From contig NC_011899.1 in NCBI RefSeq assembly GCF_000020485.1, forward strand, positions 1,644,501-1,708,500: a DNA stretch of 64,000 nucleotides, given 5' to 3'. The first letter of the stretch is position 1. Each line of letters starts with the position of its first letter. Shown here piece after piece: positions 1-64,000 of the stretch. This DNA is from Halothermothrix orenii H 168. GTDB lineage: Bacteria; Bacillota; Halanaerobiia; Halanaerobiales; Halothermotrichaceae. A program made the position numbers and the translations under genes. The notes beneath the pieces are model-generated. The model was not told the origin of the DNA. It made no database searches and worked only from the letters and a program-made list of their open reading frames with translations.

Positions 1-22
1 ATATTTCATTCAATATTCCCAT
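1..22 (-). CDS. 5' end of a gene leaving the window
   Basis: The minus strand shows a full Shine-Dalgarno AGGAGG (31-36), eight bases, then ATG at 22-20 and an open frame reading MGILNEI to the window edge. Only seven codons are visible, so the product cannot be named. It lies downstream of, and in the same direction as, the AraC/PocR-type regulator, so it may be a target of that regulator; this is inference from position only. Confidence 0.55.
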
Positions 23-144
23 CAGTATATCCTCCTCTATTGTCCCTCATATTTTTATATTATAACTATATATTTTGTTATTATTGTATAATTATATTTA
101 TGATTTGTATTGTAAGATTTTTGTGTCTATTTGTATTATTTTAT

Positions 145-184
145 CAGGGAATATTATTAATACACAGGGAATATTATTAATACA
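145..184. repeat. 20-bp perfect tandem repeat, two copies
   Basis: Two identical head-to-tail copies of a 20-bp AT-rich unit (145-164 and 165-184, beginning CAGGGAATATT) lie between the AraC-type regulator and the gene starting at 22. AraC-family regulators commonly bind pairs of direct repeats about 20 bp apart, so this may be an operator. Similar short tandem repeats occur elsewhere in this window, so it may equally be minisatellite-like filler. The rest of 23-232 is AT-rich with no gene seen. Confidence 0.8.
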
Positions 185-220
185 CGATAAACACTATAAA
201 TAATATTATACATAACATAC

Positions 221-241
221 AGGGGATACCTCTTATCCCCT
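221..241 (-). terminator. Weak hairpin over the regulator's stop codon
   Basis: AGGGGAT (221-227) and ATCCCCT (235-241) form a perfect 7-bp stem with a 7-base loop at the 3' end of the AraC-type regulator gene, overlapping its stop codon at 233-235. No clear run of T follows on the minus strand, so it is at best a weak terminator. Confidence 0.35.
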
Positions 242-1480
242 CCATTTTCCCGGTGATAACCCCTCCATTTTTTTAAATACCTTGGAAAAATAACTCTGGT
301 CATTAAAACCAACGGTCTGGGCAATACTGGCCAGGGAACAACCCTGCTTTAATAACTCCTTGCTGGCTTCAATCCGGACTTTATTCAGATACTCAGTATA
401 GGTTAAACCCAGCTCTTCTTTAAATAATTTACTGAAATAGGCCGCACTTAATCCCACTTCATCGGCTACTTCATTCAGGCTTATAGATTTATGGGCATAA
501 TTGTCCCTGATATAATTCATTGCCTTATACATCAAATCCTTTTTTCTCACATTTTTGATAGAAAAAATACACTCTATAAACCGGTCCAGAACCCTGACCA
601 GAATTTCTGACAACCGGTTCACATCCTCAATATTATCAATTTTATTAAAATAAGTATTCTCCAGACCGAAAATAACTTCAAGGTCAGCCCCGACTTCTAT
701 AGCAGCCCTGGCCAGAACCACCATCAACTCAATCGCCTTGGCCTTGATAATATCTAATTTGTTGCCACTCTGAAAATATACAAATCCAAGGATATCATTC
801 AGTATAGCCCGCGCCCCCTGTTTATCACCCAGTTTTACCTTTTTAATTAACTCCTGCTCCTTTTCAATTGGATACAGAGTACCCTCGTCATCTTTACCCT
901 GCTTCAGTTCGTGAATCTTTTCTGCAATCCGGGCATTTATACTATTATATTCCCGTTTTCTGTTTTGCCGGTAACCCCTCTCCAGCATTACATTTTTTGA
1001 TAGTTCCATCAAAAGTTCACTCAGATACCGGGCCCTGACCGTATCAACCTGAATTAATTTATTTAAATGCTCCCTTAACTCTCTATAACTGGAACCCAGG
1101 AGTGGGTTCTGATTAAGAATATCCTCAATAAGTAAATCATCAACCGGGTGCAGCAAGACCGGCCCCCCGGTAAAGAAATACTCCATCTTCTTTTCACCAA
1201 ACAGGGGTACCGCCCAGTTAACAAGACCATATGGGCAGAAATAAATATAGGGTTCACCCAGTTTTTCCGCCTGTAACCCTCCATAAATGTAAGACTGTTT
1301 ACAGTCATCATCACAGCGACTACAACTATGAACCATTTTACAGAAGGAGGGTCTACTCAGGGGAGGCTGAAAGACCTCCTTCATATCTTCGGTAGAGATA
1401 ATCCGGCAGCCAATTCCTGTTGCGTAAGAATATATATTAATTACCTTTTTTAATTTATCCTTGATTTTTTCATTTATCAT
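233..1480 (-). CDS. AraC-family regulator with PocR-type sensor domain
   Basis: Cytoplasmic transcription regulator of about 415 aa. The N-terminal third is a PocR-like sensor with a cysteine cluster (C47, C53, C56, C60 and C82) in the motif SFCKMVHSCSRC, as in PocR proteins that sense small organic ligands. The last ~100 residues are a double helix-turn-helix AraC DNA-binding domain, with the second helix region near 'QTVGFNDQSYFSKVFKK'. The frame can be extended to a GTG at 1489, but ATG at 1480 fits the upstream GGGA better. It has its own consensus promoter and lies upstream of the gene at the left edge. The ligand is unknown; propanediol or related metabolism is typical of PocR homologues but is not shown here. 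Confidence 0.88.
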   Translation of the reverse strand: MINEKIKDKLKKVINIYSYATGIGCRIISTEDMKEVFQPPLSRPSFCKMVHSCSRCDDDCKQSYIYGGLQAEKLGEPYIYFCPYGLVNWAVPLFGEKKMEYFFTGGPVLLHPVDDLLIEDILNQNPLLGSSYRELREHLNKLIQVDTVRARYLSELLMELSKNVMLERGYRQNRKREYNSINARIAEKIHELKQGKDDEGTLYPIEKEQELIKKVKLGDKQGARAILNDILGFVYFQSGNKLDIIKAKAIELMVVLARAAIEVGADLEVIFGLENTYFNKIDNIEDVNRLSEILVRVLDRFIECIFSIKNVRKKDLMYKAMNYIRDNYAHKSISLNEVADEVGLSAAYFSKLFKEELGLTYTEYLNKVRIEASKELLKQGCSLASIAQTVGFNDQSYFSKVFKKMEGLSPGKWRG

Positions 1481-1670
1481 TAAAAGCACATCCCGGTAGA
1501 AAATAATGGATTTCCCTTTTCAGGGTCATTCAGGGGTTTAGTAATCTGCTTTCCCATTTTGCATAACAGGTATTCCAGGTCATAATAATCTACACAAATA
1601 TTAGTTGTTTATACTTTTCAAAAATATATTTTTCAAAGATATATATAAAAACAGGGTAATATATAATCTA

Positions 1671-1699
1671 ATTATATGAGTATTTTCCCGCCTTGTCAA
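1671..1699 (-). promoter_or_regulatory. Consensus sigma-70 promoter for the AraC-type regulator
   Basis: On the minus strand TTGACA (1699-1694), a 17-bp spacer and TATAAT (1676-1671) form a perfect vegetative promoter. It would give a leader of about 180 bases before the regulator ATG at 1480. A second TTGACAGGGTG copy 17 bp upstream (1716) repeats the -35 region. The stretch 1481-1802 holds this promoter, the tRNA terminator and otherwise nothing recognisable. Confidence 0.8.
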
Positions 1700-1745
1700 A
1701 ATAGACACCCTGTCAACTTTATATAATATATTCCATTTTCCTGCC

Positions 1746-1793
1746 AAAAAAAAACAAGACCCACGACCTCCCTCTTAGGAAATCATGAGTCCT
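1746..1793 (-). terminator. Intrinsic terminator of the tRNA operon
   Basis: Read on the minus strand, AGGACTCATGA pairs with TCGTGGGTCTT (11 bp including G-T pairs) around a 16-base loop, soon followed by nine T residues. It sits directly downstream of tRNA-Glu and ends the four-tRNA operon. Confidence 0.8.
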
Positions 1794-1802
1794 GCCTCTT
1801 TG

Positions 1803-1878
1803 TGGCACCCTCAAGGGGATTCGAACCCCTGCCGCCAGGATGAAAACCTGGTGTCCTGGACCACTAGACGATGAGGGC
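1803..1878 (-). tRNA. tRNA-Glu (TTC)
   Basis: A complete 76-nt cloverleaf: acceptor GCCCTCA paired with TGAGGGT (one G-U pair), anticodon loop with TTC, T arm GGTTCGAATCC and an encoded CCA end. Last gene of the tRNA operon. Confidence 0.96.
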
Positions 1879-1887
1879 ACATAAAAA

Positions 1888-1964
1888 TGGTAGGCCATCA
1901 GGGACTCGAACCCTGAACCCCCTGATTAAGAGTCAGGTGCTCTAGCCGATTGAGCTAATGGCCT
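1888..1964 (-). tRNA. tRNA-Lys (CTT)
   Basis: A complete 77-nt cloverleaf with acceptor AGGCCAT/ATGGCCT, anticodon loop CTCTTAA giving anticodon CTT, T arm GGTTCGAGTCC and encoded CCA. It reads AAG codons; a TTT-anticodon Lys tRNA must lie elsewhere in the genome. Confidence 0.94.
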
Positions 1965-1972
1965 ACATAAAA

Positions 1973-2051
1973 TGGGGTGGGTGATGGGATTTGAACCCAC
2001 GGCCTCAGGAGCCACAATCCTGCGCTCTAGACCAACTGAGCTACACCCACC
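1973..2051 (-). tRNA. tRNA-His (GTG)
   Basis: Cloverleaf with anticodon GTG, acceptor GTGGGTG/CACCCAC, discriminator C73 facing an encoded extra G at position -1 (complement of base 2051), the identity mark of tRNA-His, and an encoded CCA. Confidence 0.95.
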
Positions 2052-2059
2052 ATAATATA

Positions 2060-2137
<78 letters not shown>

Positions 2138-2179
2138 ATCCTGAAAGCCCGTGAAGGGCACTCGCTGAAAGCAATTAAT

Positions 2180-2208
2180 AGTATAACTCATCTAAACCAA
2201 ATTATCAA
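2180..2208 (-). promoter_or_regulatory. Promoter of the tRNA operon
   Basis: TTGATA (2208-2203), exactly 17 bp, then TATACT (2185-2180) on the minus strand, about 43 bp before the mature 5' end of tRNA-Arg. A near-consensus vegetative promoter in the expected place. Confidence 0.75.
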
Positions 2209-2259
2209 AATTAAATATCGGTAATTATAGACCTTTATAATAGATTATAGTCAATATAA

Positions 2260-2868
2260 TCATTCATTCTCTGTATATCTATCTTTTATGACCTTTTTTA
2301 TCTTGGAGAGGGCCCTGGCCCGGTGGCTGATTTTATTTTTGGTCTCAAGGGTTAATTCAGCCATAGTTTTACCATATTCAGGGACATAAAACAGGGGATC
2401 ATAACCAAAACCATTATCACCCCGGGGTTTTTCCATAATTATCCCCTCACAGCTTCCAGTAACGGAAATATCTTCGCCTAATTCAGGGTCATATAAAACC
2501 ATAACACACTTAAACCGGGCCCCTCTCTGGCCAGCCGGGACCCCTTTTAATTCTTCCAGCAGCTTTTTATTATTATCTTCATCACTGGCCCCTGCCCCGG
2601 CATAACGGGCTGAATAGACCCCGGGTTTTCCCTGCAAGTAATCTACTTCAAGGCCAGAATCATCGGCCAGAGTCAAAAGACCCGTCTCCCGGGCTCTGGT
2701 CCGGGCCTTTTTGAGGGCATTTTCATAAAAGGTTTCCCCATCTTCCTCAACCGGGGGCAGGGAGAAATCGTCAAGGCCAACAATCTCTATATCAAGGTCA
2801 TTAAGGTATTTTTTTATCTCCCTTATCTTCCCCTGGTTACCACTGGCTACAAGGAGTTTAAGGGGCAT
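2260..2868 (-). CDS. rdgB: XTP/dITP pyrophosphatase (RdgB/HAM1)
   Basis: House-cleaning nucleotidase of 202 aa that hydrolyses non-canonical purine triphosphates (XTP, dITP, ITP) to monophosphate and pyrophosphate. The HAM1 family signatures are clear: SGNQGKIREIK at the N-terminus, the metal-site stretch LADDSGLEVD, GVYSARYAG, and GDNGFGYDPLF. Length is normal for the family. Its ATG overlaps the rph stop codon in TAATG, so the two are translationally coupled; rph-rdgB is a widespread pair. Confidence 0.97.
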   Translation of the reverse strand: MPLKLLVASGNQGKIREIKKYLNDLDIEIVGLDDFSLPPVEEDGETFYENALKKARTRARETGLLTLADDSGLEVDYLQGKPGVYSARYAGAGASDEDNNKKLLEELKGVPAGQRGARFKCVMVLYDPELGEDISVTGSCEGIIMEKPRGDNGFGYDPLFYVPEYGKTMAELTLETKNKISHRARALSKIKKVIKDRYTENE

Positions 2869-3608
2869 TATTCCTCAATCCCCAGGCTCTTTTTCTGGAA
2901 GGAAACCAGTTCCCTGATTCCCTTTTCAGCCAGGTCCATCAAAGTATTCATCTGGTCCCGGGAGAAGGGGAATTTCTCGGCAGTACCCTGAATTTCAATA
3001 ACCCGACCATCTTCGGTCATAACTATATTCATATCGACCTGGGCCTGAAAGTCTTCTTCATAACACAGATCGAGCAACATCTCACCATCGACTACACCAA
3101 CACTGGTGGCGGCCATAAAACTATTTAACGGTGATTCTTCTAAAACTCCTTCTTCAATCAGATAATTAATGGCGTCAACTAAAGCCACATAGGCCCCGGT
3201 AATAGAAGCGGTTCTGGTTCCACCATCGGCCTGGATAACATCACAATCTACCCAGATGGTTCTCTCACCCAGCTTACCAAGGTCAACAACGGCCCTGAGA
3301 CTCCGGCCTATCAACCGCTGAATCTCCTGGGTCCGCCCGCTCAACCGGCCCCTGGCCACTTCCCTGATGGTTCTGCTATGGGTAGACCGCGGTAACAGGG
3401 AATATTCAGCCGTTAGCCAGCCAGTATTCTGTCCCCTTAAAAAGGGAGGAACACTTTCCTCCACTGAGGCTGTGCAGATAACCTTGGTATCACCGGTTTC
3501 AATCAATACTGAACCTTCTGCATACTTGGTATATTGCCTGCTTATTTTGACATCACGTAGCTGGTCATTTTTACGACCATCTACCCGGAGATTATTGGTT
3601 TCACTCAT
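2868..3608 (-). CDS. rph: Ribonuclease PH
   Basis: Phosphorolytic 3'-5' exoribonuclease that trims tRNA 3' ends; forms a hexamer in the cytoplasm. Visible family features are [12 protein letters not shown] near the N-terminus, the phosphate/RNA-binding [19 protein letters not shown] stretch, the [14 protein letters not shown] motif and a normal length of 246 aa. The frame opens at a GTG (3620), but GGGAAGG is placed correctly for the ATG at 3608 (MSETNN), which is chosen here. Stop and rdgB start overlap by one base. Confidence 0.97.
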
Positions 3609-3696
3609 ACAATAAGACACCTTCCCTTTTTTTGTTTTTTCTTATTATTATCCTTATAATATATTTTACAACTATAATTCGGGATATGGTTACAAA

Positions 3697-4593
3697 TTAT
3701 AGCTTTGTAAGCTGGAACTGACTGTGCTCATCATCCCCCACCAGCCCGGCCATAAGGTAAAAACCGGTGGCAGGGTCATATTTAAAATCCATCAATTTAA
3801 AGCCTTCGATTTCCCCTGTCCTCCGGACATGGATCCGGGGACCGGTACATGAATATTCCTTATCTCCTATTTTAATATGATTATCATCCCTGTAACGGAC
3901 CCTGAGGTCTCTATCAATGTATTCCTTAACCTCATTTTCCACATCTTTAATAGAAAAGTCGGGTTTTTCATCAAACTGAAGAACAAAACCACTTTTAACA
4001 TCACTGTGATAAGGAGTCCGGGTATAACCCCTTTTCTCAATGGCCATGGCCGTCAGGTCTTCAGCGGTATGGGCCATTCTCCGGTATTTGATTGAATTAA
4101 AGACAATTTTAGCGATCTCTTTAGAAAAGGGACCGAAGACCCCGGGTCTTGTAACAATAACTTCTTCACCGATCCCAACCAGCATTTCAGGGTTTATATT
4201 GAGATGTGATTCTATCAGATCATAGTGTTCCACCACTACCCGCCGGTCTTTTTCAATGGCCTTCTCTATGGCTTCAGCCAGCTGCCAGGGCTGGGTAAAT
4301 GCGGTTTCAAACCTGATATCAACATGGTAGGTATGACTGGTAAACTTCCCTTCCTGATAATCATTGTATACCGGTAAGGGACGGATATTTATCCCCTCAT
4401 CATCATTGGTCAGGGTTAAACCGGGAAACATCCCCTTGATAAGCAGGGATTTCCCGGCCCCGGCATCACCTATCAACCCGATCAATTTATCATTGGGATG
4501 CATGTATGACTGGGATATTCTATTTCCTAGCTGTAGGAGCCTCTCCTTACCCCTTGGAGCAAAGAAAACTGAATGGGCAAAACTATCTATCAT
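3697..4593 (-). CDS. P-loop protein of the 'alanine-tRNA synthetase second additional domain' type
   Basis: A 298-aa cytoplasmic protein. After the opening FAPRGKERLLQLGNRI comes a Walker A motif GDAGAGKS (about residues 42-49) followed by LTNDDEGINIRPLP. The C-terminal third, with 'TGPRIHVRRTGEIEGFKL', resembles the nucleic-acid-like domain that gives this clostridial family its name. It is not an aminoacyl-tRNA synthetase: no class II core is present. The function is unknown; an ATPase or kinase role is inferred from the P-loop. It stands alone between rph and the glutamate operon, preceded by tandem repeats. Confidence 0.6.
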   Translation of the reverse strand: MIDSFAHSVFFAPRGKERLLQLGNRISQSYMHPNDKLIGLIGDAGAGKSLLIKGMFPGLTLTNDDEGINIRPLPVYNDYQEGKFTSHTYHVDIRFETAFTQPWQLAEAIEKAIEKDRRVVVEHYDLIESHLNINPEMLVGIGEEVIVTRPGVFGPFSKEIAKIVFNSIKYRRMAHTAEDLTAMAIEKRGYTRTPYHSDVKSGFVLQFDEKPDFSIKDVENEVKEYIDRDLRVRYRDDNHIKIGDKEYSCTGPRIHVRRTGEIEGFKLMDFKYDPATGFYLMAGLVGDDEHSQFQLTKL

Positions 4594-4611
4594 TAATATG
4601 ACCCCTTTTCT

Positions 4612-4672
4612 AAAGAATCACTATATCCTTTTTTAAAGAATCTCTATATCCTTTTTTAAAGAATCACTATAT
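4612..4672. repeat. 23-bp tandem repeat, about 2.6 copies
   Basis: A unit beginning AAAGAATCACTATATCC and ending in a T run is repeated at 4612-4634, 4635-4657 (one mismatch) and partly at 4658-4672, just upstream of the P-loop gene start (4593). Together with the next repeat and the inverted repeat at 4830-4867 it is all that can be recognised in the 339-bp gap 4594-4932. Confidence 0.85.
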
Positions 4673-4681
4673 CACAGATTG

Positions 4682-4731
4682 TTACGATGCTAGAGAGTGT
4701 TACAGGATTACGATGCTACAGAATGTTACAG
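4682..4731. repeat. 26-bp imperfect tandem repeat, two copies
   Basis: TTACGATGCTA..GTTACAG occurs at 4682 and again at 4708, directly next to the 23-bp repeat array. No function can be assigned. Confidence 0.7.
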
Positions 4732-4829
4732 AAATCTCACCCGGTTTTTGTGACCAGTAAAAACAATACTTAAAAACCCTGATTTATATTATTTATAACA
4801 TAATAATACCTTATATAGTAAACAAAGTC

Positions 4830-4867
4830 AAAATCCAGGTCAGGCCACCTACCTGTCCCTGGATTTT
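4830..4867 (-). terminator. Inverted repeat downstream of the glutamate operon
   Basis: AAAATCCAGG (4830-4839) pairs perfectly with CCTGGATTTT (4858-4867) around an 18-base loop, about 65 bp after the last gene of the methylaspartate operon. It is the likely operon terminator, although the T tract on the minus strand is interrupted. Confidence 0.55.
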
Positions 4868-4932
4868 TCCATAAAAAATTATTCTTCTCAAATCCTGCTT
4901 ATCTGTTACCTTATCTTAAAACCGCACTCCTA

Positions 4933-5244
4933 TTAAACCATTATGGTTAAAAGGGGAGCATGCTGCTGAGCACCATAAACATCCCTGTCACCGGGCGAGC
5001 CAGCCACCACTGGCCTCTTGATAGTAATCTTTATAGCCCGGGCCGGATCAAAGTTTATGATTGAAATAACATCATCTTCAGGAATTTTATAGAGGTTACT
5101 GATAAGCCCTTTATTTATAATTTTTTCATTCCTGACCCTGTTATAACTTTCTTCATCTTTGAAAATAAGGTCAAAGGTTAGTTCATAGGGTCCGGCATTC
5201 TTACTCCGGATTACGTTAACCAGTTGAGTAATCGGGGTTCCCAT
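4933..5244 (-). CDS. DUF4387 protein paired with the AtuA-like protein
   Basis: A 103-aa protein beginning with 'TQLVNVIRSKNAGPYELTFD', typical of the DUF4387 family that almost always follows, or is fused to, an AtuA/DUF1446 protein. No catalytic motif is known. Its ATG overlaps the upstream stop in TAATG, implying coupled translation and probably a 1:1 complex. It is the last gene of the methylaspartate operon, so a role in the glutamate-to-pyruvate pathway is inferred, not shown. Confidence 0.75.
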   Translation of the reverse strand: MGTPITQLVNVIRSKNAGPYELTFDLIFKDEESYNRVRNEKIINKGLISNLYKIPEDDVISIINFDPARAIKITIKRPVVAGSPGDRDVYGAQQHAPLLTIMV

Positions 5245-6629
5245 TATGTTAACCTCCCGTCTTCTGGAATAGTATCCTCTGTCATAAACCTGACAGGGAA
5301 ATACTCAAGGGGATCATCGACCTGCACCAGGTGGTGAAGGTTAAATTCATAGACTTCACCAGCCTTAATATCTGAAGGTGAATAAGGGAAAGCCAGGTTA
5401 CCGGCTGTAGCCACCCGTCCTGGATAACCATAATGGAGCAAGGTCGATCTGGTAAAACTACAGATACTGTTGGCCCGTTTCTGGGTATCGGCAATAACTT
5501 CAATAACAATACCGAGTTCATGGGCGGTTATCTCCTGGACCGGTTCCAGTTTCCCCATAACCCCGTTTTTACCATATACCCTGAAATAAATATTATATTT
5601 TTCCCGGTCCTCACTGAAACTTTCGTTAACTATCCTTTTTACTTCTTTTAAGATATCATCTATCTGGCGTATCATAATGGGATCCCTGGTTCCAGCAATA
5701 GATATAGTCCGGTATCCAACAAGCTTTGCCCCTTCAAGCTTTATAGTATAATCTTCATCAGGGATAAATTTACTACCGGTAACCTTAACCCGCCTCTCAT
5801 CTATCTGTTCAAATTCAGTCTCTGTCAAATCGATAACCCCACCGGGACCGTAAAGTTTATAGGGGTTGCTCTTTTCATACAGGGTATGAGCTGAAACCGA
5901 AGTCACCGTACACCTTCTCTCCGGGTTCAGGGGCTCAAGTATAAAGTGATCCTGCCCCAGTATCCCCAGCATACAATCACTCCCACTTCCCGGGTCAGCA
6001 GCAATACTGGCACATTCCAGGATTTTACCCATATGTAGAGCCAGACCTCGTTCAAAACCCTTCAGGATAGGGTAGGCGGCAAAGACAGTGGGGTCATAGG
6101 CCCGCCCGGCCAATATCAGGTCAGCTCCACCCTTGAGAGCCTCAATAATAGGTTCAATACCCATCTGCCCCACAATTCTCGTGGCCCTGTCAATTTCTTC
6201 TTCATTAACCTCTTCAGCGGGATAGAGGGGAGATAGTTTCCCTTCCCTTAACCTGTTTTTAACCTCTTCCCGGTCAATCTCAGCCCCAATGGTGGCTATT
6301 TTAAGCTTAAAGCCCTCTTCATTTATTATCTCCTTTACAATATCGAGACACCAGTTCAGATGGGCACTGGCTCCGGAACCCCCGGCCGTACCAACCAGTA
6401 CGGGTATATTTAGCTTTTGACCGGCCTCTATCATTAAGTGCAAATCCCTCTTTACGGCGTTGCGGTCTGTAAAGGAAAGGCCTGACCCCAGATAATAAGG
6501 TCCGGGGTCGGTGGAGCCACCATCGACCGCAATGACATCTGGCTTCCGGTCCAGCCCCCTTTCAAAAGACTCTACTGGAAAACCATACCCCAGTATAGCA
6601 GTTGGAGAAAGCACCTTGATTTTATCCAT
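5244..6629 (-). CDS. AtuA-like (DUF1446) protein in the methylaspartate operon
   Basis: A 461-aa cytoplasmic protein of the family named after AtuA (acyclic terpene utilisation). Glycine-rich motifs seen are 'VDGGSTDPGPYYLGSG' near residue 36, 'GTAGGSGASAHL' near 82 and 'LAGRAYDPTVFAAYP' near 178. The biochemical activity of the family is unsettled. Here it follows methylaspartate ammonia-lyase and precedes DUF4387, so it may act on mesaconate or a later C5 intermediate, for which no hydratase or citramalate lyase is present in the window. That link is inference from operon position. Confidence 0.75.
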   Translation of the reverse strand: MDKIKVLSPTAILGYGFPVESFERGLDRKPDVIAVDGGSTDPGPYYLGSGLSFTDRNAVKRDLHLMIEAGQKLNIPVLVGTAGGSGASAHLNWCLDIVKEIINEEGFKLKIATIGAEIDREEVKNRLREGKLSPLYPAEEVNEEEIDRATRIVGQMGIEPIIEALKGGADLILAGRAYDPTVFAAYPILKGFERGLALHMGKILECASIAADPGSGSDCMLGILGQDHFILEPLNPERRCTVTSVSAHTLYEKSNPYKLYGPGGVIDLTETEFEQIDERRVKVTGSKFIPDEDYTIKLEGAKLVGYRTISIAGTRDPIMIRQIDDILKEVKRIVNESFSEDREKYNIYFRVYGKNGVMGKLEPVQEITAHELGIVIEVIADTQKRANSICSFTRSTLLHYGYPGRVATAGNLAFPYSPSDIKAGEVYEFNLHHLVQVDDPLEYFPVRFMTEDTIPEDGRLT

Positions 6630-6746
6630 TCTAACGTCCCCCTCATAGCTAATAACAAAAAGTTTCTACCGTTTCCTTCAATGCTTAAACCATTATTTTT
6701 CCCTACCCCACTTACACTATTACATTTCTGTACCCCGGCCTTTTCA

Positions 6747-7991
6747 TTATGCCTCTCTGGCCTTTAAGATTGTCAAAACCCGCTGCATTTCGTTGTAAAC
6801 GATCATTAAACCTTCGTCAACCCCCATCCCGGGTTTGGCCAGTATCTGATCCGGTCTGGTGGCAAGTGCGATATCTGTGGAGATCTGGGCTGAACGATCA
6901 GTCTCATTACAGGTTCCACCCTGATAAGCGCCAATCCCCTTCTCTTTACAGTACAGGACCGCCTCAATGGTATTATTTATCCCCCCGAGGTCAGGGGTTT
7001 TAATCTGGACCATATCGGCCGCCCTGGCATCAACAAACTCCTTGATATCCTCCAGGGTATTACACCATTCGTCGGCAACAAGGTCGACCCCGATACCTGA
7101 AGCCTGAAGGCGTTCTTTTAACATTACCAGCTGCTCTATCTGGCCCTCTTTACTCCCGGCATCCATCGGCCCCTCAATCCTTATTTTAAAGGGGTGGGCT
7201 GCTTCTTCAAGTCTCCCCAGGTATTCAGCCATAAGGTCAGGGTCATCATTGAATGCCAGACCAATGGTACCATAAACATCAAGGTGAAGGGATGGCTTAT
7301 AGTCCTCACCACCGATTTCGAGAACCCTCTTTTTAAGCCACCGGACGTAATCCAGTAATTTTTCACCCTTTTCCCCCAGTTTTGTCCTGACATTATTTAT
7401 TAGCCCATGGGGGAGAACATCAACATGTTTTATAATAATCTTATCGGCATTGGCGTAACGCTCATCACCTGTCTGGGCAAAAATGGGAACAGGTTCCGGT
7501 ATTATATCAAGGCCGTATTCGTTGGCCACCACCTCAGTCCGTGTCAATTTTTCCGCTTTAGCCACAGCATCCAGGAGGGCCTGGGTTATACCATATCTAA
7601 GAGCGGTATGAAGCCTCTTACCATTGAGGGTCAGCATATCTACCTTTTCCGCCAGTCTCTTAAAGCTATCGAGGTCTTCCCCCTCCAGCCGGGGGGCAAT
7701 TTCCCTGTTAATAACAGGAATAAAGTCCCTGGCCAGAAAGAGAGGATCCCGCCCCCCGGCCCCCGAATACTGGACTGCAGCACAGTCTCCATAGGCCATC
7801 TGACCATCATCGAGTATAAGAATTACCGATATCGATTCACCGGCCTGCCTGATAGATGTAAAACCCGGGGTCTCCACCTCTCCTTTATAAGTGAAGCCAT
7901 CCTCCCTGGCATTATGTTTAATCGCAGCCTGATCATCGAAATAAAAGCCGGTAAGGCCCGGTGAAGCCAGAACTTTTTTTATTGTTGCCAA
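6747..7991 (-). CDS. Methylaspartate ammonia-lyase
   Basis: Converts (2S,3S)-3-methylaspartate to mesaconate and ammonia, the second step of glutamate fermentation by the methylaspartate route. An enolase-superfamily enzyme; all active-site regions match the clostridial enzyme: the His of KHVDVLPH, the metal ligands in HLDVYGTIG, RIEGPMD and VADEWCN, and the catalytic Lys in MVQIKTPDLGG. The frame opens at GTG 8000, but AAAGGAG is well spaced only for the TTG at 7991, which also aligns with the known N-terminus (414 aa). It follows glmE by about 170 bp in the same operon. Confidence 0.97.
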   Translation of the reverse strand: MATIKKVLASPGLTGFYFDDQAAIKHNAREDGFTYKGEVETPGFTSIRQAGESISVILILDDGQMAYGDCAAVQYSGAGGRDPLFLARDFIPVINREIAPRLEGEDLDSFKRLAEKVDMLTLNGKRLHTALRYGITQALLDAVAKAEKLTRTEVVANEYGLDIIPEPVPIFAQTGDERYANADKIIIKHVDVLPHGLINNVRTKLGEKGEKLLDYVRWLKKRVLEIGGEDYKPSLHLDVYGTIGLAFNDDPDLMAEYLGRLEEAAHPFKIRIEGPMDAGSKEGQIEQLVMLKERLQASGIGVDLVADEWCNTLEDIKEFVDARAADMVQIKTPDLGGINNTIEAVLYCKEKGIGAYQGGTCNETDRSAQISTDIALATRPDQILAKPGMGVDEGLMIVYNEMQRVLTILKAREA

Positions 7992-8166
7992 CAGGATCAC
8001 TCCTTTATCTTTTTGTTATACCCGTTAACCAGATACCATATGTGTTCCCCGTGTTTTTTCATCCTTCTGCTCCTTTTCAAATAGTTCTATGTTAATCACG
8101 TTCCATATATATCCATTAACCAGGAGAGAGCCTTTTATTCTAAACCACCTCAGCTCCTACTCTCTT

Positions 8167-9618
8167 CTAACGGGGTCGGCCGACTAGCATTCCCTTACCG
8201 ATGGCATAAATATCATCGATAACCATCTGAAAATCAACCTCTCTATCCTCAACCTGACCCCGTTCTGAAAGTTTTTCCCGGTGGTATTCTTTAACATCGT
8301 GACTAAAGGGGAGGTTACCAAAATTAAGGTACCTTACTGCTCCCTGGTTATCCCGGGCCGGTAATACCTGACCGGCATTGTGTTTACTCGGGGCAAAGGG
8401 GATATCCATAACCCCGGCACTGAAAGCCCTGACAGTTCCCTGGACCAGGTCACCGTCACCGAGTTCTAAGACCCGGTTGAGGATCTGTTCAGTCTCCCTG
8501 ATTATCATTTCCTTTTCCTCATCCATATTGTGGGTCTGCTCCAGACCCTGATCCTGTAGCATATTTACAATCTGTTTAGTAGTTTTAAGTCCAGCTGCAT
8601 TGGCCTCTTTGGTAGGAATCCCCATAGCCTCATGGGGGGTTTTGACAATAACTTTAGTAGCCCGGCTTAAGGAAGCAGCCGCCGCTCCCCAGGAAATTAC
8701 AGCATAGGCCTTTGATTCATCCTGGGGAAAGCCACCCATCCACTGGTGAAAGACAGTAGTAACCATAACATCATCATACCCAAATTTATCTAGATAATCC
8801 CGGGCCAGTTCCCTCAAGCTCTGAATGGCAGCAACATCCTGTATTAAGTTTCCATTCTGACCATAACCGAGACTTAAGTATTTAACCCCCTGTCTGGCTG
8901 CCAGTAAAGCCTCTATGATGGCCACACTATGAGAGATAGATGGGGGAACCAGGGTTCCGGTCAGGGGACCAAAGGGCTCCCTGTTAATATTAACACCGTG
9001 TTCCTGATAATATCCAACCAGACGGTCCACATATTGCCAGTACCTGATAGTATCTTCAATGGCGACACTCTTGGCATAGGGGATATTATAGGAAATGCCA
9101 CCCCCTTCAAAATCAGTAAAACCACCGGCCAGGGTAATCTCGGCCAACAGCCGGGCATCAGGGGTACCGTGCCTGACCTGAACCGGAACATTGACAGCCT
9201 CATTAACCTGCCGGCAGACCTTGACTCCATGGTTTACAGCTGGAAAACCATTGAGCATGGAGCGCCCCATTTCCCGGCTTTCCTTTATGCCATTTTCCGC
9301 CTCCCGGTACTGATTTTGACGGGTGTAACTGTCTATGGTAGTCGGTAAAAGGTCAGCCTCACCTTCTTCCCTTAAATACTGAAGCAAGCCAATATGTTCC
9401 TCAGGTAGAGCCACTCCGGCCCGGGGCTGGATTAAAGTCTTACCCACCTGATCTGCTTTCATTAAGGTATTAACCATAATCCGTTCCTCAGGAATACTCT
9501 TATGGTAAGCAACAGCTTCATCAAAGTCAACTTCTTTCCCTGTTGGCCAGGCCTTTAAAACCTCTTCCCTCTCCTTTAAAAACAACTCTTCATCAAGGCG
9601 TTTGTCTTTAATAGTCAT
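8167..9618 (-). CDS. glmE: Glutamate (methylaspartate) mutase, catalytic subunit E
   Basis: Large subunit of adenosylcobalamin-dependent glutamate mutase, which rearranges L-glutamate to (2S,3S)-3-methylaspartate by a radical mechanism. The 483-aa length equals the clostridial GlmE. Recognisable stretches are the arginine-rich substrate region '[16 protein letters not shown]' and the TIM-barrel segments '[13 protein letters not shown]' and '[15 protein letters not shown]'. It works with GlmS, which carries the cobalamin, and GlmL, which reactivates the complex; all three are adjacent in the order S-L-E. Confidence 0.97.
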
Positions 9619-9631
9619 ATTAACCTCCCCG

Positions 9632-11026
9632 CTAAATTTCTTTGATATATTTTTTCATCAGTTTGAGGCTTTCCTCCGGCCTTACTTCACCCAGTAATCC
9701 GGCAGCAGCCATAATATATTTACTATCGATCATAATATCAGGACTTACCGGAGCCAGTAATTCAGGATCATCATGGTTATCGTACAGGGTTCCCGAAAGG
9801 ATATAACCGGGGTCAGGATTATTTACAATTATCCCCCCGGTTCCGATTAAATATTCAATCCGGGACAGGTCTTTCCCCTCCTGAATCAGGCTAGCCCCCA
9901 TCGGGGTATAAACTGTCTTCAACCTGCCTACATGGCGGGATACCCCCATTCTGGCAGCATGCCTTCCCATCAGGTTATCAACCACCTGTTCCCCCTCATT
10001 CTGTGGTATATAGTCAGGCTCATCATGCAGGGTGGATATATATTTAACAATACTATCACAGTCGAAACTTTTTACTCCCATTTCCTTCAATTCATCAACA
10101 AATTTATTAATACCAACGGCCTCTATAAGAGTCGGGGCATTATACCTCATACCGAGATCCCCTTCAACAGTTCTTTTAACATACGGCTCCTCAAGGCCCC
10201 GCAGATTAACATTACTCCGGGTTGGCTTCCCACTGGCAATAGAATGGACATCAGTCGTGGCCCCACCAATATCAACCACCATAAGTTCCCCCAGTCCTTC
10301 CTCATCACCGGTTCCGTCAGCTAAAAGGGATGCTGCGTTAAGAACCGCAGCCGGAGTAGGCATAATGACACCATCGATAAAATTATTGACCCGGTCAAGC
10401 CCCTTGGCCTGAATTATTTTATTGAGGAAGATTTCCCTAATTGTCTCCCGGGCTGGCTGTATATTCAACTCCTCAAGGCGGGGCATAACATTTTCGGTTA
10501 CATGAACCTCTTTCCCGGCTACAGAAAGTATTTTTTCAACTTCATCGGCCACAACCCGGTTTCCGGCTACAATAATGGGCTGTTCCAGATTACATTTAGC
10601 CAGTTTTTTAGCATTATGGATAATTACATCCTTATTACCACCATCGGTACCCCCCGCCAGGAGAATAATATCTGGTTTTATCCCCTCAATCTCCCTGACC
10701 TCAGAATCGGTCAATTCAAAACTGTAGGTTTTTAAAACCTTACTCCCGGCCCCCAGGGCCGCCCTCCGGGCGGCTTCAGCGGTAAGATCGGGCACGAGCC
10801 CGATGGCCACAATTTTCAAACCACCGGCAGCACTACTGCAGGCCAGTTTGTAACGGGCTTTCTCCCAGTCTTTAATACCGGCTAAAGCCTCCTTAAGGCC
10901 GATAGTTACATCCTCAAAGACAGTGGTATGGGCCTGGCTTTGACCCCTGATTTCAATTTTTTCTAAATCTATTAAGGTAACTTTAGTATAAGTGCTCCCG
11001 ATATCAATTAATAAGGCTGTTTCCAT
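9632..11026 (-). CDS. glmL: Glutamate mutase reactivase/chaperone GlmL
   Basis: ATPase of the ASKHA (actin/Hsp70-like) fold that exchanges damaged cobalamin in glutamate mutase. N-terminal phosphate-1 motif [16 protein letters not shown] and a second '[14 protein letters not shown]' motif near residue 250 are the nucleotide-binding signatures. About 464 aa, as in Clostridium. A GTG at 11038 would overlap glmS by 11 bp, but the ATG at 11026 lies one base after the glmS stop and has AGGGGTG correctly spaced, so it is preferred. It sits between glmS and glmE. Confidence 0.96.
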
Positions 11027-11027
11027 C

Positions 11028-11468
11028 TCACAAGACACCCCTGGATTTAAGGTCTTCTTCTAAATCAGCAATGGCTTCTTCAGGCAGGGTACCTGGAGGA
11101 TAGACCCTGTCAAAACCCATATCCAGGAACAGCTTTCTCACCTTTTCCCAGTCCTGTTTTCCAACTACCAGGTTACCGCCAACATAAATTAAAATATCCC
11201 CGATTCCGGCCTCAATACATTTCTCCCTGAGGCCCCGACAGTCCATCTCACCATGGCCATAAAGAGATGAAACCCAGATAGCCTCGGCCCCGGTTTCAAT
11301 GGCCGCAGATACAAATTCCTTCTGAGAAACCATAACCCCGATATTGGCTACATCAAAACCGGCTTCCCTCAAGGCATGCTCCAGAATCTGATTACCGACC
11401 GCATGAACATCAGCTCCGATAACTCCCAGAACTACAGTAGGTTTGTTGTCATCATTTTTGCCCGCCAT
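11028..11468 (-). CDS. glmS: Glutamate mutase cobalamin-binding subunit S
   Basis: Small B12-binding subunit (146 aa) of glutamate mutase. The DxHxxG motif that supplies the base-off cobalt ligand histidine is present in [15 protein letters not shown], followed by the conserved [12 protein letters not shown] and the GG of [10 protein letters not shown]. The end '[14 protein letters not shown]' is typical of the family. First gene of the glm operon, preceded by a strong GGGGGAG ribosome site and an AT-rich tandem repeat. Not to be confused with glucosamine synthase, which shares the symbol. Confidence 0.97.
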
Positions 11469-11485
11469 TTTACTCCCCCTTATTT

Positions 11486-11529
11486 ATTAATAATTTACAT
11501 ATTAATAATTTACATATTAATAATTTACA
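11486..11529. repeat. 15-bp tandem repeat, three copies, in the glmS leader
   Basis: ATTAATAATTTACAT occurs three times head-to-tail (11486-11500, 11501-11515, 11516-11529) a few bases upstream of the glmS ribosome site. Its place suggests an effect on transcription start or leader length, but it may be a neutral AT-rich repeat like others in this window. Confidence 0.85.
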
Positions 11530-11602
11530 ATTATAAATAACTGAATAAAAATGCCTGCCTGGCCAGAGCAAGATCCCGTCCAGCTACCGGATTATATCTG
11601 TC

Positions 11603-12568
11603 TTAAATTTGTTTAATATCAAGAAGGGCCATTTTAAGAAGGTTGACCGAACCCCGGTCCGGGGTATACTCAAAGGGTATTACCTGCCTTTCGCCACCGG
11701 CCAGTTTTTGAATCTCCTTAAACCGATGGGGGGAGGTTATTAAAATATCATACCTTGCTATAAATTCCTCTAATTCTTCTTTATCCTCGGTAGTAGTATA
11801 ATTAAGTTTGAAATTATTTAAACTGGTTTTGGTAAGGGACCTCTCCACTTCCCGGGCAAAGTAATCAGAAAGACATATTAACCCGATACTGGAACCCGGC
11901 TTTATCCGGGCCAGTTTAACGATGGTGTCCATTTTCGGTTCCAGGTTCATATCTATAACTTCTTTATCCATTCCAGACACAAACTCTTCAACCTCCTGGA
12001 GGTGGAAGGGGGTAGTAACGATCATCTCTACCCGGTCCAGGATCTTTCTGGTTTTTTGAGGATTTTCCCTAAGGTCACCTATTAACACCGGGATACAGGC
12101 AATACCGGGGTCAAGACCGGCATCCACCATCAGGGCTGAAAGCTGCTCCTGGTTACATTCAATAAAGGCGACTTTTATCTTACTGAGCATCTCCTCTTTT
12201 TCTTTAGCCCTGACATAGGCAATAGTTAAGAAATCATCAAGGCTAAACCCCAGGCCGATGGCCTCCTCCATGGCCAGATCGATTATCTTCAAGAGCTTAT
12301 CCTTGCGGCTCGGCTCCCTGACTCCTGATACCTTACCGGCTATAAATGTCCCCTTTCCCTGCTGTGAAGATACAATACCCTCTGCCTCAAGTTCTTTATA
12401 GGCAGTACTGACCCTGTTCCGGCTTACCTTTAGTTCTTCAGCCAGTTCCCGTTCCGGAGGTAGGCGATCCCCCCGGGATAAAATTCCTCGCTCCACCATT
12501 GTTTTAATCTGATTCTTAATCTGAACATAAATAGGCACTGCCGACTCCCTGTCAACCTTTATTTGCAT
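11603..12568 (-). CDS. GntR-family regulator of the glutamate operon
   Basis: A 321-aa transcription regulator. Residues 1-75 form a GntR winged helix (VPIYVQIKNQIKTMVERG, LPPERELAEELKVSRNRV, GKGTFIAG). The following ~230 residues are neither a UTRA nor an FCD domain; two alternating alpha/beta halves ('MIVTTPFHLQEVEEFV', 'SIGLICLSDYFAREVERSL') suggest a two-lobed effector domain, possibly distantly periplasmic-binding-like. It is transcribed just ahead of glmS (134 bp), so control of glutamate fermentation is a reasonable inference. The ligand is unknown. Confidence 0.85.
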   Translation of the reverse strand: MQIKVDRESAVPIYVQIKNQIKTMVERGILSRGDRLPPERELAEELKVSRNRVSTAYKELEAEGIVSSQQGKGTFIAGKVSGVREPSRKDKLLKIIDLAMEEAIGLGFSLDDFLTIAYVRAKEKEEMLSKIKVAFIECNQEQLSALMVDAGLDPGIACIPVLIGDLRENPQKTRKILDRVEMIVTTPFHLQEVEEFVSGMDKEVIDMNLEPKMDTIVKLARIKPGSSIGLICLSDYFAREVERSLTKTSLNNFKLNYTTTEDKEELEEFIARYDILITSPHRFKEIQKLAGGERQVIPFEYTPDRGSVNLLKMALLDIKQI

Positions 12569-12653
12569 CGAACCACCCCTGTTTGAAATTTTCCGGATTT
12601 TATATGAAACCAGGAATATATATTAAGCCAGGCACCGGTTAACCTTTATTCAA

Positions 12654-12848
12654 TTAATATCTTTCCCGGATATTAGTATAAGTACAGGTTGCCGTTAAAA
12701 CATTATTATAAAATATTAAAGGGTAAAATTCCTGAATTAGTGGCCTAATGGTACGGTGGATTAGTCCAATTTTATTAAAAAAATACAGTCCAGCCCTTCT
12801 TAACAGTTTATAAGTTTTTTTATAAACCTCTCTGGTATCTGCAACCAT
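12654..12848 (-). CDS. Doubtful short reading frame (possible remnant)
   Basis: A 64-codon frame rich in aromatic and basic residues (for example 'YKLLRRAGLYFFNKIGLIH'). There is no Shine-Dalgarno before its ATG and the open frame continues upstream without another start. No family recognised. It may be a remnant of a lost gene or chance. The 648-bp gap 12569-13216 also holds a tiny minus-strand frame (MLDLR) behind a strong AGGAGGT at about 13051-13057, and the plus-strand tail listed next; otherwise nothing is seen. Confidence 0.25.
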   Translation of the reverse strand: MVADTREVYKKTYKLLRRAGLYFFNKIGLIHRTIRPLIQEFYPLIFYNNVLTATCTYTNIRERY

Positions 12849-13135
12849 AAAATTTAGCTCATTATATAAATTCTCTTTTACTTTATTCTATTATATAACT
12901 TACACAAAGTTCTATTATTTCCTCCAAAAATATTTAATTATTTTTCTGTATTTTTATGAAAACAAAATATTTTTCTTATAAATTTTCAGGTCTATTGGGA
13001 TAGATAGTAGGATTATCAATCCATCATTTTTACCTCAAATCTAACATTTTTTTACCTCCTGTAATTATAAATTTTCAACACTTTTTCAGATTATACGTTT
13101 ATATAAGTGAAGACATTTTAAAAAGAGTAATTAAA

Positions 13136-13222
13136 ATGGTTGAAACTAAAAACAATGAACTTACGGGTACCATTGCCAGCATGGGGCTTCTTGATTTAAC
13201 TACCCCTATCTACCCTCTATAA
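13136..13222 (+). pseudogene. Possible 3' remnant of a lost plus-strand gene
   Basis: A plus-strand frame of 28 codons from ATG 13136 ends at TAA 13220-13222, overlapping the end of the DUF3307 gene. Its last codons (TIASMGLLDLTTPIYPL) use GC-richer, coding-like codons in an otherwise AT-rich gap, and the frame stays open upstream for about 40 more codons without a start or ribosome site. It could be the tail of a decayed gene. No homologue is recognised and chance remains possible. Confidence 0.2.
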
Positions 13223-13966
13223 ACCCAGGTATGACTTCAGAATTAAACCCCCGACCAGGGCAATAAAAGTACTGGTCAAGGTACCCAGTAGATAGTATTC
13301 AGCAAAATCTTTACTCCGCAGCCTTTCAAAACGGGCCAGAGATTTAGCCGTTAAAACCAGAGCCAGAGATGATATGGACCCGAACACCACCAGGGTTACA
13401 ATCAGGGCCCTTTCCACAAGACCAATATAGTATCCTACCTTAACATTGGCCTGCTGGGCTGCTATTTTAACCAGGTTTAATATTTTTTTGACCACAATAC
13501 CCCCGACAAAGGTGGCCACCAGATAAAAAATGGCACTGACGAGTACTTCTTCAGTAAATAAAGGAATAGAAAACTGACCACTTTCCAGTTTTAACTCAAT
13601 TACAGGGCTGAAAACAGGTTTAATGGGCTGTGTTAAAAATTCCTGCCACAAAAATAAGAGAATAAACAAATGGGCCAGCTGATCCCCTATAAACAGAACA
13701 AGATCCCTGACCGGTGACCCCATCCCGACCAGCCTGTCTTTAACCCAGTCTATAGTTATGTGACCCAGGGTAACCCACAGACCAAAATAAAAGGCGGTTT
13801 TAGCACCATAACAGGATAATAATATTAGATAAACGGTGAACAGGATAAAACCATGGGTCAAATATCCTTTGATTCTGTTCTTCCTTTTAAGATTAACAAT
13901 GTAACCTGTCTGAAGAATAAAATCAGCAATCAAATGGGAAAGGACTGCCAGCAAGAAAAACCTCAT
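13217..13966 (-). CDS. DUF3307 membrane protein (SatE-like partner of SatD)
   Basis: A 249-aa integral membrane protein. The N-terminal 'LAVLSHLIADFILQTGY' is the hallmark of DUF3307 (HLIADF..Q). Hydrophobic segments near residues 35-52, 58-75, 85-105, 140-160 and 185-210 suggest five or more membrane spans. It follows SatD by 29 bp on the same strand, a pairing common in Firmicutes. The role is unknown; streptococcal sat genes were linked to secretion and acid tolerance, which cannot be transferred safely here. Confidence 0.75.
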   Translation of the reverse strand: MRFFLLAVLSHLIADFILQTGYIVNLKRKNRIKGYLTHGFILFTVYLILLSCYGAKTAFYFGLWVTLGHITIDWVKDRLVGMGSPVRDLVLFIGDQLAHLFILLFLWQEFLTQPIKPVFSPVIELKLESGQFSIPLFTEEVLVSAIFYLVATFVGGIVVKKILNLVKIAAQQANVKVGYYIGLVERALIVTLVVFGSISSLALVLTAKSLARFERLRSKDFAEYYLLGTLTSTFIALVGGLILKSYLGL

Positions 13967-13995
13967 AAGTTATCACAACCTTATTCTAATTTTTA

Positions 13996-14616
13996 TTATT
14001 TACTACCCAAAAGACGCAACCCCATCTTACTCAGGGTCTCTTCCGCCTCCCTCACCTGATTCCAGTTAGCAGCACTACACCTCTTCTGGACATTTTGCAG
14101 GGCAATACCCAGTACCAGGGCTGCTTCCCGGTAGGTCCCCTTTTTATCATAGAGGTGGACTGCCTCCCACTGGGCTTCAGTCCAGCGGGACTGGATGGTG
14201 TCAAGTAGGAGATAAAGGGTATTGACTACCTCATCCCACCGGTCGTCACCACTACAGACCAGAGTAAAATGATCCTTCTCATCTTTAATACCGTCCAGGG
14301 CCTTTCGGGCCCGGCTAAATGCTGTTCCATTCATCTCCCAGGGGGTATTTGACCCATATCCTTCTTCAATAGTCCCAAAACCAATGCCAATCCGGAGCTC
14401 CAGGGGCTGACAGTAGTACCTTAACTCCCTGACCACTTCAGGATAATCTCCATAGCCCCGGCATACTACCTGGAGTTCATCACCCCGGAAAACCCCGACC
14501 GGGACCATCAGGGACGGGTGGGAAAAATCCACCAGTTTGTCCTTTAGCAGGGTAGTAACCCGGTCATGATTCCTGGAACCAATAACATCAGCAGTAATTA
14601 CCGTAACCTGATCCAT
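13996..14616 (-). CDS. SatD-family protein
   Basis: A 206-aa cytoplasmic protein. It opens 'VTVITADVIGSRNHDR' and has VPVGVFRGDELQVVC near residue 45, the paired Asp and GDE-Q motifs typical of SatD; their spacing resembles the metal-binding palm of nucleotidyl cyclases and GGDEF proteins. The C-terminal ~70 residues (SRWTEAQWEAVHLY... EAALVLGIALQNVQKRC) look like a helix-turn-helix. An enzymatic or signalling role is inference. It lies in an operon with the DUF3307 membrane protein. Confidence 0.75.
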   Translation of the reverse strand: MDQVTVITADVIGSRNHDRVTTLLKDKLVDFSHPSLMVPVGVFRGDELQVVCRGYGDYPEVVRELRYYCQPLELRIGIGFGTIEEGYGSNTPWEMNGTAFSRARKALDGIKDEKDHFTLVCSGDDRWDEVVNTLYLLLDTIQSRWTEAQWEAVHLYDKKGTYREAALVLGIALQNVQKRCSAANWNQVREAEETLSKMGLRLLGSK

Positions 14617-14896
14617 CTCCCTATCAGTCTCCCTTCAATATCACTCCAACTCCCGGTATTAAATATATAAAAAATAGTCAAAGCTAAAACTTAAATTAAA
14701 AAAAATCTTAAAACATTAAATCAGATTAAAATTTAAAAATCCAGTATAGCCTCCCCGGTAATGTTAAACCGGTAACTGGTAAATCACCTGGCCTCAATGG
14801 ATTAACTAAACTTTTAAGATTGTTAGTCAATTGTTAATCAATCTGTTTAATAATATTTTCTATATTATGTATATAAATTCCTGTTTATATTTTGAA

Positions 14897-14923
14897 AAAA
14901 GAGGGCCCTGTCGACCCTCTTTT
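14897..14923 (-). terminator. Terminator after the amidase-gerM operon
   Basis: AAAAGAGGG (14897-14905) and CCCTCTTTT (14915-14923) form a perfect 9-bp stem with a 9-base loop directly after the gerM stop codon. On the minus strand it ends in T residues, a good intrinsic terminator. Confidence 0.85.
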
Positions 14924-14924
14924 C

Positions 14925-15446
14925 TCATGTTTCCTGTTTTAACAACCTTTTATTGGGTTCAATGGGAGGCATTAAATAAATGTGCCCGGCCAGGGTTTCA
15001 ATCTTCTCTCCTTCCAGCATGAACTGAACTTTTTCAATTTCAGGAAACTGGGTCATGGTATTTACAATAGAGTATACGGTCATTGACTCTCCTGTACTAC
15101 CGCCCCAGTGGTTATCCTTCAGGGCCCGGTTGAAATCAATATAGGCAATACCATCTTTAACCCTCAAGTCCAGGATTTCAACCCCCTCAGGTATGGTCGG
15201 ATTAAGGTTATTACTTTCAGGTCCCTTTATTAGTTCCTTAAGGGTATTTAGATAAATATGGTCAGCTTTTACCATCCTTTTTTCAGCCTTTAAATACATG
15301 GCATCACTGGTTGAAAAATAAAGTAATACCTCTTTAAGTTCGTTATTGGTCGGTTCAGTTTCCTGGTTATTATATTGATAAAAGGCAAAAAAACCAATCA
15401 CTACAAGTGTAATGATTATCAAAAGAAGTTTATCTTTATTTATCAT
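14925..15446 (-). CDS. GerM-domain protein, membrane anchored
   Basis: About 173 aa with one N-terminal membrane helix (LLLIIITLVVIGFFAFY) followed by an extracytoplasmic GerM domain: LYFSTSDAMYLKAEKR, 'PEGVEILDLRVKDGIAYIDF' and a central GSTGESMTVYSIVNT. GerM domains occur in sporulation and germination proteins and in lipoproteins that bind cell wall. A TTG at 15470 would give 8 more residues; the ATG at 15446 overlaps the amidase end by 11 bp and is chosen. The amidase neighbour points to a peptidoglycan-related role. Confidence 0.85.
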   Translation of the reverse strand: MINKDKLLLIIITLVVIGFFAFYQYNNQETEPTNNELKEVLLYFSTSDAMYLKAEKRMVKADHIYLNTLKELIKGPESNNLNPTIPEGVEILDLRVKDGIAYIDFNRALKDNHWGGSTGESMTVYSIVNTMTQFPEIEKVQFMLEGEKIETLAGHIYLMPPIEPNKRLLKQET

Positions 15447-17676
15447 GGGTGTTTCCATCTCCCTGTTCAATTTTTTTAATATAATTTAATATACCCCGAT
15501 AGAGGGCCCTGGCCACTCTCTTCCGGAACAACTCACTCCTCAGCAGAGTTTCTTCATGGGGATTGGATAAAAAGCCGACTTCTACCAGAGCTGCTGGCAT
15601 AGAGGAGTGATTCAGGACATAGAGTTCCTCCTGTTTCACACCCCGATTTTCAAGCTTCAATTCCCTAACCAGTTGTTCCTGTAAATTCTGGGCCAGAAGA
15701 AGACTATTCCCTGTTTTATCAGGGGAAATATAGGTCTCTATCCCTTCTGAATAGGATTCATTGAAGGCATTGGCATGAATACTTACAAATATTCTCGCCC
15801 GGGCATCATTTGCCTTTTTGACCCGGTCTTTTAGAGAGATAAAGGTGTCATCAGTTCTGGTCATTAAGACCCGGTATCCTTCATCTTCCAGAAGGGTTTT
15901 TACCTTCCGGGCAATATCAAGGGTCACAATCTTTTCCTTGAGACCCGTTACCCCCAGCGCCCCGGGATCAAAACCACCGTGTCCGGCATCAATAGCTATT
16001 ATATTGGTTAGCTCCTTTTTCTCTTCTTTCTTTAACCTGACCTTTATAACATGGGACGGAGTCGGTGACAATACTTCATATTCATACCTCTTACCCAGCT
16101 CAAAAACAAATCTGGCAATCCGGGGTTCTTTACTAAACTGACTCAATCTAATATCCTTAATCAACGGAGAAGAAGTAGGTAAGTCCTCTTCATCCAGGTT
16201 GTTGACAATACCCCTGGCATCAACGACCAGCCTGTTGGGATAGAAAAACTCCTTAATTTCATAATTGACCTTTCCACTTAAAAATATACTTATATCTGTA
16301 AATTTTTTGGTATTATCTAATTTTATCTTCTCTATTTTGTTATTTAATATTATCATATGTTGATACCGGTTATTTGTTTCCTTTACCTGATTCCAGGTAT
16401 AACCTGTATATTCCAATAAATCAGCTACTATCCTGACTGTTTCTTCATTGAACCGGGCTGAACGAATTCTTTTAATCAACCCATTTTGCACATTTATTTT
16501 TTCAGGAAAATCCTTATCCCTGACTGAATTTATTAAATCCACCACCAGGCGATCTGGGTTCTGAAGAATAAAAATATCGGGCTTAATCTTCCGGTTTGTT
16601 GTAAATTCAATCCTGTTATCAACACACTTCAGGTCGGCAACTTTTGTAATCTGGCCGGGAACAAGCACCAGTTGATTCCCCTGAGAATCTGTCTTTAAAT
16701 TTAAATAACTACCTTTTTTCAATACAACAACTACCCTGAGAATAATGGGATCATAACTATACTGACTGACTTCAATATCACTGACCCATTTATTTATAGG
16801 GAGATCGATATCAAAATCACTCTGCATCATATCGGGGATATCAAGAACAAGCCTCCTGGGGTTGGAAAGCAAGGATATCTCAGGTTTTTTAATACTACCG
16901 GTTGATTTTATTACCAGCCGTTCTTTCTCCCATTTAACACTTTTAATGTGGGGTAAAAATTTAATTAAAATACCTGAATCCGTCTCTTCCACCCCTCCAT
17001 CCAGTTTAAAGGGGATGGGGTATTTTGAACTGACCACCAGCTGCAACCTGGCCCTGTTGACGGCCTTATTTATTTTCAAATAAAAGTTTTCATTAGAAAG
17101 GCTATCCTTAAAGTTTTTCGAAAGCATTGCCTTATCGATTTCAATTATTAACTGACGGGGGTCATCAGACTTGATAACCCGGTAAGGAGTTATCTTATCC
17201 ATATCAATCAGGAGCTGCTGACCCTCTTTTAGCCAGGTAATTCCTTTAATATAGGACTCGGGTTTATAGATATACCAGGTATCACCTTCCTGATTAATCA
17301 AATATCCAAAACCACTTACCACCTGAACAGGAACATAGGTCTGTCCCTCTCTCAAGAGCATACCATTATCAACTTTTATAGTTCTGTTATTAACCTGAAT
17401 ATAGGGGTTATTGACCATTAACTTGACAGTCACCCCATTGAGGGACATGGTCAGGGTCTTAATGGGCTTATACCATTTAACGGTAGACCCTGTGTATTCG
17501 GCCAGGGAACGGGATTTTATAAGGAGCTGACCCCCGTAGATTATGGGATTAAAGTCCTGAGTTACATCTTTACCATTAAAGACTATGTTTACCTCCCGGG
17601 CTCCAGCCTGGGCCGGGATCAGCCATATAAGTAAGAGTATTGTAATTATAAATATATAAAAAGTGTGCCTTAACAC
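15436..17676 (-). CDS. Multi-AMIN-domain N-acetylmuramoyl-L-alanine amidase
   Basis: Exported 746-aa cell-wall hydrolase. A signal peptide (to about residue 25, PAQAGA) is followed by a copper-amine-oxidase-like N domain (residues ~28-130), three to four AMIN domains (~150-510) that target envelope structures, and a zinc amidase_3 domain from ~550. Zinc and catalytic motifs are present: IDAGHGG, LKEK, SIHANAF and LVEVGFLSN. It cuts the amide between MurNAc and L-Ala, probably in cell separation. Multiple AMIN domains are typical of double-membraned bacteria. It overlaps gerM. Confidence 0.95.
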   Translation of the reverse strand: MLRHTFYIFIITILLLIWLIPAQAGAREVNIVFNGKDVTQDFNPIIYGGQLLIKSRSLAEYTGSTVKWYKPIKTLTMSLNGVTVKLMVNNPYIQVNNRTIKVDNGMLLREGQTYVPVQVVSGFGYLINQEGDTWYIYKPESYIKGITWLKEGQQLLIDMDKITPYRVIKSDDPRQLIIEIDKAMLSKNFKDSLSNENFYLKINKAVNRARLQLVVSSKYPIPFKLDGGVEETDSGILIKFLPHIKSVKWEKERLVIKSTGSIKKPEISLLSNPRRLVLDIPDMMQSDFDIDLPINKWVSDIEVSQYSYDPIILRVVVVLKKGSYLNLKTDSQGNQLVLVPGQITKVADLKCVDNRIEFTTNRKIKPDIFILQNPDRLVVDLINSVRDKDFPEKINVQNGLIKRIRSARFNEETVRIVADLLEYTGYTWNQVKETNNRYQHMIILNNKIEKIKLDNTKKFTDISIFLSGKVNYEIKEFFYPNRLVVDARGIVNNLDEEDLPTSSPLIKDIRLSQFSKEPRIARFVFELGKRYEYEVLSPTPSHVIKVRLKKEEKKELTNIIAIDAGHGGFDPGALGVTGLKEKIVTLDIARKVKTLLEDEGYRVLMTRTDDTFISLKDRVKKANDARARIFVSIHANAFNESYSEGIETYISPDKTGNSLLLAQNLQEQLVRELKLENRGVKQEELYVLNHSSMPAALVEVGFLSNPHEETLLRSELFRKRVARALYRGILNYIKKIEQGDGNTHDK

Positions 17677-17848
17677 TTTTACCCCGCCCCTTTATAATTT
17701 ATTTCCTCATAATTCCAATAATATTCCCAAGTATTCTACATTATTATATATATTTCTTGCCCCGGGCACCCTTTTCCTGCCTCAACAATATAATTAAATA
17801 TATCTAAAATGAATATAATAATAATCAGACTATAAGGGGGTTTTAGAT

Positions 17849-19519
17849 ATGCCACAGAAAATTTCTATAATTCCTCTGGGTGGTTGTCGGGAAATAGGAA
17901 ATAATATGATAGTTATTGAATCTAAAAAAGACATCATAATCCTGGATTCAGGGGTGTTATTTCCCGAGGATGATGACTTCGGGTATGAACTTATAATTCC
18001 TGATATATCCTACCTGGTTGAAAGAAAAAAGAAAATACGGGGTATAATCTTCTCACATGGCCATGAAGACCACATTGGGGCTGTCCCGTTTCTCCTGGAG
18101 AGAATCAATCCTCCTTTGTTTGGCACTGACCTGACGATGGGATTGATAAAAAGCAAGCTGGAAGACGCCGGCCTTATAGACAGGGCCAGGCTAAAAACTG
18201 TCAATCACAGGAGCAAATTAATCCTGGGGGATTTTGAACTGGACTTTTGCCATGTCAACCACAGTATCCCGGGGGCAGTGGCCACCAGGATTAAAACCCC
18301 GGTAGGTTATATTGTTTACACCGGTGATTATAAATTTGATCAGACCCCTGTCAACACCGGACAGACCGATTATCAGAAACTATCTGACTGGGGAAAAGAG
18401 GGAATCAGGGTCCTGCTGGGGGATAGTACCAATGCTGAACGGGAAGGGCACAGCCTTTCAGAACGGGTTGTGGCTCAAAACATCGAAGAAGGATTTAAGC
18501 TTATAAACGGGAGAATTATTGTAGCTACCTTCTCAACCAATATCCACCGCATCCAGCACATCATATCAGCCGCCCGGAAGACCGGCCGAAAGGTTGCAGT
18601 GGCCGGAAGGAGTATGTTCAATACTATTCAGGTAGCTGCTGACCTTGGTTATCTGGATATTCCACCAGGACTGTTAATAACCCTGGATGAAGCCAATAAA
18701 ATGGAACCTGGTAATATAGTCCTCCTGATGACCGGGAGCCAGGGTGAATATGGAGCAGCCCTGACCAGGCTGTCCCGTGGAGACCACCGTGATATGGAAA
18801 TCAAACCCGGGGACACGGTTTTTATGTCAGCCAGTCCCATTCCGGGTAATGAAAAAGCCATCGGAAATACCATTAACAGGCTTTATAGCCTGGGGGCAGA
18901 GGTTATCTATAATGGAATGCTGGATATTCATGCCTCCGGTCATGCCTGCCAGGAAGAAATAAAACTTATGATAAATCTGACAGGACCTGATTACCTGGTC
19001 CCGGTCCATGGTGAATTCCGCCATCTATTTCACCATGCCCAGCTGGCACGACAGGCCGGGGTTCCCGTCCAAAATATTTTAATCCCGGACAATGGCCAGA
19101 AGATTGATGTTTTTCCTAAAAGGGTAAAAATGGGAAATAAAATTGAGGTTAATAAAACCCTTATTGAGGGTTATCGGGTCTGTGACAATGGAAAGGAAAT
19201 ACTGGGAGAAAGAAAAAAAATGGCAAGACAGGGGTATATAAATATCCTTATGTTTGTCAATAAAAACGGTGAATTAAAAAATAAACCGGTTATTATTTCC
19301 CGGGGCTTTACCAGCAATCGTGACTCCCGGGAACTCTTAAAAAAGGTTAAAGAAAAAGTCCAGAAACTTATTGAAGAATTTCAAAATAACAGGCACGGTG
19401 ACCCAGCTGACCTGAAATCAAGGGTCAACTATGAAGTCAATAACCTGATATATGATAAATTAAAGAGGGCCCCCCTGATTACACCGTTTATTATCCAGGT
19501 TAATCAGGATAGACGTTAA
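17849..19519 (+). CDS. rnjA: Ribonuclease J
   Basis: Endo- and 5'-3' exoribonuclease for mRNA decay and rRNA processing, 556 aa. The metallo-beta-lactamase core carries SHGHEDHIG (zinc ligands), 'CHVNHSIPGAV', GDYKFD, and the beta-CASP part has 'ATFSTNIHRIQHI', 'MTGSQGE' and the final HASGHA and PVHGEFRHL. The C-terminal domain is present. ATG at 17849 is preceded by AAGGGGG. It is the only plus-strand gene in this part and stands alone; its stop lies 10 bp from that of convergent yaaR. Confidence 0.96.
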   Translation: MPQKISIIPLGGCREIGNNMIVIESKKDIIILDSGVLFPEDDDFGYELIIPDISYLVERKKKIRGIIFSHGHEDHIGAVPFLLERINPPLFGTDLTMGLIKSKLEDAGLIDRARLKTVNHRSKLILGDFELDFCHVNHSIPGAVATRIKTPVGYIVYTGDYKFDQTPVNTGQTDYQKLSDWGKEGIRVLLGDSTNAEREGHSLSERVVAQNIEEGFKLINGRIIVATFSTNIHRIQHIISAARKTGRKVAVAGRSMFNTIQVAADLGYLDIPPGLLITLDEANKMEPGNIVLLMTGSQGEYGAALTRLSRGDHRDMEIKPGDTVFMSASPIPGNEKAIGNTINRLYSLGAEVIYNGMLDIHASGHACQEEIKLMINLTGPDYLVPVHGEFRHLFHHAQLARQAGVPVQNILIPDNGQKIDVFPKRVKMGNKIEVNKTLIEGYRVCDNGKEILGERKKMARQGYINILMFVNKNGELKNKPVIISRGFTSNRDSRELLKKVKEKVQKLIEEFQNNRHGDPADLKSRVNYEVNNLIYDKLKRAPLITPFIIQVNQDRR

Positions 19520-19529
19520 ATAATAGACC

Positions 19530-19979
19530 TTAAATATAGAGGTCGAGTAAAAGACCCCTGATCTCATCTATTTTTTGAACTATTTTTAAGACATCGGCCT
19601 GCTCCTCCATGAACATCTCATGGAGGACTTCCAGGTTTTCATCAACCTTTTTGATAATAGTTAATGTTTTTAAATTCCCTTTACTATCCCAGGAAAAGGA
19701 CTGATGGGCTTTAACAAACTCCTTCTGGACAACCCTCAAAAACTGTTTGACCCTTCTTTTATATTCAAGAAGGCTATTTTTATCAAGGGATTCCTTTAAT
19801 CTCTGGCCCTGTTCATCAACAATACTGAGGAGTTTATCGAGCCTTTCCCTTATTTCATTCTGGCTCAATTCGGCCAGTTTATCTTTAAAACCGGCTTCTT
19901 TAATACTTTTCACCGGAGCCTTTTTTACCCTTTCACCCCTTCTGACCGGGGAAGAAAGGTCTTTACTGTCTATCCTCAT
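19530..19979 (-). CDS. YaaR family protein (DUF327)
   Basis: A 149-aa, highly charged, largely helical cytoplasmic protein. 'FKDKLAELSQNEIRERLDKLL', 'VKQFLRVVQKEFVKAHQSF' and the C-terminal 'VLKIVQKIDEIRGLLLDLYI' match the YaaR/DUF327 family of Firmicutes. Function unknown. The start is supported by GGAGGGG. Monocistronic, convergent with rnjA. Confidence 0.85.
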   Translation of the reverse strand: MRIDSKDLSSPVRRGERVKKAPVKSIKEAGFKDKLAELSQNEIRERLDKLLSIVDEQGQRLKESLDKNSLLEYKRRVKQFLRVVQKEFVKAHQSFSWDSKGNLKTLTIIKKVDENLEVLHEMFMEEQADVLKIVQKIDEIRGLLLDLYI

Positions 19980-20127
19980 CTTGTCCCCTCCTTATCCTAT
20001 CTTTATATTTCAATATTAAATAATAATTTCCTTTAATAATAAACAAATTTTATAATTTAAAATTCAATTATGAAAATCAATTATATAAAATTAAATTTAT
20101 TAAATAAATAACTCTTAATAACATAAA

Positions 20128-20150
20128 ATCCCCTCTATAATTGAGGGGAT
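20128..20150 (-). terminator. Terminator of the sugar ABC transporter operon
   Basis: ATCCCCTC (20128-20135) pairs with GAGGGGAT (20143-20150) around a 7-base loop; on the minus strand TTTTA follows. It lies 50 bp after the last permease gene. Confidence 0.75.
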
Positions 20151-20202
20151 CTTAACAAAAATATAGAGGAGATTCTATTGAAAACCTTATATTAATTTAA
20201 AG

Positions 20203-21036
20203 TTATTTAATACCACTCCTGGTAACACTGTTAACATAAGCATCCTGGAGAATTACAAACAAAATTAACACCGGCAGGGTCATCATCGCGGCAAAGGACA
20301 TAATGTCACCCCAGTTACGGGGATACTGTCCAAAAAAGACCTGCATGGCCACAGTCAGTGGCCTGAATTCAGGACCCCTGGTAACCATTTTCGGCCAGAG
20401 GAAGGAACCCCACTGCATAAGAAAATGAAGAATAGCTACACTTGATAAAATCGGCTTTGATAAAGGTAGAGCTACCTGCCAGAAAATCCTGTGCCATCCA
20501 GCTCCATCAATAATGGCCGCTTCCTCAAGCTCTTTGGGAAACTTGGTAAAAAACTGATATAACAGAAAGATATAAAACGGATTGGCAATAAAGGGTATTA
20601 TCTGAACTTTATAACTGTCAAGCCATCCAAACTTATTGGTAATCAGTAAAAGGGGTACCGCGATTGCCTCAAAGGGTATTATCATCAGGGCAATAACACC
20701 GGCCAGCATCAGGCCCCTCCCTTTAAAGTTAAACCGGGCCAGGCCAAAAGCGGCCATACTGTTGGCTACTAATCCCAGAATGATAGTAGTACTGACTATA
20801 AACAATGAATTAAAGAGGAATCTACCAAAGGGCATTCTATCAAAGACATCAAAATAATTTTTTAAACTGAAATCTCCAGGAAAGAAAGCCCTGATAGAGG
20901 CCATACTTTCCAGAATATCCATTTCATCAGGGTTAAAAGAAACAGATAGCATATATAAGAGGGGAAAGAAAAAGAATAACATTAGTGCAAACATAACTAT
21001 ATAGGTAATGACCTTTTTTCTGGATTTAAGGACCAT
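20203..21036 (-). CDS. Sugar ABC transporter permease (MalG type)
   Basis: Inner-membrane permease of a CUT1-type carbohydrate importer, 277 aa with six predicted helices. The EAA loop that docks the ATPase is seen in 'ELEEAAIIDGAGWHRIFWQ' with following LPLSKP. GGGAGGT precedes the ATG at 21036, one base after the stop of the MalF-type gene. No ATP-binding subunit is encoded in the operon, so a shared MsmX-like ATPase elsewhere is expected. Confidence 0.93.
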   Translation of the reverse strand: MVLKSRKKVITYIVMFALMLFFFFPLLYMLSVSFNPDEMDILESMASIRAFFPGDFSLKNYFDVFDRMPFGRFLFNSLFIVSTTIILGLVANSMAAFGLARFNFKGRGLMLAGVIALMIIPFEAIAVPLLLITNKFGWLDSYKVQIIPFIANPFYIFLLYQFFTKFPKELEEAAIIDGAGWHRIFWQVALPLSKPILSSVAILHFLMQWGSFLWPKMVTRGPEFRPLTVAMQVFFGQYPRNWGDIMSFAAMMTLPVLILFVILQDAYVNSVTRSGIK

Positions 21037-21037
21037 T

Positions 21038-21922
21038 TTAACCCACCTCCCTTTCTTCACCCAATACAAACTTCTGGATAAGGGATATAATCAGGATTAT
21101 TGAAAAAAAGATAACCGTTAATGCCGAACCATACCCGATATTTAATCTCTTAAAGGCCATATTATAGATATGAAGCATCACTGTATAGGTTGAATTCCGC
21201 GGACCACCGTTAGTCATTACAAAAACCTGGGTAAATAGTCTGAAGGCTAATATTGTTGTTGAGATAATAACAAAGATGGTCGTATTTTTCAGCTGGGGTA
21301 ATGTTATATAAAGAAAGCGTTTAAAAGAATTGGCCCCATCTATTTCCGCTGCTTCGTAAAGGGATTCAGGAATTTCCTGGAGTCCGGCCAGGAAAATCAG
21401 CATCTGGAACCCAACTCCCTGCCAGATTGACATAAACATAATTGAAGGAAAGGCCCATCTGGTCTCCCTTAAAAAGTCAATACTTTCTAGAGAGCCTCCT
21501 GAGACAAAGGATAGAAAACCGTTGATAAGACCTTCAGGATGGTACAGGAAACTCCAGATTACAGAAACAACAATCATTGTTGTCACCGTTGGTACAAAAT
21601 ACATTGTCCTGAAAAATTTACTGAGCTTCAGCTTCATATTTACTAATAAAGCCAGCCCCAGGGCAAAAGCAGTCTGTAAAGGAACCACTATTAATACAAA
21701 AATAAAATTGTTTTTAAGTCCGGTCCAGAATAACCTGTCTGAAAATAACTTGCTATAATTATATAAACCAATGAACTGCGTCCCCCGGGGTCCAGGTATT
21801 AATCTCTGATTTGTAAAGGAAAGGCCAAAGGCCATGAAAAAAGGAATAATCATAAACAACAATAGCAGAATACCTGCCGGAAGTAAAAAGGTGGCTATAG
21901 TGGCTTTATTATTCCTGTTCAT
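21038..21922 (-). CDS. Sugar ABC transporter permease (MalF type)
   Basis: Partner permease of 294 aa with six membrane spans, N-terminal 'FLLPAGILLLLFMIIPFFMA' and the EAA loop 'SLYEAAEIDGANSFKRFLYI'. Forms the translocation channel with the MalG-type subunit. It starts with a strong AAGGAGG and follows the binding-protein gene after a terminator-like hairpin (21944-21973), which should lower permease expression relative to the binding protein. Confidence 0.93.
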   Translation of the reverse strand: MNRNNKATIATFLLPAGILLLLFMIIPFFMAFGLSFTNQRLIPGPRGTQFIGLYNYSKLFSDRLFWTGLKNNFIFVLIVVPLQTAFALGLALLVNMKLKLSKFFRTMYFVPTVTTMIVVSVIWSFLYHPEGLINGFLSFVSGGSLESIDFLRETRWAFPSIMFMSIWQGVGFQMLIFLAGLQEIPESLYEAAEIDGANSFKRFLYITLPQLKNTTIFVIISTTILAFRLFTQVFVMTNGGPRNSTYTVMLHIYNMAFKRLNIGYGSALTVIFFSIILIISLIQKFVLGEEREVG

Positions 21923-21943
21923 TTTTTACCTCCTTTCAAGATG

Positions 21944-21973
21944 AAAAAAGGGAAGGGTATCCACCCTTCCCTT
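21944..21973 (-). terminator. Attenuating hairpin between binding protein and permeases
   Basis: AAGGGAAGGGT (21948-21958) and ACCCTTCCCTT (21963-21973) form a perfect 11-bp stem with a 4-base loop, followed on the minus strand by six T. It stands between the substrate-binding protein and permease genes, so most transcripts should stop here, leaving excess binding protein mRNA. Confidence 0.85.
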
Positions 21974-21989
21974 ATCCAGCCTGCATTAA

Positions 21990-23246
21990 TTATTGAGCAA
22001 GACCCATAAACTCAATTTCTTCGTCAATTGCTCTAACGGCTTCGTTGAGTTCATACCTGATGTCGCCACCGTTAATAATGTTATCAATAGCAGTAGCAAA
22101 GGCATCAGTAATAGTCGGATAAGCTGGAGTTACAGGGCGTTCTACAGCTATTTTCTGCAGCTGTTCAACAAAAATCCTTAATTCTCCACCGGGCTTATAG
22201 GGTTCTGATAATTTGGCGGCAGAAAGTCTGGATGGTACAGCACCATTGGCATTGGTCATCTTTACTATTTCTTCTGGCTGTAATATAAACTCTATGAACT
22301 TCCAGGCTGCTTCTGGATTTTCACAGTTTTGAGTTATACTCCAGGCCCAGGAACCCATTCCTGTTACCTGGGTTGCGAATTTGGGCATGGGAATCAGGAC
22401 AACATCATCACCGAGGGCATCCTTATACTGATTATAACCCCAGTGTCCACACCATGATAATGCAGCATCACCATTTGTAAACTCAGTATCTCCCGGAGGG
22501 TTAGGATTAGCATAACCCTGTTCAAACAAGGCCTGGAACCAGGCAGCAGCCATAGCTTCCGGTCCGTTTAAAACACCTTCTGCAGTAGTGAAGTTATCAC
22601 GATTAATTAAATCGGCTCCAAAAGCCTGGAAAATAGGAGAGAAACCGTAGCTGAACCATTCACCCTTACCATAGTTAATTTTAAAGTCGAGTGGATATTT
22701 TACATCAGGATGTTCTTTAAGCTTTTTCAGGATATCCATAAATTCAGTAAATGTCCAGGCATCTTCAACACTGGTTGGAATACGGGCTCCGACATCTTCT
22801 AAATATTCCTTGTTACCCCAGATAGCCAGTCCTGAATCAAAGGTTCCCAGAGCATACAGGTGACCCTGGTAGGTTCCCTGGGCTAAAATAGAGGGTAAGA
22901 GATCCTCTTTAAGTTCCGGACTAACATAATCTTCTAAGGGACGAAGGTACCCGGACCAGGCATAGTTGGCAATAAAAGGACCATCAAGGTCAAGTACATC
23001 GGGCAGGTCCCCTGACATGGCAGCAGCCTGAACCTGTTCGTTATAACTACCTTCAGGCAACTGAACAAGTTTTATCTTGACTTCATCCTGCATGGCATTA
23101 AACCTTTTAACCTGATCCTCAATTACTTCTCTTTCCCCACCCCTGCCGGAGTGATACCATACGGTAATTTCAGTAGCAGCAAATGCGGATACGGACAAGA
23201 CCAGTACCAGGAAAACTGATAGTGTTAAAATAAGACTCCTTTTCAT
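21990..23246 (-). CDS. Sugar ABC transporter substrate-binding protein
   Basis: Extracytoplasmic solute-binding protein of family 1 (418 aa). A classical signal peptide (MKRSLILTLSVFLVLVLS..) ends at AFA|A without a lipobox cysteine, so the mature protein is free in a periplasm rather than lipid-anchored. 'EITVWYHSGRGGEREVIED', 'QAAAMSGDLPDVLDLDG' and 'NGDAALSWCGHWG' are typical of CUT1 binding proteins. The ligand is not evident; the LacI-GH2 context suggests an oligosaccharide. Confidence 0.93.
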   Translation of the reverse strand: MKRSLILTLSVFLVLVLSVSAFAATEITVWYHSGRGGEREVIEDQVKRFNAMQDEVKIKLVQLPEGSYNEQVQAAAMSGDLPDVLDLDGPFIANYAWSGYLRPLEDYVSPELKEDLLPSILAQGTYQGHLYALGTFDSGLAIWGNKEYLEDVGARIPTSVEDAWTFTEFMDILKKLKEHPDVKYPLDFKINYGKGEWFSYGFSPIFQAFGADLINRDNFTTAEGVLNGPEAMAAAWFQALFEQGYANPNPPGDTEFTNGDAALSWCGHWGYNQYKDALGDDVVLIPMPKFATQVTGMGSWAWSITQNCENPEAAWKFIEFILQPEEIVKMTNANGAVPSRLSAAKLSEPYKPGGELRIFVEQLQKIAVERPVTPAYPTITDAFATAIDNIINGGDIRYELNEAVRAIDEEIEFMGLAQ

Positions 23247-23307
23247 TAATTTGCGGGCAATTAATGCCCTTTTCCCCCTTTCATTTTTTGGTTAAATCTA
23301 TTTGAAC

Positions 23308-23338
23308 GTTATAGCCTTATAAAGTTATAGTCTTATAA
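23308..23338. repeat. Direct repeat upstream of the binding-protein gene
   Basis: GTTATAG(C/T)CTTATAA occurs twice with a 16-bp period (23308-23322 and 23324-23338), 60-90 bp before the binding-protein ATG. The first copy overlaps an AACGTT core (23305-23310), also found upstream of the LacI-type gene. A regulatory site is possible. Confidence 0.6.
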
Positions 23339-23463
23339 GCAGATCAGGAAAATAATATCCAGTTGTCACCTGAACTTTTCTGTATTGGTTACCAGAATAC
23401 AGGGATAAGTTATTTGAAACTATTCTCGAAATACATTTTATAAGATTTATATGGCTATATAAT

Positions 23464-25698
23464 TTAAATGGCGTCAGCTTTTCTGTTAACCTTTACTCCG
23501 TCTACCCTTTCAACATATTTATATTTCTTCAGGGGAATCAAGGTATCTTTATTAGCAGAAAGAACTTTACCTGACTTATCGATGAGTTCACCCCTTACCC
23601 TGATTTCTTTAAAATCACCGGAAATTATTTCCCTGGCAATAATGCCAGCTAAATCCGCTTCGATAACCGGTATTTCAACCTCTTTATTAATATGTTCTTC
23701 TTTCCCGGTTATCTCCCACCTTAAAGTAAGGTCTTCAAGGGAATGGTGATAATCATTGACTACCCAGGCTCTGGCCTCAACAGAGCCCTGATTAAATATA
23801 GCGGTAAAGGATACTAAAACCGGTTTAAAGGCATCTTTCACAGTAAAGTACGCCTTCTTTGGTTTCCGGTAATAATCTATTATTGACCAGTCAATTGCAG
23901 GCCATGTATTGACAAAGTGGAACTGTAACAATCCATTAACATTCCTGTATTTCTTTCTCCTCAAGGCTTCAATATGCTTTTTATAAAATTTATGCTGATA
24001 ATCCTGGGTTATCCTGACCAGGTCCTCCAATTTCTCGGGGAAACTACCCATATTTTCCTGATAGATATTGGTTTGAAAACCACGATAACGGTATTCATCC
24101 CAATCAGGTGGCCATAATTTCTCTTCAGGTATAAACTTTTTTAAAGATTCGATACCTGGTAAAGACTGGGTCCCAAATTCAGTTATAAACAGGGGATTAT
24201 AATATTCGGCATCCCCTATCTCTCCCCAGTACCAGCCAACCCAGTGGACACTGATATTGGCACTGACATAGTCTTCGAATTCATCCAGGCTTCCAAAATA
24301 TTCTGGAGGTTCACCAGAAGTCATAATCACTGAGTCCCTCCAGACCGGCCGCCCGGGGTCAATTTTTCTTATTGTAGCTTCTACAATCCGGTCAAGTTTA
24401 TTGTAATCATGATACCTTGACTCACTGTGACAGCACCACAGGAAAATTGAAGGGTGGTTATACAATTTTTTAACAAATCTTTCAGAAATGCTCCTGGCCC
24501 GTTCAATGATTACCGGGTCAGGCTCATAACCCCACTGAAAGGGTAAATCCTGAAAAACCAGAATTCCCCTGCGGTCACACTCTTCATAGAAGTAATCTTT
24601 TTCCATATGGGAAAAAACCCTGACCATATTCATATTGGCCTCAACCATCATCTCTATATCAGTATCATAACGTTCTTTATCGGTTCTTGAGAGGTAATGG
24701 TCGGAAAGATAATTGGTACCACGGGCAAAAAATCTCTTTCCGTTTAAGTAAAGCTCCCAGTTACTACCCTTTTCAACTTTCCTGATACCGATTAAACGGG
24801 TATATTTTATAATCTGACGGTCGTTTTCATCATTCAGTTTTAGTTCAAATCTATATAAATTAGGATTTCCCAGATCCCATGTCCACCATAATTCAGGTCT
24901 GTTAAGTTCCATTTTAAGGGATATATAGTTATATCCGGGGGTCAAATACAGGTCAATATCTTTTACAAATGAGTCTCCTCTAAAATTATCAGGGATAAGT
25001 TTAATATTTCCCTGGCAGGAGACCGGGTCATCGGTCCAGTTATAGACCTTACCCTTTATATATAGCTCAACCTCTTTTTGAGAACCCTTAAACTCCGGGG
25101 TAATAAACAATTCTTCAACCCGGAAAGGTTCTGTAATCTCAAGAAAAACAGGCTTCCAGATACCACCGGGGTTTACTACAGGATTTGGATACTGCGGATT
25201 GGACGCTGACGGAACCTCAGGACAATCCTTTAATCCCTGTTGTTTAACAGGTAAACAATCCCAGTGGTAATTCCCTCCTTTGAGGGTTGTTTTAAATTCC
25301 GGTCTTCTGTCTACATAGCTCTCTACTTTTACAAGCAATCTATTTTCTTGCTTTAAAAAATCTGATACTTCAAATTCAAAACTATCAAAATCCCCTTCAT
25401 GGGTACCGAAATAAACCCCATTTAACCAGACCTGACATCTATAATCAACACCTTTAAAATTCAGAAAAGCTTTCCTGTTATCATCAAGTCTATCATTTTC
25501 AACTTTAAATTCTTTTAAATACCAGACCACTCCCTGATAATCATAACCCTGATTTTGCCAGTGGGACGGAACCTCAATTCTATTCCATCCTGCAGTCTCA
25601 ATACTGTCCCGGTACATAATCCCCTCTTTTTCCAGTTTATCTTCAGGGTCATGTTTGATAAGCCAGTTGCCGTTTAGTTCAATTATTGCTCCATCCAT
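23464..25698 (-). CDS. Glycoside hydrolase family 2 enzyme
   Basis: Intracellular exo-glycosidase of 744 aa (no signal peptide) with the GH2 layout: N-terminal sugar-binding jelly roll (VPSHWQNQGYDYQGVVWYLK; WLNGVYFGTHEG), an Ig-like domain, and a TIM barrel from about residue 315 (GKRFFARGTNYLSD). The nucleophile is the Glu of LFITEFGTQ. The acid/base Glu lies in FLWCCHSES, where the almost invariant Asn before Glu is Ser. Substrate could be a beta-mannoside, galactoside or glucuronide; not decidable here. In line with lacI 41 bp upstream and the ABC importer downstream. Confidence 0.88.
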   Translation of the reverse strand: MDGAIIELNGNWLIKHDPEDKLEKEGIMYRDSIETAGWNRIEVPSHWQNQGYDYQGVVWYLKEFKVENDRLDDNRKAFLNFKGVDYRCQVWLNGVYFGTHEGDFDSFEFEVSDFLKQENRLLVKVESYVDRRPEFKTTLKGGNYHWDCLPVKQQGLKDCPEVPSASNPQYPNPVVNPGGIWKPVFLEITEPFRVEELFITPEFKGSQKEVELYIKGKVYNWTDDPVSCQGNIKLIPDNFRGDSFVKDIDLYLTPGYNYISLKMELNRPELWWTWDLGNPNLYRFELKLNDENDRQIIKYTRLIGIRKVEKGSNWELYLNGKRFFARGTNYLSDHYLSRTDKERYDTDIEMMVEANMNMVRVFSHMEKDYFYEECDRRGILVFQDLPFQWGYEPDPVIIERARSISERFVKKLYNHPSIFLWCCHSESRYHDYNKLDRIVEATIRKIDPGRPVWRDSVIMTSGEPPEYFGSLDEFEDYVSANISVHWVGWYWGEIGDAEYYNPLFITEFGTQSLPGIESLKKFIPEEKLWPPDWDEYRYRGFQTNIYQENMGSFPEKLEDLVRITQDYQHKFYKKHIEALRRKKYRNVNGLLQFHFVNTWPAIDWSIIDYYRKPKKAYFTVKDAFKPVLVSFTAIFNQGSVEARAWVVNDYHHSLEDLTLRWEITGKEEHINKEVEIPVIEADLAGIIAREIISGDFKEIRVRGELIDKSGKVLSANKDTLIPLKKYKYVERVDGVKVNRKADAI

Positions 25699-25738
25699 TT
25701 TAATCCCTCCTGGAAAAATATCATATCGGTTAATAAAA

Positions 25739-26749
25739 TCATCTTATTTTCCTGGTGCTTTCCCTCTCTATAAGCCTGTACGGCAGCTGCACATTGATAG
25801 CCCGGTTATGTCTACCTTTAATCCTGTCAATTAAAAGCTGAGCAGTGGTGGAACCTATCTCCTGGTGGTTTTGATGAATAGTGGTTAAACTTGGTCTTAC
25901 AACCGAGGCTACCTCTGTATCATCAAACCCGATAATCGATATATCGTCAGGAACTTTATAACCTTTATCATAACAGCAATTCATCGCTCCAATAGCGATC
26001 TTGTCTGAAGCTGCAAAAATAGCTGTTGGTGGTACCTCTTTCCCGGTAAGAATATCCTCCATACACCGGTATCCACTATCTATATTAAAATCACCTTCAA
26101 CAACATATTCCTCAATTTCTTTGACCTTATATTCCTTTAAAGCTGCACTGAAACCACGGTATCTATCAAGCCCGGCTGCAATATCTTTTAAAGGACCGGT
26201 TATCATTCCAATCCTCCGATGTCCCAGTTCTATTAGATATGAAGTAGCTTCATAGGCAGCCTGAAAATTATTTATAGTTACTGATGGAAGTTCGACACCG
26301 GGGAAATTTTGACCAACAATAACAGTCGGGATATTATACTTATTAAAAAACTCTTTATGTCTGTCAGTAAAGAAAACACCGGAAAAAATAATCCCATCCA
26401 GCTGTTTTTCTATAAATACATCAAATATTTCTAACTCTTTATCGACATTAGCCCCGGAACTGGATAGAATGATATCAAAATTGTTTTCATCAGCAACCTG
26501 TTCTATCCCCTTAATCATTTCGGCAAAATTTAGATTAGCAACATCCGGTATAATAACACCAATTAAAGCAGTATGTTTTTTTATTAAACCCCGGGCCAGG
26601 GCATTGGGCCGGTAACCCGTTTCTTCTACTACTTTTAAAACTTTTTTCTTAAGTTGTGGGCTAACCGGTTTACTGTTATTAAGAACTCTGGAAACAGTAG
26701 CTGTAGACACACCTGCTTTTTGGGCAATATCTTTAATAGTAAGTCCCAT
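25739..26749 (-). CDS. LacI-family transcription regulator
   Basis: A 336-aa repressor: N-terminal helix-turn-helix 'IKDIAQKAGVSTATVSRVLNN' with the hinge 'RPNALARGLIKKHT', then a periplasmic-binding-like sugar-sensing domain (ALIGVIIPDVANLNFAE; SIIGFDDTEVASVVRPSLTT). It opens the sugar operon and probably represses it until the sugar enters. An inverted repeat at 26947-26962 and AACGTT cores at 26848 and 23305 are candidate binding sites. Confidence 0.94.
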   Translation of the reverse strand: MGLTIKDIAQKAGVSTATVSRVLNNSKPVSPQLKKKVLKVVEETGYRPNALARGLIKKHTALIGVIIPDVANLNFAEMIKGIEQVADENNFDIILSSSGANVDKELEIFDVFIEKQLDGIIFSGVFFTDRHKEFFNKYNIPTVIVGQNFPGVELPSVTINNFQAAYEATSYLIELGHRRIGMITGPLKDIAAGLDRYRGFSAALKEYKVKEIEEYVVEGDFNIDSGYRCMEDILTGKEVPPTAIFAASDKIAIGAMNCCYDKGYKVPDDISIIGFDDTEVASVVRPSLTTIHQNHQEIGSTTAQLLIDRIKGRHNRAINVQLPYRLIERESTRKIR

Positions 26750-26946
26750 TACTCACTCACCTTACTTTATATTAGTATTATGTAAAGGTTTTCCCGGGGA
26801 CTAAAAAAATAATTGCAAAAACATCTGGCACTATATACCACCTTTAAAACGTTGTTATATAAATGGTTACTGTTACCTTTATTATATTTATATTCGTTAC
26901 ACTACGATATAATTCCAGTTTTATTTTCCTCAAATGGGTAAATCAC

Positions 26947-26962
26947 AGGTAAACCTTTACCT
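26947..26962. promoter_or_regulatory. Palindromic operator candidate upstream of lacI-type gene
   Basis: AGGTAAA-CC-TTTACCT is a perfect 7-bp inverted repeat with a 2-bp centre, the size and style of a LacI-family operator, about 200 bp before the regulator gene. The rest of the 312-bp gap 26750-27061 is AT-rich; it also contains TTTAAAACGTTGTTAT at 26843-26858. Confidence 0.55.
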
Positions 26963-27061
26963 AAATTATATATAATTTTTGTAACCCTGTCAAGGACTAT
27001 TAATCCAATTTTCAAAAATTTTTTATTTGGCAAAAGATAGTTATAATCTGGTAATATTAAT

Positions 27062-27343
27062 CTAGATTATTTCAACCGTATAATCGGTTACGTCAAATCC
27101 ATTAAAGTCTTCTGCAAAATCAACAATACTGGAAATAAGACGGTCCACATATTTACGGGAATTAGCAATAGTAGCTATACCCACTTCTGCCCTTTGCCAG
27201 ACATCATTATCACCAATCTCTGAAATAGAAATATTATATTTATTCCTGGCCCTGGTTATAAAGCTTTTTAATACTCTCCTCTTTTCTTTTAAGGACGTAG
27301 CCATCGGTATTCGCAATTTAAAGATACAGGTCCCGATTACCAT
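27062..27343 (-). CDS. DUF503 family protein (YlxP-like)
   Basis: A small 93-aa cytoplasmic protein. 'IPMATSLKEKRRVLKSFITRARNKYNIS' followed by EIGDNDVWQRAEVGIATIA is the DUF503 signature. Homologues are often next to rbfA in Firmicutes, with an unclear ribosome-related role; here it stands alone. Length is normal. Confidence 0.9.
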   Translation of the reverse strand: MVIGTCIFKLRIPMATSLKEKRRVLKSFITRARNKYNISISEIGDNDVWQRAEVGIATIANSRKYVDRLISSIVDFAEDFNGFDVTDYTVEII

Positions 27344-27472
27344 TAATCACTTACCTCCCCACTATAATCATTGCGTGTTTTTACAGACTTTGATATACAA
27401 TTTGTACTTTAATTAATTACATTTAAGAATGCTTAACTATATATAATTTACCATAACAGGAGGGAAAAATAA

Positions 27473-27526
27473 ATGAAAACCGGCCGGGTTGTTAAACCCC
27501 AGCCGGAATTTTACACTTTCGCCTAG
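27473..27526 (+). CDS. 17-aa plus-strand reading frame with strong ribosome site (doubtful)
   Basis: AGGAGGG (27458-27464), eight bases, then ATG and 17 codons (MKTGRVVKPQPEFYTFA) to TAG, with TATAAT at 27442-27447 upstream but no good -35. The frame contains the terminator hairpin of the opposite-strand ferritin-like gene. It might be a small peptide or a chance match; nothing else supports it. Confidence 0.25.
   Translation: MKTGRVVKPQPEFYTFA
27480..27506 (-). terminator. Terminator of the ferritin-like gene
   Basis: CCGGC (27480-27484) with GCCGG (27502-27506), continued inward by GGGTT/AACCC, forms a GC-rich hairpin; on the minus strand TTTTC follows. It lies 23 bp after the ferritin-like gene's stop. 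Confidence 0.8.
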
Positions 27527-27528
27527 AT

Positions 27529-27954
27529 TTAATAAAAATATCGGTTTAACAGCCCCTCAAGCATTCTGGCATGCCGGGCCTCATCAAGAGATGTTATATC
27601 AAAATAATCATGAGCTTTGTCTATTCCTTCTTCTTTAGCCTGGACAGCTGCTTCTCTTTTCCCACGGTTTGACCCCTGTTCCCCTTTTAGCATGTTTTCA
27701 ATATTTTCTTTAGTGCTGGAAGATATCTTTCCATTTAATTCTGCAAAGATAGCGGCATGTTCTGCTTCCTCCCAGGCAATTCTTTTAAATACTTCTGCAG
27801 CCTCAGGATAACCTTCTCGCTGGGCCTGTCGGGCCATGGCCAGATATAGCCCGACTTCGTTTGTCTCCCCCGTAAAATTCATTTCTACAGTTTCTTCCAG
27901 TCCTGTTTCCTTTGTTATTCCCATTCCAGCTTCATTGGTTAAAGTTAATTCCAA
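27529..27954 (-). CDS. Ferritin-like / rubrerythrin-type diiron protein
   Basis: A 141-aa four-helix protein with two ExxH iron motifs, [10 protein letters not shown] and [11 protein letters not shown], and further glutamates in '[18 protein letters not shown]' as in rubrerythrins. It lacks the C-terminal rubredoxin domain, so it resembles the short ferritin-family form thought to deal with peroxide or store iron in anaerobes. It starts at TTG 27954 behind AAGGGGG. Monocistronic; fetAB is nearby, consistent with iron or oxidative-stress handling. Confidence 0.85.
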
Positions 27955-28034
27955 AAATATACCCCCTTATAGTATTTTAAATTTATGCCTTGTAATTTGA
28001 TATAAAACAGAAAAAGCAGCTTTAAATAATATTT

Positions 28035-28286
28035 TCAGGTTTCTTTATCATCTTTTTTGTCTTTCCGGCTGTATTTTACGTAATTTTTTTTAAACTTTTC
28101 TTCACGGCATAGGTTAAGCTCTCCTCCTTCTTCTATTATTAAATAATCCCCTGGTTTACCCTTTAATATTCCTTCTGATGTGGTAACCTCAAAATATTCG
28201 TTCATTTGTCTGGCCTTGATAACCCTGGGTTTCCTTATAAATACTCCCCATCCACTATCCAGTTCGGAAGAAAAATAACTATTCAT
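28035..28286 (-). CDS. Small PGDY(L/G)-motif protein
   Basis: An 83-aa protein from ATG 28286 (GCAGGGG upstream); a longer frame to 28340 has no ribosome site. The core 'IKARQMNEYFEVTTSEGILK' then GKPGDYLIIEEGGE resembles the small PGDYG-type domain often found in phage and accessory regions. The C-terminus is very lysine-rich. Function unknown. It is divergent from fetA across a 180-bp AT-rich promoter region. Confidence 0.6.
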   Translation of the reverse strand: MNSYFSSELDSGWGVFIRKPRVIKARQMNEYFEVTTSEGILKGKPGDYLIIEEGGELNLCREEKFKKNYVKYSRKDKKDDKET

Positions 28287-28381
28287 TTTTCCCCTGCCTT
28301 TCCGTCCTGTATTGAAAATCACAATTAATTTTAATCTCATGCAAACTCAATTTATTTTATGTGAATTATTAACTTTAAGTT

Positions 28382-28401
28382 CATAAACTTTTAAGTTTAT
28401 G
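28382..28401. promoter_or_regulatory. Palindrome upstream of fetAB
   Basis: CATAAACTT-TT-AAGTTTATG is a perfect 9-bp inverted repeat about 65 bp before the fetA ATG. TTGACA (28412) and TATAAT (28428) follow but are only 10 bp apart. A repressor or activator site is likely; the regulator is unknown. Confidence 0.5.
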
Positions 28402-28466
28402 TTATTTAACTTTGACAATAATACTGATATAATTAATTTAAAATAAAACGGATAAGGAGGAACACC

Positions 28467-29105
28467 ATGTTCCATTTAAACCAGGTTAAATATAGGGATA
28501 TCCTTTATATTGATAACCTGCATATTGATAGTAACTGTATTACCTGTATTCTGGGAAAAAGTGGCGGTGGAAAAACAACTTTACTTAAGCTTTTAAATAA
28601 TATGCTAACACCTGATAGTGGTCTGATTACCTACAGGGGAAAAGACCTGAATACATATAATCCGGTTTTCCTTAGAAGGAGCATCCCCATGCTGCCCCAG
28701 AACCCGGTGGTATTCCCGGGGAGCATTAGAGATAACTTCAGGTTGGTTGAAGAATATACAGAAAAACCACCAGCACCTGATAGCAGGTATTTAGACCTGC
28801 TAAAAATGGTAGGTTTAAATTATAAACCTGGAGAAAATGCCAGTAATTTATCTGGTGGTGAAAAACAGAGGCTTGCCCTGGCTCGTATTATGTTACTAAA
28901 GCCAGATACCCTTTTACTGGACGAACCTTCGTCAGCCCTTGATAGTGAAACTGAAAGGTTCATTATTTCAATGGTTGTCGACTATATCAAAGCCCGGAAA
29001 GGAACACTGGTAATGGTCACCCATTCCAGTCTAATTGCCAACAAATTTGCCGAGAAAACTATAGTTGTTAATGAAGGAACCGTTGAAAAAGTAATAGAAA
29101 GGTAG
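28467..29105 (+). CDS. fetA: ABC transporter ATPase, FetA (YbbL) type
   Basis: A 212-aa ATP-binding subunit: Walker A GKSGGGKTT (about residues 30-38), Q-loop MLPQNPVVF, signature LSGGEKQR and Walker B LLLDEPSSALD, followed by the H-loop VTHSS. It pairs with the FetB-type permease just downstream; the E. coli pair is reported to export iron. ATG follows AAGGAGG. The symbol rests on pairing with FetB. Confidence 0.85.
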   Translation: MFHLNQVKYRDILYIDNLHIDSNCITCILGKSGGGKTTLLKLLNNMLTPDSGLITYRGKDLNTYNPVFLRRSIPMLPQNPVVFPGSIRDNFRLVEEYTEKPPAPDSRYLDLLKMVGLNYKPGENASNLSGGEKQRLALARIMLLKPDTLLLDEPSSALDSETERFIISMVVDYIKARKGTLVMVTHSSLIANKFAEKTIVVNEGTVEKVIER

Positions 29106-29116
29106 GGGATTAAGTG

Positions 29117-29899
29117 ATGGATGAACTCGTAAATATAACCCTCATCAGGTTAATTTCAGCCTATATATTTATCCTTTTTCTTTTAATGATAGTCAAAACA
29201 CAGAAAATAGGTCACGAATGGGAAATAATCCTGGCAACAGGTCGGATGACAGTACAGCTTATTCTGGTGGGGTATGTTCTGACCTATATTTTTAACCATC
29301 CAGATATCTTTTTAAGCCTCGGAGTATTGGCATTAATGGAACTCTTTGCTATTCATAATATCTTTTCACGGGTTAAAAGCGAAATCAATAAAAAACTTAA
29401 ATATTTAATTACTATAGCTATGGTGACCGGAACAGGAACGAGTATTGCCTTTTTTACCTTTATTATTTTAAATCTAAAACCATGGTATCTCCCCCAGTAT
29501 ATTATTCCGATCTCCGGAATGTTAATTGGTAACTCCATGACCGGTATTACCCTTGGGGTCGAAGGGTTAACCGGAGGAATTAAAGATAATAAAGAAATGA
29601 TTGAAAATGCCTTGATGCTCGGTGCCACCCCTGAGTTATCAACCAGGGATATTGCCAATAGGGCTTTTTACAATGCCCTCTTACCAACCCTCAATTCTAT
29701 GATCGGGATGGGAATTATCTTTCTCCCGAGTATGATGACCGGACAAATTCTGGCCGGGGCTTCCCCCCTGGTGGCCATAAGATATCAGCTGGCCATCATG
29801 CTGGGAATTACCGGCAGTGTTACCCTGACAGTATATATACTGGTAAGGTGGGGGGCGAGAACATATTTTAATAAAAGGGCCCAGCTTGAATTATCTTAA
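29117..29899 (+). CDS. fetB: ABC transporter permease, FetB (YbbM, UPF0014) type
   Basis: A 260-aa integral membrane protein with about seven hydrophobic segments. 'MIGNSMTGITLGVEGL'-like sequence (PISGMLIGNSMTGITLG) and 'FLPSMMTGQILAGASPLVAI' are the UPF0014 signatures. GTG at 29114 and ATG at 29117 are adjacent; ATG is better spaced from AGGGGA. Operon with fetA, 11 bp apart; ends at a strong bidirectional terminator. Putative iron exporter. Confidence 0.88.
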   Translation: MDELVNITLIRLISAYIFILFLLMIVKTQKIGHEWEIILATGRMTVQLILVGYVLTYIFNHPDIFLSLGVLALMELFAIHNIFSRVKSEINKKLKYLITIAMVTGTGTSIAFFTFIILNLKPWYLPQYIIPISGMLIGNSMTGITLGVEGLTGGIKDNKEMIENALMLGATPELSTRDIANRAFYNALLPTLNSMIGMGIIFLPSMMTGQILAGASPLVAIRYQLAIMLGITGSVTLTVYILVRWGARTYFNKRAQLELS

Positions 29900-29920
29900 A
29901 TTTTAAAAAAATAAATGACA

Positions 29921-29954
29921 AAAAAAGCCTGGCTTTTTTTAGCCAGGCTTTTTT
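29921..29954. terminator. Bidirectional terminator between fetAB and the DUF815 ATPase
   Basis: AAAAAAGCCTGGCT (29921-29934) and AGCCAGGCTTTTTT (29941-29954) form a perfect 14-bp stem with a six-T loop and T tracts on both strands. It serves the convergent fetB and DUF815 genes. Confidence 0.92.
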
Positions 29955-29991
29955 ATATTGCTTGTCTATAATAATATATTTTTATCTATGT

Positions 29992-31302
29992 TTAATTCAC
30001 TCTTCCCCTTACCTCCCCGAGGAGGTGGTTTATAAACTGGCGGGCTGTTCTTCCCGATCTACCATTGTGCCACATTTCCCACTGCAGGGCCCTTTCTTCA
30101 AGCTCGTCTTCACCAAGGGGTATACTGTATCTTGAAGCCATTTTTTTAACTATAGCCAGATATTCCATGCGGTCCGGTGAAGGGAATGTAATCGTTATCC
30201 CGAATCTTTCAGAAAGTGACAGTTTTTCCTGGAGTACCTCCCCACCGTGGACTTCATTACTATCTCTATCAGACCATTTCTCCTTAACAAGATGCCTCCG
30301 GTTAGAAGTTGCATAAAAAAGGACATTATCGGGTTTAACCTCAATCCCACCTTCCATAACAGCCTTTAAATACTTATAATCGGTTTCAAAATCTTCAAAG
30401 GAAAGGTCATCCAGAAAAATAATAAAATGGAGCCCACGCCTCTTTAAATTATTTACTATATCTGGAATATCCTTAATCTGATTTTTACTTATCTCCAGTA
30501 ACCTGAGGCCACGCCCGGCAAATTTATTAACCAGAGCCTTGACTGAAGAAGACTTACCGGTCCCACTATCCCCAAACAGGAGCACATTGTTGGCCAGTTT
30601 TCCTTCAAGGAAATTCAGGGTGTTTTTTATCAGGCGTTCCTTCTGTTTTTTATAACCAATTAAATCTTTAAAAGTTATCGGGTCATGGTCACGAACACCT
30701 GCAAACCTGCCATCCTTCCATCGAAAAGCCACCCACTGGTTGAAGGGAGCTGCTCCATTTTTATAATGAAAATCTATCAAACTGGAAAGTATTTCATCAC
30801 AGGATTTTCCTTCAAAAGAAGCTAAAATTTTATCAAACCAGGACGCCAGTGGATTAAAATTATCCCTGTCCCTTGCTGGACAATATCCTGATAATTCCTC
30901 CAGGATATCTGCTCCGGTACCACTAAACCTGGCAATTTGTTTGATACCAACTTTATCATAAATTTCTTTAATTATTTTCAGGTCATATTCTACCAGGTGA
31001 TATAAGCTAGTTTTCAGGACAGTCCCGTATTTCTCTGCAGAAATAGTAAAAATATTGGTGGCGGCCATTACCCTCCAGATTAGATAATTCCTCCAGACAT
31101 CCCCTTTTACATTATGGGTTTCAGCAAATTTTATAAGGTTATAACAGAGATCATAAAAATTGTATTTATAATTTTCTTTATCGGTGTTCTTTGATGCCAT
31201 TAAATTAATTATATTTTTAATAACTTTATCCTGGAAAAGGTCACGGTATATAACTAATTTATTAAATTTATCAGCCAAATACTGTAAATCATCTAATGCC
31301 AT
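29992..31302 (-). CDS. DUF815-family AAA+ ATPase
   Basis: A 436-aa cytoplasmic protein. The C-terminal half is an AAA+ module: Walker A LLFGDSGTGKSSSVK (about residue 197), Walker B HFIIFLDDLSFEDFE, and sensor-like YATSNRRHLV. The N-terminal ~180 residues are helical and specific to DUF815. The molecular role of this widespread family is unknown. It is 30 bp downstream of a membrane protein gene on the same strand. Confidence 0.88.
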   Translation of the reverse strand: MALDDLQYLADKFNKLVIYRDLFQDKVIKNIINLMASKNTDKENYKYNFYDLCYNLIKFAETHNVKGDVWRNYLIWRVMAATNIFTISAEKYGTVLKTSLYHLVEYDLKIIKEIYDKVGIKQIARFSGTGADILEELSGYCPARDRDNFNPLASWFDKILASFEGKSCDEILSSLIDFHYKNGAAPFNQWVAFRWKDGRFAGVRDHDPITFKDLIGYKKQKERLIKNTLNFLEGKLANNVLLFGDSGTGKSSSVKALVNKFAGRGLRLLEISKNQIKDIPDIVNNLKRRGLHFIIFLDDLSFEDFETDYKYLKAVMEGGIEVKPDNVLFYATSNRRHLVKEKWSDRDSNEVHGGEVLQEKLSLSERFGITITFPSPDRMEYLAIVKKMASRYSIPLGEDELEERALQWEMWHNGRSGRTARQFINHLLGEVRGRVN

Positions 31303-31332
31303 CGATATTTCATCCCTCTTATCAATTTTTTA

Positions 31333-32202
31333 TTAATCTTCAATTTTGATGGGTATATCTATATTAGAATCGGGTGAATCCGGTGACCCCGGGTTTAGAA
31401 AATCACCACCGCCATTGGCTTCAATAAAATACTGGGCCAGTAAGAACCAGATTACTCCAGTGGACACGATAGATAAAAATGTCTGTAGAATAAAGTTAAC
31501 TCCTCCAGCGAAAAGTTCATTAGTAAAATTAATTAAAATCAGGACTATAAATTGCATAAGAAGACTCCCCAGAATAAAGACAAATAAATATAATAAAAAA
31601 GCTCCAAATATGGACCAGCCCATTTTTTTATCTTTTACTACCTGAAAGCTTTCCTTTCTGGCTTTATTAATACCTTCTTCCTTTATAACGACATAAAAGG
31701 GGGTTAAACTATAATGAACAGTAAGGTAACCTATCACCACCAGACTTGCCAGAAATGATAACACTAAAACCGCTATAGAACCGGGGTTTAACTGAGTCAT
31801 TTCAAATTGATCATTAAATAGAATATATATACCAGGAATGGCAGGAATTAAAGCAATTAAATAAACTATTAAATAGGTTAAAAACATGGTAATAAAAAGT
31901 TTAATAAATTTATCAAATCCAATACTAATAGCTTCCATCAATTTAACCCTGTTTCCCCTGGTCCGGTGATAGGTTAAATAAGCTATGGCTCCCATCAGAG
32001 TAAATCCAACTAACAGGACATAGAAAAAAAATACTATTATTCCAATTACCGGTATATCTCCGGCCATTATATATTTTCCAGAAAACATGATAGCCACAAA
32101 AGCCCCTATCATTACACTGACAAAGGATAAAATATAATATAAAACCAGAATCCCGAAGTTCTTAAAAGTCAAATTGAAACTCTGTATAAACTTATCAAAC
32201 AT
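31333..32202 (-). CDS. Multi-pass membrane protein of unknown function
   Basis: A 289-aa protein with six clear hydrophobic segments (residues about 18-40, 48-75, 100-125, 143-165, 198-222, 235-258) and a short acidic, proline-rich tail (NPGSPDSPDSNIDIPIKIED). The architecture resembles DUF975/glycerophosphodiester phosphodiesterase membrane domains, but no motif is decisive. Probably co-transcribed with the DUF815 ATPase. Confidence 0.7.
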   Translation of the reverse strand: MFDKFIQSFNLTFKNFGILVLYYILSFVSVMIGAFVAIMFSGKYIMAGDIPVIGIIVFFFYVLLVGFTLMGAIAYLTYHRTRGNRVKLMEAISIGFDKFIKLFITMFLTYLIVYLIALIPAIPGIYILFNDQFEMTQLNPGSIAVLVLSFLASLVVIGYLTVHYSLTPFYVVIKEEGINKARKESFQVVKDKKMGWSIFGAFLLYLFVFILGSLLMQFIVLILINFTNELFAGGVNFILQTFLSIVSTGVIWFLLAQYFIEANGGGDFLNPGSPDSPDSNIDIPIKIED

Positions 32203-32353
32203 ATTATAGACCCCTTTCTTATCCTTCCCTTATCTACATATTTCTTTATTTAATTCTTTAAAAAATAACACATTCCTGCAAATTTCAAACTAAAATACCT
32301 TTCTCTAATAATCGTTTTTCCTTAAAAAGTATATGTTTAATATACTAAACCAT

Positions 32354-32369
32354 TGTAACCATAGTTACA
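32354..32369. promoter_or_regulatory. Inverted repeat midway between divergent genes
   Basis: TGTAAC-CATA-GTTACA is a perfect 6-bp inverted repeat about 150 bp from both divergent starts (32202 minus and 32505 plus). It looks like a dimeric regulator site. The remainder of the 302-bp gap 32203-32504 is AT-rich with no gene. Confidence 0.4.
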
Positions 32370-32504
32370 TTAAAGATAATCTAAAATTATTCTCTTACAA
32401 ACGGTGTACTCATTTTTTGTGAATATATTTTTAATAAATAGTTAATCATATTATTATAACTGGCCGGATAATCTGGAATTACGAAAAAATGGAGGTGTAA
32501 TTAC

Positions 32505-32852
32505 TTGAGTACCACTTTAAAGGCATTGATATCTAAATTCGTGATTACAGGTATAGCAGCCCTTATTGCATTTTACGCCACCAGTGATTTTACATGGATT
32601 ATTGTTGTATCCCTGTTGGGGACTACTTTAAATTACCTGGTGGGCGATCTCCTTGTTTTACCCAATTTTGGTAATGTTTTGGCTTCAATTGGTGATGGTT
32701 CCATGGCTGCTATAACGGCATATATTGTAGATCTGATTGCTCCTGCATTTGATGTCACCACCTCTTCACTTGTTTTATTTGGATTACTGGTAGCTGTGGG
32801 TGAATATTTCTTCCACATTTACCTGAAAAGGTCTAAAAAGGTAGCTCCGTAA
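32505..32852 (+). CDS. DUF2512 family small membrane protein
   Basis: A 115-aa protein with four hydrophobic segments (residues ~10-25, 28-45, 66-82, 86-108), matching YndM/DUF2512 proteins of Firmicutes. It starts at TTG 32505 behind a strong GGAGGTG (32491-32497). Function unknown. Monocistronic with its own terminator at 32912-32953. Confidence 0.78.
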   Translation: MSTTLKALISKFVITGIAALIAFYATSDFTWIIVVSLLGTTLNYLVGDLLVLPNFGNVLASIGDGSMAAITAYIVDLIAPAFDVTTSSLVLFGLLVAVGEYFFHIYLKRSKKVAP

Positions 32853-32911
32853 ATTTTTAACTATATAACTACTAAGACAGGTAGATATCGTATAGTAATT
32901 TATTAATTAAT

Positions 32912-32953
32912 AAAACCCTGGAACTTCCTTTCTTACGTTTATTCCAGGGTTTT
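32912..32953 (+). terminator. Terminator of the DUF2512 gene
   Basis: AAAACCCTGGAA (32912-32923) pairs with TTCCAGGGTTTT (32942-32953), a perfect 12-bp stem with T and A flanks, so it can act in both directions. Confidence 0.82.
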
Positions 32954-33047
32954 CAGGATATTAACAAAAATATTTATACCCAATATACTACTGGTTACTT
33001 AATATATATTAATAATTATAAATATGTTTAATAGAAACTATTCTCTA

Positions 33048-33836
33048 TTAAGGGAGATTCAAAATGTCCTCTACCCTTTGTCTAACCCCGGCTATCTTCT
33101 TATCAAATGCCCTCTCAACCTCCCGGGGGTCTTTTGTTTCATCCATATAGGCTTCAGCCAGTTTTTCCCCTTTAAGGGCAGCAAGACTTATTTCAAATTT
33201 GTTTCCCATTATCTGAATTTCTTCTTTAATTAGCTCAATATTAAACACATAATTTTCTTTATACTCCTTATTCCAGACTTTTAAAGCTGCTTCATAATGA
33301 TTTAAAGCAGATTCATAATCTTCATTAAAACTCAGAGCCCGGGCATACTGAATATGTTCCGGTAAGGTAAAATTATTAAAATCCTTATCCACATATTTCA
33401 TTAAATGTAAATCTGTCAGTTTATCAGTTTTATCTGAAACCAGACCCGTAATATCCTCCACTCTATATTTTATCTGCTGTTCCTTTTCCTCATATTTCCT
33501 TTTAATTTTAGTTGTATCTTCACCGTTTAATATGGCCTGACCCAGCTCTTCACCTTTTTTGCCAGCAAGCATAATCTGGTATTTCAGACCGGTCCTTTCA
33601 ATCTCTTCTATTATAAGGGGTAAGGTAAAAAAATAGTATTCATTATTATTCCAGTTTTTAAGGGCCTCTTCATAATAATTTAAGGCACTTTCATAGTCTC
33701 CATTAAAAGCAGACTGTCTTGCCTTATATATATATGTATTCACCCGAAGTATATTGTTATCACTGGCACCAACTAATAAGGTAGACCCTGCGATAAATAT
33801 TAAAACAAGTAATACTACCTTTAATTTGTGTTTCAT
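33048..33836 (-). CDS. Exported protein with duplicated TPR-like units
   Basis: A 262-aa protein with a signal peptide (MKHKLKVVLLVLIFIAGSTLLVGA). The mature part is two copies of a ~105-residue unit: 'NGDYESALNYYEEALKNWNN' in the first matches 'NEDYESALNHYEAALKVWNK' in the second, each followed by 'I.EEI...G.K..I.LA..KGE.L' and ending RVEDI. The helical A-x-x-x-Y-x-x-A pattern is tetratricopeptide-like, suggesting protein binding in the periplasm. No known family. It is in a run of exported-protein genes. Confidence 0.75.
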   Translation of the reverse strand: MKHKLKVVLLVLIFIAGSTLLVGASDNNILRVNTYIYKARQSAFNGDYESALNYYEEALKNWNNNEYYFFTLPLIIEEIERTGLKYQIMLAGKKGEELGQAILNGEDTTKIKRKYEEKEQQIKYRVEDITGLVSDKTDKLTDLHLMKYVDKDFNNFTLPEHIQYARALSFNEDYESALNHYEAALKVWNKEYKENYVFNIELIKEEIQIMGNKFEISLAALKGEKLAEAYMDETKDPREVERAFDKKIAGVRQRVEDILNLP

Positions 33837-33928
33837 TTAATATCCCTCCCAAATTATTTTCACTAGTAACATTTATTCAGGGTATATTATCAAGTCCTTT
33901 ACCCCGTTTTTCGACCCTGATTGCTTGA

Positions 33929-34639
33929 TTACCTTTTGATTTTTAATAAAAATTTTTTTATAGCTTTTATAGTTTCCTTTTGTTGTTCCTTTCTGCTAAT
34001 AATGGCTTCATTATCTCCTGATTGAAAACCATAAAACCCAAATTGAGAATGGTTTCCTCCTTCAATCTTTACCCAAACAGTGTCAGCAGGGAGCAGTTCT
34101 TTAGAGTTATTTATTTTTTCAGCAGTGGCAATACCATCCCTGGTTGCATAGATGGATAAAACATCTAAATCACCCCTGGATAAATCATCTTCTTTAGATG
34201 GGTAAGAAGCCAGTAATATTAAACCTGTTATCCTGGAAGGATTTTCACTGGCATACCGGGCTGCCATAGCCCCACCGAGGGAATGTCCTCCAATTACCCA
34301 GTTATCAATATGGTTATATTTTTTAATTACCTTATCAGCTTCATTTATCCCGAATATAGCCAGGTTAACAGGCATGGGTACAATAACAACCTTATAACCA
34401 GACCTGGCTATATTAAAGGCCAGTGGAGTATATGCTTCAGCTTTAACCCTTCCCCCTGGATAAAAAATAAATCCTGTATCTACTTTATTGAGGTTAGCTG
34501 GCTCAACCACAATCCAGTCATTTCTGGTGATCCTGACCCCGTTTTTATTACCCATTATTTCAATGGCATAATCCATCGCTTCATAGGGATTTAATAACCA
34601 GATACTCAATCCTGATATTAGTATTAAAATAATAACCAA
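33929..34639 (-). CDS. Membrane-anchored alpha/beta hydrolase
   Basis: Serine hydrolase fold with nucleophile elbow GGHSLGGAMA, an acid in SIYATRDGIA and a catalytic His in IEGGNHSQFG. It begins in mid-helix at TTG 34639 without a ribosome site; in frame upstream lie K/R-rich codons (KKKRKRR) that would complete a signal anchor, behind a G-rich stretch seven bases before an ATA codon (34678). So the true start may be a non-standard ATA, giving about 249 aa. The active site would face outside. Substrate unknown. Confidence 0.85.
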   Translation of the reverse strand: MVIILILISGLSIWLLNPYEAMDYAIEIMGNKNGVRITRNDWIVVEPANLNKVDTGFIFYPGGRVKAEAYTPLAFNIARSGYKVVIVPMPVNLAIFGINEADKVIKKYNHIDNWVIGGHSLGGAMAARYASENPSRITGLILLASYPSKEDDLSRGDLDVLSIYATRDGIATAEKINNSKELLPADTVWVKIEGGNHSQFGFYGFQSGDNEAIISRKEQQKETIKAIKKFLLKIKR

Positions 34640-34826
34640 AAAGACCAGTAAAAATCTACGTTTACGTTTCTTTTTTATTTTAAAACCCCCCCCTACCTGG
34701 ATTAAATACTATAAGTTTAGCCGCTGCCATAACTTTTTTATATGACACCGGCATATATGAACATCTTAGTGGATAAAGTCTTAAACCCAGCTTTACCATT
34801 TATTATAAAATATCTTATGATAGATA

Positions 34827-35585
34827 TCAGGTAATGTTAGTGCTTTTTTCATCTTTTTTCTTTTTAACCACAAGGTATAAAATACCTGACAGAATTATAA
34901 CAGTTAACCCGGTTAACAATAAGTTTTTGGTATTGGGGGTTGTAGCCTCTACATAAATTTTATTTTTTGTACCGGGAACCAGATTCCAGACCAGGGTATA
35001 TCCATTATCCCTTACTTCAGATGCATTATGCTTTCCCGGCTTAACAGGGAGTGTAAATATAACATTTAAGTTAATTTCATTTAAGAAAGAATTTAATATT
35101 TGCTTTTGAAATTCATCCATCTCCTGTTGTTCCTCTTCCGATAACTTCATATCACTCATATCAAAGGTGGCATTTATTTTATATGTATTTTCAAAAAAAC
35201 CCTTCTTTAACTCTACATTACCTCCATCAATACCAGTCTCTTCTGAATTCACATTGATGGGAACATCCTGATTTAAAAAATCAAAAGAAACCTCATTTAG
35301 TGAATTTACATGCTTTTTTGCTATTAAACCGGTCATTTCCTCATTTTTATAAAATGTAACCTCAAAACCCTTACTCTCAAATTGCTGTTTAACCTGCCCC
35401 AGACCGGTACCTTCTGATTCTAATATTCCCAGAAGCATTTCATTAAATCCCATTTTATAATTTAAATCTGCACTACCGTCTTTATTAACTGTAACATGAA
35501 AAAAACCCTCGACACAACCTGTTAAAGTTATTGAAACTAAAATTAATAAAACTGTCAGTACAATTTTCTTAAGTCTTATTGTCAT
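34827..35585 (-). CDS. LppM/DUF3153-like lipoprotein with C-terminal membrane helix
   Basis: A 252-aa protein with lipobox LTGC (Cys about residue 23), then 'VNKDGSADLNYKMGFNEML' typical of LppM/DUF3153 beta-rich domains, and near the end a membrane helix (LLLTGLTVIILSGILYLVV) followed by KKKKDEK. It should be tethered at both ends to the inner membrane. Function unknown. GGGGG precedes the ATG. Confidence 0.75.
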   Translation of the reverse strand: MTIRLKKIVLTVLLILVSITLTGCVEGFFHVTVNKDGSADLNYKMGFNEMLLGILESEGTGLGQVKQQFESKGFEVTFYKNEEMTGLIAKKHVNSLNEVSFDFLNQDVPINVNSEETGIDGGNVELKKGFFENTYKINATFDMSDMKLSEEEQQEMDEFQKQILNSFLNEINLNVIFTLPVKPGKHNASEVRDNGYTLVWNLVPGTKNKIYVEATTPNTKNLLLTGLTVIILSGILYLVVKKKKDEKSTNIT

Positions 35586-35724
35586 ATTCTGTCCCCCTTT
35601 ATTTTAAATTCCATTATATATTTACACATTAAGAGATATTATTCCTTCTTTCTGCAACAATTTCCTACCCAGGTTCAATTCCTACCAGGGACATCATTTT
35701 CTAATAACTGATATAGCAATAATT

Positions 35725-35749
35725 AAGCCCCTTCTTTGTTAAGGGGCTT
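35725..35749 (+). terminator. Hairpin with T tract on the plus strand, no plus-strand gene nearby
   Basis: AAGCCCCTT (35725-35733) and AAGGGGCTT (35741-35749) form a perfect 9-bp stem with TTTTG following on the plus strand. On the minus strand, where it would end the gene at 35957, the T run is poor. It is the only structure seen in the 371-bp gap 35586-35956. Confidence 0.6.
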
Positions 35750-35956
35750 TTGTTATATAACTATCAATCGGTACCCAAAGGGGGCTGAAAATTATTTATA
35801 ATTATTCTTTAAAATATAATAATAATAATAATTTACATATACTACTAGGACTTATACACGGATTTTACTCTCTACGACCTACGACAACTATCCTAACATA
35901 TAGAACATTAGGGACGAAGTACTACTTGATGCGCATATATCTGCATTATACTTTTG

Positions 35957-37030
35957 TCACTCTACTATAAACTCCTCTGTATACTGGATGTTTTCCCATA
36001 CAAGCCCATCGGAGCGAAAGTACTTTCGTATAATAGAACCATCTTTTTTAATATAATCTATAACAAAAACCTGTCCTGTTTCTATCAGCATCGGATAATT
36101 GTCGTAAGGCATTACATACCCTGTTTTAGGACTATCCTCAAAATCTTCATATGCATTCTCCAGACGCCAAAATTCCCTATAGACATAATCTTCTTTAAAT
36201 CCTGTCAACTCCTGTTTCCCAAAATACATTGCCTCATACTCTTTTCCACCAACCTGGATTATATCTACCCGGTACGGTTCAATATCCTTCACCAAAATAA
36301 ATAAATCTACTGAGTGTATAGCATCACCATAACGTTCCTTCAATTGATTTGCCATGCACGGAACAGAATTAGTATGGTCCATCGCCTCCAGCCCGGTATG
36401 TGCGGCACCATAAATCCCCATTATGCTTTCGCCTTTTAATTGATCAAATTCGCGGATAAAATTCTCCACCATCATGTTTTCACGATAAACATGGTCTTTA
36501 TCAGAATAAAACTTCTTGCCCTGCTCTATCACCTCTTTTGCTCTCAGGTATTGCTCTGAGTCCTCCAGGTTATTACTTCGAAGATATTTCAGAAAACGTA
36601 CTCCTATACTATTATATCGATGCCCGATATCTGTCCCGTGGAAAATCGTTTCAGGACAATGGATTTTTATCTTCTTGAAAAACTCTTTATATTCAGGGTT
36701 ACATAGAGCAGTATTAGCCCAATCAAAATATAGATTATTCAGAATATCGTCGCTATCTGATTGCATCCATATGTTCAAAAATTCTGCGGTATAGTACGGA
36801 AGTTCTAAAAATAAATGTCTCATATTCTGGTTGTGGTAGTAATCATACCATAATTCAAATTCTTTATCTATAATTTTATCTACACCATGCACTTCCCCAT
36901 ATAGGTAAATTTGTCCAGAAGATTGCGACGGTGGTGAGGATATGTCACTTTGTGTTGCACCAGTTGAACTAACCGCCAACACCAATATCATAATCATTGC
37001 AAAAACAGCCGCAATACTTTTACTTTTCAT
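35957..37030 (-). CDS. Secreted Tiki/TraB/ChaN-like protein, copy A
   Basis: A 357-aa protein with a signal peptide ending near STGA. It carries the pattern of the Tiki/TraB/EreA-ChaN superfamily: a first GxxH in YLYGEVHG, a conserved acidic LELPYY, HGTDIGHRYN, and a second GxxH in GIYGAAHTG. Members are putative metal-dependent hydrolases or haem-binding proteins; which applies is unknown. It is the downstream member of a tandem duplicated pair and has a segment (DLFILVKDIEPY) missing from copy B. Confidence 0.7.
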   Translation of the reverse strand: MKSKSIAAVFAMIMILVLAVSSTGATQSDISSPPSQSSGQIYLYGEVHGVDKIIDKEFELWYDYYHNQNMRHLFLELPYYTAEFLNIWMQSDSDDILNNLYFDWANTALCNPEYKEFFKKIKIHCPETIFHGTDIGHRYNSIGVRFLKYLRSNNLEDSEQYLRAKEVIEQGKKFYSDKDHVYRENMMVENFIREFDQLKGESIMGIYGAAHTGLEAMDHTNSVPCMANQLKERYGDAIHSVDLFILVKDIEPYRVDIIQVGGKEYEAMYFGKQELTGFKEDYVYREFWRLENAYEDFEDSPKTGYVMPYDNYPMLIETGQVFVIDYIKKDGSIIRKYFRSDGLVWENIQYTEEFIVE

Positions 37031-37316
37031 TTCCCTATCACCTCACTAAATAAAAATAATTTTCACTAACAGGATACCAATTTTAAAACATCGTTACTGA
37101 TTTAAGTGGACATGTTTCGACATTTAAAAACCTTATAAACATTTATTCTTTATTATTTATTATCCATTTTTATTAATATTCCTTTTAAAAAAAAGAAGAA
37201 AATGTAAAACTCCAATTACTGTTATAATGGATGTATATCCTCATGTAACACCAGATTTGTAGAAGATAACAGCAGAAAGAATGGATAAGAACTCACAAAA
37301 ATGTGTTAAATTTAAA

Positions 37317-37345
37317 TAAAAAAAAAGAAACCTGAAACAGGTTTC
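37317..37345 (-). terminator. Terminator between the duplicated genes
   Basis: GAAACCTG (37327-37334) and CAGGTTTC (37338-37345) form a perfect 8-bp stem with a 3-base loop, followed on the minus strand by about nine T. It ends copy B so that copy A needs its own promoter. Confidence 0.85.
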
Positions 37346-37391
37346 AATAAAGAGCAAAACATTATAACTATGATATTAACATGTACTTTTG

Positions 37392-38432
37392 TCACTCTAC
37401 TATAAATTCCTCTGTGCACGGGAGATTTTCCCATACAAGCCCATCGGAGCGAAAGTACTTTCGTATGACAGAACCATCTTCTTTAATATAATCTATAACA
37501 AAAACCTGTCCTGTTTCTATCAGCATCGGATAATTGTTGTAAGGTAGTATATTCCCTGTCTTAGGTCTATCCTCAAAATCTTCATATGCATTCTCCAGAC
37601 GCCAAAATTCCCTATAGGCATAATCTTCAAATCTTGTCAACTCCTGTTTCCCAAAATACATTGCCTTATACTCTTTTCCACCAACCTGGATTATATCTAC
37701 TCGTAAATCTACTGAGTGTATAGCATCACCATAACGTTCCTTCAGTTGATTTGCCATGCACGGAACAGAATTAGTATGGTTCATCGCCTCCAGCCCGGTG
37801 TGTGCTGCACCATAAATCCCCATTATGCTTTCACCTTTTAATTTATCAAATTCGCGGATAAAATTCTTCACCATCATGTTTTCACGGTAAACATGGTCTT
37901 TATCAAAATGGTACTTCTTTCCCTGCTCTATTACCTCTTTCGCTATTAAGTATTGCTCTGAATCCTCTAAATTATTACTTCGAAGATATTTCAGAAAACG
38001 TACTCCTGTAGTATTATATTGATGTCCGACATCTGTCCCGTGGAAAATCGTTTCAGGACAATGGATTTTTATCTTCTTGAAAAACTCTTTATGTTCAGGG
38101 TTACACCCAGCAGTATTAGCCCAATCAAAATATAGATTATTCAGAATATCGTCGCTATCTGATTGCATCCATATGTTCAAAAATTCTGCGGTATAGTATG
38201 GAAGTTCTAAAAATAAATGTCTCATGTTCTGGTTGTGGTAGTAATCATACCATAATTTAAATTCTTTATCTAAAATCTTATCTACACCATGCATTTCCCC
38301 ATATAGGTAAATTTGTCCAGAAGATTGCGACGATGGTGCGGGTGTATCACTTTGCGTTGCACCAATTGAACCAACCGCCAACACCAATATCATAATCATT
38401 GAAAACACAACCGCAATACTTTTACTTTTCAT
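37392..38432 (-). CDS. Secreted Tiki/TraB/ChaN-like protein, copy B
   Basis: A 346-aa paralogue of the neighbouring gene, about 90% identical by eye, with the same signal peptide, GEMHG, LELPYY, HGTDVGHQYN and GIYGAAHTG motifs. It lacks about 12 residues after HSVDL. A GTG at 38441 lies inside the ribosome site; the ATG at 38432 matches the paralogue's start. The conserved upstream region suggests the two are expressed alike. Function unknown, as for copy A. Confidence 0.7.
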   Translation of the reverse strand: MKSKSIAVVFSMIMILVLAVGSIGATQSDTPAPSSQSSGQIYLYGEMHGVDKILDKEFKLWYDYYHNQNMRHLFLELPYYTAEFLNIWMQSDSDDILNNLYFDWANTAGCNPEHKEFFKKIKIHCPETIFHGTDVGHQYNTTGVRFLKYLRSNNLEDSEQYLIAKEVIEQGKKYHFDKDHVYRENMMVKNFIREFDKLKGESIMGIYGAAHTGLEAMNHTNSVPCMANQLKERYGDAIHSVDLRVDIIQVGGKEYKAMYFGKQELTRFEDYAYREFWRLENAYEDFEDRPKTGNILPYNNYPMLIETGQVFVIDYIKEDGSVIRKYFRSDGLVWENLPCTEEFIVE

Positions 38433-38742
38433 TTCTCTCACCTCACTAAATAAAGATAATCTTCACTAACAGGATACCAATTTTAAAACATCATTGCTAA
38501 GTTTAAAGTGGACATGTTTCGACATTCAAAATCTTATAAACATTTATTCTTTATTATTTATTATCCATTTTTATTAATATTCCTTTTTTAAAAAAGAAAA
38601 AAATTGTAAGGCTCCAATTACTGTTATAATGGATGTATATCCTCATGTAACACCAGATTTGCAGAATATAACAGCGGAAAGAATGGATAAAGAACTCGAA
38701 GTAATTAATTAATGATTACCCGGTGGTTTTTTAATAAAATTT

Positions 38743-38772
38743 AAAAAAAGCCCTCTCACAACGAGAGGGCTT
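38743..38772 (-). terminator. Terminator after tRNA-Trp
   Basis: AAGCCCTCTC and GAGAGGGCTT form a perfect 10-bp stem with a 5-base loop, followed on the minus strand by seven T. It ends the rnr-smpB-ssrA-tRNA-Trp transcript. Confidence 0.9.
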
Positions 38773-38795
38773 AATATTACATTGGAAAAATAAAA

Positions 38796-38871
38796 TGGCA
38801 CGGGCAGGAGGACTTGAACCCCCAGCACCTGGATTTGGAGTCCAGTGCTCTACCAGTTGAGCTATGCCCGT
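38796..38871 (-). tRNA. tRNA-Trp (CCA)
   Basis: Complete 76-nt cloverleaf with acceptor ACGGGCA/TGCCCGT, anticodon CCA, T arm GGTTCAAGTCC and encoded CCA, 50 bp downstream of tmRNA. Confidence 0.95.
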
Positions 38872-38920
38872 GCGTTGGATTTCAGGCAATTTATACCTGC
38901 CTGTTATCAAATTATATAAC

Positions 38921-39281
38921 TGGTGGAGGTGGTGGGATTCGAACCCACGTACTACATGGGTCACCCTTCAGGCACCTACGAGCGTAGTCTGTGTTTTAAT
39001 CTCATAGCCTGATCCCCCACAGACAGGGTCCCAGACTATCAGCCTGTAATGTTCCCTACTACCCTACAGGCATCAGGTAGCAGGTAGCCCACTGTTTATG
39101 ACACTTACCCGATTCCGCAGGCAAAAACCGGATAAGCGTAGCTGCTTTGTTTAAGCAGCAGCTAAAGCGTAATTGTTATTGTCTGCAAGTAATTTTAAAT
39201 GGTCAGTGTTTTACGTGTGAAAGACCAACCACGGCTCGCTCCTGAAGGATTCACCATGCAGGCGAAACCCGGAACACCCCC
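38921..39281 (-). ncRNA. ssrA: tmRNA (transfer-messenger RNA)
   Basis: A 361-nt one-piece tmRNA. The tRNA-like ends pair as GGGGGTG with CACCTCC, discriminator A and encoded CCA; the T arm is GGTTCGAATCC. The tag frame at 39186-39151 reads ADNNNYALAAA and stops at TAA; it ends in one more Ala than the usual ALAA. Frees stalled ribosomes and tags the product for proteolysis. smpB, its protein partner, is directly upstream. Confidence 0.95.
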
Positions 39282-39341
39282 AGATTTATCCTGTAGAGTT
39301 TTGTATTATAAATTATAACTTACCAGTATATAAATGTCAAG

Positions 39342-39809
39342 TTAATAACGCTGCCTTTCTTTAAAGGCCCGTCTTATTTCACGTTCAGCTGTTTTTTTGG
39401 CTATTTCCTGACGTTTGTCATATTTCTTTTTACCTTTAGCAAGGGCCAGTTCAATCTTGGCCAGATTGTTTTTTAAATAGATACTCAAAGGAACCAGAGA
39501 ATAACCCCTCTGTTTAGTTTTACCGATCAGTTTTCTAATTTCACTCTTATGGAGTAAAAGTTTTCTTTTCCTCCCGGGGTCATGGTTATAACGATTCCCC
39601 TGCTTATAGGGACTGATATGCATATTATATAAGAATACTTCACCATTCTCAACCAGGGCAAAGCTATCCTTTAAGTTAACCCTGCCCTCCCGGACAGATT
39701 TAATTTCAGTCCCCCTTAAAATGATACCAGATTCATAGGTTTCTTCGATGAAAAAATCATGTCTTGCCTTTTTATTCCGGGCTATAACCTTTATATTATC
39801 CTGTCCCAT
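39342..39809 (-). CDS. smpB: SsrA-binding protein SmpB
   Basis: A 155-aa RNA-binding protein that delivers tmRNA to stalled ribosomes. Family marks: '[20 protein letters not shown]', '[19 protein letters not shown]', '[20 protein letters not shown]' and a basic C-terminal tail ([20 protein letters not shown]) that probes the empty mRNA channel. GAGGAGGG precedes the ATG. 12 bp after rnr and 60 bp before ssrA. Confidence 0.98.
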
Positions 39810-39821
39810 TTTATCCCTCCT

Positions 39822-41951
39822 CTACTCGATGAGGCTAAAATCTATCTGTCTTTCATCTAGATTGACCCGTTCAACCCTGACCCTTACCCTGTCACCAAAC
39901 CGGTAAGTCTTCCGGGTCCTCTCACCAATTAAAGCATGCTGTTCTTCCACATAATGATAGTAATCATCCTCCAGATTTTCAACATGGATAAGCCCCTCAA
40001 CAGTATTATCCAGTTCAACAAAGAAGCCAAAATTGGTAACCCCGTTAATAATACCTTCATACTCTTCTCCAGTTTTATCCTTCATATATTCAACCTTCTT
40101 CAAATCAACAGAGTCCCGTTCAGCTTCCATGGCTTTTCTTTCCTGGAGGGAGCTGTGTTCAGCAACTTCAAATAATTTCTCTTCCAGTTCTTCCTGCCTC
40201 CGGGCTGGTAGATAACCTTTTTTAATAACCTCTTTAATAATCCGGTGAATCATAAGGTCGGGATACCGCCTTATTGGGGATGTAAAGTGGGTATAATAAT
40301 CGAGAGCCAGTCCAAAATGGCCAATATTCTGGTCTGAGTAGACTGCCTGTTTCATGGACCTTAAAAGTATTCTGGTAATCAAGCGTTCTTCCGGTCTCCC
40401 TTCCACCAGTTGAAGCAGTTCCTGTAATTCCCGGGGGTGTATCTCATTATTAACCCCCTTTAAATGGTAGCCAAAATTATGGATAAATTCATTAAAGTCA
40501 GCCATCCTGCCGTGATCAGGCTGATCATGAACCCTGTAGATAAAGGGTATCTGTCGCCAGTACATATCTTCAGCAACTACCCGATTGGCTGCAATCATAA
40601 ATTCCTCAATAAGCTGTTCAGGAATACCATGAACTCTGTTTATAATATCAACCGGCTTACCATCTTCATTAAGGATAACCTTTACCTCGGGCATATCAAA
40701 ATCAATGCTACCCCGGGCTACCCTTTCTTCCCTTAATCTTTTCCTGAGCTTATTCATTAACTTTAAATAGGGAACAAAATCCCTGTATTTTTGAATTGCC
40801 GCTTTATTTTTATGAACAAGGATTTCTCTGACCTCATCATAGGTTAAACGGTAATTGGTTTTGATAACACTGGGAACGATCTCATACTCCATCAGTTTAA
40901 AGGGTTCCAGCTGATAAGTAATAAAGACCGACATGGTTAACCGGTCCTGATTGGGGTTAAGGCTACAGATACCATTGGAAAGCCTCTCAGGAAGCATCGG
41001 AATAACCCGGTCCACCAGATAAATACTGGTTCCCCTCTTCAGAGCCTCCCGATCAAGGGCACTATCTTCTTTTACATAATGGGAGACATCGGCAATATGG
41101 ACCCCCAGGCGTACCTGGTTATCATCCACCTCTTCAATGGATACAGCATCATCAAGGTCCTTAGCATCAGCCCCGTCAATTGTAACCATGGGCATAGCTC
41201 TAAGGTCCCTTCTTCCCTTTAAGTCACCTTTACTTATTTCAAGGGGAATAGACTTTGCTTCCTCAAGGACCTCATAATCAAACTCCTGGGGAAGACCCAG
41301 CTGATAAATTATCCCCTCTATGTCTACTCCCCGTTCTCCCCGGGAGCCCAGGATTTTAATTATCTTACCTTCAGGGTTTCTCTTTTTTTCAGGCCATCTG
41401 GTTATTTCAGCAACCACTTTCTGGTTTTGCCTGGCCCCGTTTAATTCCTCTTTCGGAATAAAAACATCATAAAAAATTCTTTTATTATCAGGGACTACAA
41501 AGCCAAAGTACTTGCTTTTCTCCAGGTTGCCGACCACCTGGTGGTTGGCCCGTTCTATGATTTTTACAACTTCTCCCTCTCTGTTTTTACCCTTTTGCCT
41601 TGAAAGAAGTCTGACAAAGACCCGGTCATTATGCATGGCCCCTTTTAGATTTTCAAGGCTAATAAATATATCATCCCGGGTCGGGTCATCAGGGATTAAA
41701 AACGCAAATCCCCTGGGGTTACCCTCAATACGACCGGGAATCAGGTCCATTTTCTCGGGAATACCGTATTTACCATCCTGGGTTTTAAAAAGAAGACCCT
41801 CTTTAACCAGTTTTTTTAAAAGGTTAATAAATATCCCCTTCTGATCCTTTTCAATTTTAAATACTTTCATTAATTCGGCGGCCGACATAGGCCGTTCGGC
41901 CTTATCGGCCATAAATTCCATAATTTTATCTCTAGCGCTCATAGTCACCAT
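39822..41951 (-). CDS. rnr: Ribonuclease R
   Basis: A 709-aa processive 3'-5' exoribonuclease of the RNB family that degrades structured and non-stop mRNA. Order: N-terminal helical domain, two cold-shock domains, RNB core with catalytic aspartates in TIDGADAKDLDDAVS, and a C-terminal S1 domain (GEEYEGIINGVTNFGFFVEL). The first ATG (41951) has weak support; an ATG nine bases on (MSARDK) is equally possible. Clustering with smpB and ssrA matches its role in trans-translation. Confidence 0.97.
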   Translation of the reverse strand: MVTMSARDKIMEFMADKAERPMSAAELMKVFKIEKDQKGIFINLLKKLVKEGLLFKTQDGKYGIPEKMDLIPGRIEGNPRGFAFLIPDDPTRDDIFISLENLKGAMHNDRVFVRLLSRQKGKNREGEVVKIIERANHQVVGNLEKSKYFGFVVPDNKRIFYDVFIPKEELNGARQNQKVVAEITRWPEKKRNPEGKIIKILGSRGERGVDIEGIIYQLGLPQEFDYEVLEEAKSIPLEISKGDLKGRRDLRAMPMVTIDGADAKDLDDAVSIEEVDDNQVRLGVHIADVSHYVKEDSALDREALKRGTSIYLVDRVIPMLPERLSNGICSLNPNQDRLTMSVFITYQLEPFKLMEYEIVPSVIKTNYRLTYDEVREILVHKNKAAIQKYRDFVPYLKLMNKLRKRLREERVARGSIDFDMPEVKVILNEDGKPVDIINRVHGIPEQLIEEFMIAANRVVAEDMYWRQIPFIYRVHDQPDHGRMADFNEFIHNFGYHLKGVNNEIHPRELQELLQLVEGRPEERLITRILLRSMKQAVYSDQNIGHFGLALDYYTHFTSPIRRYPDLMIHRIIKEVIKKGYLPARRQEELEEKLFEVAEHSSLQERKAMEAERDSVDLKKVEYMKDKTGEEYEGIINGVTNFGFFVELDNTVEGLIHVENLEDDYYHYVEEQHALIGERTRKTYRFGDRVRVRVERVNLDERQIDFSLIE

Positions 41952-42075
41952 TCCTAAATTATCATTTTATTTTAATTATCGCCTGGCTTTTCCACCAGAA
42001 AAATCAATTATAGTAAAACTGGATTAACGTTGGATTTAAGTACCTTATATCTATTATTACCTTACCTGGCATGGT

Positions 42076-42627
42076 TTATAAGCCCAGTTCATCAGAAATA
42101 CCCTGCATGGCCTCCAGAGCCAGGCCTATAAACTCTTCAAGCTCAAGACCCATTTCAGAACAGGAAGCAATGACATCCCGGTCTGCCCCCCGGGCAAAAG
42201 ACTTTTCCTTATAACGATTCATTACAAACTCAGTATCTATAGAATCCAGTTTTTTATCAGGGTGGATCAAAGCTGCAGCTACAATAAGACCGGTCAGGGG
42301 ATCACTGGCATAAAGGGCTTTATCCATCAGACTCTTACGGGGTAATCCATGAACACCATTATGAACTTTAACGGCATATACTATATCCTCAGGCAAACCT
42401 AATTCTTCAAGCATTTCAGCCCCTACGATACTGTGGCGTTCCGGCTCATCAGCTGTTTTTTCATAATCTATATCATGGAGTAGTCCTGTCAAACCCCATT
42501 TTTCCACATCTTTATCAAAATACTCTGCCAGTCTCCTCATTACCGCCTCTACAGCAAGGCAGTGTTTTACCAGATTCTTCTGTTTAATATTCTTCTTAAC
42601 CAGTTGATAAGCATCTTCCCTGTTCAT
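42076..42627 (-). CDS. HD-domain phosphohydrolase
   Basis: A 183-aa HDIG-type protein: 'LVKHCLAVEAVMRRLAEYF', then GLLHDIDYEKT with the HD metal pair and 'RHSIVGAEMLEELGLPEDI'. Such proteins are metal-dependent phosphohydrolases of nucleotides; the substrate is unknown. A longer frame reaches 42699, but AAGGAGG lies before the ATG at 42627 (MNREDAY). About 125 bp upstream of rnr in transcription order. Confidence 0.85.
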   Translation of the reverse strand: MNREDAYQLVKKNIKQKNLVKHCLAVEAVMRRLAEYFDKDVEKWGLTGLLHDIDYEKTADEPERHSIVGAEMLEELGLPEDIVYAVKVHNGVHGLPRKSLMDKALYASDPLTGLIVAAALIHPDKKLDSIDTEFVMNRYKEKSFARGADRDVIASCSEMGLELEEFIGLALEAMQGISDELGL

Positions 42628-42738
42628 ATTGAATCGTACCTCCTTATCAGTTTTACTTTTAACATCAAAATAATGCTGTATTTTTTTAATTTTAACCAAT
42701 TTTTATAATAAAAATTTATACACCTTGAGCATACCCGG

Positions 42739-43134
42739 TTATGGATCAGCAACAATAAATTTCCCGGTAGCCGATGCCAGAAGCGTATCATCACTGTCAT
42801 ATAGCCCGGCCTCGGTAAAAATCAATTTTTTTCGCTGTTTTTTAAAAATCCCGGTTATTCTCAATCTCTCACCGATCCTGACCGGGTGTTTAAACCTGAC
42901 CCGGATTTCAGCAGTTACTGCTATTTCACCTTTTAAAGCAATTACCTTGGCCATAGCTTCATCTAGTAATGTTGTAACCAGTCCTCCGTGCATAATACCA
43001 TCATAACCCTGATGAACATCCCCTGGAATGAATACAGCCTCAGCAGTATTATCACCGGTTAATTTAAAGTCAAGGTTCAGGGATATGGGATTATCAGGAC
43101 CACAGGCAAAGCACATCCTGTCCCCTTCTCTCAT
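42739..43134 (-). CDS. PaaI-type hotdog thioesterase
   Basis: A 131-aa hotdog-fold acyl-CoA thioesterase-like protein: 'CFACGPDNPISLNLDF' at the start, 'GYDGIMHGGLVTTLLDEAM' with the catalytic-region HGG and Asp/Glu, and 'EIRVRFKHPVRIGERLRI'. A frame from GTG 43185 would begin inside the hppA terminator; GGGAGGAGG supports the ATG at 43134. Substrate unknown. Confidence 0.88.
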   Translation of the reverse strand: MREGDRMCFACGPDNPISLNLDFKLTGDNTAEAVFIPGDVHQGYDGIMHGGLVTTLLDEAMAKVIALKGEIAVTAEIRVRFKHPVRIGERLRITGIFKKQRKKLIFTEAGLYDSDDTLLASATGKFIVADP

Positions 43135-43164
43135 AAAACTCCTCCTCCCAAAAATATCTTTTAA

Positions 43165-43197
43165 AAAACCCCCTAAGCCTGACACTTAGAGGGTTTT
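43165..43197 (-). terminator. Terminator of secG-hppA
   Basis: A stem of AAAACCC-CTCTAAG type (one mismatch) encloses a 7-base loop and is followed by six T on the minus strand, 27 bp after the hppA stop. Confidence 0.85.
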
Positions 43198-43223
43198 ACT
43201 CAGCATTATTATTGTAATTGTTA

Positions 43224-45182
43224 TTACATAAATAGTGGAGCAAAAACAAGTGACACAATGGTCATAAGCTTGATTAAAATATTCAGAGATGGTCCAGAGG
43301 TATCCTTGAAGGGATCACCTACAGTATCACCAACAACTGCAGCAGCATGGGTATCGGTACCCTTACCACCGTAGTTACCGGCCTCAATGTACTTTTTGGC
43401 ATTATCCCAGGCACCTCCGGCATTGGCCATCATAATAGCCAGGAGAACACCGGCAGCCAGAGCTCCAGCCAGGAGTCCACCCAGGGCTTCAGCGCTCCAC
43501 AGTCCAATGACAATGGGTACAATAACAGCCATTAATCCGGGCACAACCATTTCTTTTAAGGCAGCTGCTGTACTGATATCAACACAGCGAGCATAATCCG
43601 GTTTGGACTTTCCTTCCATAATACCCGGTATCTCTTTAAACTGCCTTCTAACTTCCTCTATCATCTGGAAAGCAGCCCTACCAACAGCCTGCATGGTGAT
43701 AGATGAGAAGAAGAAAGGCAGCATAGCTCCGATAAAGAGACCAATAATAACATTCGGGTTGGTCAGGCTAATCTCAACCCCTACTTCAGATGAGAAGGCT
43801 GAGAACAGTGATAAAGCGGTCAATGCAGCAGAACCAATGGCAAAACCCTTACCGATAGCAGCTGTTGTATTACCTACTGAATCGAGCTTGTCTGTAATTT
43901 CACGGACCTCTGGTTCCAGGTTGGACATTTCAGCAATACCACCGGCGTTATCAGAGATAGGACCATAAGCATCGACAGCCAGGGTCATTCCGGTAGTAGC
44001 CAGCATACCAACGGCAGCAATGGCAATACCGTAAAGTTCTCCAAAGTAGTAGGCAATAAAGATAGCTACTGCAATTACAATAATGGGAAGAACAGTACTC
44101 TTCATACCAACAGCCAGACCACCAATGATATTGGTAGCAGTACCGGTCTGGGATTGATCGGCTATACTCTGAACCGGTTTATAGTGGTCAGAGGTATAGT
44201 ATTCGGTAATCCGTCCGATTAAAATACCGGCCAGAAGCCCGGCAACAACGGCCCAGAAAACACCTAAATCACCGATAAGGCCGTTTACCAGGAAGTAAGA
44301 ACCAATCAAGGTCAGGATACCACTTATAATAGTTCCCCTTTCCAGGGCTTTAGCTGGATTACCGCCTTCTTTTGCCTTAACAAAACGGGTACTAATGATT
44401 GAAGCAATAATACCTATGGCAGCTACCAGTAATGGTAAAATAACATGTTCCGTTACCTGGGTACTGAAAAGACTACCGAGAGCCATAGCGGCAACAATAG
44501 AACCAACATAAGATTCAAAAAGGTCAGCACCCATACCGGCCACATCACCGACATTGTCACCGACATTGTCGGCAATAACGGCCGGGTTCCTCGGATCATC
44601 CTCAGGTATACCTGCTTCCACCTTTCCTACCAGGTCAGCCCCGACATCGGCCGCTTTGGTGTAAATCCCACCACCAACACGGGCGAAAAGGGCAATTGAA
44701 CTGGCACCAAAGGCAAAACCCCTGATATAGTCTACATTTCCGGTGAATATTATGTAGAGCACCCCAAGTCCCAGGGTACCCAGGCCTACAACTGACATTC
44801 CCATTACGGCCCCACCGGAAAAAGCAATCTCCAGGGCGTTATTCAAACCAGTTCTGGCGGCATTGGTAGTCCTGGCATTAGCAGTAGTTGCAATCTGCAT
44901 ACCAACAAAACCGGCCAGAGCAGAAAAGATAGCCCCTAAAATAAAGGATACGGCAGTCTGCCATCCCAGACTGGGAACAAAAATCATTATCAGGGCTACA
45001 ATAATTACAAATACTGAAAGAATCCTGTATTCCCTGCCTAAAAAGGCCATAGCCCCTTCATTTATAGCCCGGGACAGTTCGACCATTTTGGAAGTACCTT
45101 GCTCTGCCTTATTTACCTTCCCGGCCAGATACAGGGCAAAAAGTAATGCAATGATACCTGCTAAAGGTGTATAAAACTGCAT
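43224..45182 (-). CDS. hppA: Membrane-bound ion-pumping pyrophosphatase
   Basis: A 652-aa integral membrane enzyme (about 16 helices) that couples pyrophosphate hydrolysis to H+ or Na+ export. The active site is seen in [36 protein letters not shown] and the second '[16 protein letters not shown]' and [14 protein letters not shown] loops. The motif [11 protein letters not shown] has Ala where potassium-independent enzymes carry Lys, so it should be K+-dependent; sodium pumping is possible but not decidable here. Downstream of secG in the same direction. Confidence 0.97.
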
Positions 45183-45220
45183 TTGACATCCTCCTTATTC
45201 AATTTTAGTCTTATTTAAGA

Positions 45221-45442
45221 TTATACAAAAAAGGCTAACAATAATGATGTAATCATAAATAATACTGCAGCTATTGAGGTAAAGAAACTGAGTTTTTCAT
45301 CAATACCTTTTTTCTTACCAAATATCTTGGTGGCCCCTCCATCTATTGCCCCGGATAGCCCGGCACTTCTTCCTGACTGGAGTAAAACACCGGCAATAAC
45401 GGCCAACGCTATAATAAAATGGGCAATTTTCAAAATTAACAC
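45221..45442 (-). CDS. secG: Preprotein translocase subunit SecG
   Basis: A 73-aa membrane protein with two helices flanking 'LLQSGRSAGLSGAIDGGA', the SecG signature. It assists SecYE in protein export. The start is GTG 45442, seven bases after CGGAGGTGA; the frame open to 45487 has no ribosome site. It follows eno and a terminator; secG-rnr-smpB-ssrA after eno is a common Firmicute order, here interrupted by hppA and two small genes. Confidence 0.94.
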   Translation of the reverse strand: MLILKIAHFIIALAVIAGVLLQSGRSAGLSGAIDGGATKIFGKKKGIDEKLSFFTSIAAVLFMITSLLLAFFV

Positions 45443-45610
45443 TGCCTTCTCACCTCCGTGTCTGCCATGATTATAGGGCTTTCTCAATTAAATATTGTAA
45501 CACACTTATTTTAAAAAAACAATCCTCCCGGGTTCTTTCCTGAAACTATTTTTTTCCGATACCATTAAATTAGATATCCTGTAAGAGAAATAGTATGTAA
45601 AATATACATA

Positions 45611-45637
45611 AAAGGAGGGCGCCGGGCCCTCCCCTTT
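45611..45637 (-). terminator. Terminator of the glycolytic operon
   Basis: GGAGGGC (45614-45620) pairs with GCCCTCC (45626-45632) with flanking A/T extension; TTTTAT follows on the minus strand. It lies about 170 bp after the eno stop. The rest of the 363-bp gap 45443-45805 is AT-rich and may hold the secG promoter; no gene seen. Confidence 0.8.
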
Positions 45638-45805
45638 AATATATAATATTTGTTCACCTGGTTTATTTTATTAATGAATTTTGCTATATCTCTGTATACA
45701 GTGTATTTTTCTATAACCATCTTCGCCTTCTGCTTTTTTATAACCCCTGCTTCAAGTAGTGTTATATTCTTTAACTTTATTCGCTTACAGGTATTTTACC
45801 ACTTC

Positions 45806-47128
<1,323 letters not shown>

Positions 47129-47211
47129 TTATTTGATTCTAATTATGTCTTCCAATCACATTACTGGCAGAAATATAGACAAAACCATTAACAAACATGT
47201 TATTAACAGGT

Positions 47212-48750
47212 TTATCGGGTCAGAAGTGACTGCCCTGTCATTTCTTCAGGCGTATCCAGGCCCAGTATTTCTAGCATGGTTGGTGCAATATCAGCCAGCT
47301 TTCCGGGTTTAACCCCGACACCTTCAGGTCCACCAATATAAATGAGGGGTACCTGGTTTGTGGTGTGGGCGGTATGTGGTTTGCCTTCACTATCTTTCAT
47401 CTTTTCACTATTTCCATGGTCAGCAGTCAGTAAAACCTGTCCCCCCATATCCACTATTCTGGGAATAATCTTACCAAGGCATTCATCAACAGCTTCAACT
47501 GCTTTAACGGCTGCATCCATAAAGCCGGTGTGACCAACCATATCAGGGTTAGCAAAATTAAGGATAATAACATCATATTTATCTTCATCGAGTTTCTCCA
47601 GGAGTTTATCGGTTACTTCATAGGCACTCATTTCCGGTTTTTCATCATAGGTAGCAACCTTTGGTGAGGGAACAAGGACCCGGTCTTCACCCGGATATTT
47701 CTTCTCTACCCCACCATTAAAGAAGAAGGTAACATGGGCATATTTTTCAGTTTCGGCTATCCTGAGCTGTTTAAAGCCCTCTTTACTTAAAATTTCACCA
47801 AATCCATTTTTTATTTCAAGTGGTGGAAAAGCAACCGGCAGGTTAAATTCCTCATCATATTCTGCCATACAGACATAATAAAGATTTTCGGGATGTTCCG
47901 CTGGCCTTTCAAACTCATCAAATTCCTCAAGGGCAAGGGCCTTTGTTATCTGACGGGCCCTGTCAGCCCTGAAATTATAAAAGATAACAGCATCATTATC
48001 TTTAATGGTACCAACCGGTTGGCCGTTTTTCTTGATAACAGTGGGAATAACAAACTCGTCACTCTTATCGGCTGCATAGGACTGTTTCAGGGCACTGATA
48101 GCATCACTGGCTTCAAGCCCTTCACCTAAAACCAGGGCATCATAACTTTTTTTGGTCCTGTCCCAGCGATTATCCCGGTCCATAGTGTAATAACGTCCAC
48201 TTACGGTTGCGATTTCACCGATGCCCAGCTCTGCCAGCTTTTCTTCCAGCTGGTTCAAATATTTTTCAGCACTCCGGGGCGGTGTATCCCGTCCATCAAG
48301 AATGGGGTGAACATATACTTTTTCTATATTCTTAACTCTGGCCATCTCCAGAAGACCAAAGAGATGATTGATATGGCTGTGGACACCCCCATCAGAAAGC
48401 AGTCCCATTAAATGAAGGGCAGAATTATTATCTTTAACATGCTGGATAGCGTTCTTTAAGGCATCATTTTCAGGCAGGGTTCCCTCTTCAATAGCTTTAT
48501 TAATCCGGGTATAATCCTGGTATACAATCCGGCCAGCCCCCAGATTCAGGTGGCCAACCTCTGAATTCCCCATTTGCCCTTCCGGAAGCCCAACTGCTTC
48601 CCCGGATGCATCCAGCACCGTATCAGGGTATTCTTCAAAAAATTTATCAAGATTGGGGGTGTGGGCCTGTTTTATAGCATTCCCATCAGATTTTTCACTT
48701 AATCCAAAACCATCCATTATAATCAGGGCTAACGGTTTAGGACGATTCAT
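47212..48750 (-). CDS. gpmI: Phosphoglycerate mutase, cofactor independent
   Basis: Interconverts 3- and 2-phosphoglycerate with two Mn ions and a phosphoserine intermediate, about 512 aa. Alkaline-phosphatase-type metal site: '[20 protein letters not shown]', catalytic Ser in [15 protein letters not shown], '[18 protein letters not shown]', [11 protein letters not shown] and [12 protein letters not shown] 48759 and ATG 48753 are possible earlier starts; ATG 48750 is best placed behind GAGGTG. Between tpiA and eno. Confidence 0.98.
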
Positions 48751-48864
48751 CATCCTCACCTCTTTCCTTAAACTTTGCCATTCAGTAACATATTACATTT
48801 AAATATACAATATCTGTTGATATATTTAATGCTTTATTAAAAAACATTGCTTTAACCATTATGC

Positions 48865-48887
48865 TCCCCGGGGGCTTTCCCCGGGGA
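48865..48887. other. Strong hairpin between tpiA and gpmI
   Basis: TCCCCGGGG (48865-48873) and CCCCGGGGA (48879-48887) make a 9-bp GC-rich stem. Seven T follow on the plus strand, but the glycolytic genes run on the minus strand, where the T tract is absent. On the operon mRNA it could act as a processing or stabilising stem-loop; as a terminator it faces the other way. Confidence 0.7.
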
Positions 48888-48902
48888 TTTTTTTAACTTA
48901 CT

Positions 48903-49655
48903 TTAAACTGACTTTTTCACTATTTCAGCAAAAGACTCAGCTTTAAGACTGGCTCCACCGACCAGGGCACCATCAATATCACTCTGTTTTATAAAGTCTT
49001 CAATATTATGGGGCTTAACACTACCACCATATTGTATCCTCATGGCATCCCCGGCTCCGTCAAAATCCTGGTTTACTGTTTCCCTGATAAATTTGATCAC
49101 ATCATTGGCCTCTTCAGCAGTAGCCGATTTTCCGGTACCAATAGCCCAGATGGGTTCATAGGCAATTACTGAATCAGCAACCTGGTCTTTTGTTAAGCCT
49201 GCCAGGGCAGATTTAACCTGAGCTTTGACTACCTGTCTTGTTTTGCCTTCTTCCCTCTCATCAAGGCTTTCACCAACACAGATAATGGGTTTCAGACCAT
49301 GGGTATGGGCAGCCTGAACCTTTCTATTAACAATCTGATCGGTTTCATTAAAATACTGTCTTCTTTCAGAATGTCCGATAATAATATAATCAACATCTAT
49401 ATCCCTGAGCATAACCGGAGATAATTCCCCGGTAAAGGCACCACTGTCTTCCCAGTGCATATTCTGGGCTCCGACCTTAATACTGGTATCCTTTAACACT
49501 TCCTGAACACGGGTCAGGTTAACAGCCGGTGGGCAGACAGCAATCTCAACCCCGGTAACACCGGAAACCAGGTCTTTTAATTCTTCTACCAGGGCCACCG
49601 ATTCTTTCAATGTCAAGTTCATCTTCCAGTTACCGGCAATAAACGGTGTCCTCAC
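48903..49655 (-). CDS. tpiA: Triosephosphate isomerase
   Basis: Interconverts dihydroxyacetone phosphate and glyceraldehyde-3-phosphate, 250 aa TIM barrel. 'AGNWKMN' with the catalytic Lys, IIIGHSERRQYF with the catalytic His, and AYEPIWAIGTG with the catalytic Glu are all present, as is the phosphate loop QYGGSVKPHN. Starts at GTG 49655 behind AAGGAGGGG, 12 bp after pgk. Confidence 0.99.
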   Translation of the reverse strand: MRTPFIAGNWKMNLTLKESVALVEELKDLVSGVTGVEIAVCPPAVNLTRVQEVLKDTSIKVGAQNMHWEDSGAFTGELSPVMLRDIDVDYIIIGHSERRQYFNETDQIVNRKVQAAHTHGLKPIICVGESLDEREEGKTRQVVKAQVKSALAGLTKDQVADSVIAYEPIWAIGTGKSATAEEANDVIKFIRETVNQDFDGAGDAMRIQYGGSVKPHNIEDFIKQSDIDGALVGGASLKAESFAEIVKKSV

Positions 49656-49667
49656 AAAATCCCCTCC

Positions 49668-50852
49668 TTACTCAACATCATCTAATGCTTCAACACCGGG
49701 TAAGGGCTTTCCTTCAAAGAACATCAGGGAAGCACCACCACCGGTTGAAATATGACTCATCTTATCCTCTAAACCGGCTTTCTTAACAGCAGCTGCGGAG
49801 TCACCACCACCAATTACGGTTCTGGCACTGGATCTGGCCATAGCTTCAGCCAGGGCATTGGTACCTTTAGCAAAGGTATCCATTTCAAAAACCCCGATAG
49901 GTCCATTCCAGATAACGGTTTCAGCTTTAGCGATGATATCACTGTATTTCTCGATGGTTTTTGGCCCACCACTGTCAAGGATTTGCCAGCCTTCAGGAAT
50001 ACTATCAGCACTGACAACTTTATGGTTGGCATCTTCTTTAAATTCTTCAGCAATAACTACATCTTCAGGTAAAACAAGGTCAACACCTTTTTCCTCAGCT
50101 TCTTTTAAGAGCTCTTTAGCCAGCTCTACTTTGTCCTCTTCAACCAGGGAATCCCCTACTTCATAACCCTTGGCCAGTAAGAAGGTATTGGCAATACCAC
50201 CACCAACCAGGAGGTAGTCTACTTTATCGAGGAGATTTTTAATAACCCCGATTTTATCTGAAACCTTGGCACCACCTAAGATAGCAACAAAGGGATGTCC
50301 GGGGTTCTCCATAGCCTCTCCCAGGGCATTTAACTCCCTCTGCAATAAAAATCCGGCTACAGATGGTAAATGCTCGGTGACCCCTACAGTAGAAGCATGG
50401 GCCCGGTGGGCAGCACCAAAGGCATCATTTACAAATACCTCGGCCAGTTCAGCCAGCTGTCTGGCGAAATCGGGGTCATTTTTCTTTTCACCGGCGTGAA
50501 AACGGGTATTTTCTAAAAGGAGAACATCCCCATTTTCCATTTCACTTACTGCTTCTTTAGGTTCATCTCCAATACAGTCATCAACCTTGGTAACTTCTTT
50601 TCCGAGTAACTCGGCCAGCCTCTGGGCTACAGGATCAAGTCTTAAAGAATCTACGACCTTACCTTTGGGACGACCCAGATGCGACATTAATATAACCTTT
50701 GCCCCTTCATCAACCAGGTATTTTATAGTAGGTAATGCGGCCTCAATTCTGGTATCATCGGTAATCTTACCATCTTCAAGAGGTACATTGAAATCTACTC
50801 TTACCAGCGTTCTTTTACCCTTGAAATCAACATCCTTCAGGGTCTTTTTCAC
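49668..50852 (-). CDS. pgk: Phosphoglycerate kinase
   Basis: Makes ATP from 1,3-bisphosphoglycerate, 394 aa with two Rossmann-like domains. '[19 protein letters not shown]', [10 protein letters not shown], '[17 protein letters not shown]', and nucleotide-site '[14 protein letters not shown]' with [18 protein letters not shown]. Starts at GTG behind GGAGGTG. Not fused to tpi, unlike Thermotoga. Confidence 0.99.
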
Positions 50853-51036
50853 TTATCCCACCTCCATTATTATTTGTCGTTTATCCCGAAATATACCGGG
50901 CTAAACTGAGAAAAGTAATATACGAACCATCCCTAATATATACAGTCTCATTAGTATTTTAAACTACATCTGTTAATTTATTAAACAACCTGTAATATAT
51001 AAAACTACATAAGTCAAACCGGTCTATTCGTATTTA

Positions 51037-51060
51037 AGAGGGGGTCTTTCAACCCCCTCT
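51037..51060. terminator. Hairpin after gap
   Basis: AGAGGGGGT (51037-51045) and ACCCCCTCT (51052-51060) form a perfect 9-bp stem with a 6-base loop, 27 bp after the gap stop. T residues after it on the minus strand are few, so partial termination or mRNA 3'-end protection is more likely than a full stop. Confidence 0.65.
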
Positions 51061-51086
51061 GGATTTACATCTGATTATGCTATTAA

Positions 51087-52100
51087 TTACAGGCCTTTTT
51101 TAGCCATGTAAAGGGCCAGATCTACTACCCTGTTAGCATAACCGTATTCATTATCATACCAGGAAAGAACTTTTACCATTCCATCTTCCATAACCCTGGT
51201 ATGGTTTGCATCAAAGATGGAAGAACGGGTATCACCGAAGAAGTCTCTGGATACCAGGGGTAATTCATTATACCCCAGGATTCCTTTCATTGGACCTTCA
51301 GCGGCTTCTTTCATAGCAGCATTCACTTCTTCAACGGTTACATCCTTTTTGAGGGTTACTACCAGGTCAACCAGGGATACGGTTGGGGTAGGTACACGAA
51401 CAGCCATACCGTCTAACTTACCTTTCAGTTCGGGTAATACCAGGGAGATGGCCTTGGCAGCACCGGTTGTGGTCGGTACAATATTTTCAGCAGCAGCCCG
51501 ACCCCTGGTCATTTTCTTCCAGGCATAAGGACCATCCAGGATATTCTGGGTAGAAGTATAGGAGTGAATAGTGGTCATTAAACCTTTTTCAATACCGAAT
51601 TTATCATTAAGTACCTTGGCAACAGGAGCCAGACAGTTGGTTGTACAGGAAGCATTGGAAACAATATGGTGGTTAGCAGGGTCATATTTATCTTCATTTA
51701 CACCCAGTACAATAGTCAGGTCTTCATTTTTGGCAGGTGCAGAAATAATAACTTTTTTAGCACCGGCTTCCAGGTGTTTTTTAGCATCATTAGCATCAGT
51801 AAAAAGACCGGTAGATTCAATTACAACATCTACCCCCAGATCACCCCAGGGAAGGTTAGCAGGGTCTTTTTCAGAAAGAACTTTAATTTCCTTACCGTCG
51901 ATGATAATACTGTTTTCGGTGTGGTCAACTTCTGCTTCTAAACGGCCAAAGTTAGTATCGTATTTTAATAGATAAGCAAGTGTTTTAGCATCTGTCAGGT
52001 CATTAACAGCTACAAACTCCACCTCGGGATTCTTATAAGCACTCCTTACAGCCCTACGTCCAATAGCTCCAAAACCATTAATACCAATTTTTACAGTCAT
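51087..52100 (-). CDS. gap: Glyceraldehyde-3-phosphate dehydrogenase
   Basis: NAD-linked glycolytic enzyme of 337 aa. '[18 protein letters not shown]' binds the dinucleotide, the catalytic Cys is in [17 protein letters not shown], and '[16 protein letters not shown]', '[16 protein letters not shown]' and [16 protein letters not shown] are family constants. AAGGAGG precedes the ATG; its leader carries a stem-loop (52140-52171). First enzyme gene after cggR, therefore gapA-like (glycolytic). Confidence 0.99.
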
Positions 52101-52139
52101 ACTTAATCATCCTCCTTATAATTAGTTGTTTTATTTAAT

Positions 52140-52171
52140 CTTTAATTCTTCCCTTATTAAATGAATTAAAG
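52140..52171 (-). other. Stem-loop in the gap mRNA leader
   Basis: CTTTAATTC (52140-52148) and GAATTAAAG (52163-52171) form a perfect 9-bp stem 40-70 bases before the gap ATG. In Bacillus the cggR-gapA mRNA is cut just before gapA and the gapA part is protected by a 5' stem-loop; this may be the equivalent, by analogy only. Confidence 0.5.
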
Positions 52172-52299
52172 ATTATTTACTAGTTGAAATATGCACTTTA
52201 AAGAAAAGTTAAATTTAATATAGAGTCAGCTAATTTTATATACATGGATAAATTATTTTAACTACCATATTTTAACTACCATTATGTAATTGGAACCAA

Positions 52300-53325
52300 T
52301 CACCTCCCTTTAAGTTCCAGGATCCTCCTGGCTGTTAACTCATCGGTAATTAAAATATCCTGGTAATCAGGTGAAACAACTGCCTTAATAGCCCGGGCTT
52401 TTTCCTGCCCTCCAGCTACTGCAATAACAGTATCTATATTAGTTAAATCATTTAAATGTAACCCTACACTACTGGTAGTGTACACTATATCTCCCTGTTC
52501 ATTAAAATAATAGCCAAAAGCTTCTCCAATAGCTCCCCTGTCTATAAGGGCCTTAATCTGCTGAGGTGACATTCCTCTTCTCTGGGCCATTTCCTCAGCA
52601 GTCCCCACACCGTGGAGAAGAATATTTGTCTTCTTTAACTGGTTCAGGGTCTTCTGGATCGAAGGTTCCGCTACAATCCGGTTTGCGTTTTCTTCCTTTA
52701 TATTATCGGGAAGGTGGAGGAGCTGATATTTTCCTCCAATTTTCTTAGCAATCGTGGCTGCAATAGTATTGGCCTGTATTTCAACCTCTTCACCGAGGCC
52801 TCCCCTTCCCGGAACAACCATAACCTCCATCGGATTACTGGTTGACCTCATGGCATTAGCAACCTGGGCCAGGGTTGTTCCCCCTGTCACTGCCAGAATA
52901 TCATCATCTTTCAGGAGACCCTTTAGATACTTTGCTGTAAAACGACCTATTTCCTGTTTAATCGTTGAATATTCGAGACCTCCAGGAACCAGTAAAACCT
53001 GTTTCAAACCCAGAACTTTCTTTACTTCTTCTTCTAAATTTTTCAATCCCTTTAGTTCTTTTATATATTTATCCAGTTCATTTAAGAATTCCTGACCGGT
53101 CCTGGTAATAACCGTTCCCGACCGGGAAACCTCCACCAGCCCCTTGGTTTCCAGAAAATTAAGCTCATTTCTAATAGTACGTTCACTCAAAGTGGTTTTT
53201 TCTGCCAGCAATCTCCTCCCGATAGGCTGGTTATAATAAATACTACGGAGTATAGTATACCTTTCTTCGGCAAGGGATATTATTTCAGGGACAATTTTTT
53301 CCTGTATCTTAAATAAGTAGTTCAT
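52300..53325 (-). CDS. cggR: Central glycolytic genes regulator CggR
   Basis: SorC/DeoR-type repressor of the lower glycolytic operon, relieved by fructose-1,6-bisphosphate. About 341 aa: N-terminal helix-turn-helix ('LLAEKTTLSERTIRNELNFL'), then a sugar-phosphate-binding domain with LAVTGGTTLAQVANAM and 'VVPGRGGLGEEVEIQANTIA'. ATG 53325 behind GGTGGTGA is preferred over an earlier start at 53361 that would run through the operator. An operator matching the CggR pattern lies just upstream. Confidence 0.96.
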   Translation of the reverse strand: MNYLFKIQEKIVPEIISLAEERYTILRSIYYNQPIGRRLLAEKTTLSERTIRNELNFLETKGLVEVSRSGTVITRTGQEFLNELDKYIKELKGLKNLEEEVKKVLGLKQVLLVPGGLEYSTIKQEIGRFTAKYLKGLLKDDDILAVTGGTTLAQVANAMRSTSNPMEVMVVPGRGGLGEEVEIQANTIAATIAKKIGGKYQLLHLPDNIKEENANRIVAEPSIQKTLNQLKKTNILLHGVGTAEEMAQRRGMSPQQIKALIDRGAIGEAFGYYFNEQGDIVYTTSSVGLHLNDLTNIDTVIAVAGGQEKARAIKAVVSPDYQDILITDELTARRILELKGR

Positions 53326-53344
53326 TATTTCACCACCATAACGG

Positions 53345-53379
53345 GTACATTCTTGTCCCACTGGAACAATTCCGTCCCG
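53345..53379 (-). promoter_or_regulatory. CggR operator (two direct repeats)
   Basis: On the minus strand CGGGAC-N5-TGTTC and TGGGAC-N5-TGTAC are repeated with a 19-bp period between the presumed promoter and the cggR ATG. The Bacillus subtilis operator is CGGGAC-N6-TGTC repeated at 20 bp, so this is the same design with slightly shorter spacing. Indicates autoregulation of the glycolytic operon. Confidence 0.82.
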
Positions 53380-53419
53380 ACAGTAACATAAAAAAAGTCG
53401 TTTATTTTTACTTTTAACC

Positions 53420-53460
53420 TTTTTGCTTCCAATTATATTATATACTATGTCAATTCAAAA
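53420..53460 (-). promoter_or_regulatory. Probable cggR operon promoter region
   Basis: On the minus strand a TTTTGA-like -35 and a TATAAT -10, 17 bp apart, lie in AT-rich DNA (TTGACATAGTATATAATATAAT) about 100-135 bp before cggR and upstream of the operator. Exact boxes are uncertain because several overlap. Confidence 0.45.
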
Positions 53461-53493
53461 ATTCCTTCTTTTTTTTAAAAAAAAAATGGAGAA

Positions 53494-54804
53494 TTACTTC
53501 TTCCGTTTCCGGGAAGAAGGAATTCCCATTTGCTTCCGGTACTTGGCTACAGTCCTCCTGGAAATATTAACACCAATTTCATCTTTCAAAATTCTGGCCA
53601 GTTTTTTATCACTCAGGGGATTTTTTGCCCCTTCTTTATCTATATATTCCTTAAGATAGGCCTTAATACTGGTTGTAGATACCCCATTCACCCCACCACT
53701 GAAAAAAAACTTTAGTTCGTAAATCCCCTGTGGGGTTTGAATATATTTACTGGTTGTAGCCCTGCTTACTGTGGATTCATGAATGCCCAGCGTATCAGCC
53801 AGCTCTTCCATAGTCAGTGGTTTTAAATACTTTATACCCTTTTCCAGAAATTCCTGTTGACGGTTGGTAATAGCCATAGCTATGCGGTAAATTGTTATTC
53901 GCCGTTGTTCTATTGATCTAATTAACCAGAGGGCTGACTTATAATTTTTCTCCAGGTATTCCCGGGATTCCCCACCAACATCCTGTAGCATTTTATAATA
54001 ATAGGGGTTTATTTTCAATGAGGGAGTTAAGCTACTGTTCATTTCAACCACAAATTTCCCCTCAACCTTTCTCACAATAACATCAGGGACAATAAAACCG
54101 GTATTTTCTTTTGCAGCAAAACCGGCAGCAGGGTAGGGTTCCAGCTCTTTTATTAAATTAATAGCCTTTAAAACCTGTTCTTTATCCTTTTTAATCTTTT
54201 TTATAATCTCCTTGATTTTACCCGAGGCCAGTTCATCCAGAAAGTTAGTCACAATATTTTTAGCTATTTCAGTGTTTTCATCATCTCCCAGATTTCCCAG
54301 CTTTACCAGGAGGGCTTCTCTAATATTCCGGGCCCCAACCCCCACTGGATCAAGCTGCTGCACTTTCTTTAAAACTTTCTCAACTTCACTTTCTTCTACC
54401 TTAAAATGATGACCGATTTCACTTACTGTCGTCCTTAAATAACCCCTGTCATCCAGGTTACCGATGATATATCTTGCAATTTTAAGTTCGTGATCTTCAC
54501 AGACCTGATACAACTGAGACTCGAGGTATTCCGTTAAATTAATTTTATAAGTCACAAAATTTTCATAATTATTATCACTATTTCTGTCATTACTATAATC
54601 ATAATCGGAATAATTCTTATGATTCTGAAAATAATCTCCATTTGAAGATTCTTTCTCTAAAAGGGGGTTACGCTTTAACTCCTCTTCAAGGTAATTCTCA
54701 AGTTCCTGATAAGAATACTGCAAAAGTTTTATAGCCAGCTTCAATTTCGGGGTCATCACCAGTTCCTGTTTCTGATTAAGATCAAGGTCAAACCTTAAAT
54801 CCAT
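53494..54804 (-). CDS. rpoN: RNA polymerase sigma-54 factor
   Basis: Alternative sigma factor (436 aa) for -12/-24 promoters that need AAA+ activators. Region I 'MTPKLKLAIKLLQYSYQELE' with Gln/Leu-rich character and NPLLE, the core-binding part, and the C-terminal RpoN box ISRRTVAKYRKQMGIPSS that reads the -24 element. Its ATG follows the whiA TAA directly (TAAATG). No matching -12/-24 promoter was noticed in this window. Confidence 0.97.
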   Translation of the reverse strand: MDLRFDLDLNQKQELVMTPKLKLAIKLLQYSYQELENYLEEELKRNPLLEKESSNGDYFQNHKNYSDYDYSNDRNSDNNYENFVTYKINLTEYLESQLYQVCEDHELKIARYIIGNLDDRGYLRTTVSEIGHHFKVEESEVEKVLKKVQQLDPVGVGARNIREALLVKLGNLGDDENTEIAKNIVTNFLDELASGKIKEIIKKIKKDKEQVLKAINLIKELEPYPAAGFAAKENTGFIVPDVIVRKVEGKFVVEMNSSLTPSLKINPYYYKMLQDVGGESREYLEKNYKSALWLIRSIEQRRITIYRIAMAITNRQQEFLEKGIKYLKPLTMEELADTLGIHESTVSRATTSKYIQTPQGIYELKFFFSGGVNGVSTTSIKAYLKEYIDKEGAKNPLSDKKLARILKDEIGVNISRRTVAKYRKQMGIPSSRKRKK

Positions 54805-55746
54805 TTATCTCTCTCCCCTTATTTCATTAGCAATAGATTTTATCCTCCTTAAACGGTGATTTACCCCCGATTTACTCAGGGGAGGGTCCAGTAGCTTACC
54901 CAGTTCCTTTAAACTGGCATAAGGGTATTTTTTCCTAATTATAGCAATTTCCTGAAGGCTATTTGACAGTGTCTCCAGCCCCCGGGTTTTTTCAATTAAT
55001 TCTATATCTTCAAGTTGAAGCATAGCCGCTTTAACTGTTTTATCCAGATTGGCTGTTTCACAATTGACCCTACGGTTTACACCGTTTTTAACCTCTTTTA
55101 ACACCTTATTATCTTCTAATTTTAACAGGGCCTTATGGGCACCAATTATATTTAAAATGGTTGCCACTTCAGAGAAACTCTTAAAATAAACCACATATTT
55201 TTTACGGTGTTCGGTAAGATGACCCTCAAGGCCAAACCGTTTCAACAACATCAATAAATCCTCAGCAAAACTCTCATGTTCACACCTGAACTCCAGGTGG
55301 TACTCCCCACGGGGGTTATTGACAGAACCCCCTCCAAGAAAAGCCCCTCTAACATATGATTTTTGACAGCTCTTACTGGTCACAAGTTCCTTTTTTATCC
55401 TGAACAATAGATTATGGTCCTCATCAAGGACTCCAACCTTTTTCAAGAAGACTTCAATCCCGGGCTGGGGAGGTAAAAATAAATCATAAATATTCTGGTA
55501 GGTTGAAAAATGGTTACGACGCCTTACCATAATTTCAATATTGAGTTCAAACCGTTCTTTTATCAATTTATAAACCTTCCTGGCGAGGTCACCATGATAA
55601 AGCCGTACCTTTACTGCCAGGTTTTTATTAATTATCTGAATAGAGCCATTCATCATTATCAGGGCAGATAATTCTGCCAGTTGACACATTTTATTGTTAC
55701 TTTCAAGCCTGGAAACCTCATGTTTTACCTGGTCAGTAAAAGACAT
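54805..55746 (-). CDS. whiA: DNA-binding protein WhiA
   Basis: A 313-aa protein with a LAGLIDADG homing-endonuclease-like fold (RGAFLGGGSVNNPRGEYHLE) that has lost catalytic residues, and a C-terminal helix-turn-helix ('ASLKELGKLLDPPLSKSGVN'). Linked to cell division and nucleoid organisation in Gram-positives. ATG 55746 (MSFTDQV) behind AGGTGA is preferred to GTG 55758, which overlaps yvcK. Part of rapZ-yvcK-whiA-rpoN. Confidence 0.96.
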   Translation of the reverse strand: MSFTDQVKHEVSRLESNNKMCQLAELSALIMMNGSIQIINKNLAVKVRLYHGDLARKVYKLIKERFELNIEIMVRRRNHFSTYQNIYDLFLPPQPGIEVFLKKVGVLDEDHNLLFRIKKELVTSKSCQKSYVRGAFLGGGSVNNPRGEYHLEFRCEHESFAEDLLMLLKRFGLEGHLTEHRKKYVVYFKSFSEVATILNIIGAHKALLKLEDNKVLKEVKNGVNRRVNCETANLDKTVKAAMLQLEDIELIEKTRGLETLSNSLQEIAIIRKKYPYASLKELGKLLDPPLSKSGVNHRLRRIKSIANEIRGER

Positions 55747-55754
55747 TAAATGGT

Positions 55755-57020
55755 TCACCTGCCTCGATATACTTTTAAAATAGTCTCAGCCAGTTTAGAG
55801 GGATCATGTCTGATATAACCATCCCGGGACAACAGATCACCTTTAATTATATTGACCCCCTGACTCAGAACCTTCTTGCGGTCAACTTTAACTGGATAAG
55901 ATCCCTCCATTTTATATTTTTGGGCAAGGTTTTTCGGTATATCTCCAGTGTTTACAACAACATAATCAAATAGGCCATTACCAACATGGTCTATAATAGC
56001 CTGGATATGATCACTGGTTCTATAACCGGTGGTCTCACCGGGCTGAGTCATTACGTTGCTGATATACATTTTTAGGGCAGTACTATTTTTAATCTCTTCA
56101 GCAATCCCCTTGATCAGTAAATTGGGCATAATACTTGTATACAGACTTCCGGGACCAATTATAATAATATCTGCCTGCCTGATAGCATTCAAAGCATCAT
56201 CTGTTGGTCGACAGGCCCCTGGTTGTAAAAAGACCCTCTTTATTTTTTTATGCTCCCGGGGTATAGATGATTCCCCCATCCTGACAGTATTATCAGAATA
56301 TACAGCACCTAACCTGACATCTTCATTGGTTGCCGGCAGGACCTGCCCCTTTATAGCCAGGACCTTACTCGATTCTTTAACCGCCTGTTCAAAATCCCCC
56401 AGAACTTCAGTCATAGAAGCTATAAACAGGTTACCAAAACTATGACCATCAAGAGTGCCGTCTGCCCTGAAGCGGTACTGAAAAAGCCTTTCCATAAGGG
56501 GTTCAGTATCAGCCAGGGCCACCAGGCAGTTCCGGATATCCCCAGGTGGTAGCATCCCCAGCTCATCCCTGAGCCGTCCTGAACTACCACCATCATCAGC
56601 CACTGTGACAATGGCTGTTATATTACTGGTATATTCTTTTAACCCCCGTAACAGGGTTGAAAGGCCTGTTCCCCCTCCCAGAGCCACAATCCTGGGTCCT
56701 TTTTCCAGCATCTTTGTCCGGTATAACTTATCTATTAGTTCATCTCCCTCCCGGTTATCCCGGGTGAAAGTCCTGATAGCCCCTTTAATCGACTCCCCAA
56801 TTAGTATAACACCCAGTACAATTATTATCACAGCCAGAATTACCCTGGCCACTACTGAATTAATTACAAAATAGGTCCCGATATATCTATTTATTAAAAA
56901 AATCATTTTATCCCCAATTAAGATAATAATTCCTGACCAGATAAGCATTAAACCCAGCAGGACCAGGAATAACCACCTTTTAATACCGATTCCGGGATAA
57001 AACCATTTTAAAATCTTCAT
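55755..57020 (-). CDS. yvcK: YvcK/CofD-like protein with N-terminal membrane anchor
   Basis: Gluconeogenesis factor of the CofD-like family, needed in Bacillus for growth on gluconeogenic carbon and for cell shape; binds UDP-sugars. 'IVALGGGTGLSTLLRGLK', 'VTVADDGGSSGRLRDELGML', PPGDIRNCLVALAD and GHSFGNLF are seen. At 421 aa it is about 100 residues longer than the Bacillus protein because of two N-terminal membrane helices (WLFLVLLGLMLIWSGIIILI and a second near residue 60). ATG 57020 has AAGGTG; GTG 57029 is an alternative. Confidence 0.95.
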   Translation of the reverse strand: MKILKWFYPGIGIKRWLFLVLLGLMLIWSGIIILIGDKMIFLINRYIGTYFVINSVVARVILAVIIIVLGVILIGESIKGAIRTFTRDNREGDELIDKLYRTKMLEKGPRIVALGGGTGLSTLLRGLKEYTSNITAIVTVADDGGSSGRLRDELGMLPPGDIRNCLVALADTEPLMERLFQYRFRADGTLDGHSFGNLFIASMTEVLGDFEQAVKESSKVLAIKGQVLPATNEDVRLGAVYSDNTVRMGESSIPREHKKIKRVFLQPGACRPTDDALNAIRQADIIIIGPGSLYTSIMPNLLIKGIAEEIKNSTALKMYISNVMTQPGETTGYRTSDHIQAIIDHVGNGLFDYVVVNTGDIPKNLAQKYKMEGSYPVKVDRKKVLSQGVNIIKGDLLSRDGYIRHDPSKLAETILKVYRGR

Positions 57021-57062
57021 GCTAAACACCTTCTATGATTTACGGTTTTGCCTTAAATTCAT

Positions 57063-57914
57063 TTACTTACTAATATCTTTATGTTCCACAACAACGTGGT
57101 ATCCTTTGCTCAACAAAAATTCTTTTAATTTAATAGCTGTCGTTACAGAACGATGCTTTCCTCCTGTACAACCTATGGCAATAGTAAAATGACTTTTTCC
57201 TTCCCGGCTATACTCCGGCAATAGAAAATCCATCATATCAAAAAATCTCTTATAAAACTTCTGAGTTACCGGCCATTTAAGGATATAATCCTGGACTACG
57301 GTCTCTTCACCGGTTCTCTCCTTAAGCGACCTGACATAATAGGGATTTGGCAGGAACCTGACATCAAAAACCAGATCAGCATCCATGGGTATACCATATT
57401 TATACCCAAAGGATATAATGGTAACAGACATAGACTGTTTCCCGATAAAATATGATGAATAAACCTTTTTTAATTCATGATTAAGCTCCTGTTTACTTAA
57501 TTTAGAGGTATCAATTATTTTATTGGCCTTACCCTTTATTTCCTCCAGAAGATGCCTCTCCTTTCGAATGGCATCAAGTACCCGACCTTCCTCATCCAGG
57601 GGGTGACGCCTTCTGGTTTCTTTATATCTTCTTATCAAAACCTCATCAGAGGCTTCCAGAAATAATATTTCATAATCAATTCCCCGTTTTTCTAATGAAG
57701 AAAGCTCACTGAAAAGGGCGTTAAAAAATTCTCTTCCCCTGATGTCACTGACAACAGCTATTTTATCAAGTTCAGAATGAAGACAGAGCTCGGCAAATTT
57801 CGATATCAGGGCCGGAGGCAAGTTATCGATACAGAAAAAGCCCATATCCTCAAAGAAATTTAAAGCCACCGATTTACCGGCACCCGACATCCCGGTAACA
57901 ATTAAAAACTGCAT
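57063..57914 (-). CDS. rapZ: RNase adapter / nucleotide-binding protein RapZ
   Basis: A 283-aa protein with Walker A VTGMSGAGKSVALN, 'DIRGREFFNAL' and the C-terminal domain motif AIGCTGGKHRSVTTA. In E. coli it directs decay of small RNAs for glucosamine-6-phosphate synthase; in Firmicutes (YvcJ) it affects nucleotide signalling and competence. GAGAGGGG supports ATG 57914 rather than the GTG at 57932. First gene of the rapZ-yvcK-whiA set. Confidence 0.96.
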   Translation of the reverse strand: MQFLIVTGMSGAGKSVALNFFEDMGFFCIDNLPPALISKFAELCLHSELDKIAVVSDIRGREFFNALFSELSSLEKRGIDYEILFLEASDEVLIRRYKETRRRHPLDEEGRVLDAIRKERHLLEEIKGKANKIIDTSKLSKQELNHELKKVYSSYFIGKQSMSVTIISFGYKYGIPMDADLVFDVRFLPNPYYVRSLKERTGEETVVQDYILKWPVTQKFYKRFFDMMDFLLPEYSREGKSHFTIAIGCTGGKHRSVTTAIKLKEFLLSKGYHVVVEHKDISK

Positions 57915-58070
57915 GTTTATTACCCCTCTCACCTATCTTTAAACATATCTTCAAAACAATATGAAAGCAATATGCCAACAGTCTAATGTCTTAACTTTTC
58001 TTAACATCCGTACATAATCAATAAAACAACACATTTTAACCCTGTAAACTAATTAAGTCTCATATTTATA

Positions 58071-58130
58071 AATCACATATCAATAATTTAAATCACATAT
58101 CATTAATATAAATTACATATCAATAATTAT
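58071..58130. repeat. 20-bp tandem repeat, three copies
   Basis: AATCACATATCAATAATTTA and two near copies (58071-58090, 58091-58110, 58111-58130) lie between the lipid kinase stop and rapZ start. They fill part of the 249-bp gap; a minisatellite-like repeat with no known role. Confidence 0.85.
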
Positions 58131-58163
58131 TGTATAATACCAGTAGTTAAAAGTAAATATACT

Positions 58164-59090
58164 TTAGACCAATAACACAGGTAATCTCCTGCCAATTATT
58201 TCAAAAGTAGCCGGTAACCTTCCGATCGATTCCCCATCTATCTCCAGTAGTACCTGCTCACCGGAATCAATTATTACTTTTTGACAGGAGAGGCTGTCGA
58301 CTTTAGGGTGTGATAAATGAAGACCCTTGAAAGCCTTAACCAGGTTTGAAAGAATCTCTTTACGGTTTAAATCCTTTAAAACAACGAGATCAAATAATCC
58401 ATCCCGGAGACTGGCAGTCGGAGCAATTTTTATTCCCCCACCAAAATACTTGCCATTGGCCACCATGATGCTATTAATACGTTCATTTAATATTTCTTTT
58501 TCATCTACAATCAATTTGATAACCTTATTCTTATAACGGGCCAGAACCTTAAATAATCCAAGAAGATATGTAATGGGCCCTCCCAGTACTTTGTCACCTT
58601 TATTAACTTCATACACGGTCTCACTGCCGATTCCAACATCAGCCAGGTTAATAAAATATCTGGAATCCCGGTTCCCTTTATGAGTAACATAAGTAACCAG
58701 GCCGACATCAATAAATTCCACTTCCCCGTTTTTAATAATGTTTATTATATCCTTAAATTTACTGGTTATCCCCAGGCTTTTAATAAAATCAGAGCCTGTC
58801 CCCCGGGAAAAAACAATCAATCTGGCTTCTGGGTTAATAAGGTCTTTCCCCTTAAAAAATCCGTTTACTACTTCATTAATGGTTCCATCTCCTCCAACGG
58901 CCATTACCTTTTTGTAACCCTCTTTGAAACCCTGCCGGACTATGGTTGTAGCGTGACCGGGATAGCAGGTATAAACAGGTTTTATCGATAATCCACAGCT
59001 TTGAAATTTTTTAAAGTATTTCGGCCATTTTTTCCCGGTTCTGCCCCCGGCAGACACGGGATTTACTATAGCTAATATAGTCTCTTCCAT
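58164..59090 (-). CDS. Diacylglycerol kinase family lipid kinase
   Basis: A 308-aa YegS/DgkB/BmrU-type kinase that phosphorylates a lipid alcohol such as diacylglycerol. 'AIVNPVSAGGRTGKKW' opens the fold, the nucleotide loop is VMAVGGDGTINEVVNGFF, and FSRGTGSDFIKSLGI and 'DGLFDLVVLKDL' are family positions. Likely recycles diacylglycerol to phosphatidic acid at the membrane. The exact substrate is not decidable from sequence. Confidence 0.93.
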   Translation of the reverse strand: MEETILAIVNPVSAGGRTGKKWPKYFKKFQSCGLSIKPVYTCYPGHATTIVRQGFKEGYKKVMAVGGDGTINEVVNGFFKGKDLINPEARLIVFSRGTGSDFIKSLGITSKFKDIINIIKNGEVEFIDVGLVTYVTHKGNRDSRYFINLADVGIGSETVYEVNKGDKVLGGPITYLLGLFKVLARYKNKVIKLIVDEKEILNERINSIMVANGKYFGGGIKIAPTASLRDGLFDLVVLKDLNRKEILSNLVKAFKGLHLSHPKVDSLSCQKVIIDSGEQVLLEIDGESIGRLPATFEIIGRRLPVLLV

Positions 59091-59173
59091 CCCGTTTCCT
59101 CCCCATATATATAATCATGGAAACCGTCTTCCGGTTTTACAACTCGAACTAATTATGAAGACCCTGATACAAA

Positions 59174-59914
59174 TTACACCAGATTAATTACCCTTTCCGG
59201 GGAGATACCCACCTCTTTTATAAGTTTTAAACCCCTGTCCAACTCCCCCACCTCCCGGGGGGAATGGGCATCACTGTTAACAATAAACTTAACCTCTGTC
59301 TGGCTGGCAGCCCTGATAAAGCCTTCAAGGCGGGAATGGCGTGTATTTATCTCCAGCAAAGTGCCTTCCCCGGCACAAACCTGCCCCAGCTCACAGGTAT
59401 CAATATCAACCCCATAACCCGGATGGGTAATAAAGTCAATATTATATCTTTTAACGGCATTAACAACAGCCCTGGTATTCCAACTCCTGATCTCCTCTTG
59501 CCTGGAAGGAAAACATTTATAGCTAATCCGGTTATCCCAGATCAGGTATCTGGCTGTTTTTAAATCAGGGGGTAATATCAGGAGATGAAGGCCAGCGGCA
59601 ACAAAATCCAGCTCCTTTAGGACTTCATGGGGTACATCCAGTTCCCCTTCTCCATTAATTATATTGGCTTCAACACCACAGAGTATTTTAATCCCCGGGT
59701 ATTCCCCCTGAAGCCTGTCTACCTCTTTTTTTATCTCCAAAAGGGTTTCAGCCTTTTTAACCCCCAGAGGAATAATACTGAAGGAACGTGGCCCGTGATC
59801 GGCAATACCTATCTCCTGTAATCCCTTTAATATACCTTCTTCGACATTTTCCCTTAAATCTCCTTTTCCATGACTATATTGGGAGTGGGTATGATAATCA
59901 CCGATAAACCTCAT
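59174..59914 (-). CDS. PHP-domain phosphoesterase
   Basis: A 246-aa metal-dependent phosphoesterase of the YcdX type: DYHTHSQYSHGKG, ADHGPRSF, CGVEANIING, THPGYG and FIVNSDAHSPREVGE supply the metal ligands of the PHP fold. Probable substrates are small phosphate esters; unknown. ATG overlaps the upstream stop in TAATG, so it is coupled to the membrane protein gene. Confidence 0.92.
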   Translation of the reverse strand: MRFIGDYHTHSQYSHGKGDLRENVEEGILKGLQEIGIADHGPRSFSIIPLGVKKAETLLEIKKEVDRLQGEYPGIKILCGVEANIINGEGELDVPHEVLKELDFVAAGLHLLILPPDLKTARYLIWDNRISYKCFPSRQEEIRSWNTRAVVNAVKRYNIDFITHPGYGVDIDTCELGQVCAGEGTLLEINTRHSRLEGFIRAASQTEVKFIVNSDAHSPREVGELDRGLKLIKEVGISPERVINLV

Positions 59915-60705
59915 TAACTCAACAACCCCATTCGTCCGGCGAGTATCCCCAGAAAAAAGGCAACATAAACCGTTTCCATAATAGGAACCCTTTCCCGATA
60001 TTTTTTAATAAAATAAATGGAACCGGTCAAAAATGTTAATATAATTACAGGATTTAAAGGTAAAAGGTAATATATTGCTATAAGGGTTAAAAGCCCTAAC
60101 ACCCCCAGCAAAAAAAATGGAGGGGGTTGAAACTTAATATCATGGTAAATGAGATATGAAAGAATAAAATTACCGAAAAACCACGCCCCTACAAAAAACC
60201 AGCTTCCCTTTATGGCTATAACAGCTGTTAATATAACAAGAATATGCTTAAGAAACTTCCGGGGACTATCTCCGATCAATTCTTTACCCCGGACAAAAGA
60301 CAGAAGCAATCCGGCAGTAAGTAATATTTCCCCGGAAATATTAATTTCATTTAGAAGCTGAACCGGAATTAAACCCAGTATAAACTTCCATAGAAAATAA
60401 CACCCTGTTGATATAAAAAACAACAGAACATAGGCTGTTTTTTTATCAAGAATTTTTAATACTTTACCCTCCCTTATAAAATAGGCCAGGGTCAGCGAGT
60501 ATAAAAAAATGAGTTCCATATTAATATTACCGGTTAAAATGACCAGTAAAATAGTAGTCAGGGTAATAAAATTCATGCCCGGTTCCAGACCCCATATAAG
60601 GGCTGTAAACCCGGCAACAACCAGACCCAGGGAAGGGTTTCCTGTTATTATACCAAAAACAGCTCCAACCACAAATGGATTGATAAAATACTCCCTGTAC
60701 TTCAT
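59914..60705 (-). CDS. Membrane protein resembling a PTS EIIC (sorbose/mannose type)
   Basis: A 263-aa, very hydrophobic protein with eight or so segments. 'GAVFGIITGNPSLGLVVAGF' followed by TALIWGLEPG resembles the first part of mannose/sorbose-type PTS EIIC subunits, but no EIIA, EIIB or EIID partner is nearby, so transport by PTS is not supported. Function unknown. Coupled by TAATG to the PHP gene. Confidence 0.7.
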   Translation of the reverse strand: MKYREYFINPFVVGAVFGIITGNPSLGLVVAGFTALIWGLEPGMNFITLTTILLVILTGNINMELIFLYSLTLAYFIREGKVLKILDKKTAYVLLFFISTGCYFLWKFILGLIPVQLLNEINISGEILLTAGLLLSFVRGKELIGDSPRKFLKHILVILTAVIAIKGSWFFVGAWFFGNFILSYLIYHDIKFQPPPFFLLGVLGLLTLIAIYYLLPLNPVIILTFLTGSIYFIKKYRERVPIMETVYVAFFLGILAGRMGLLS

Positions 60706-60715
60706 AAAATCACCC

Positions 60716-60754
60716 CCCGGGTAGCTTTTGTATTAATTATTTCCGGCACCCGGG
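60716..60754. other. GC-rich inverted repeat between genes
   Basis: CCCGGGT (60716-60722) and ACCCGGG (60748-60754) can pair around a 25-base loop just upstream of the membrane protein gene. No T tract on the minus strand; it may be a weak terminator for the synthase gene or a leader structure. Confidence 0.35.
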
Positions 60755-60786
60755 AGAATTATACCTGTCAATATATTTTGACTCCG

Positions 60787-61752
60787 CTAATATCTTATTA
60801 CCATCTGTCTGAAGAATTTAACAGGATCATTTAGTATTTTCAGGAATTTCATTTTACTGACTTTCACCTTGCCCCGTCCGTAAAAGAGTTTAAGGTTTCC
60901 TTCGAGTTCCTCGAGGGTAGCTATTCCCAGTGCATTATTAACACTGAAAAATTTCCTGTAACCCGGCAGATTATCAGGTATGGCTTCAAAGTATGTAGCC
61001 AGTCCTTCAATATGCCCCTTTGCATTAGAAAGCATTACCCTGAGGGCACGGCTGGCATCTTCTTTATAATCAGGATTTAAAATTTTTTCATCCGATAATC
61101 CCAGTTCTTCCATGGGCCAGAAAGATTTGTTCCGTTCCTCTAAATCTATTTTTATATCCCTGATTATATTTATTTTCTGCAGAAACAACCCGGCCTCTGT
61201 GAAATTTTCTAAGAGATCTTCCTTCTGTTTATGATCATGGATATCACCGTAAAGGAGTACCAGTTCAGTTAAAAATCCTCCAACTGTACCGGCTACATAA
61301 TAACAATATTCATCAAGTTCTTCAAAGGTTTTAATCTTGAGAGTTAAGTATTTTTTCATTCCCTCATTCATCTCATTTAACCATTTAAAGGATAGCCTCT
61401 GAACCTTATGGGGTAAATTCTGGTATACTTCTTTTAACAAATGGCACCCTTCGGTCAAGGCCTGTAAATCATTATCAGGAATATAGTCAGAATAGCCCTT
61501 TAACCGGTTGCAAATATAATTTGTTCCCTCATTATCCGGGTCAAAAAGGGCAACTACACTATCCATTAAATCTTTTCTGGTATCAATATCTATCCCCTTA
61601 ACTTCATCTTCAAAATTATCCAGTAATCTATCCTGAAGGTATACAGTCAAAACAGGCATATAAAGCTTATCATCAAGTAATGGTATGGTAAGGGCAAAAC
61701 TTCTTGAAACCTTTGGCAGCATTTTTTTGCAAAATTTTAAGGAATCAACCAT
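60787..61752 (-). CDS. Squalene/phytoene synthase-like enzyme
   Basis: A 321-aa prenyl head-to-head condensing enzyme family member. The first Asp motif appears as DRLLDNFEDE and the second as INIIRDIKIDLEERNKSFWP, giving both DxxxD sites that bind the two prenyl diphosphates. 'SRSFALTIPLL' at the start is typical. The product (squalene, dehydrosqualene, phytoene) cannot be told; no other isoprenoid gene is in the window. 17 bp separates it from the upstream HD-GYP gene. Confidence 0.87.
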   Translation of the reverse strand: MVDSLKFCKKMLPKVSRSFALTIPLLDDKLYMPVLTVYLQDRLLDNFEDEVKGIDIDTRKDLMDSVVALFDPDNEGTNYICNRLKGYSDYIPDNDLQALTEGCHLLKEVYQNLPHKVQRLSFKWLNEMNEGMKKYLTLKIKTFEELDEYCYYVAGTVGGFLTELVLLYGDIHDHKQKEDLLENFTEAGLFLQKINIIRDIKIDLEERNKSFWPMEELGLSDEKILNPDYKEDASRALRVMLSNAKGHIEGLATYFEAIPDNLPGYRKFFSVNNALGIATLEELEGNLKLFYGRGKVKVSKMKFLKILNDPVKFFRQMVIRY

Positions 61753-61768
61753 TTAAAACAACACCTCA

Positions 61769-63925
61769 TCATGATGAACTAAGTACCCACTCTTCAGTTA
61801 CAACATCTAAAAATTTTCCGGTCAGTTCCGGGTCAAACTGAGTTCCAGCATTCTCCCTGACTTCCTTAATAGCATACTCAAAGGGTAAAGCATCTTTGTA
61901 AGATCGACTGGTCAATATAGTATCAAAGGCATCAAATAATGCTATAATCCTTGATTCCAGAGGGATTTCTTTACCTTTAAGCCCATCGGGGTAACCATGA
62001 CCATCCCATCTTTCATGGTGGTGCCTGACTATACTGGCCACCCGCTCAAAGTTATTGACATTTTCCAGAATCCTGCTTCCATAAACAGAATGCTTTCTGA
62101 CCTGGACATATTCCCTGTCATTTAATTTACCCGGTTTATTTAATATCAAATCAGGGACACCTATTTTCCCTATGTCATGTAAAAGAGCTGCTTCTTTTAA
62201 AACCCTTAGCCGTTCTGGTGATAAATTGAGGTATTCCCCCAGTTTCAAACTATATCTGGCAACCCTTTCAGAGTGACCTTTAGTATATTTATCTTTCAAT
62301 TCAACGGCATCGGCCAGGGCCTTAATAACACCTAGATATGTCTCATCAAGTTCAGTTAAGGATAATTTAAGGTATATTAATATAGATGAAACCTTGGATA
62401 TAGCCTCAAGCACCCTTTTATCTTCACTGGTAAATTCTTTTTCTGCCTGAAAAGTATCGATAAAAATATTACCGATAATGTCCTGAGTTTTTAAACCAAC
62501 CACCAGGGTTGATTTTATTCTACTGGAGCCTACCTCAGCAAATACCCTTTTATATTCTTCTGGATTTTTTTCCAGGTAACTATTATTAACATTTTTAAAG
62601 ATAACCGGATTTTCACTGCACATGAGGATTTCTTCGGGAAAATCAACTTCTGTCAGTAAATCATCATACCCATACTGGGCCAGAAACTTAAAATATTTTC
62701 CCTCTTTTATACCGGCACTACCGGCATCGGCAGCAGGTATTAATTCCACCGCAAGCTGAACAATATCCTGCAAAAACCCTTTCAAAGGAGCTTCAGGGTC
62801 TATTTTGCTCAAGAGATCGATAATCGCCAGTATCTTATTCTGGTATGTGTTAATGGCCTCATAGGAAACTGATATTTCCTGATTCATTGCTGAAATTTCT
62901 TCATTCTGCATAGTAACTTCTTCCAGTAACCGCAACATCTCATTAACCATCTTTTTGTATGAGGTAAAGGCATATTTTGTTTCCCTGAAATTAGTCTTTG
63001 CTTTCTCCAGGGTCTGACCGAGTAAATTCATAGCATTAAATTCTTTATCTATCTTTACCAGTTTACTACGATGGCCTTCTATAGCATTTATTAAATCTCT
63101 CGATTTATTTTCAAGTAACTGGATATCTTCCATAATCACCCGGTAATTATTCCGCGAAAAACGGAACACAAAGACAATTATAGAAAGTAAAAACAGGGAT
63201 AACAGGCCTAAATCAAAGGCCCTATTAATATATTCATCTATATAATATACAAAATATAACCTGCTGGAAATTGATTTCATCTCCCTGTTAATAACTACAA
63301 GTTTTTCTAAAGGTATTATACCATCTTTTCTGGATAAATTGGTTGGAAAAAGCCCCCCGGAGGAATTAGTTATAATTATATTTCCTCTACTGTCTGTGGT
63401 AACAAACAGTGATGAATTGGAAATCTCATGAAAAACCGGGTTAAAGGAATAATTAACCATATATAATTTATTATCGACCGGATAAACAATCCCCAGGGCA
63501 GTTCCGTATTGCCCGAGGCTATAAGAAAGAATCTGAGTCTGTAACTCCCCTGTCTCCAGGGCTCTTACTATAATGGGAAGGTTATTATAGGAAACATCAA
63601 CCAGGCTTTTATATGGATAGGAATAGGTAATGACCCCCTGTTGGTCAATGATATGGACTGAATGAACATTTTCATTAAATTTAACAAAATTAGGAATAAG
63701 ATGAAGGGGTAAAGCAGAAACTTCCTTTGTCTGTCGAATAGATTTATTTATATAATTATTTAGCATATTGTAATTTAATTCATAAAGACTCCTTACTGAT
63801 TTCCGGGTAGTGGCATAAATATTATAAATATAAAGCCCATATGTAAATATAATAAGTACTACCAGAAACTTTAAAACAACTCTATTACTTTTAACGACTT
63901 TTTTAATACTCTTACTTTTTACCAT
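61769..63925 (-). CDS. Membrane HD-GYP sensor (GAF plus HD-GYP)
   Basis: A 718-aa signalling protein. A membrane helix (~residues 17-35), an extracytoplasmic sensor (~36-228), a second helix (~230-252), a coiled coil (~265-370), a GAF domain (~375-520) and an HD-GYP domain (~530-710). The HD-GYP site is complete: LLHDIGKIGVPD, KHSVYG, HHHERWDGHGYPDGLKG and DAFDTILTSRSYK, so it should hydrolyse cyclic di-GMP or a related nucleotide. Signal unknown. The 75 bp to the window end hold nothing recognised. Confidence 0.92.
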   Translation of the reverse strand: MVKSKSIKKVVKSNRVVLKFLVVLIIFTYGLYIYNIYATTRKSVRSLYELNYNMLNNYINKSIRQTKEVSALPLHLIPNFVKFNENVHSVHIIDQQGVITYSYPYKSLVDVSYNNLPIIVRALETGELQTQILSYSLGQYGTALGIVYPVDNKLYMVNYSFNPVFHEISNSSLFVTTDSRGNIIITNSSGGLFPTNLSRKDGIIPLEKLVVINREMKSISSRLYFVYYIDEYINRAFDLGLLSLFLLSIIVFVFRFSRNNYRVIMEDIQLLENKSRDLINAIEGHRSKLVKIDKEFNAMNLLGQTLEKAKTNFRETKYAFTSYKKMVNEMLRLLEEVTMQNEEISAMNQEISVSYEAINTYQNKILAIIDLLSKIDPEAPLKGFLQDIVQLAVELIPAADAGSAGIKEGKYFKFLAQYGYDDLLTEVDFPEEILMCSENPVIFKNVNNSYLEKNPEEYKRVFAEVGSSRIKSTLVVGLKTQDIIGNIFIDTFQAEKEFTSEDKRVLEAISKVSSILIYLKLSLTELDETYLGVIKALADAVELKDKYTKGHSERVARYSLKLGEYLNLSPERLRVLKEAALLHDIGKIGVPDLILNKPGKLNDREYVQVRKHSVYGSRILENVNNFERVASIVRHHHERWDGHGYPDGLKGKEIPLESRIIALFDAFDTILTSRSYKDALPFEYAIKEVRENAGTQFDPELTGKFLDVVTEEWVLSSS

Positions 63926-64000
63926 GCCGACGACCTCTCTCTGTATTAATTACCCGGTCAGTTACGAATCTGCTATTATTTACTGTAAGTATTGAAATTT

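Follow-up and report, generated by a model that had tools for sequence, protein, structure and literature searches.

Which reaction do the two genes that follow methylaspartate ammonia-lyase (MAL) in the methylaspartate cluster of Halothermothrix orenii H 168 contribute, and is it a step of the pathway itself? The window analyzed here is the whole stretch of 64,000 nucleotides at C1:1644501-1708500, in a genome of one contig of 2,578,146 bases. The initial annotation had located an AtuA-like/DUF4387 gene pair in a methylaspartate operon, and both open reading frames are indeed found directly after glmS, glmL, glmE, and MAL, with which they form one minus-strand cluster in that order. The cluster and its immediate neighbors are as follows:

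11603-12568, minus strand: GntR-type regulator of the cluster (PF00392), which adjoins glmE in many other loci too
11028-11468, minus strand: glmS, B12-binding subunit of glutamate mutase (NF002612, 229 bits)
9632-11038, minus strand: glmL, glutamate mutase accessory protein (NF040745, 647 bits)
8167-9618, minus strand: glmE, catalytic subunit of glutamate mutase (TIGR01503, 781 bits)
6747-8000, minus strand: MAL, methylaspartate ammonia-lyase (TIGR01502, 598 bits, exceeding the cut-off)
5244-6629, minus strand: AtuA-like large subunit of 461 amino acids, putative cmlA (an outlier of PF07287; matches 9ERQ_A)
4933-5244, minus strand: DUF4387 small subunit of 103 amino acids, putative cmlB (PF14330; matches 9ERQ_B)
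3697-4593, minus strand: fusion of a TsaE-like P-loop domain and a SAD/AlaX-type tRNA-editing domain, which accompanies glmE

The glm and MAL genes scored well over the cut-offs of their curated models. The genes of the pair share a strand and overlap by one base, at position 5244, and PF07287 and PF14330 each identified one protein in the H. orenii genome. A scan of the cluster for promoters and terminators revealed no clear operon boundary. Beyond the downstream end of the cluster, another minus-strand gene (233-1489) encodes an AraC-type regulator that carries a PocR sensory domain (PF10114).

Each protein of the pair returned one strong match among solved structures, and the two matches belong to one complex (9ERQ/9EVF), whose chains A and B were deposited as "citramalate lyase" subunit A (cmlA) and subunit B (cmlB), a name that rests on the PDB depositors' labels. 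In phmmer searches of solved structures, the large subunit, hereafter CmlA, matched 9ERQ_A at 540 bits (E 2.4e-161; residues 4-446 on 5-446), and the small subunit, CmlB, matched 9ERQ_B at 106 bits (E 1.1e-29), with identities to the deposited chains of 55.8% and 52.6%, respectively. The predicted model of CmlA (mean pLDDT 85.5) aligned with 9EVF_A over 448 residues (TM 0.90, Z 47.0, rmsd 2.5, E 1.2e-61), and the fold search with this model gave no other whole-chain match among solved chains. Matches outside 9EVF were partial and ferredoxin-like, covering residues about 304-427 only, and we give them no functional weight. Alignment of 35 CmlA sequences, among them those of E. coli O157 and 9ERQ_A (the latter in its printed part), showed 119 invariant positions, and 38 CmlB sequences share 24, including the motifs RSKN and YGAQQH; these counts describe overall conservation. 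A literature search for CmlAB, DUF4387, 9ERQ, and 9EVF, confined to one library of papers, found none. The deposited CmlA and CmlB chains share 92% and 85% identity with ECs_0760 and ECs_0759 of E. coli O157 Sakai, respectively, so the deposited proteins probably come, judging by sequence, from a relative of E. coli. The CmlAB family is already represented by a solved structure, then, and the H. orenii pair is a further member. Altogether, we consider it very probable that the AtuA-like/DUF4387 pair is CmlAB, a two-subunit citramalate lyase, and we infer this activity from orthology, fold, gene order, and the replacement of CitF described below. A role as a pathway accessory, proposed in the initial annotation, is not needed.

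The Pfam name of the large subunit might instead suggest an AtuA-type enzyme of acyclic terpene metabolism, or a protein unrelated to the pathway that sits here by accident. The PF07287 match (83.7 bits versus a cut-off of 22.8) is confined to two partial stretches, however, whereas that to 9ERQ_A covers almost the full chain; the small subunit matches DUF4387 (PF14330, 140 bits, E 4e-41). The neighborhood also argues against such a reading, as the pair comes after MAL in distant phyla too. We surveyed 80 glmE loci from named genomes, many of them cut by contig ends, and an AtuA-like gene followed MAL in 36 of these, from several phyla, accompanied by DUF4387 wherever the locus extended far enough. 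E. coli O157 Sakai has the order glmS-glmL-glmE-MAL-AtuA-like-DUF4387-transporter-fumD. Because the same arrangement recurs in these 36 loci and in E. coli, the position of the pair beside MAL is not a matter of chance, and the likelihood of a terpene enzyme or an accidental neighbor is negligible.

The initial annotation noted no mesaconase or citramalate lyase gene in the window, and the genome's single class I fumarase alpha gene, identified as its only PF05681 match (C1:1095653), and its single CitF gene (C1:502036) both lie outside it. Class I fumarases are an enzyme type known to act as mesaconases. Searching the rest of the genome for a mesaconase, as the initial annotation had proposed, led to this class I fumarase alpha/beta pair, in which the alpha gene is followed by the beta gene and then by a malic-enzyme-like gene, the last read from the sequence by eye. 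Iron-dependent fumarases commonly hydrate mesaconate (PMC4682846), and the H. orenii genome paper reported the enzymes of the citric acid cycle to be absent except for a fumarase (PMC2626281). Since the cycle is otherwise missing, this lone fumarase is a natural candidate for the mesaconase and probably serves as such.

The corresponding search for a citramalate lyase recovered a citC-citD-citE-citF-citXG set at C1:499.7-504.9 kb, unlinked to the glm/MAL cluster, whose CitF branches with E. coli citrate lyase and not with cluster-linked CitF in a small tree holding one citrate-lyase reference. This second, classical lyase could also carry out citramalate cleavage in H. orenii. Within L085 1301-10874 (G000:C1:495-505 kb), the set adjoins four tandem genes that look like ADP-ribosylglycohydrolases when the sequence is read by eye.

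It was also suggested initially that the pair supplies the next enzyme of the pathway, possibly a mesaconate-processing one. That it is a pathway enzyme at the expected place agrees with our results, but the mesaconate step does not, given the fumarase pair elsewhere, the matches to CmlA and CmlB, and the replacement of CitDEF. A mesaconate hydratase would suit a pair that comes directly after MAL in a cluster with no adjoining mesaconase gene. However, 56 of the 57 genomes that encode both glutamate mutase and MAL also have a fumarase alpha gene, and the pair itself lacks PF05681 and PF05683 domains in a Pfam scan. The exception, G109, carries CmlB on a contig that ends 2.8 kb after this gene, where its sibling G293 has the fumarase, so that the missing fumarase is accounted for by the contig end. 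Furthermore, in 21 glmE loci a fumarase pair sits beside CmlAB, leaving no need for a second mesaconase; mesaconase activity has been measured for FumD of E. coli O157 (PMC4682846), whose gene belongs to a cluster with the pair; and the structure labels say citramalate lyase. We therefore rejected the mesaconase identity on the strength of the fumarase pair in this genome and of the near-universal fumarase alpha in MAL-containing genomes, and regard it as extremely unlikely.

The glmE survey, likewise proposed in the initial annotation, bears directly on which enzyme the pair replaces. CmlAB occurred in 36 of the 80 loci and CitF in 15, with no locus containing both (Fisher p 6e-5), while among the 57 MAL-containing genomes, CmlB was found in 48, CitF in 10, and both in 4 (p 4e-4); the loci are related by descent, so these p-values overstate independence and are descriptive. 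Class I fumarase accompanied CmlAB in 21 loci and CitF in 11. Since CmlAB and CitF never share a glmE neighborhood and fumarase is found beside either, CmlAB stands in for the classical citramalate lyase and not for mesaconase. Three genomes (G064, G070, and G130) have MAL and neither an intact CmlB nor CitF, and in G130 a fragment of CmlA and CmlB lies on another contig. MAL is in two parts several kilobases apart in two loci (L093, G074:C24; L092, G130:C30), and the CitF of G074 carries a stop. The split MAL genes, this stop, and the CmlA/CmlB fragment of G130 represent apparent pathway decay. DUF4387 also occurs in 23 of the 242 genomes that have no MAL call, so the family is not confined to the methylaspartate pathway.

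CoA-ester routes for C5 dicarboxylates are known in other bacteria and archaea, and one related locus, from a Halanaerobiaceae MAG (L006, 12704-18075), resembles such a route. Its gene order is MAL, TsaE/SAD, rph, rdgB, a CitE-like lyase, and SucC-like and SucD-like CoA ligase genes, with no CmlAB, and it probably represents a citramalyl-CoA route, a third way to the same cleavage. In another locus, L014, the pair is absent and a CitE-like match is present. We asked, then, whether the H. orenii pair acts on citramalyl-CoA or mesaconyl-CoA and not on free citramalate, a reading to which the existence of such routes and the ligase and lyase genes of L006 lend some plausibility. However, a domain scan of the proteins of the H. 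orenii cluster detected no CoA transferase or CoA ligase; L006 has the ligase and lyase without CmlAB, so that the two look like alternatives; and 9EVF is titled as an ADP-pyruvate, not a CoA, complex. A CoA ester as the substrate is therefore very unlikely.

With CmlAB as citramalate lyase, this pathway of glutamate fermentation would run as follows. GlmES glutamate mutase, maintained by GlmL, would convert glutamate to 3-methylaspartate, which MAL would deaminate to mesaconate; hydration by the unlinked class I fumarase pair would form (S)-citramalate, and CmlAB would complete glutamate breakdown by cleaving this to pyruvate and acetate. CmlAB would need neither the CitD acyl carrier nor the genes for CitD maturation, and Pfam searches found no CitD, CitE, or CitF among the proteins of the cluster. 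Carrier-independent cleavage of (S)-citramalate is thus the most likely activity. How it might proceed is suggested by the title of 9EVF, which names an ADP-pyruvate complex and makes a nucleotide-linked mechanism plausible. Speculatively, a nucleotide would take over the part of the carrier thioester by converting the leaving carboxylate to an acyl phosphate, and a retro-aldol cleavage would then release pyruvate and the acetyl unit. One specific version, which we put forward tentatively and hold to be somewhat less than an even prospect, has ATP forming an acyl phosphate at the carboxylate of the acetyl unit and the retro-aldol step yielding pyruvate and acetyl phosphate, whose phosphoryl group would be returned to ADP or which would be released for ATP synthesis. 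Alternatively, the ADP ligand of 9EVF may be regulatory or incidental. If it holds, a nucleotide-linked CmlAB would be a lyase whose mechanism substitutes for the carrier-thioester chemistry used by citrate and citramalate lyases.

The gene that follows the pair (3697-4593) encodes a two-domain protein with a predicted structure of mean pLDDT 85. In this model, residues about 4-155 form a TsaE-like P-loop ATPase domain (Z about 10), and residues about 167-290 resemble AlaX and the alanyl- and threonyl-tRNA synthetase editing domains (Z 13-14). A sequence-profile search of solved structures returned Walker-motif matches only, and the Pfam model tRNA_SAD matched 24 of 31 family members weakly and fell below its cut-off in the protein from the window. 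The Walker A motif is kept in the family, as are H175 (31/31), D179 (25/31, with E in 5), C249 (31/31), and H255 (29/31), positions that we take to match the AlaX zinc ligands. Across 299 genomes, all 58 carriers of the TsaE/SAD gene also have a GlmE-family gene, and in 51 genomes the TsaE/SAD gene is no more than 15 kb from glmE; a 55-residue fragment match also turned up in one additional genome, which lacks GlmE. Because nine of the carriers have no MAL gene above the cut-off, the TsaE/SAD gene tracks the glutamate mutase family and not the later steps. At least three of these nine (L098, 6016-10600; L099; L102) have a block comprising a GntR regulator, a diverged GlmE, TsaE/SAD, rph, and rdgB, and glmS and glmL were not detected near these blocks. 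In H. orenii, rph (RNase PH) and rdgB-like genes likewise follow the TsaE/SAD gene (within 2260-4593, minus strand), and among the 80 glmE loci, TsaE/SAD and rph occur together in 18, with rph never found without TsaE/SAD. One idea is that the protein might be a trans-editing factor that clears a misacylated amino acid, for example 3-methylaspartate, from tRNA. The blocks with diverged GlmE do not simply fit this idea, and a partner of GlmE is another candidate role.

The assignment of CmlAB matters first for annotation. AtuA-like/DUF4387 pairs are currently named "unknown function" or "acyl-CoA synthetase," for example, and even "3-methylaspartate ammonia-lyase" is used: in E. coli Sakai (L097 21934-23618), ECs_0760 (CmlA) carries this last name and ECs_0759 (CmlB) is annotated as an acyl-CoA synthetase; both annotations look wrong. 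According to a 2015 report, what becomes of citramalate in the E. coli O157 cluster was unclear (PMC4682846), and the assignment suggests where citramalate goes in clusters of this type. Reading MAL-adjacent pairs as citramalate lyase would close the methylaspartate pathway in genomes without CitDEF, and it would account for the lone H. orenii fumarase as the probable mesaconase.

Among known systems, AtuA shares a Pfam family with CmlA, with a score above the cut-off, and the relation is distant. The clostridial mesaconase MesAB is a class I fumarase. MesAB and FumD act at the neighboring step of the same pathway, but they belong to a different family from CmlAB, and in H. orenii the fumarase genes are unlinked to the cluster. 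The classical clostridial citramalate lyase is CitDEF, matured by CitC, CitX, and CitG. In the methylaspartate pathway it probably catalyzes the overall reaction proposed here for CmlAB, but it is built from other protein families, and the H. orenii cluster has neither the CitD carrier nor its maturation genes; the two never occupy the same glmE locus. The closest counterpart is the CmlAB of 9ERQ/9EVF, from which the H. orenii pair differs in sequence (56% and 53% identity), in its origin in a thermophilic halophile, and in having the fumarase gene outside the cluster. Both subunits, their sizes, and their pairing are nonetheless the same, the predicted large subunit aligns at TM 0.90, and the E. 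coli orthologues follow MAL as the pair does in H. orenii.
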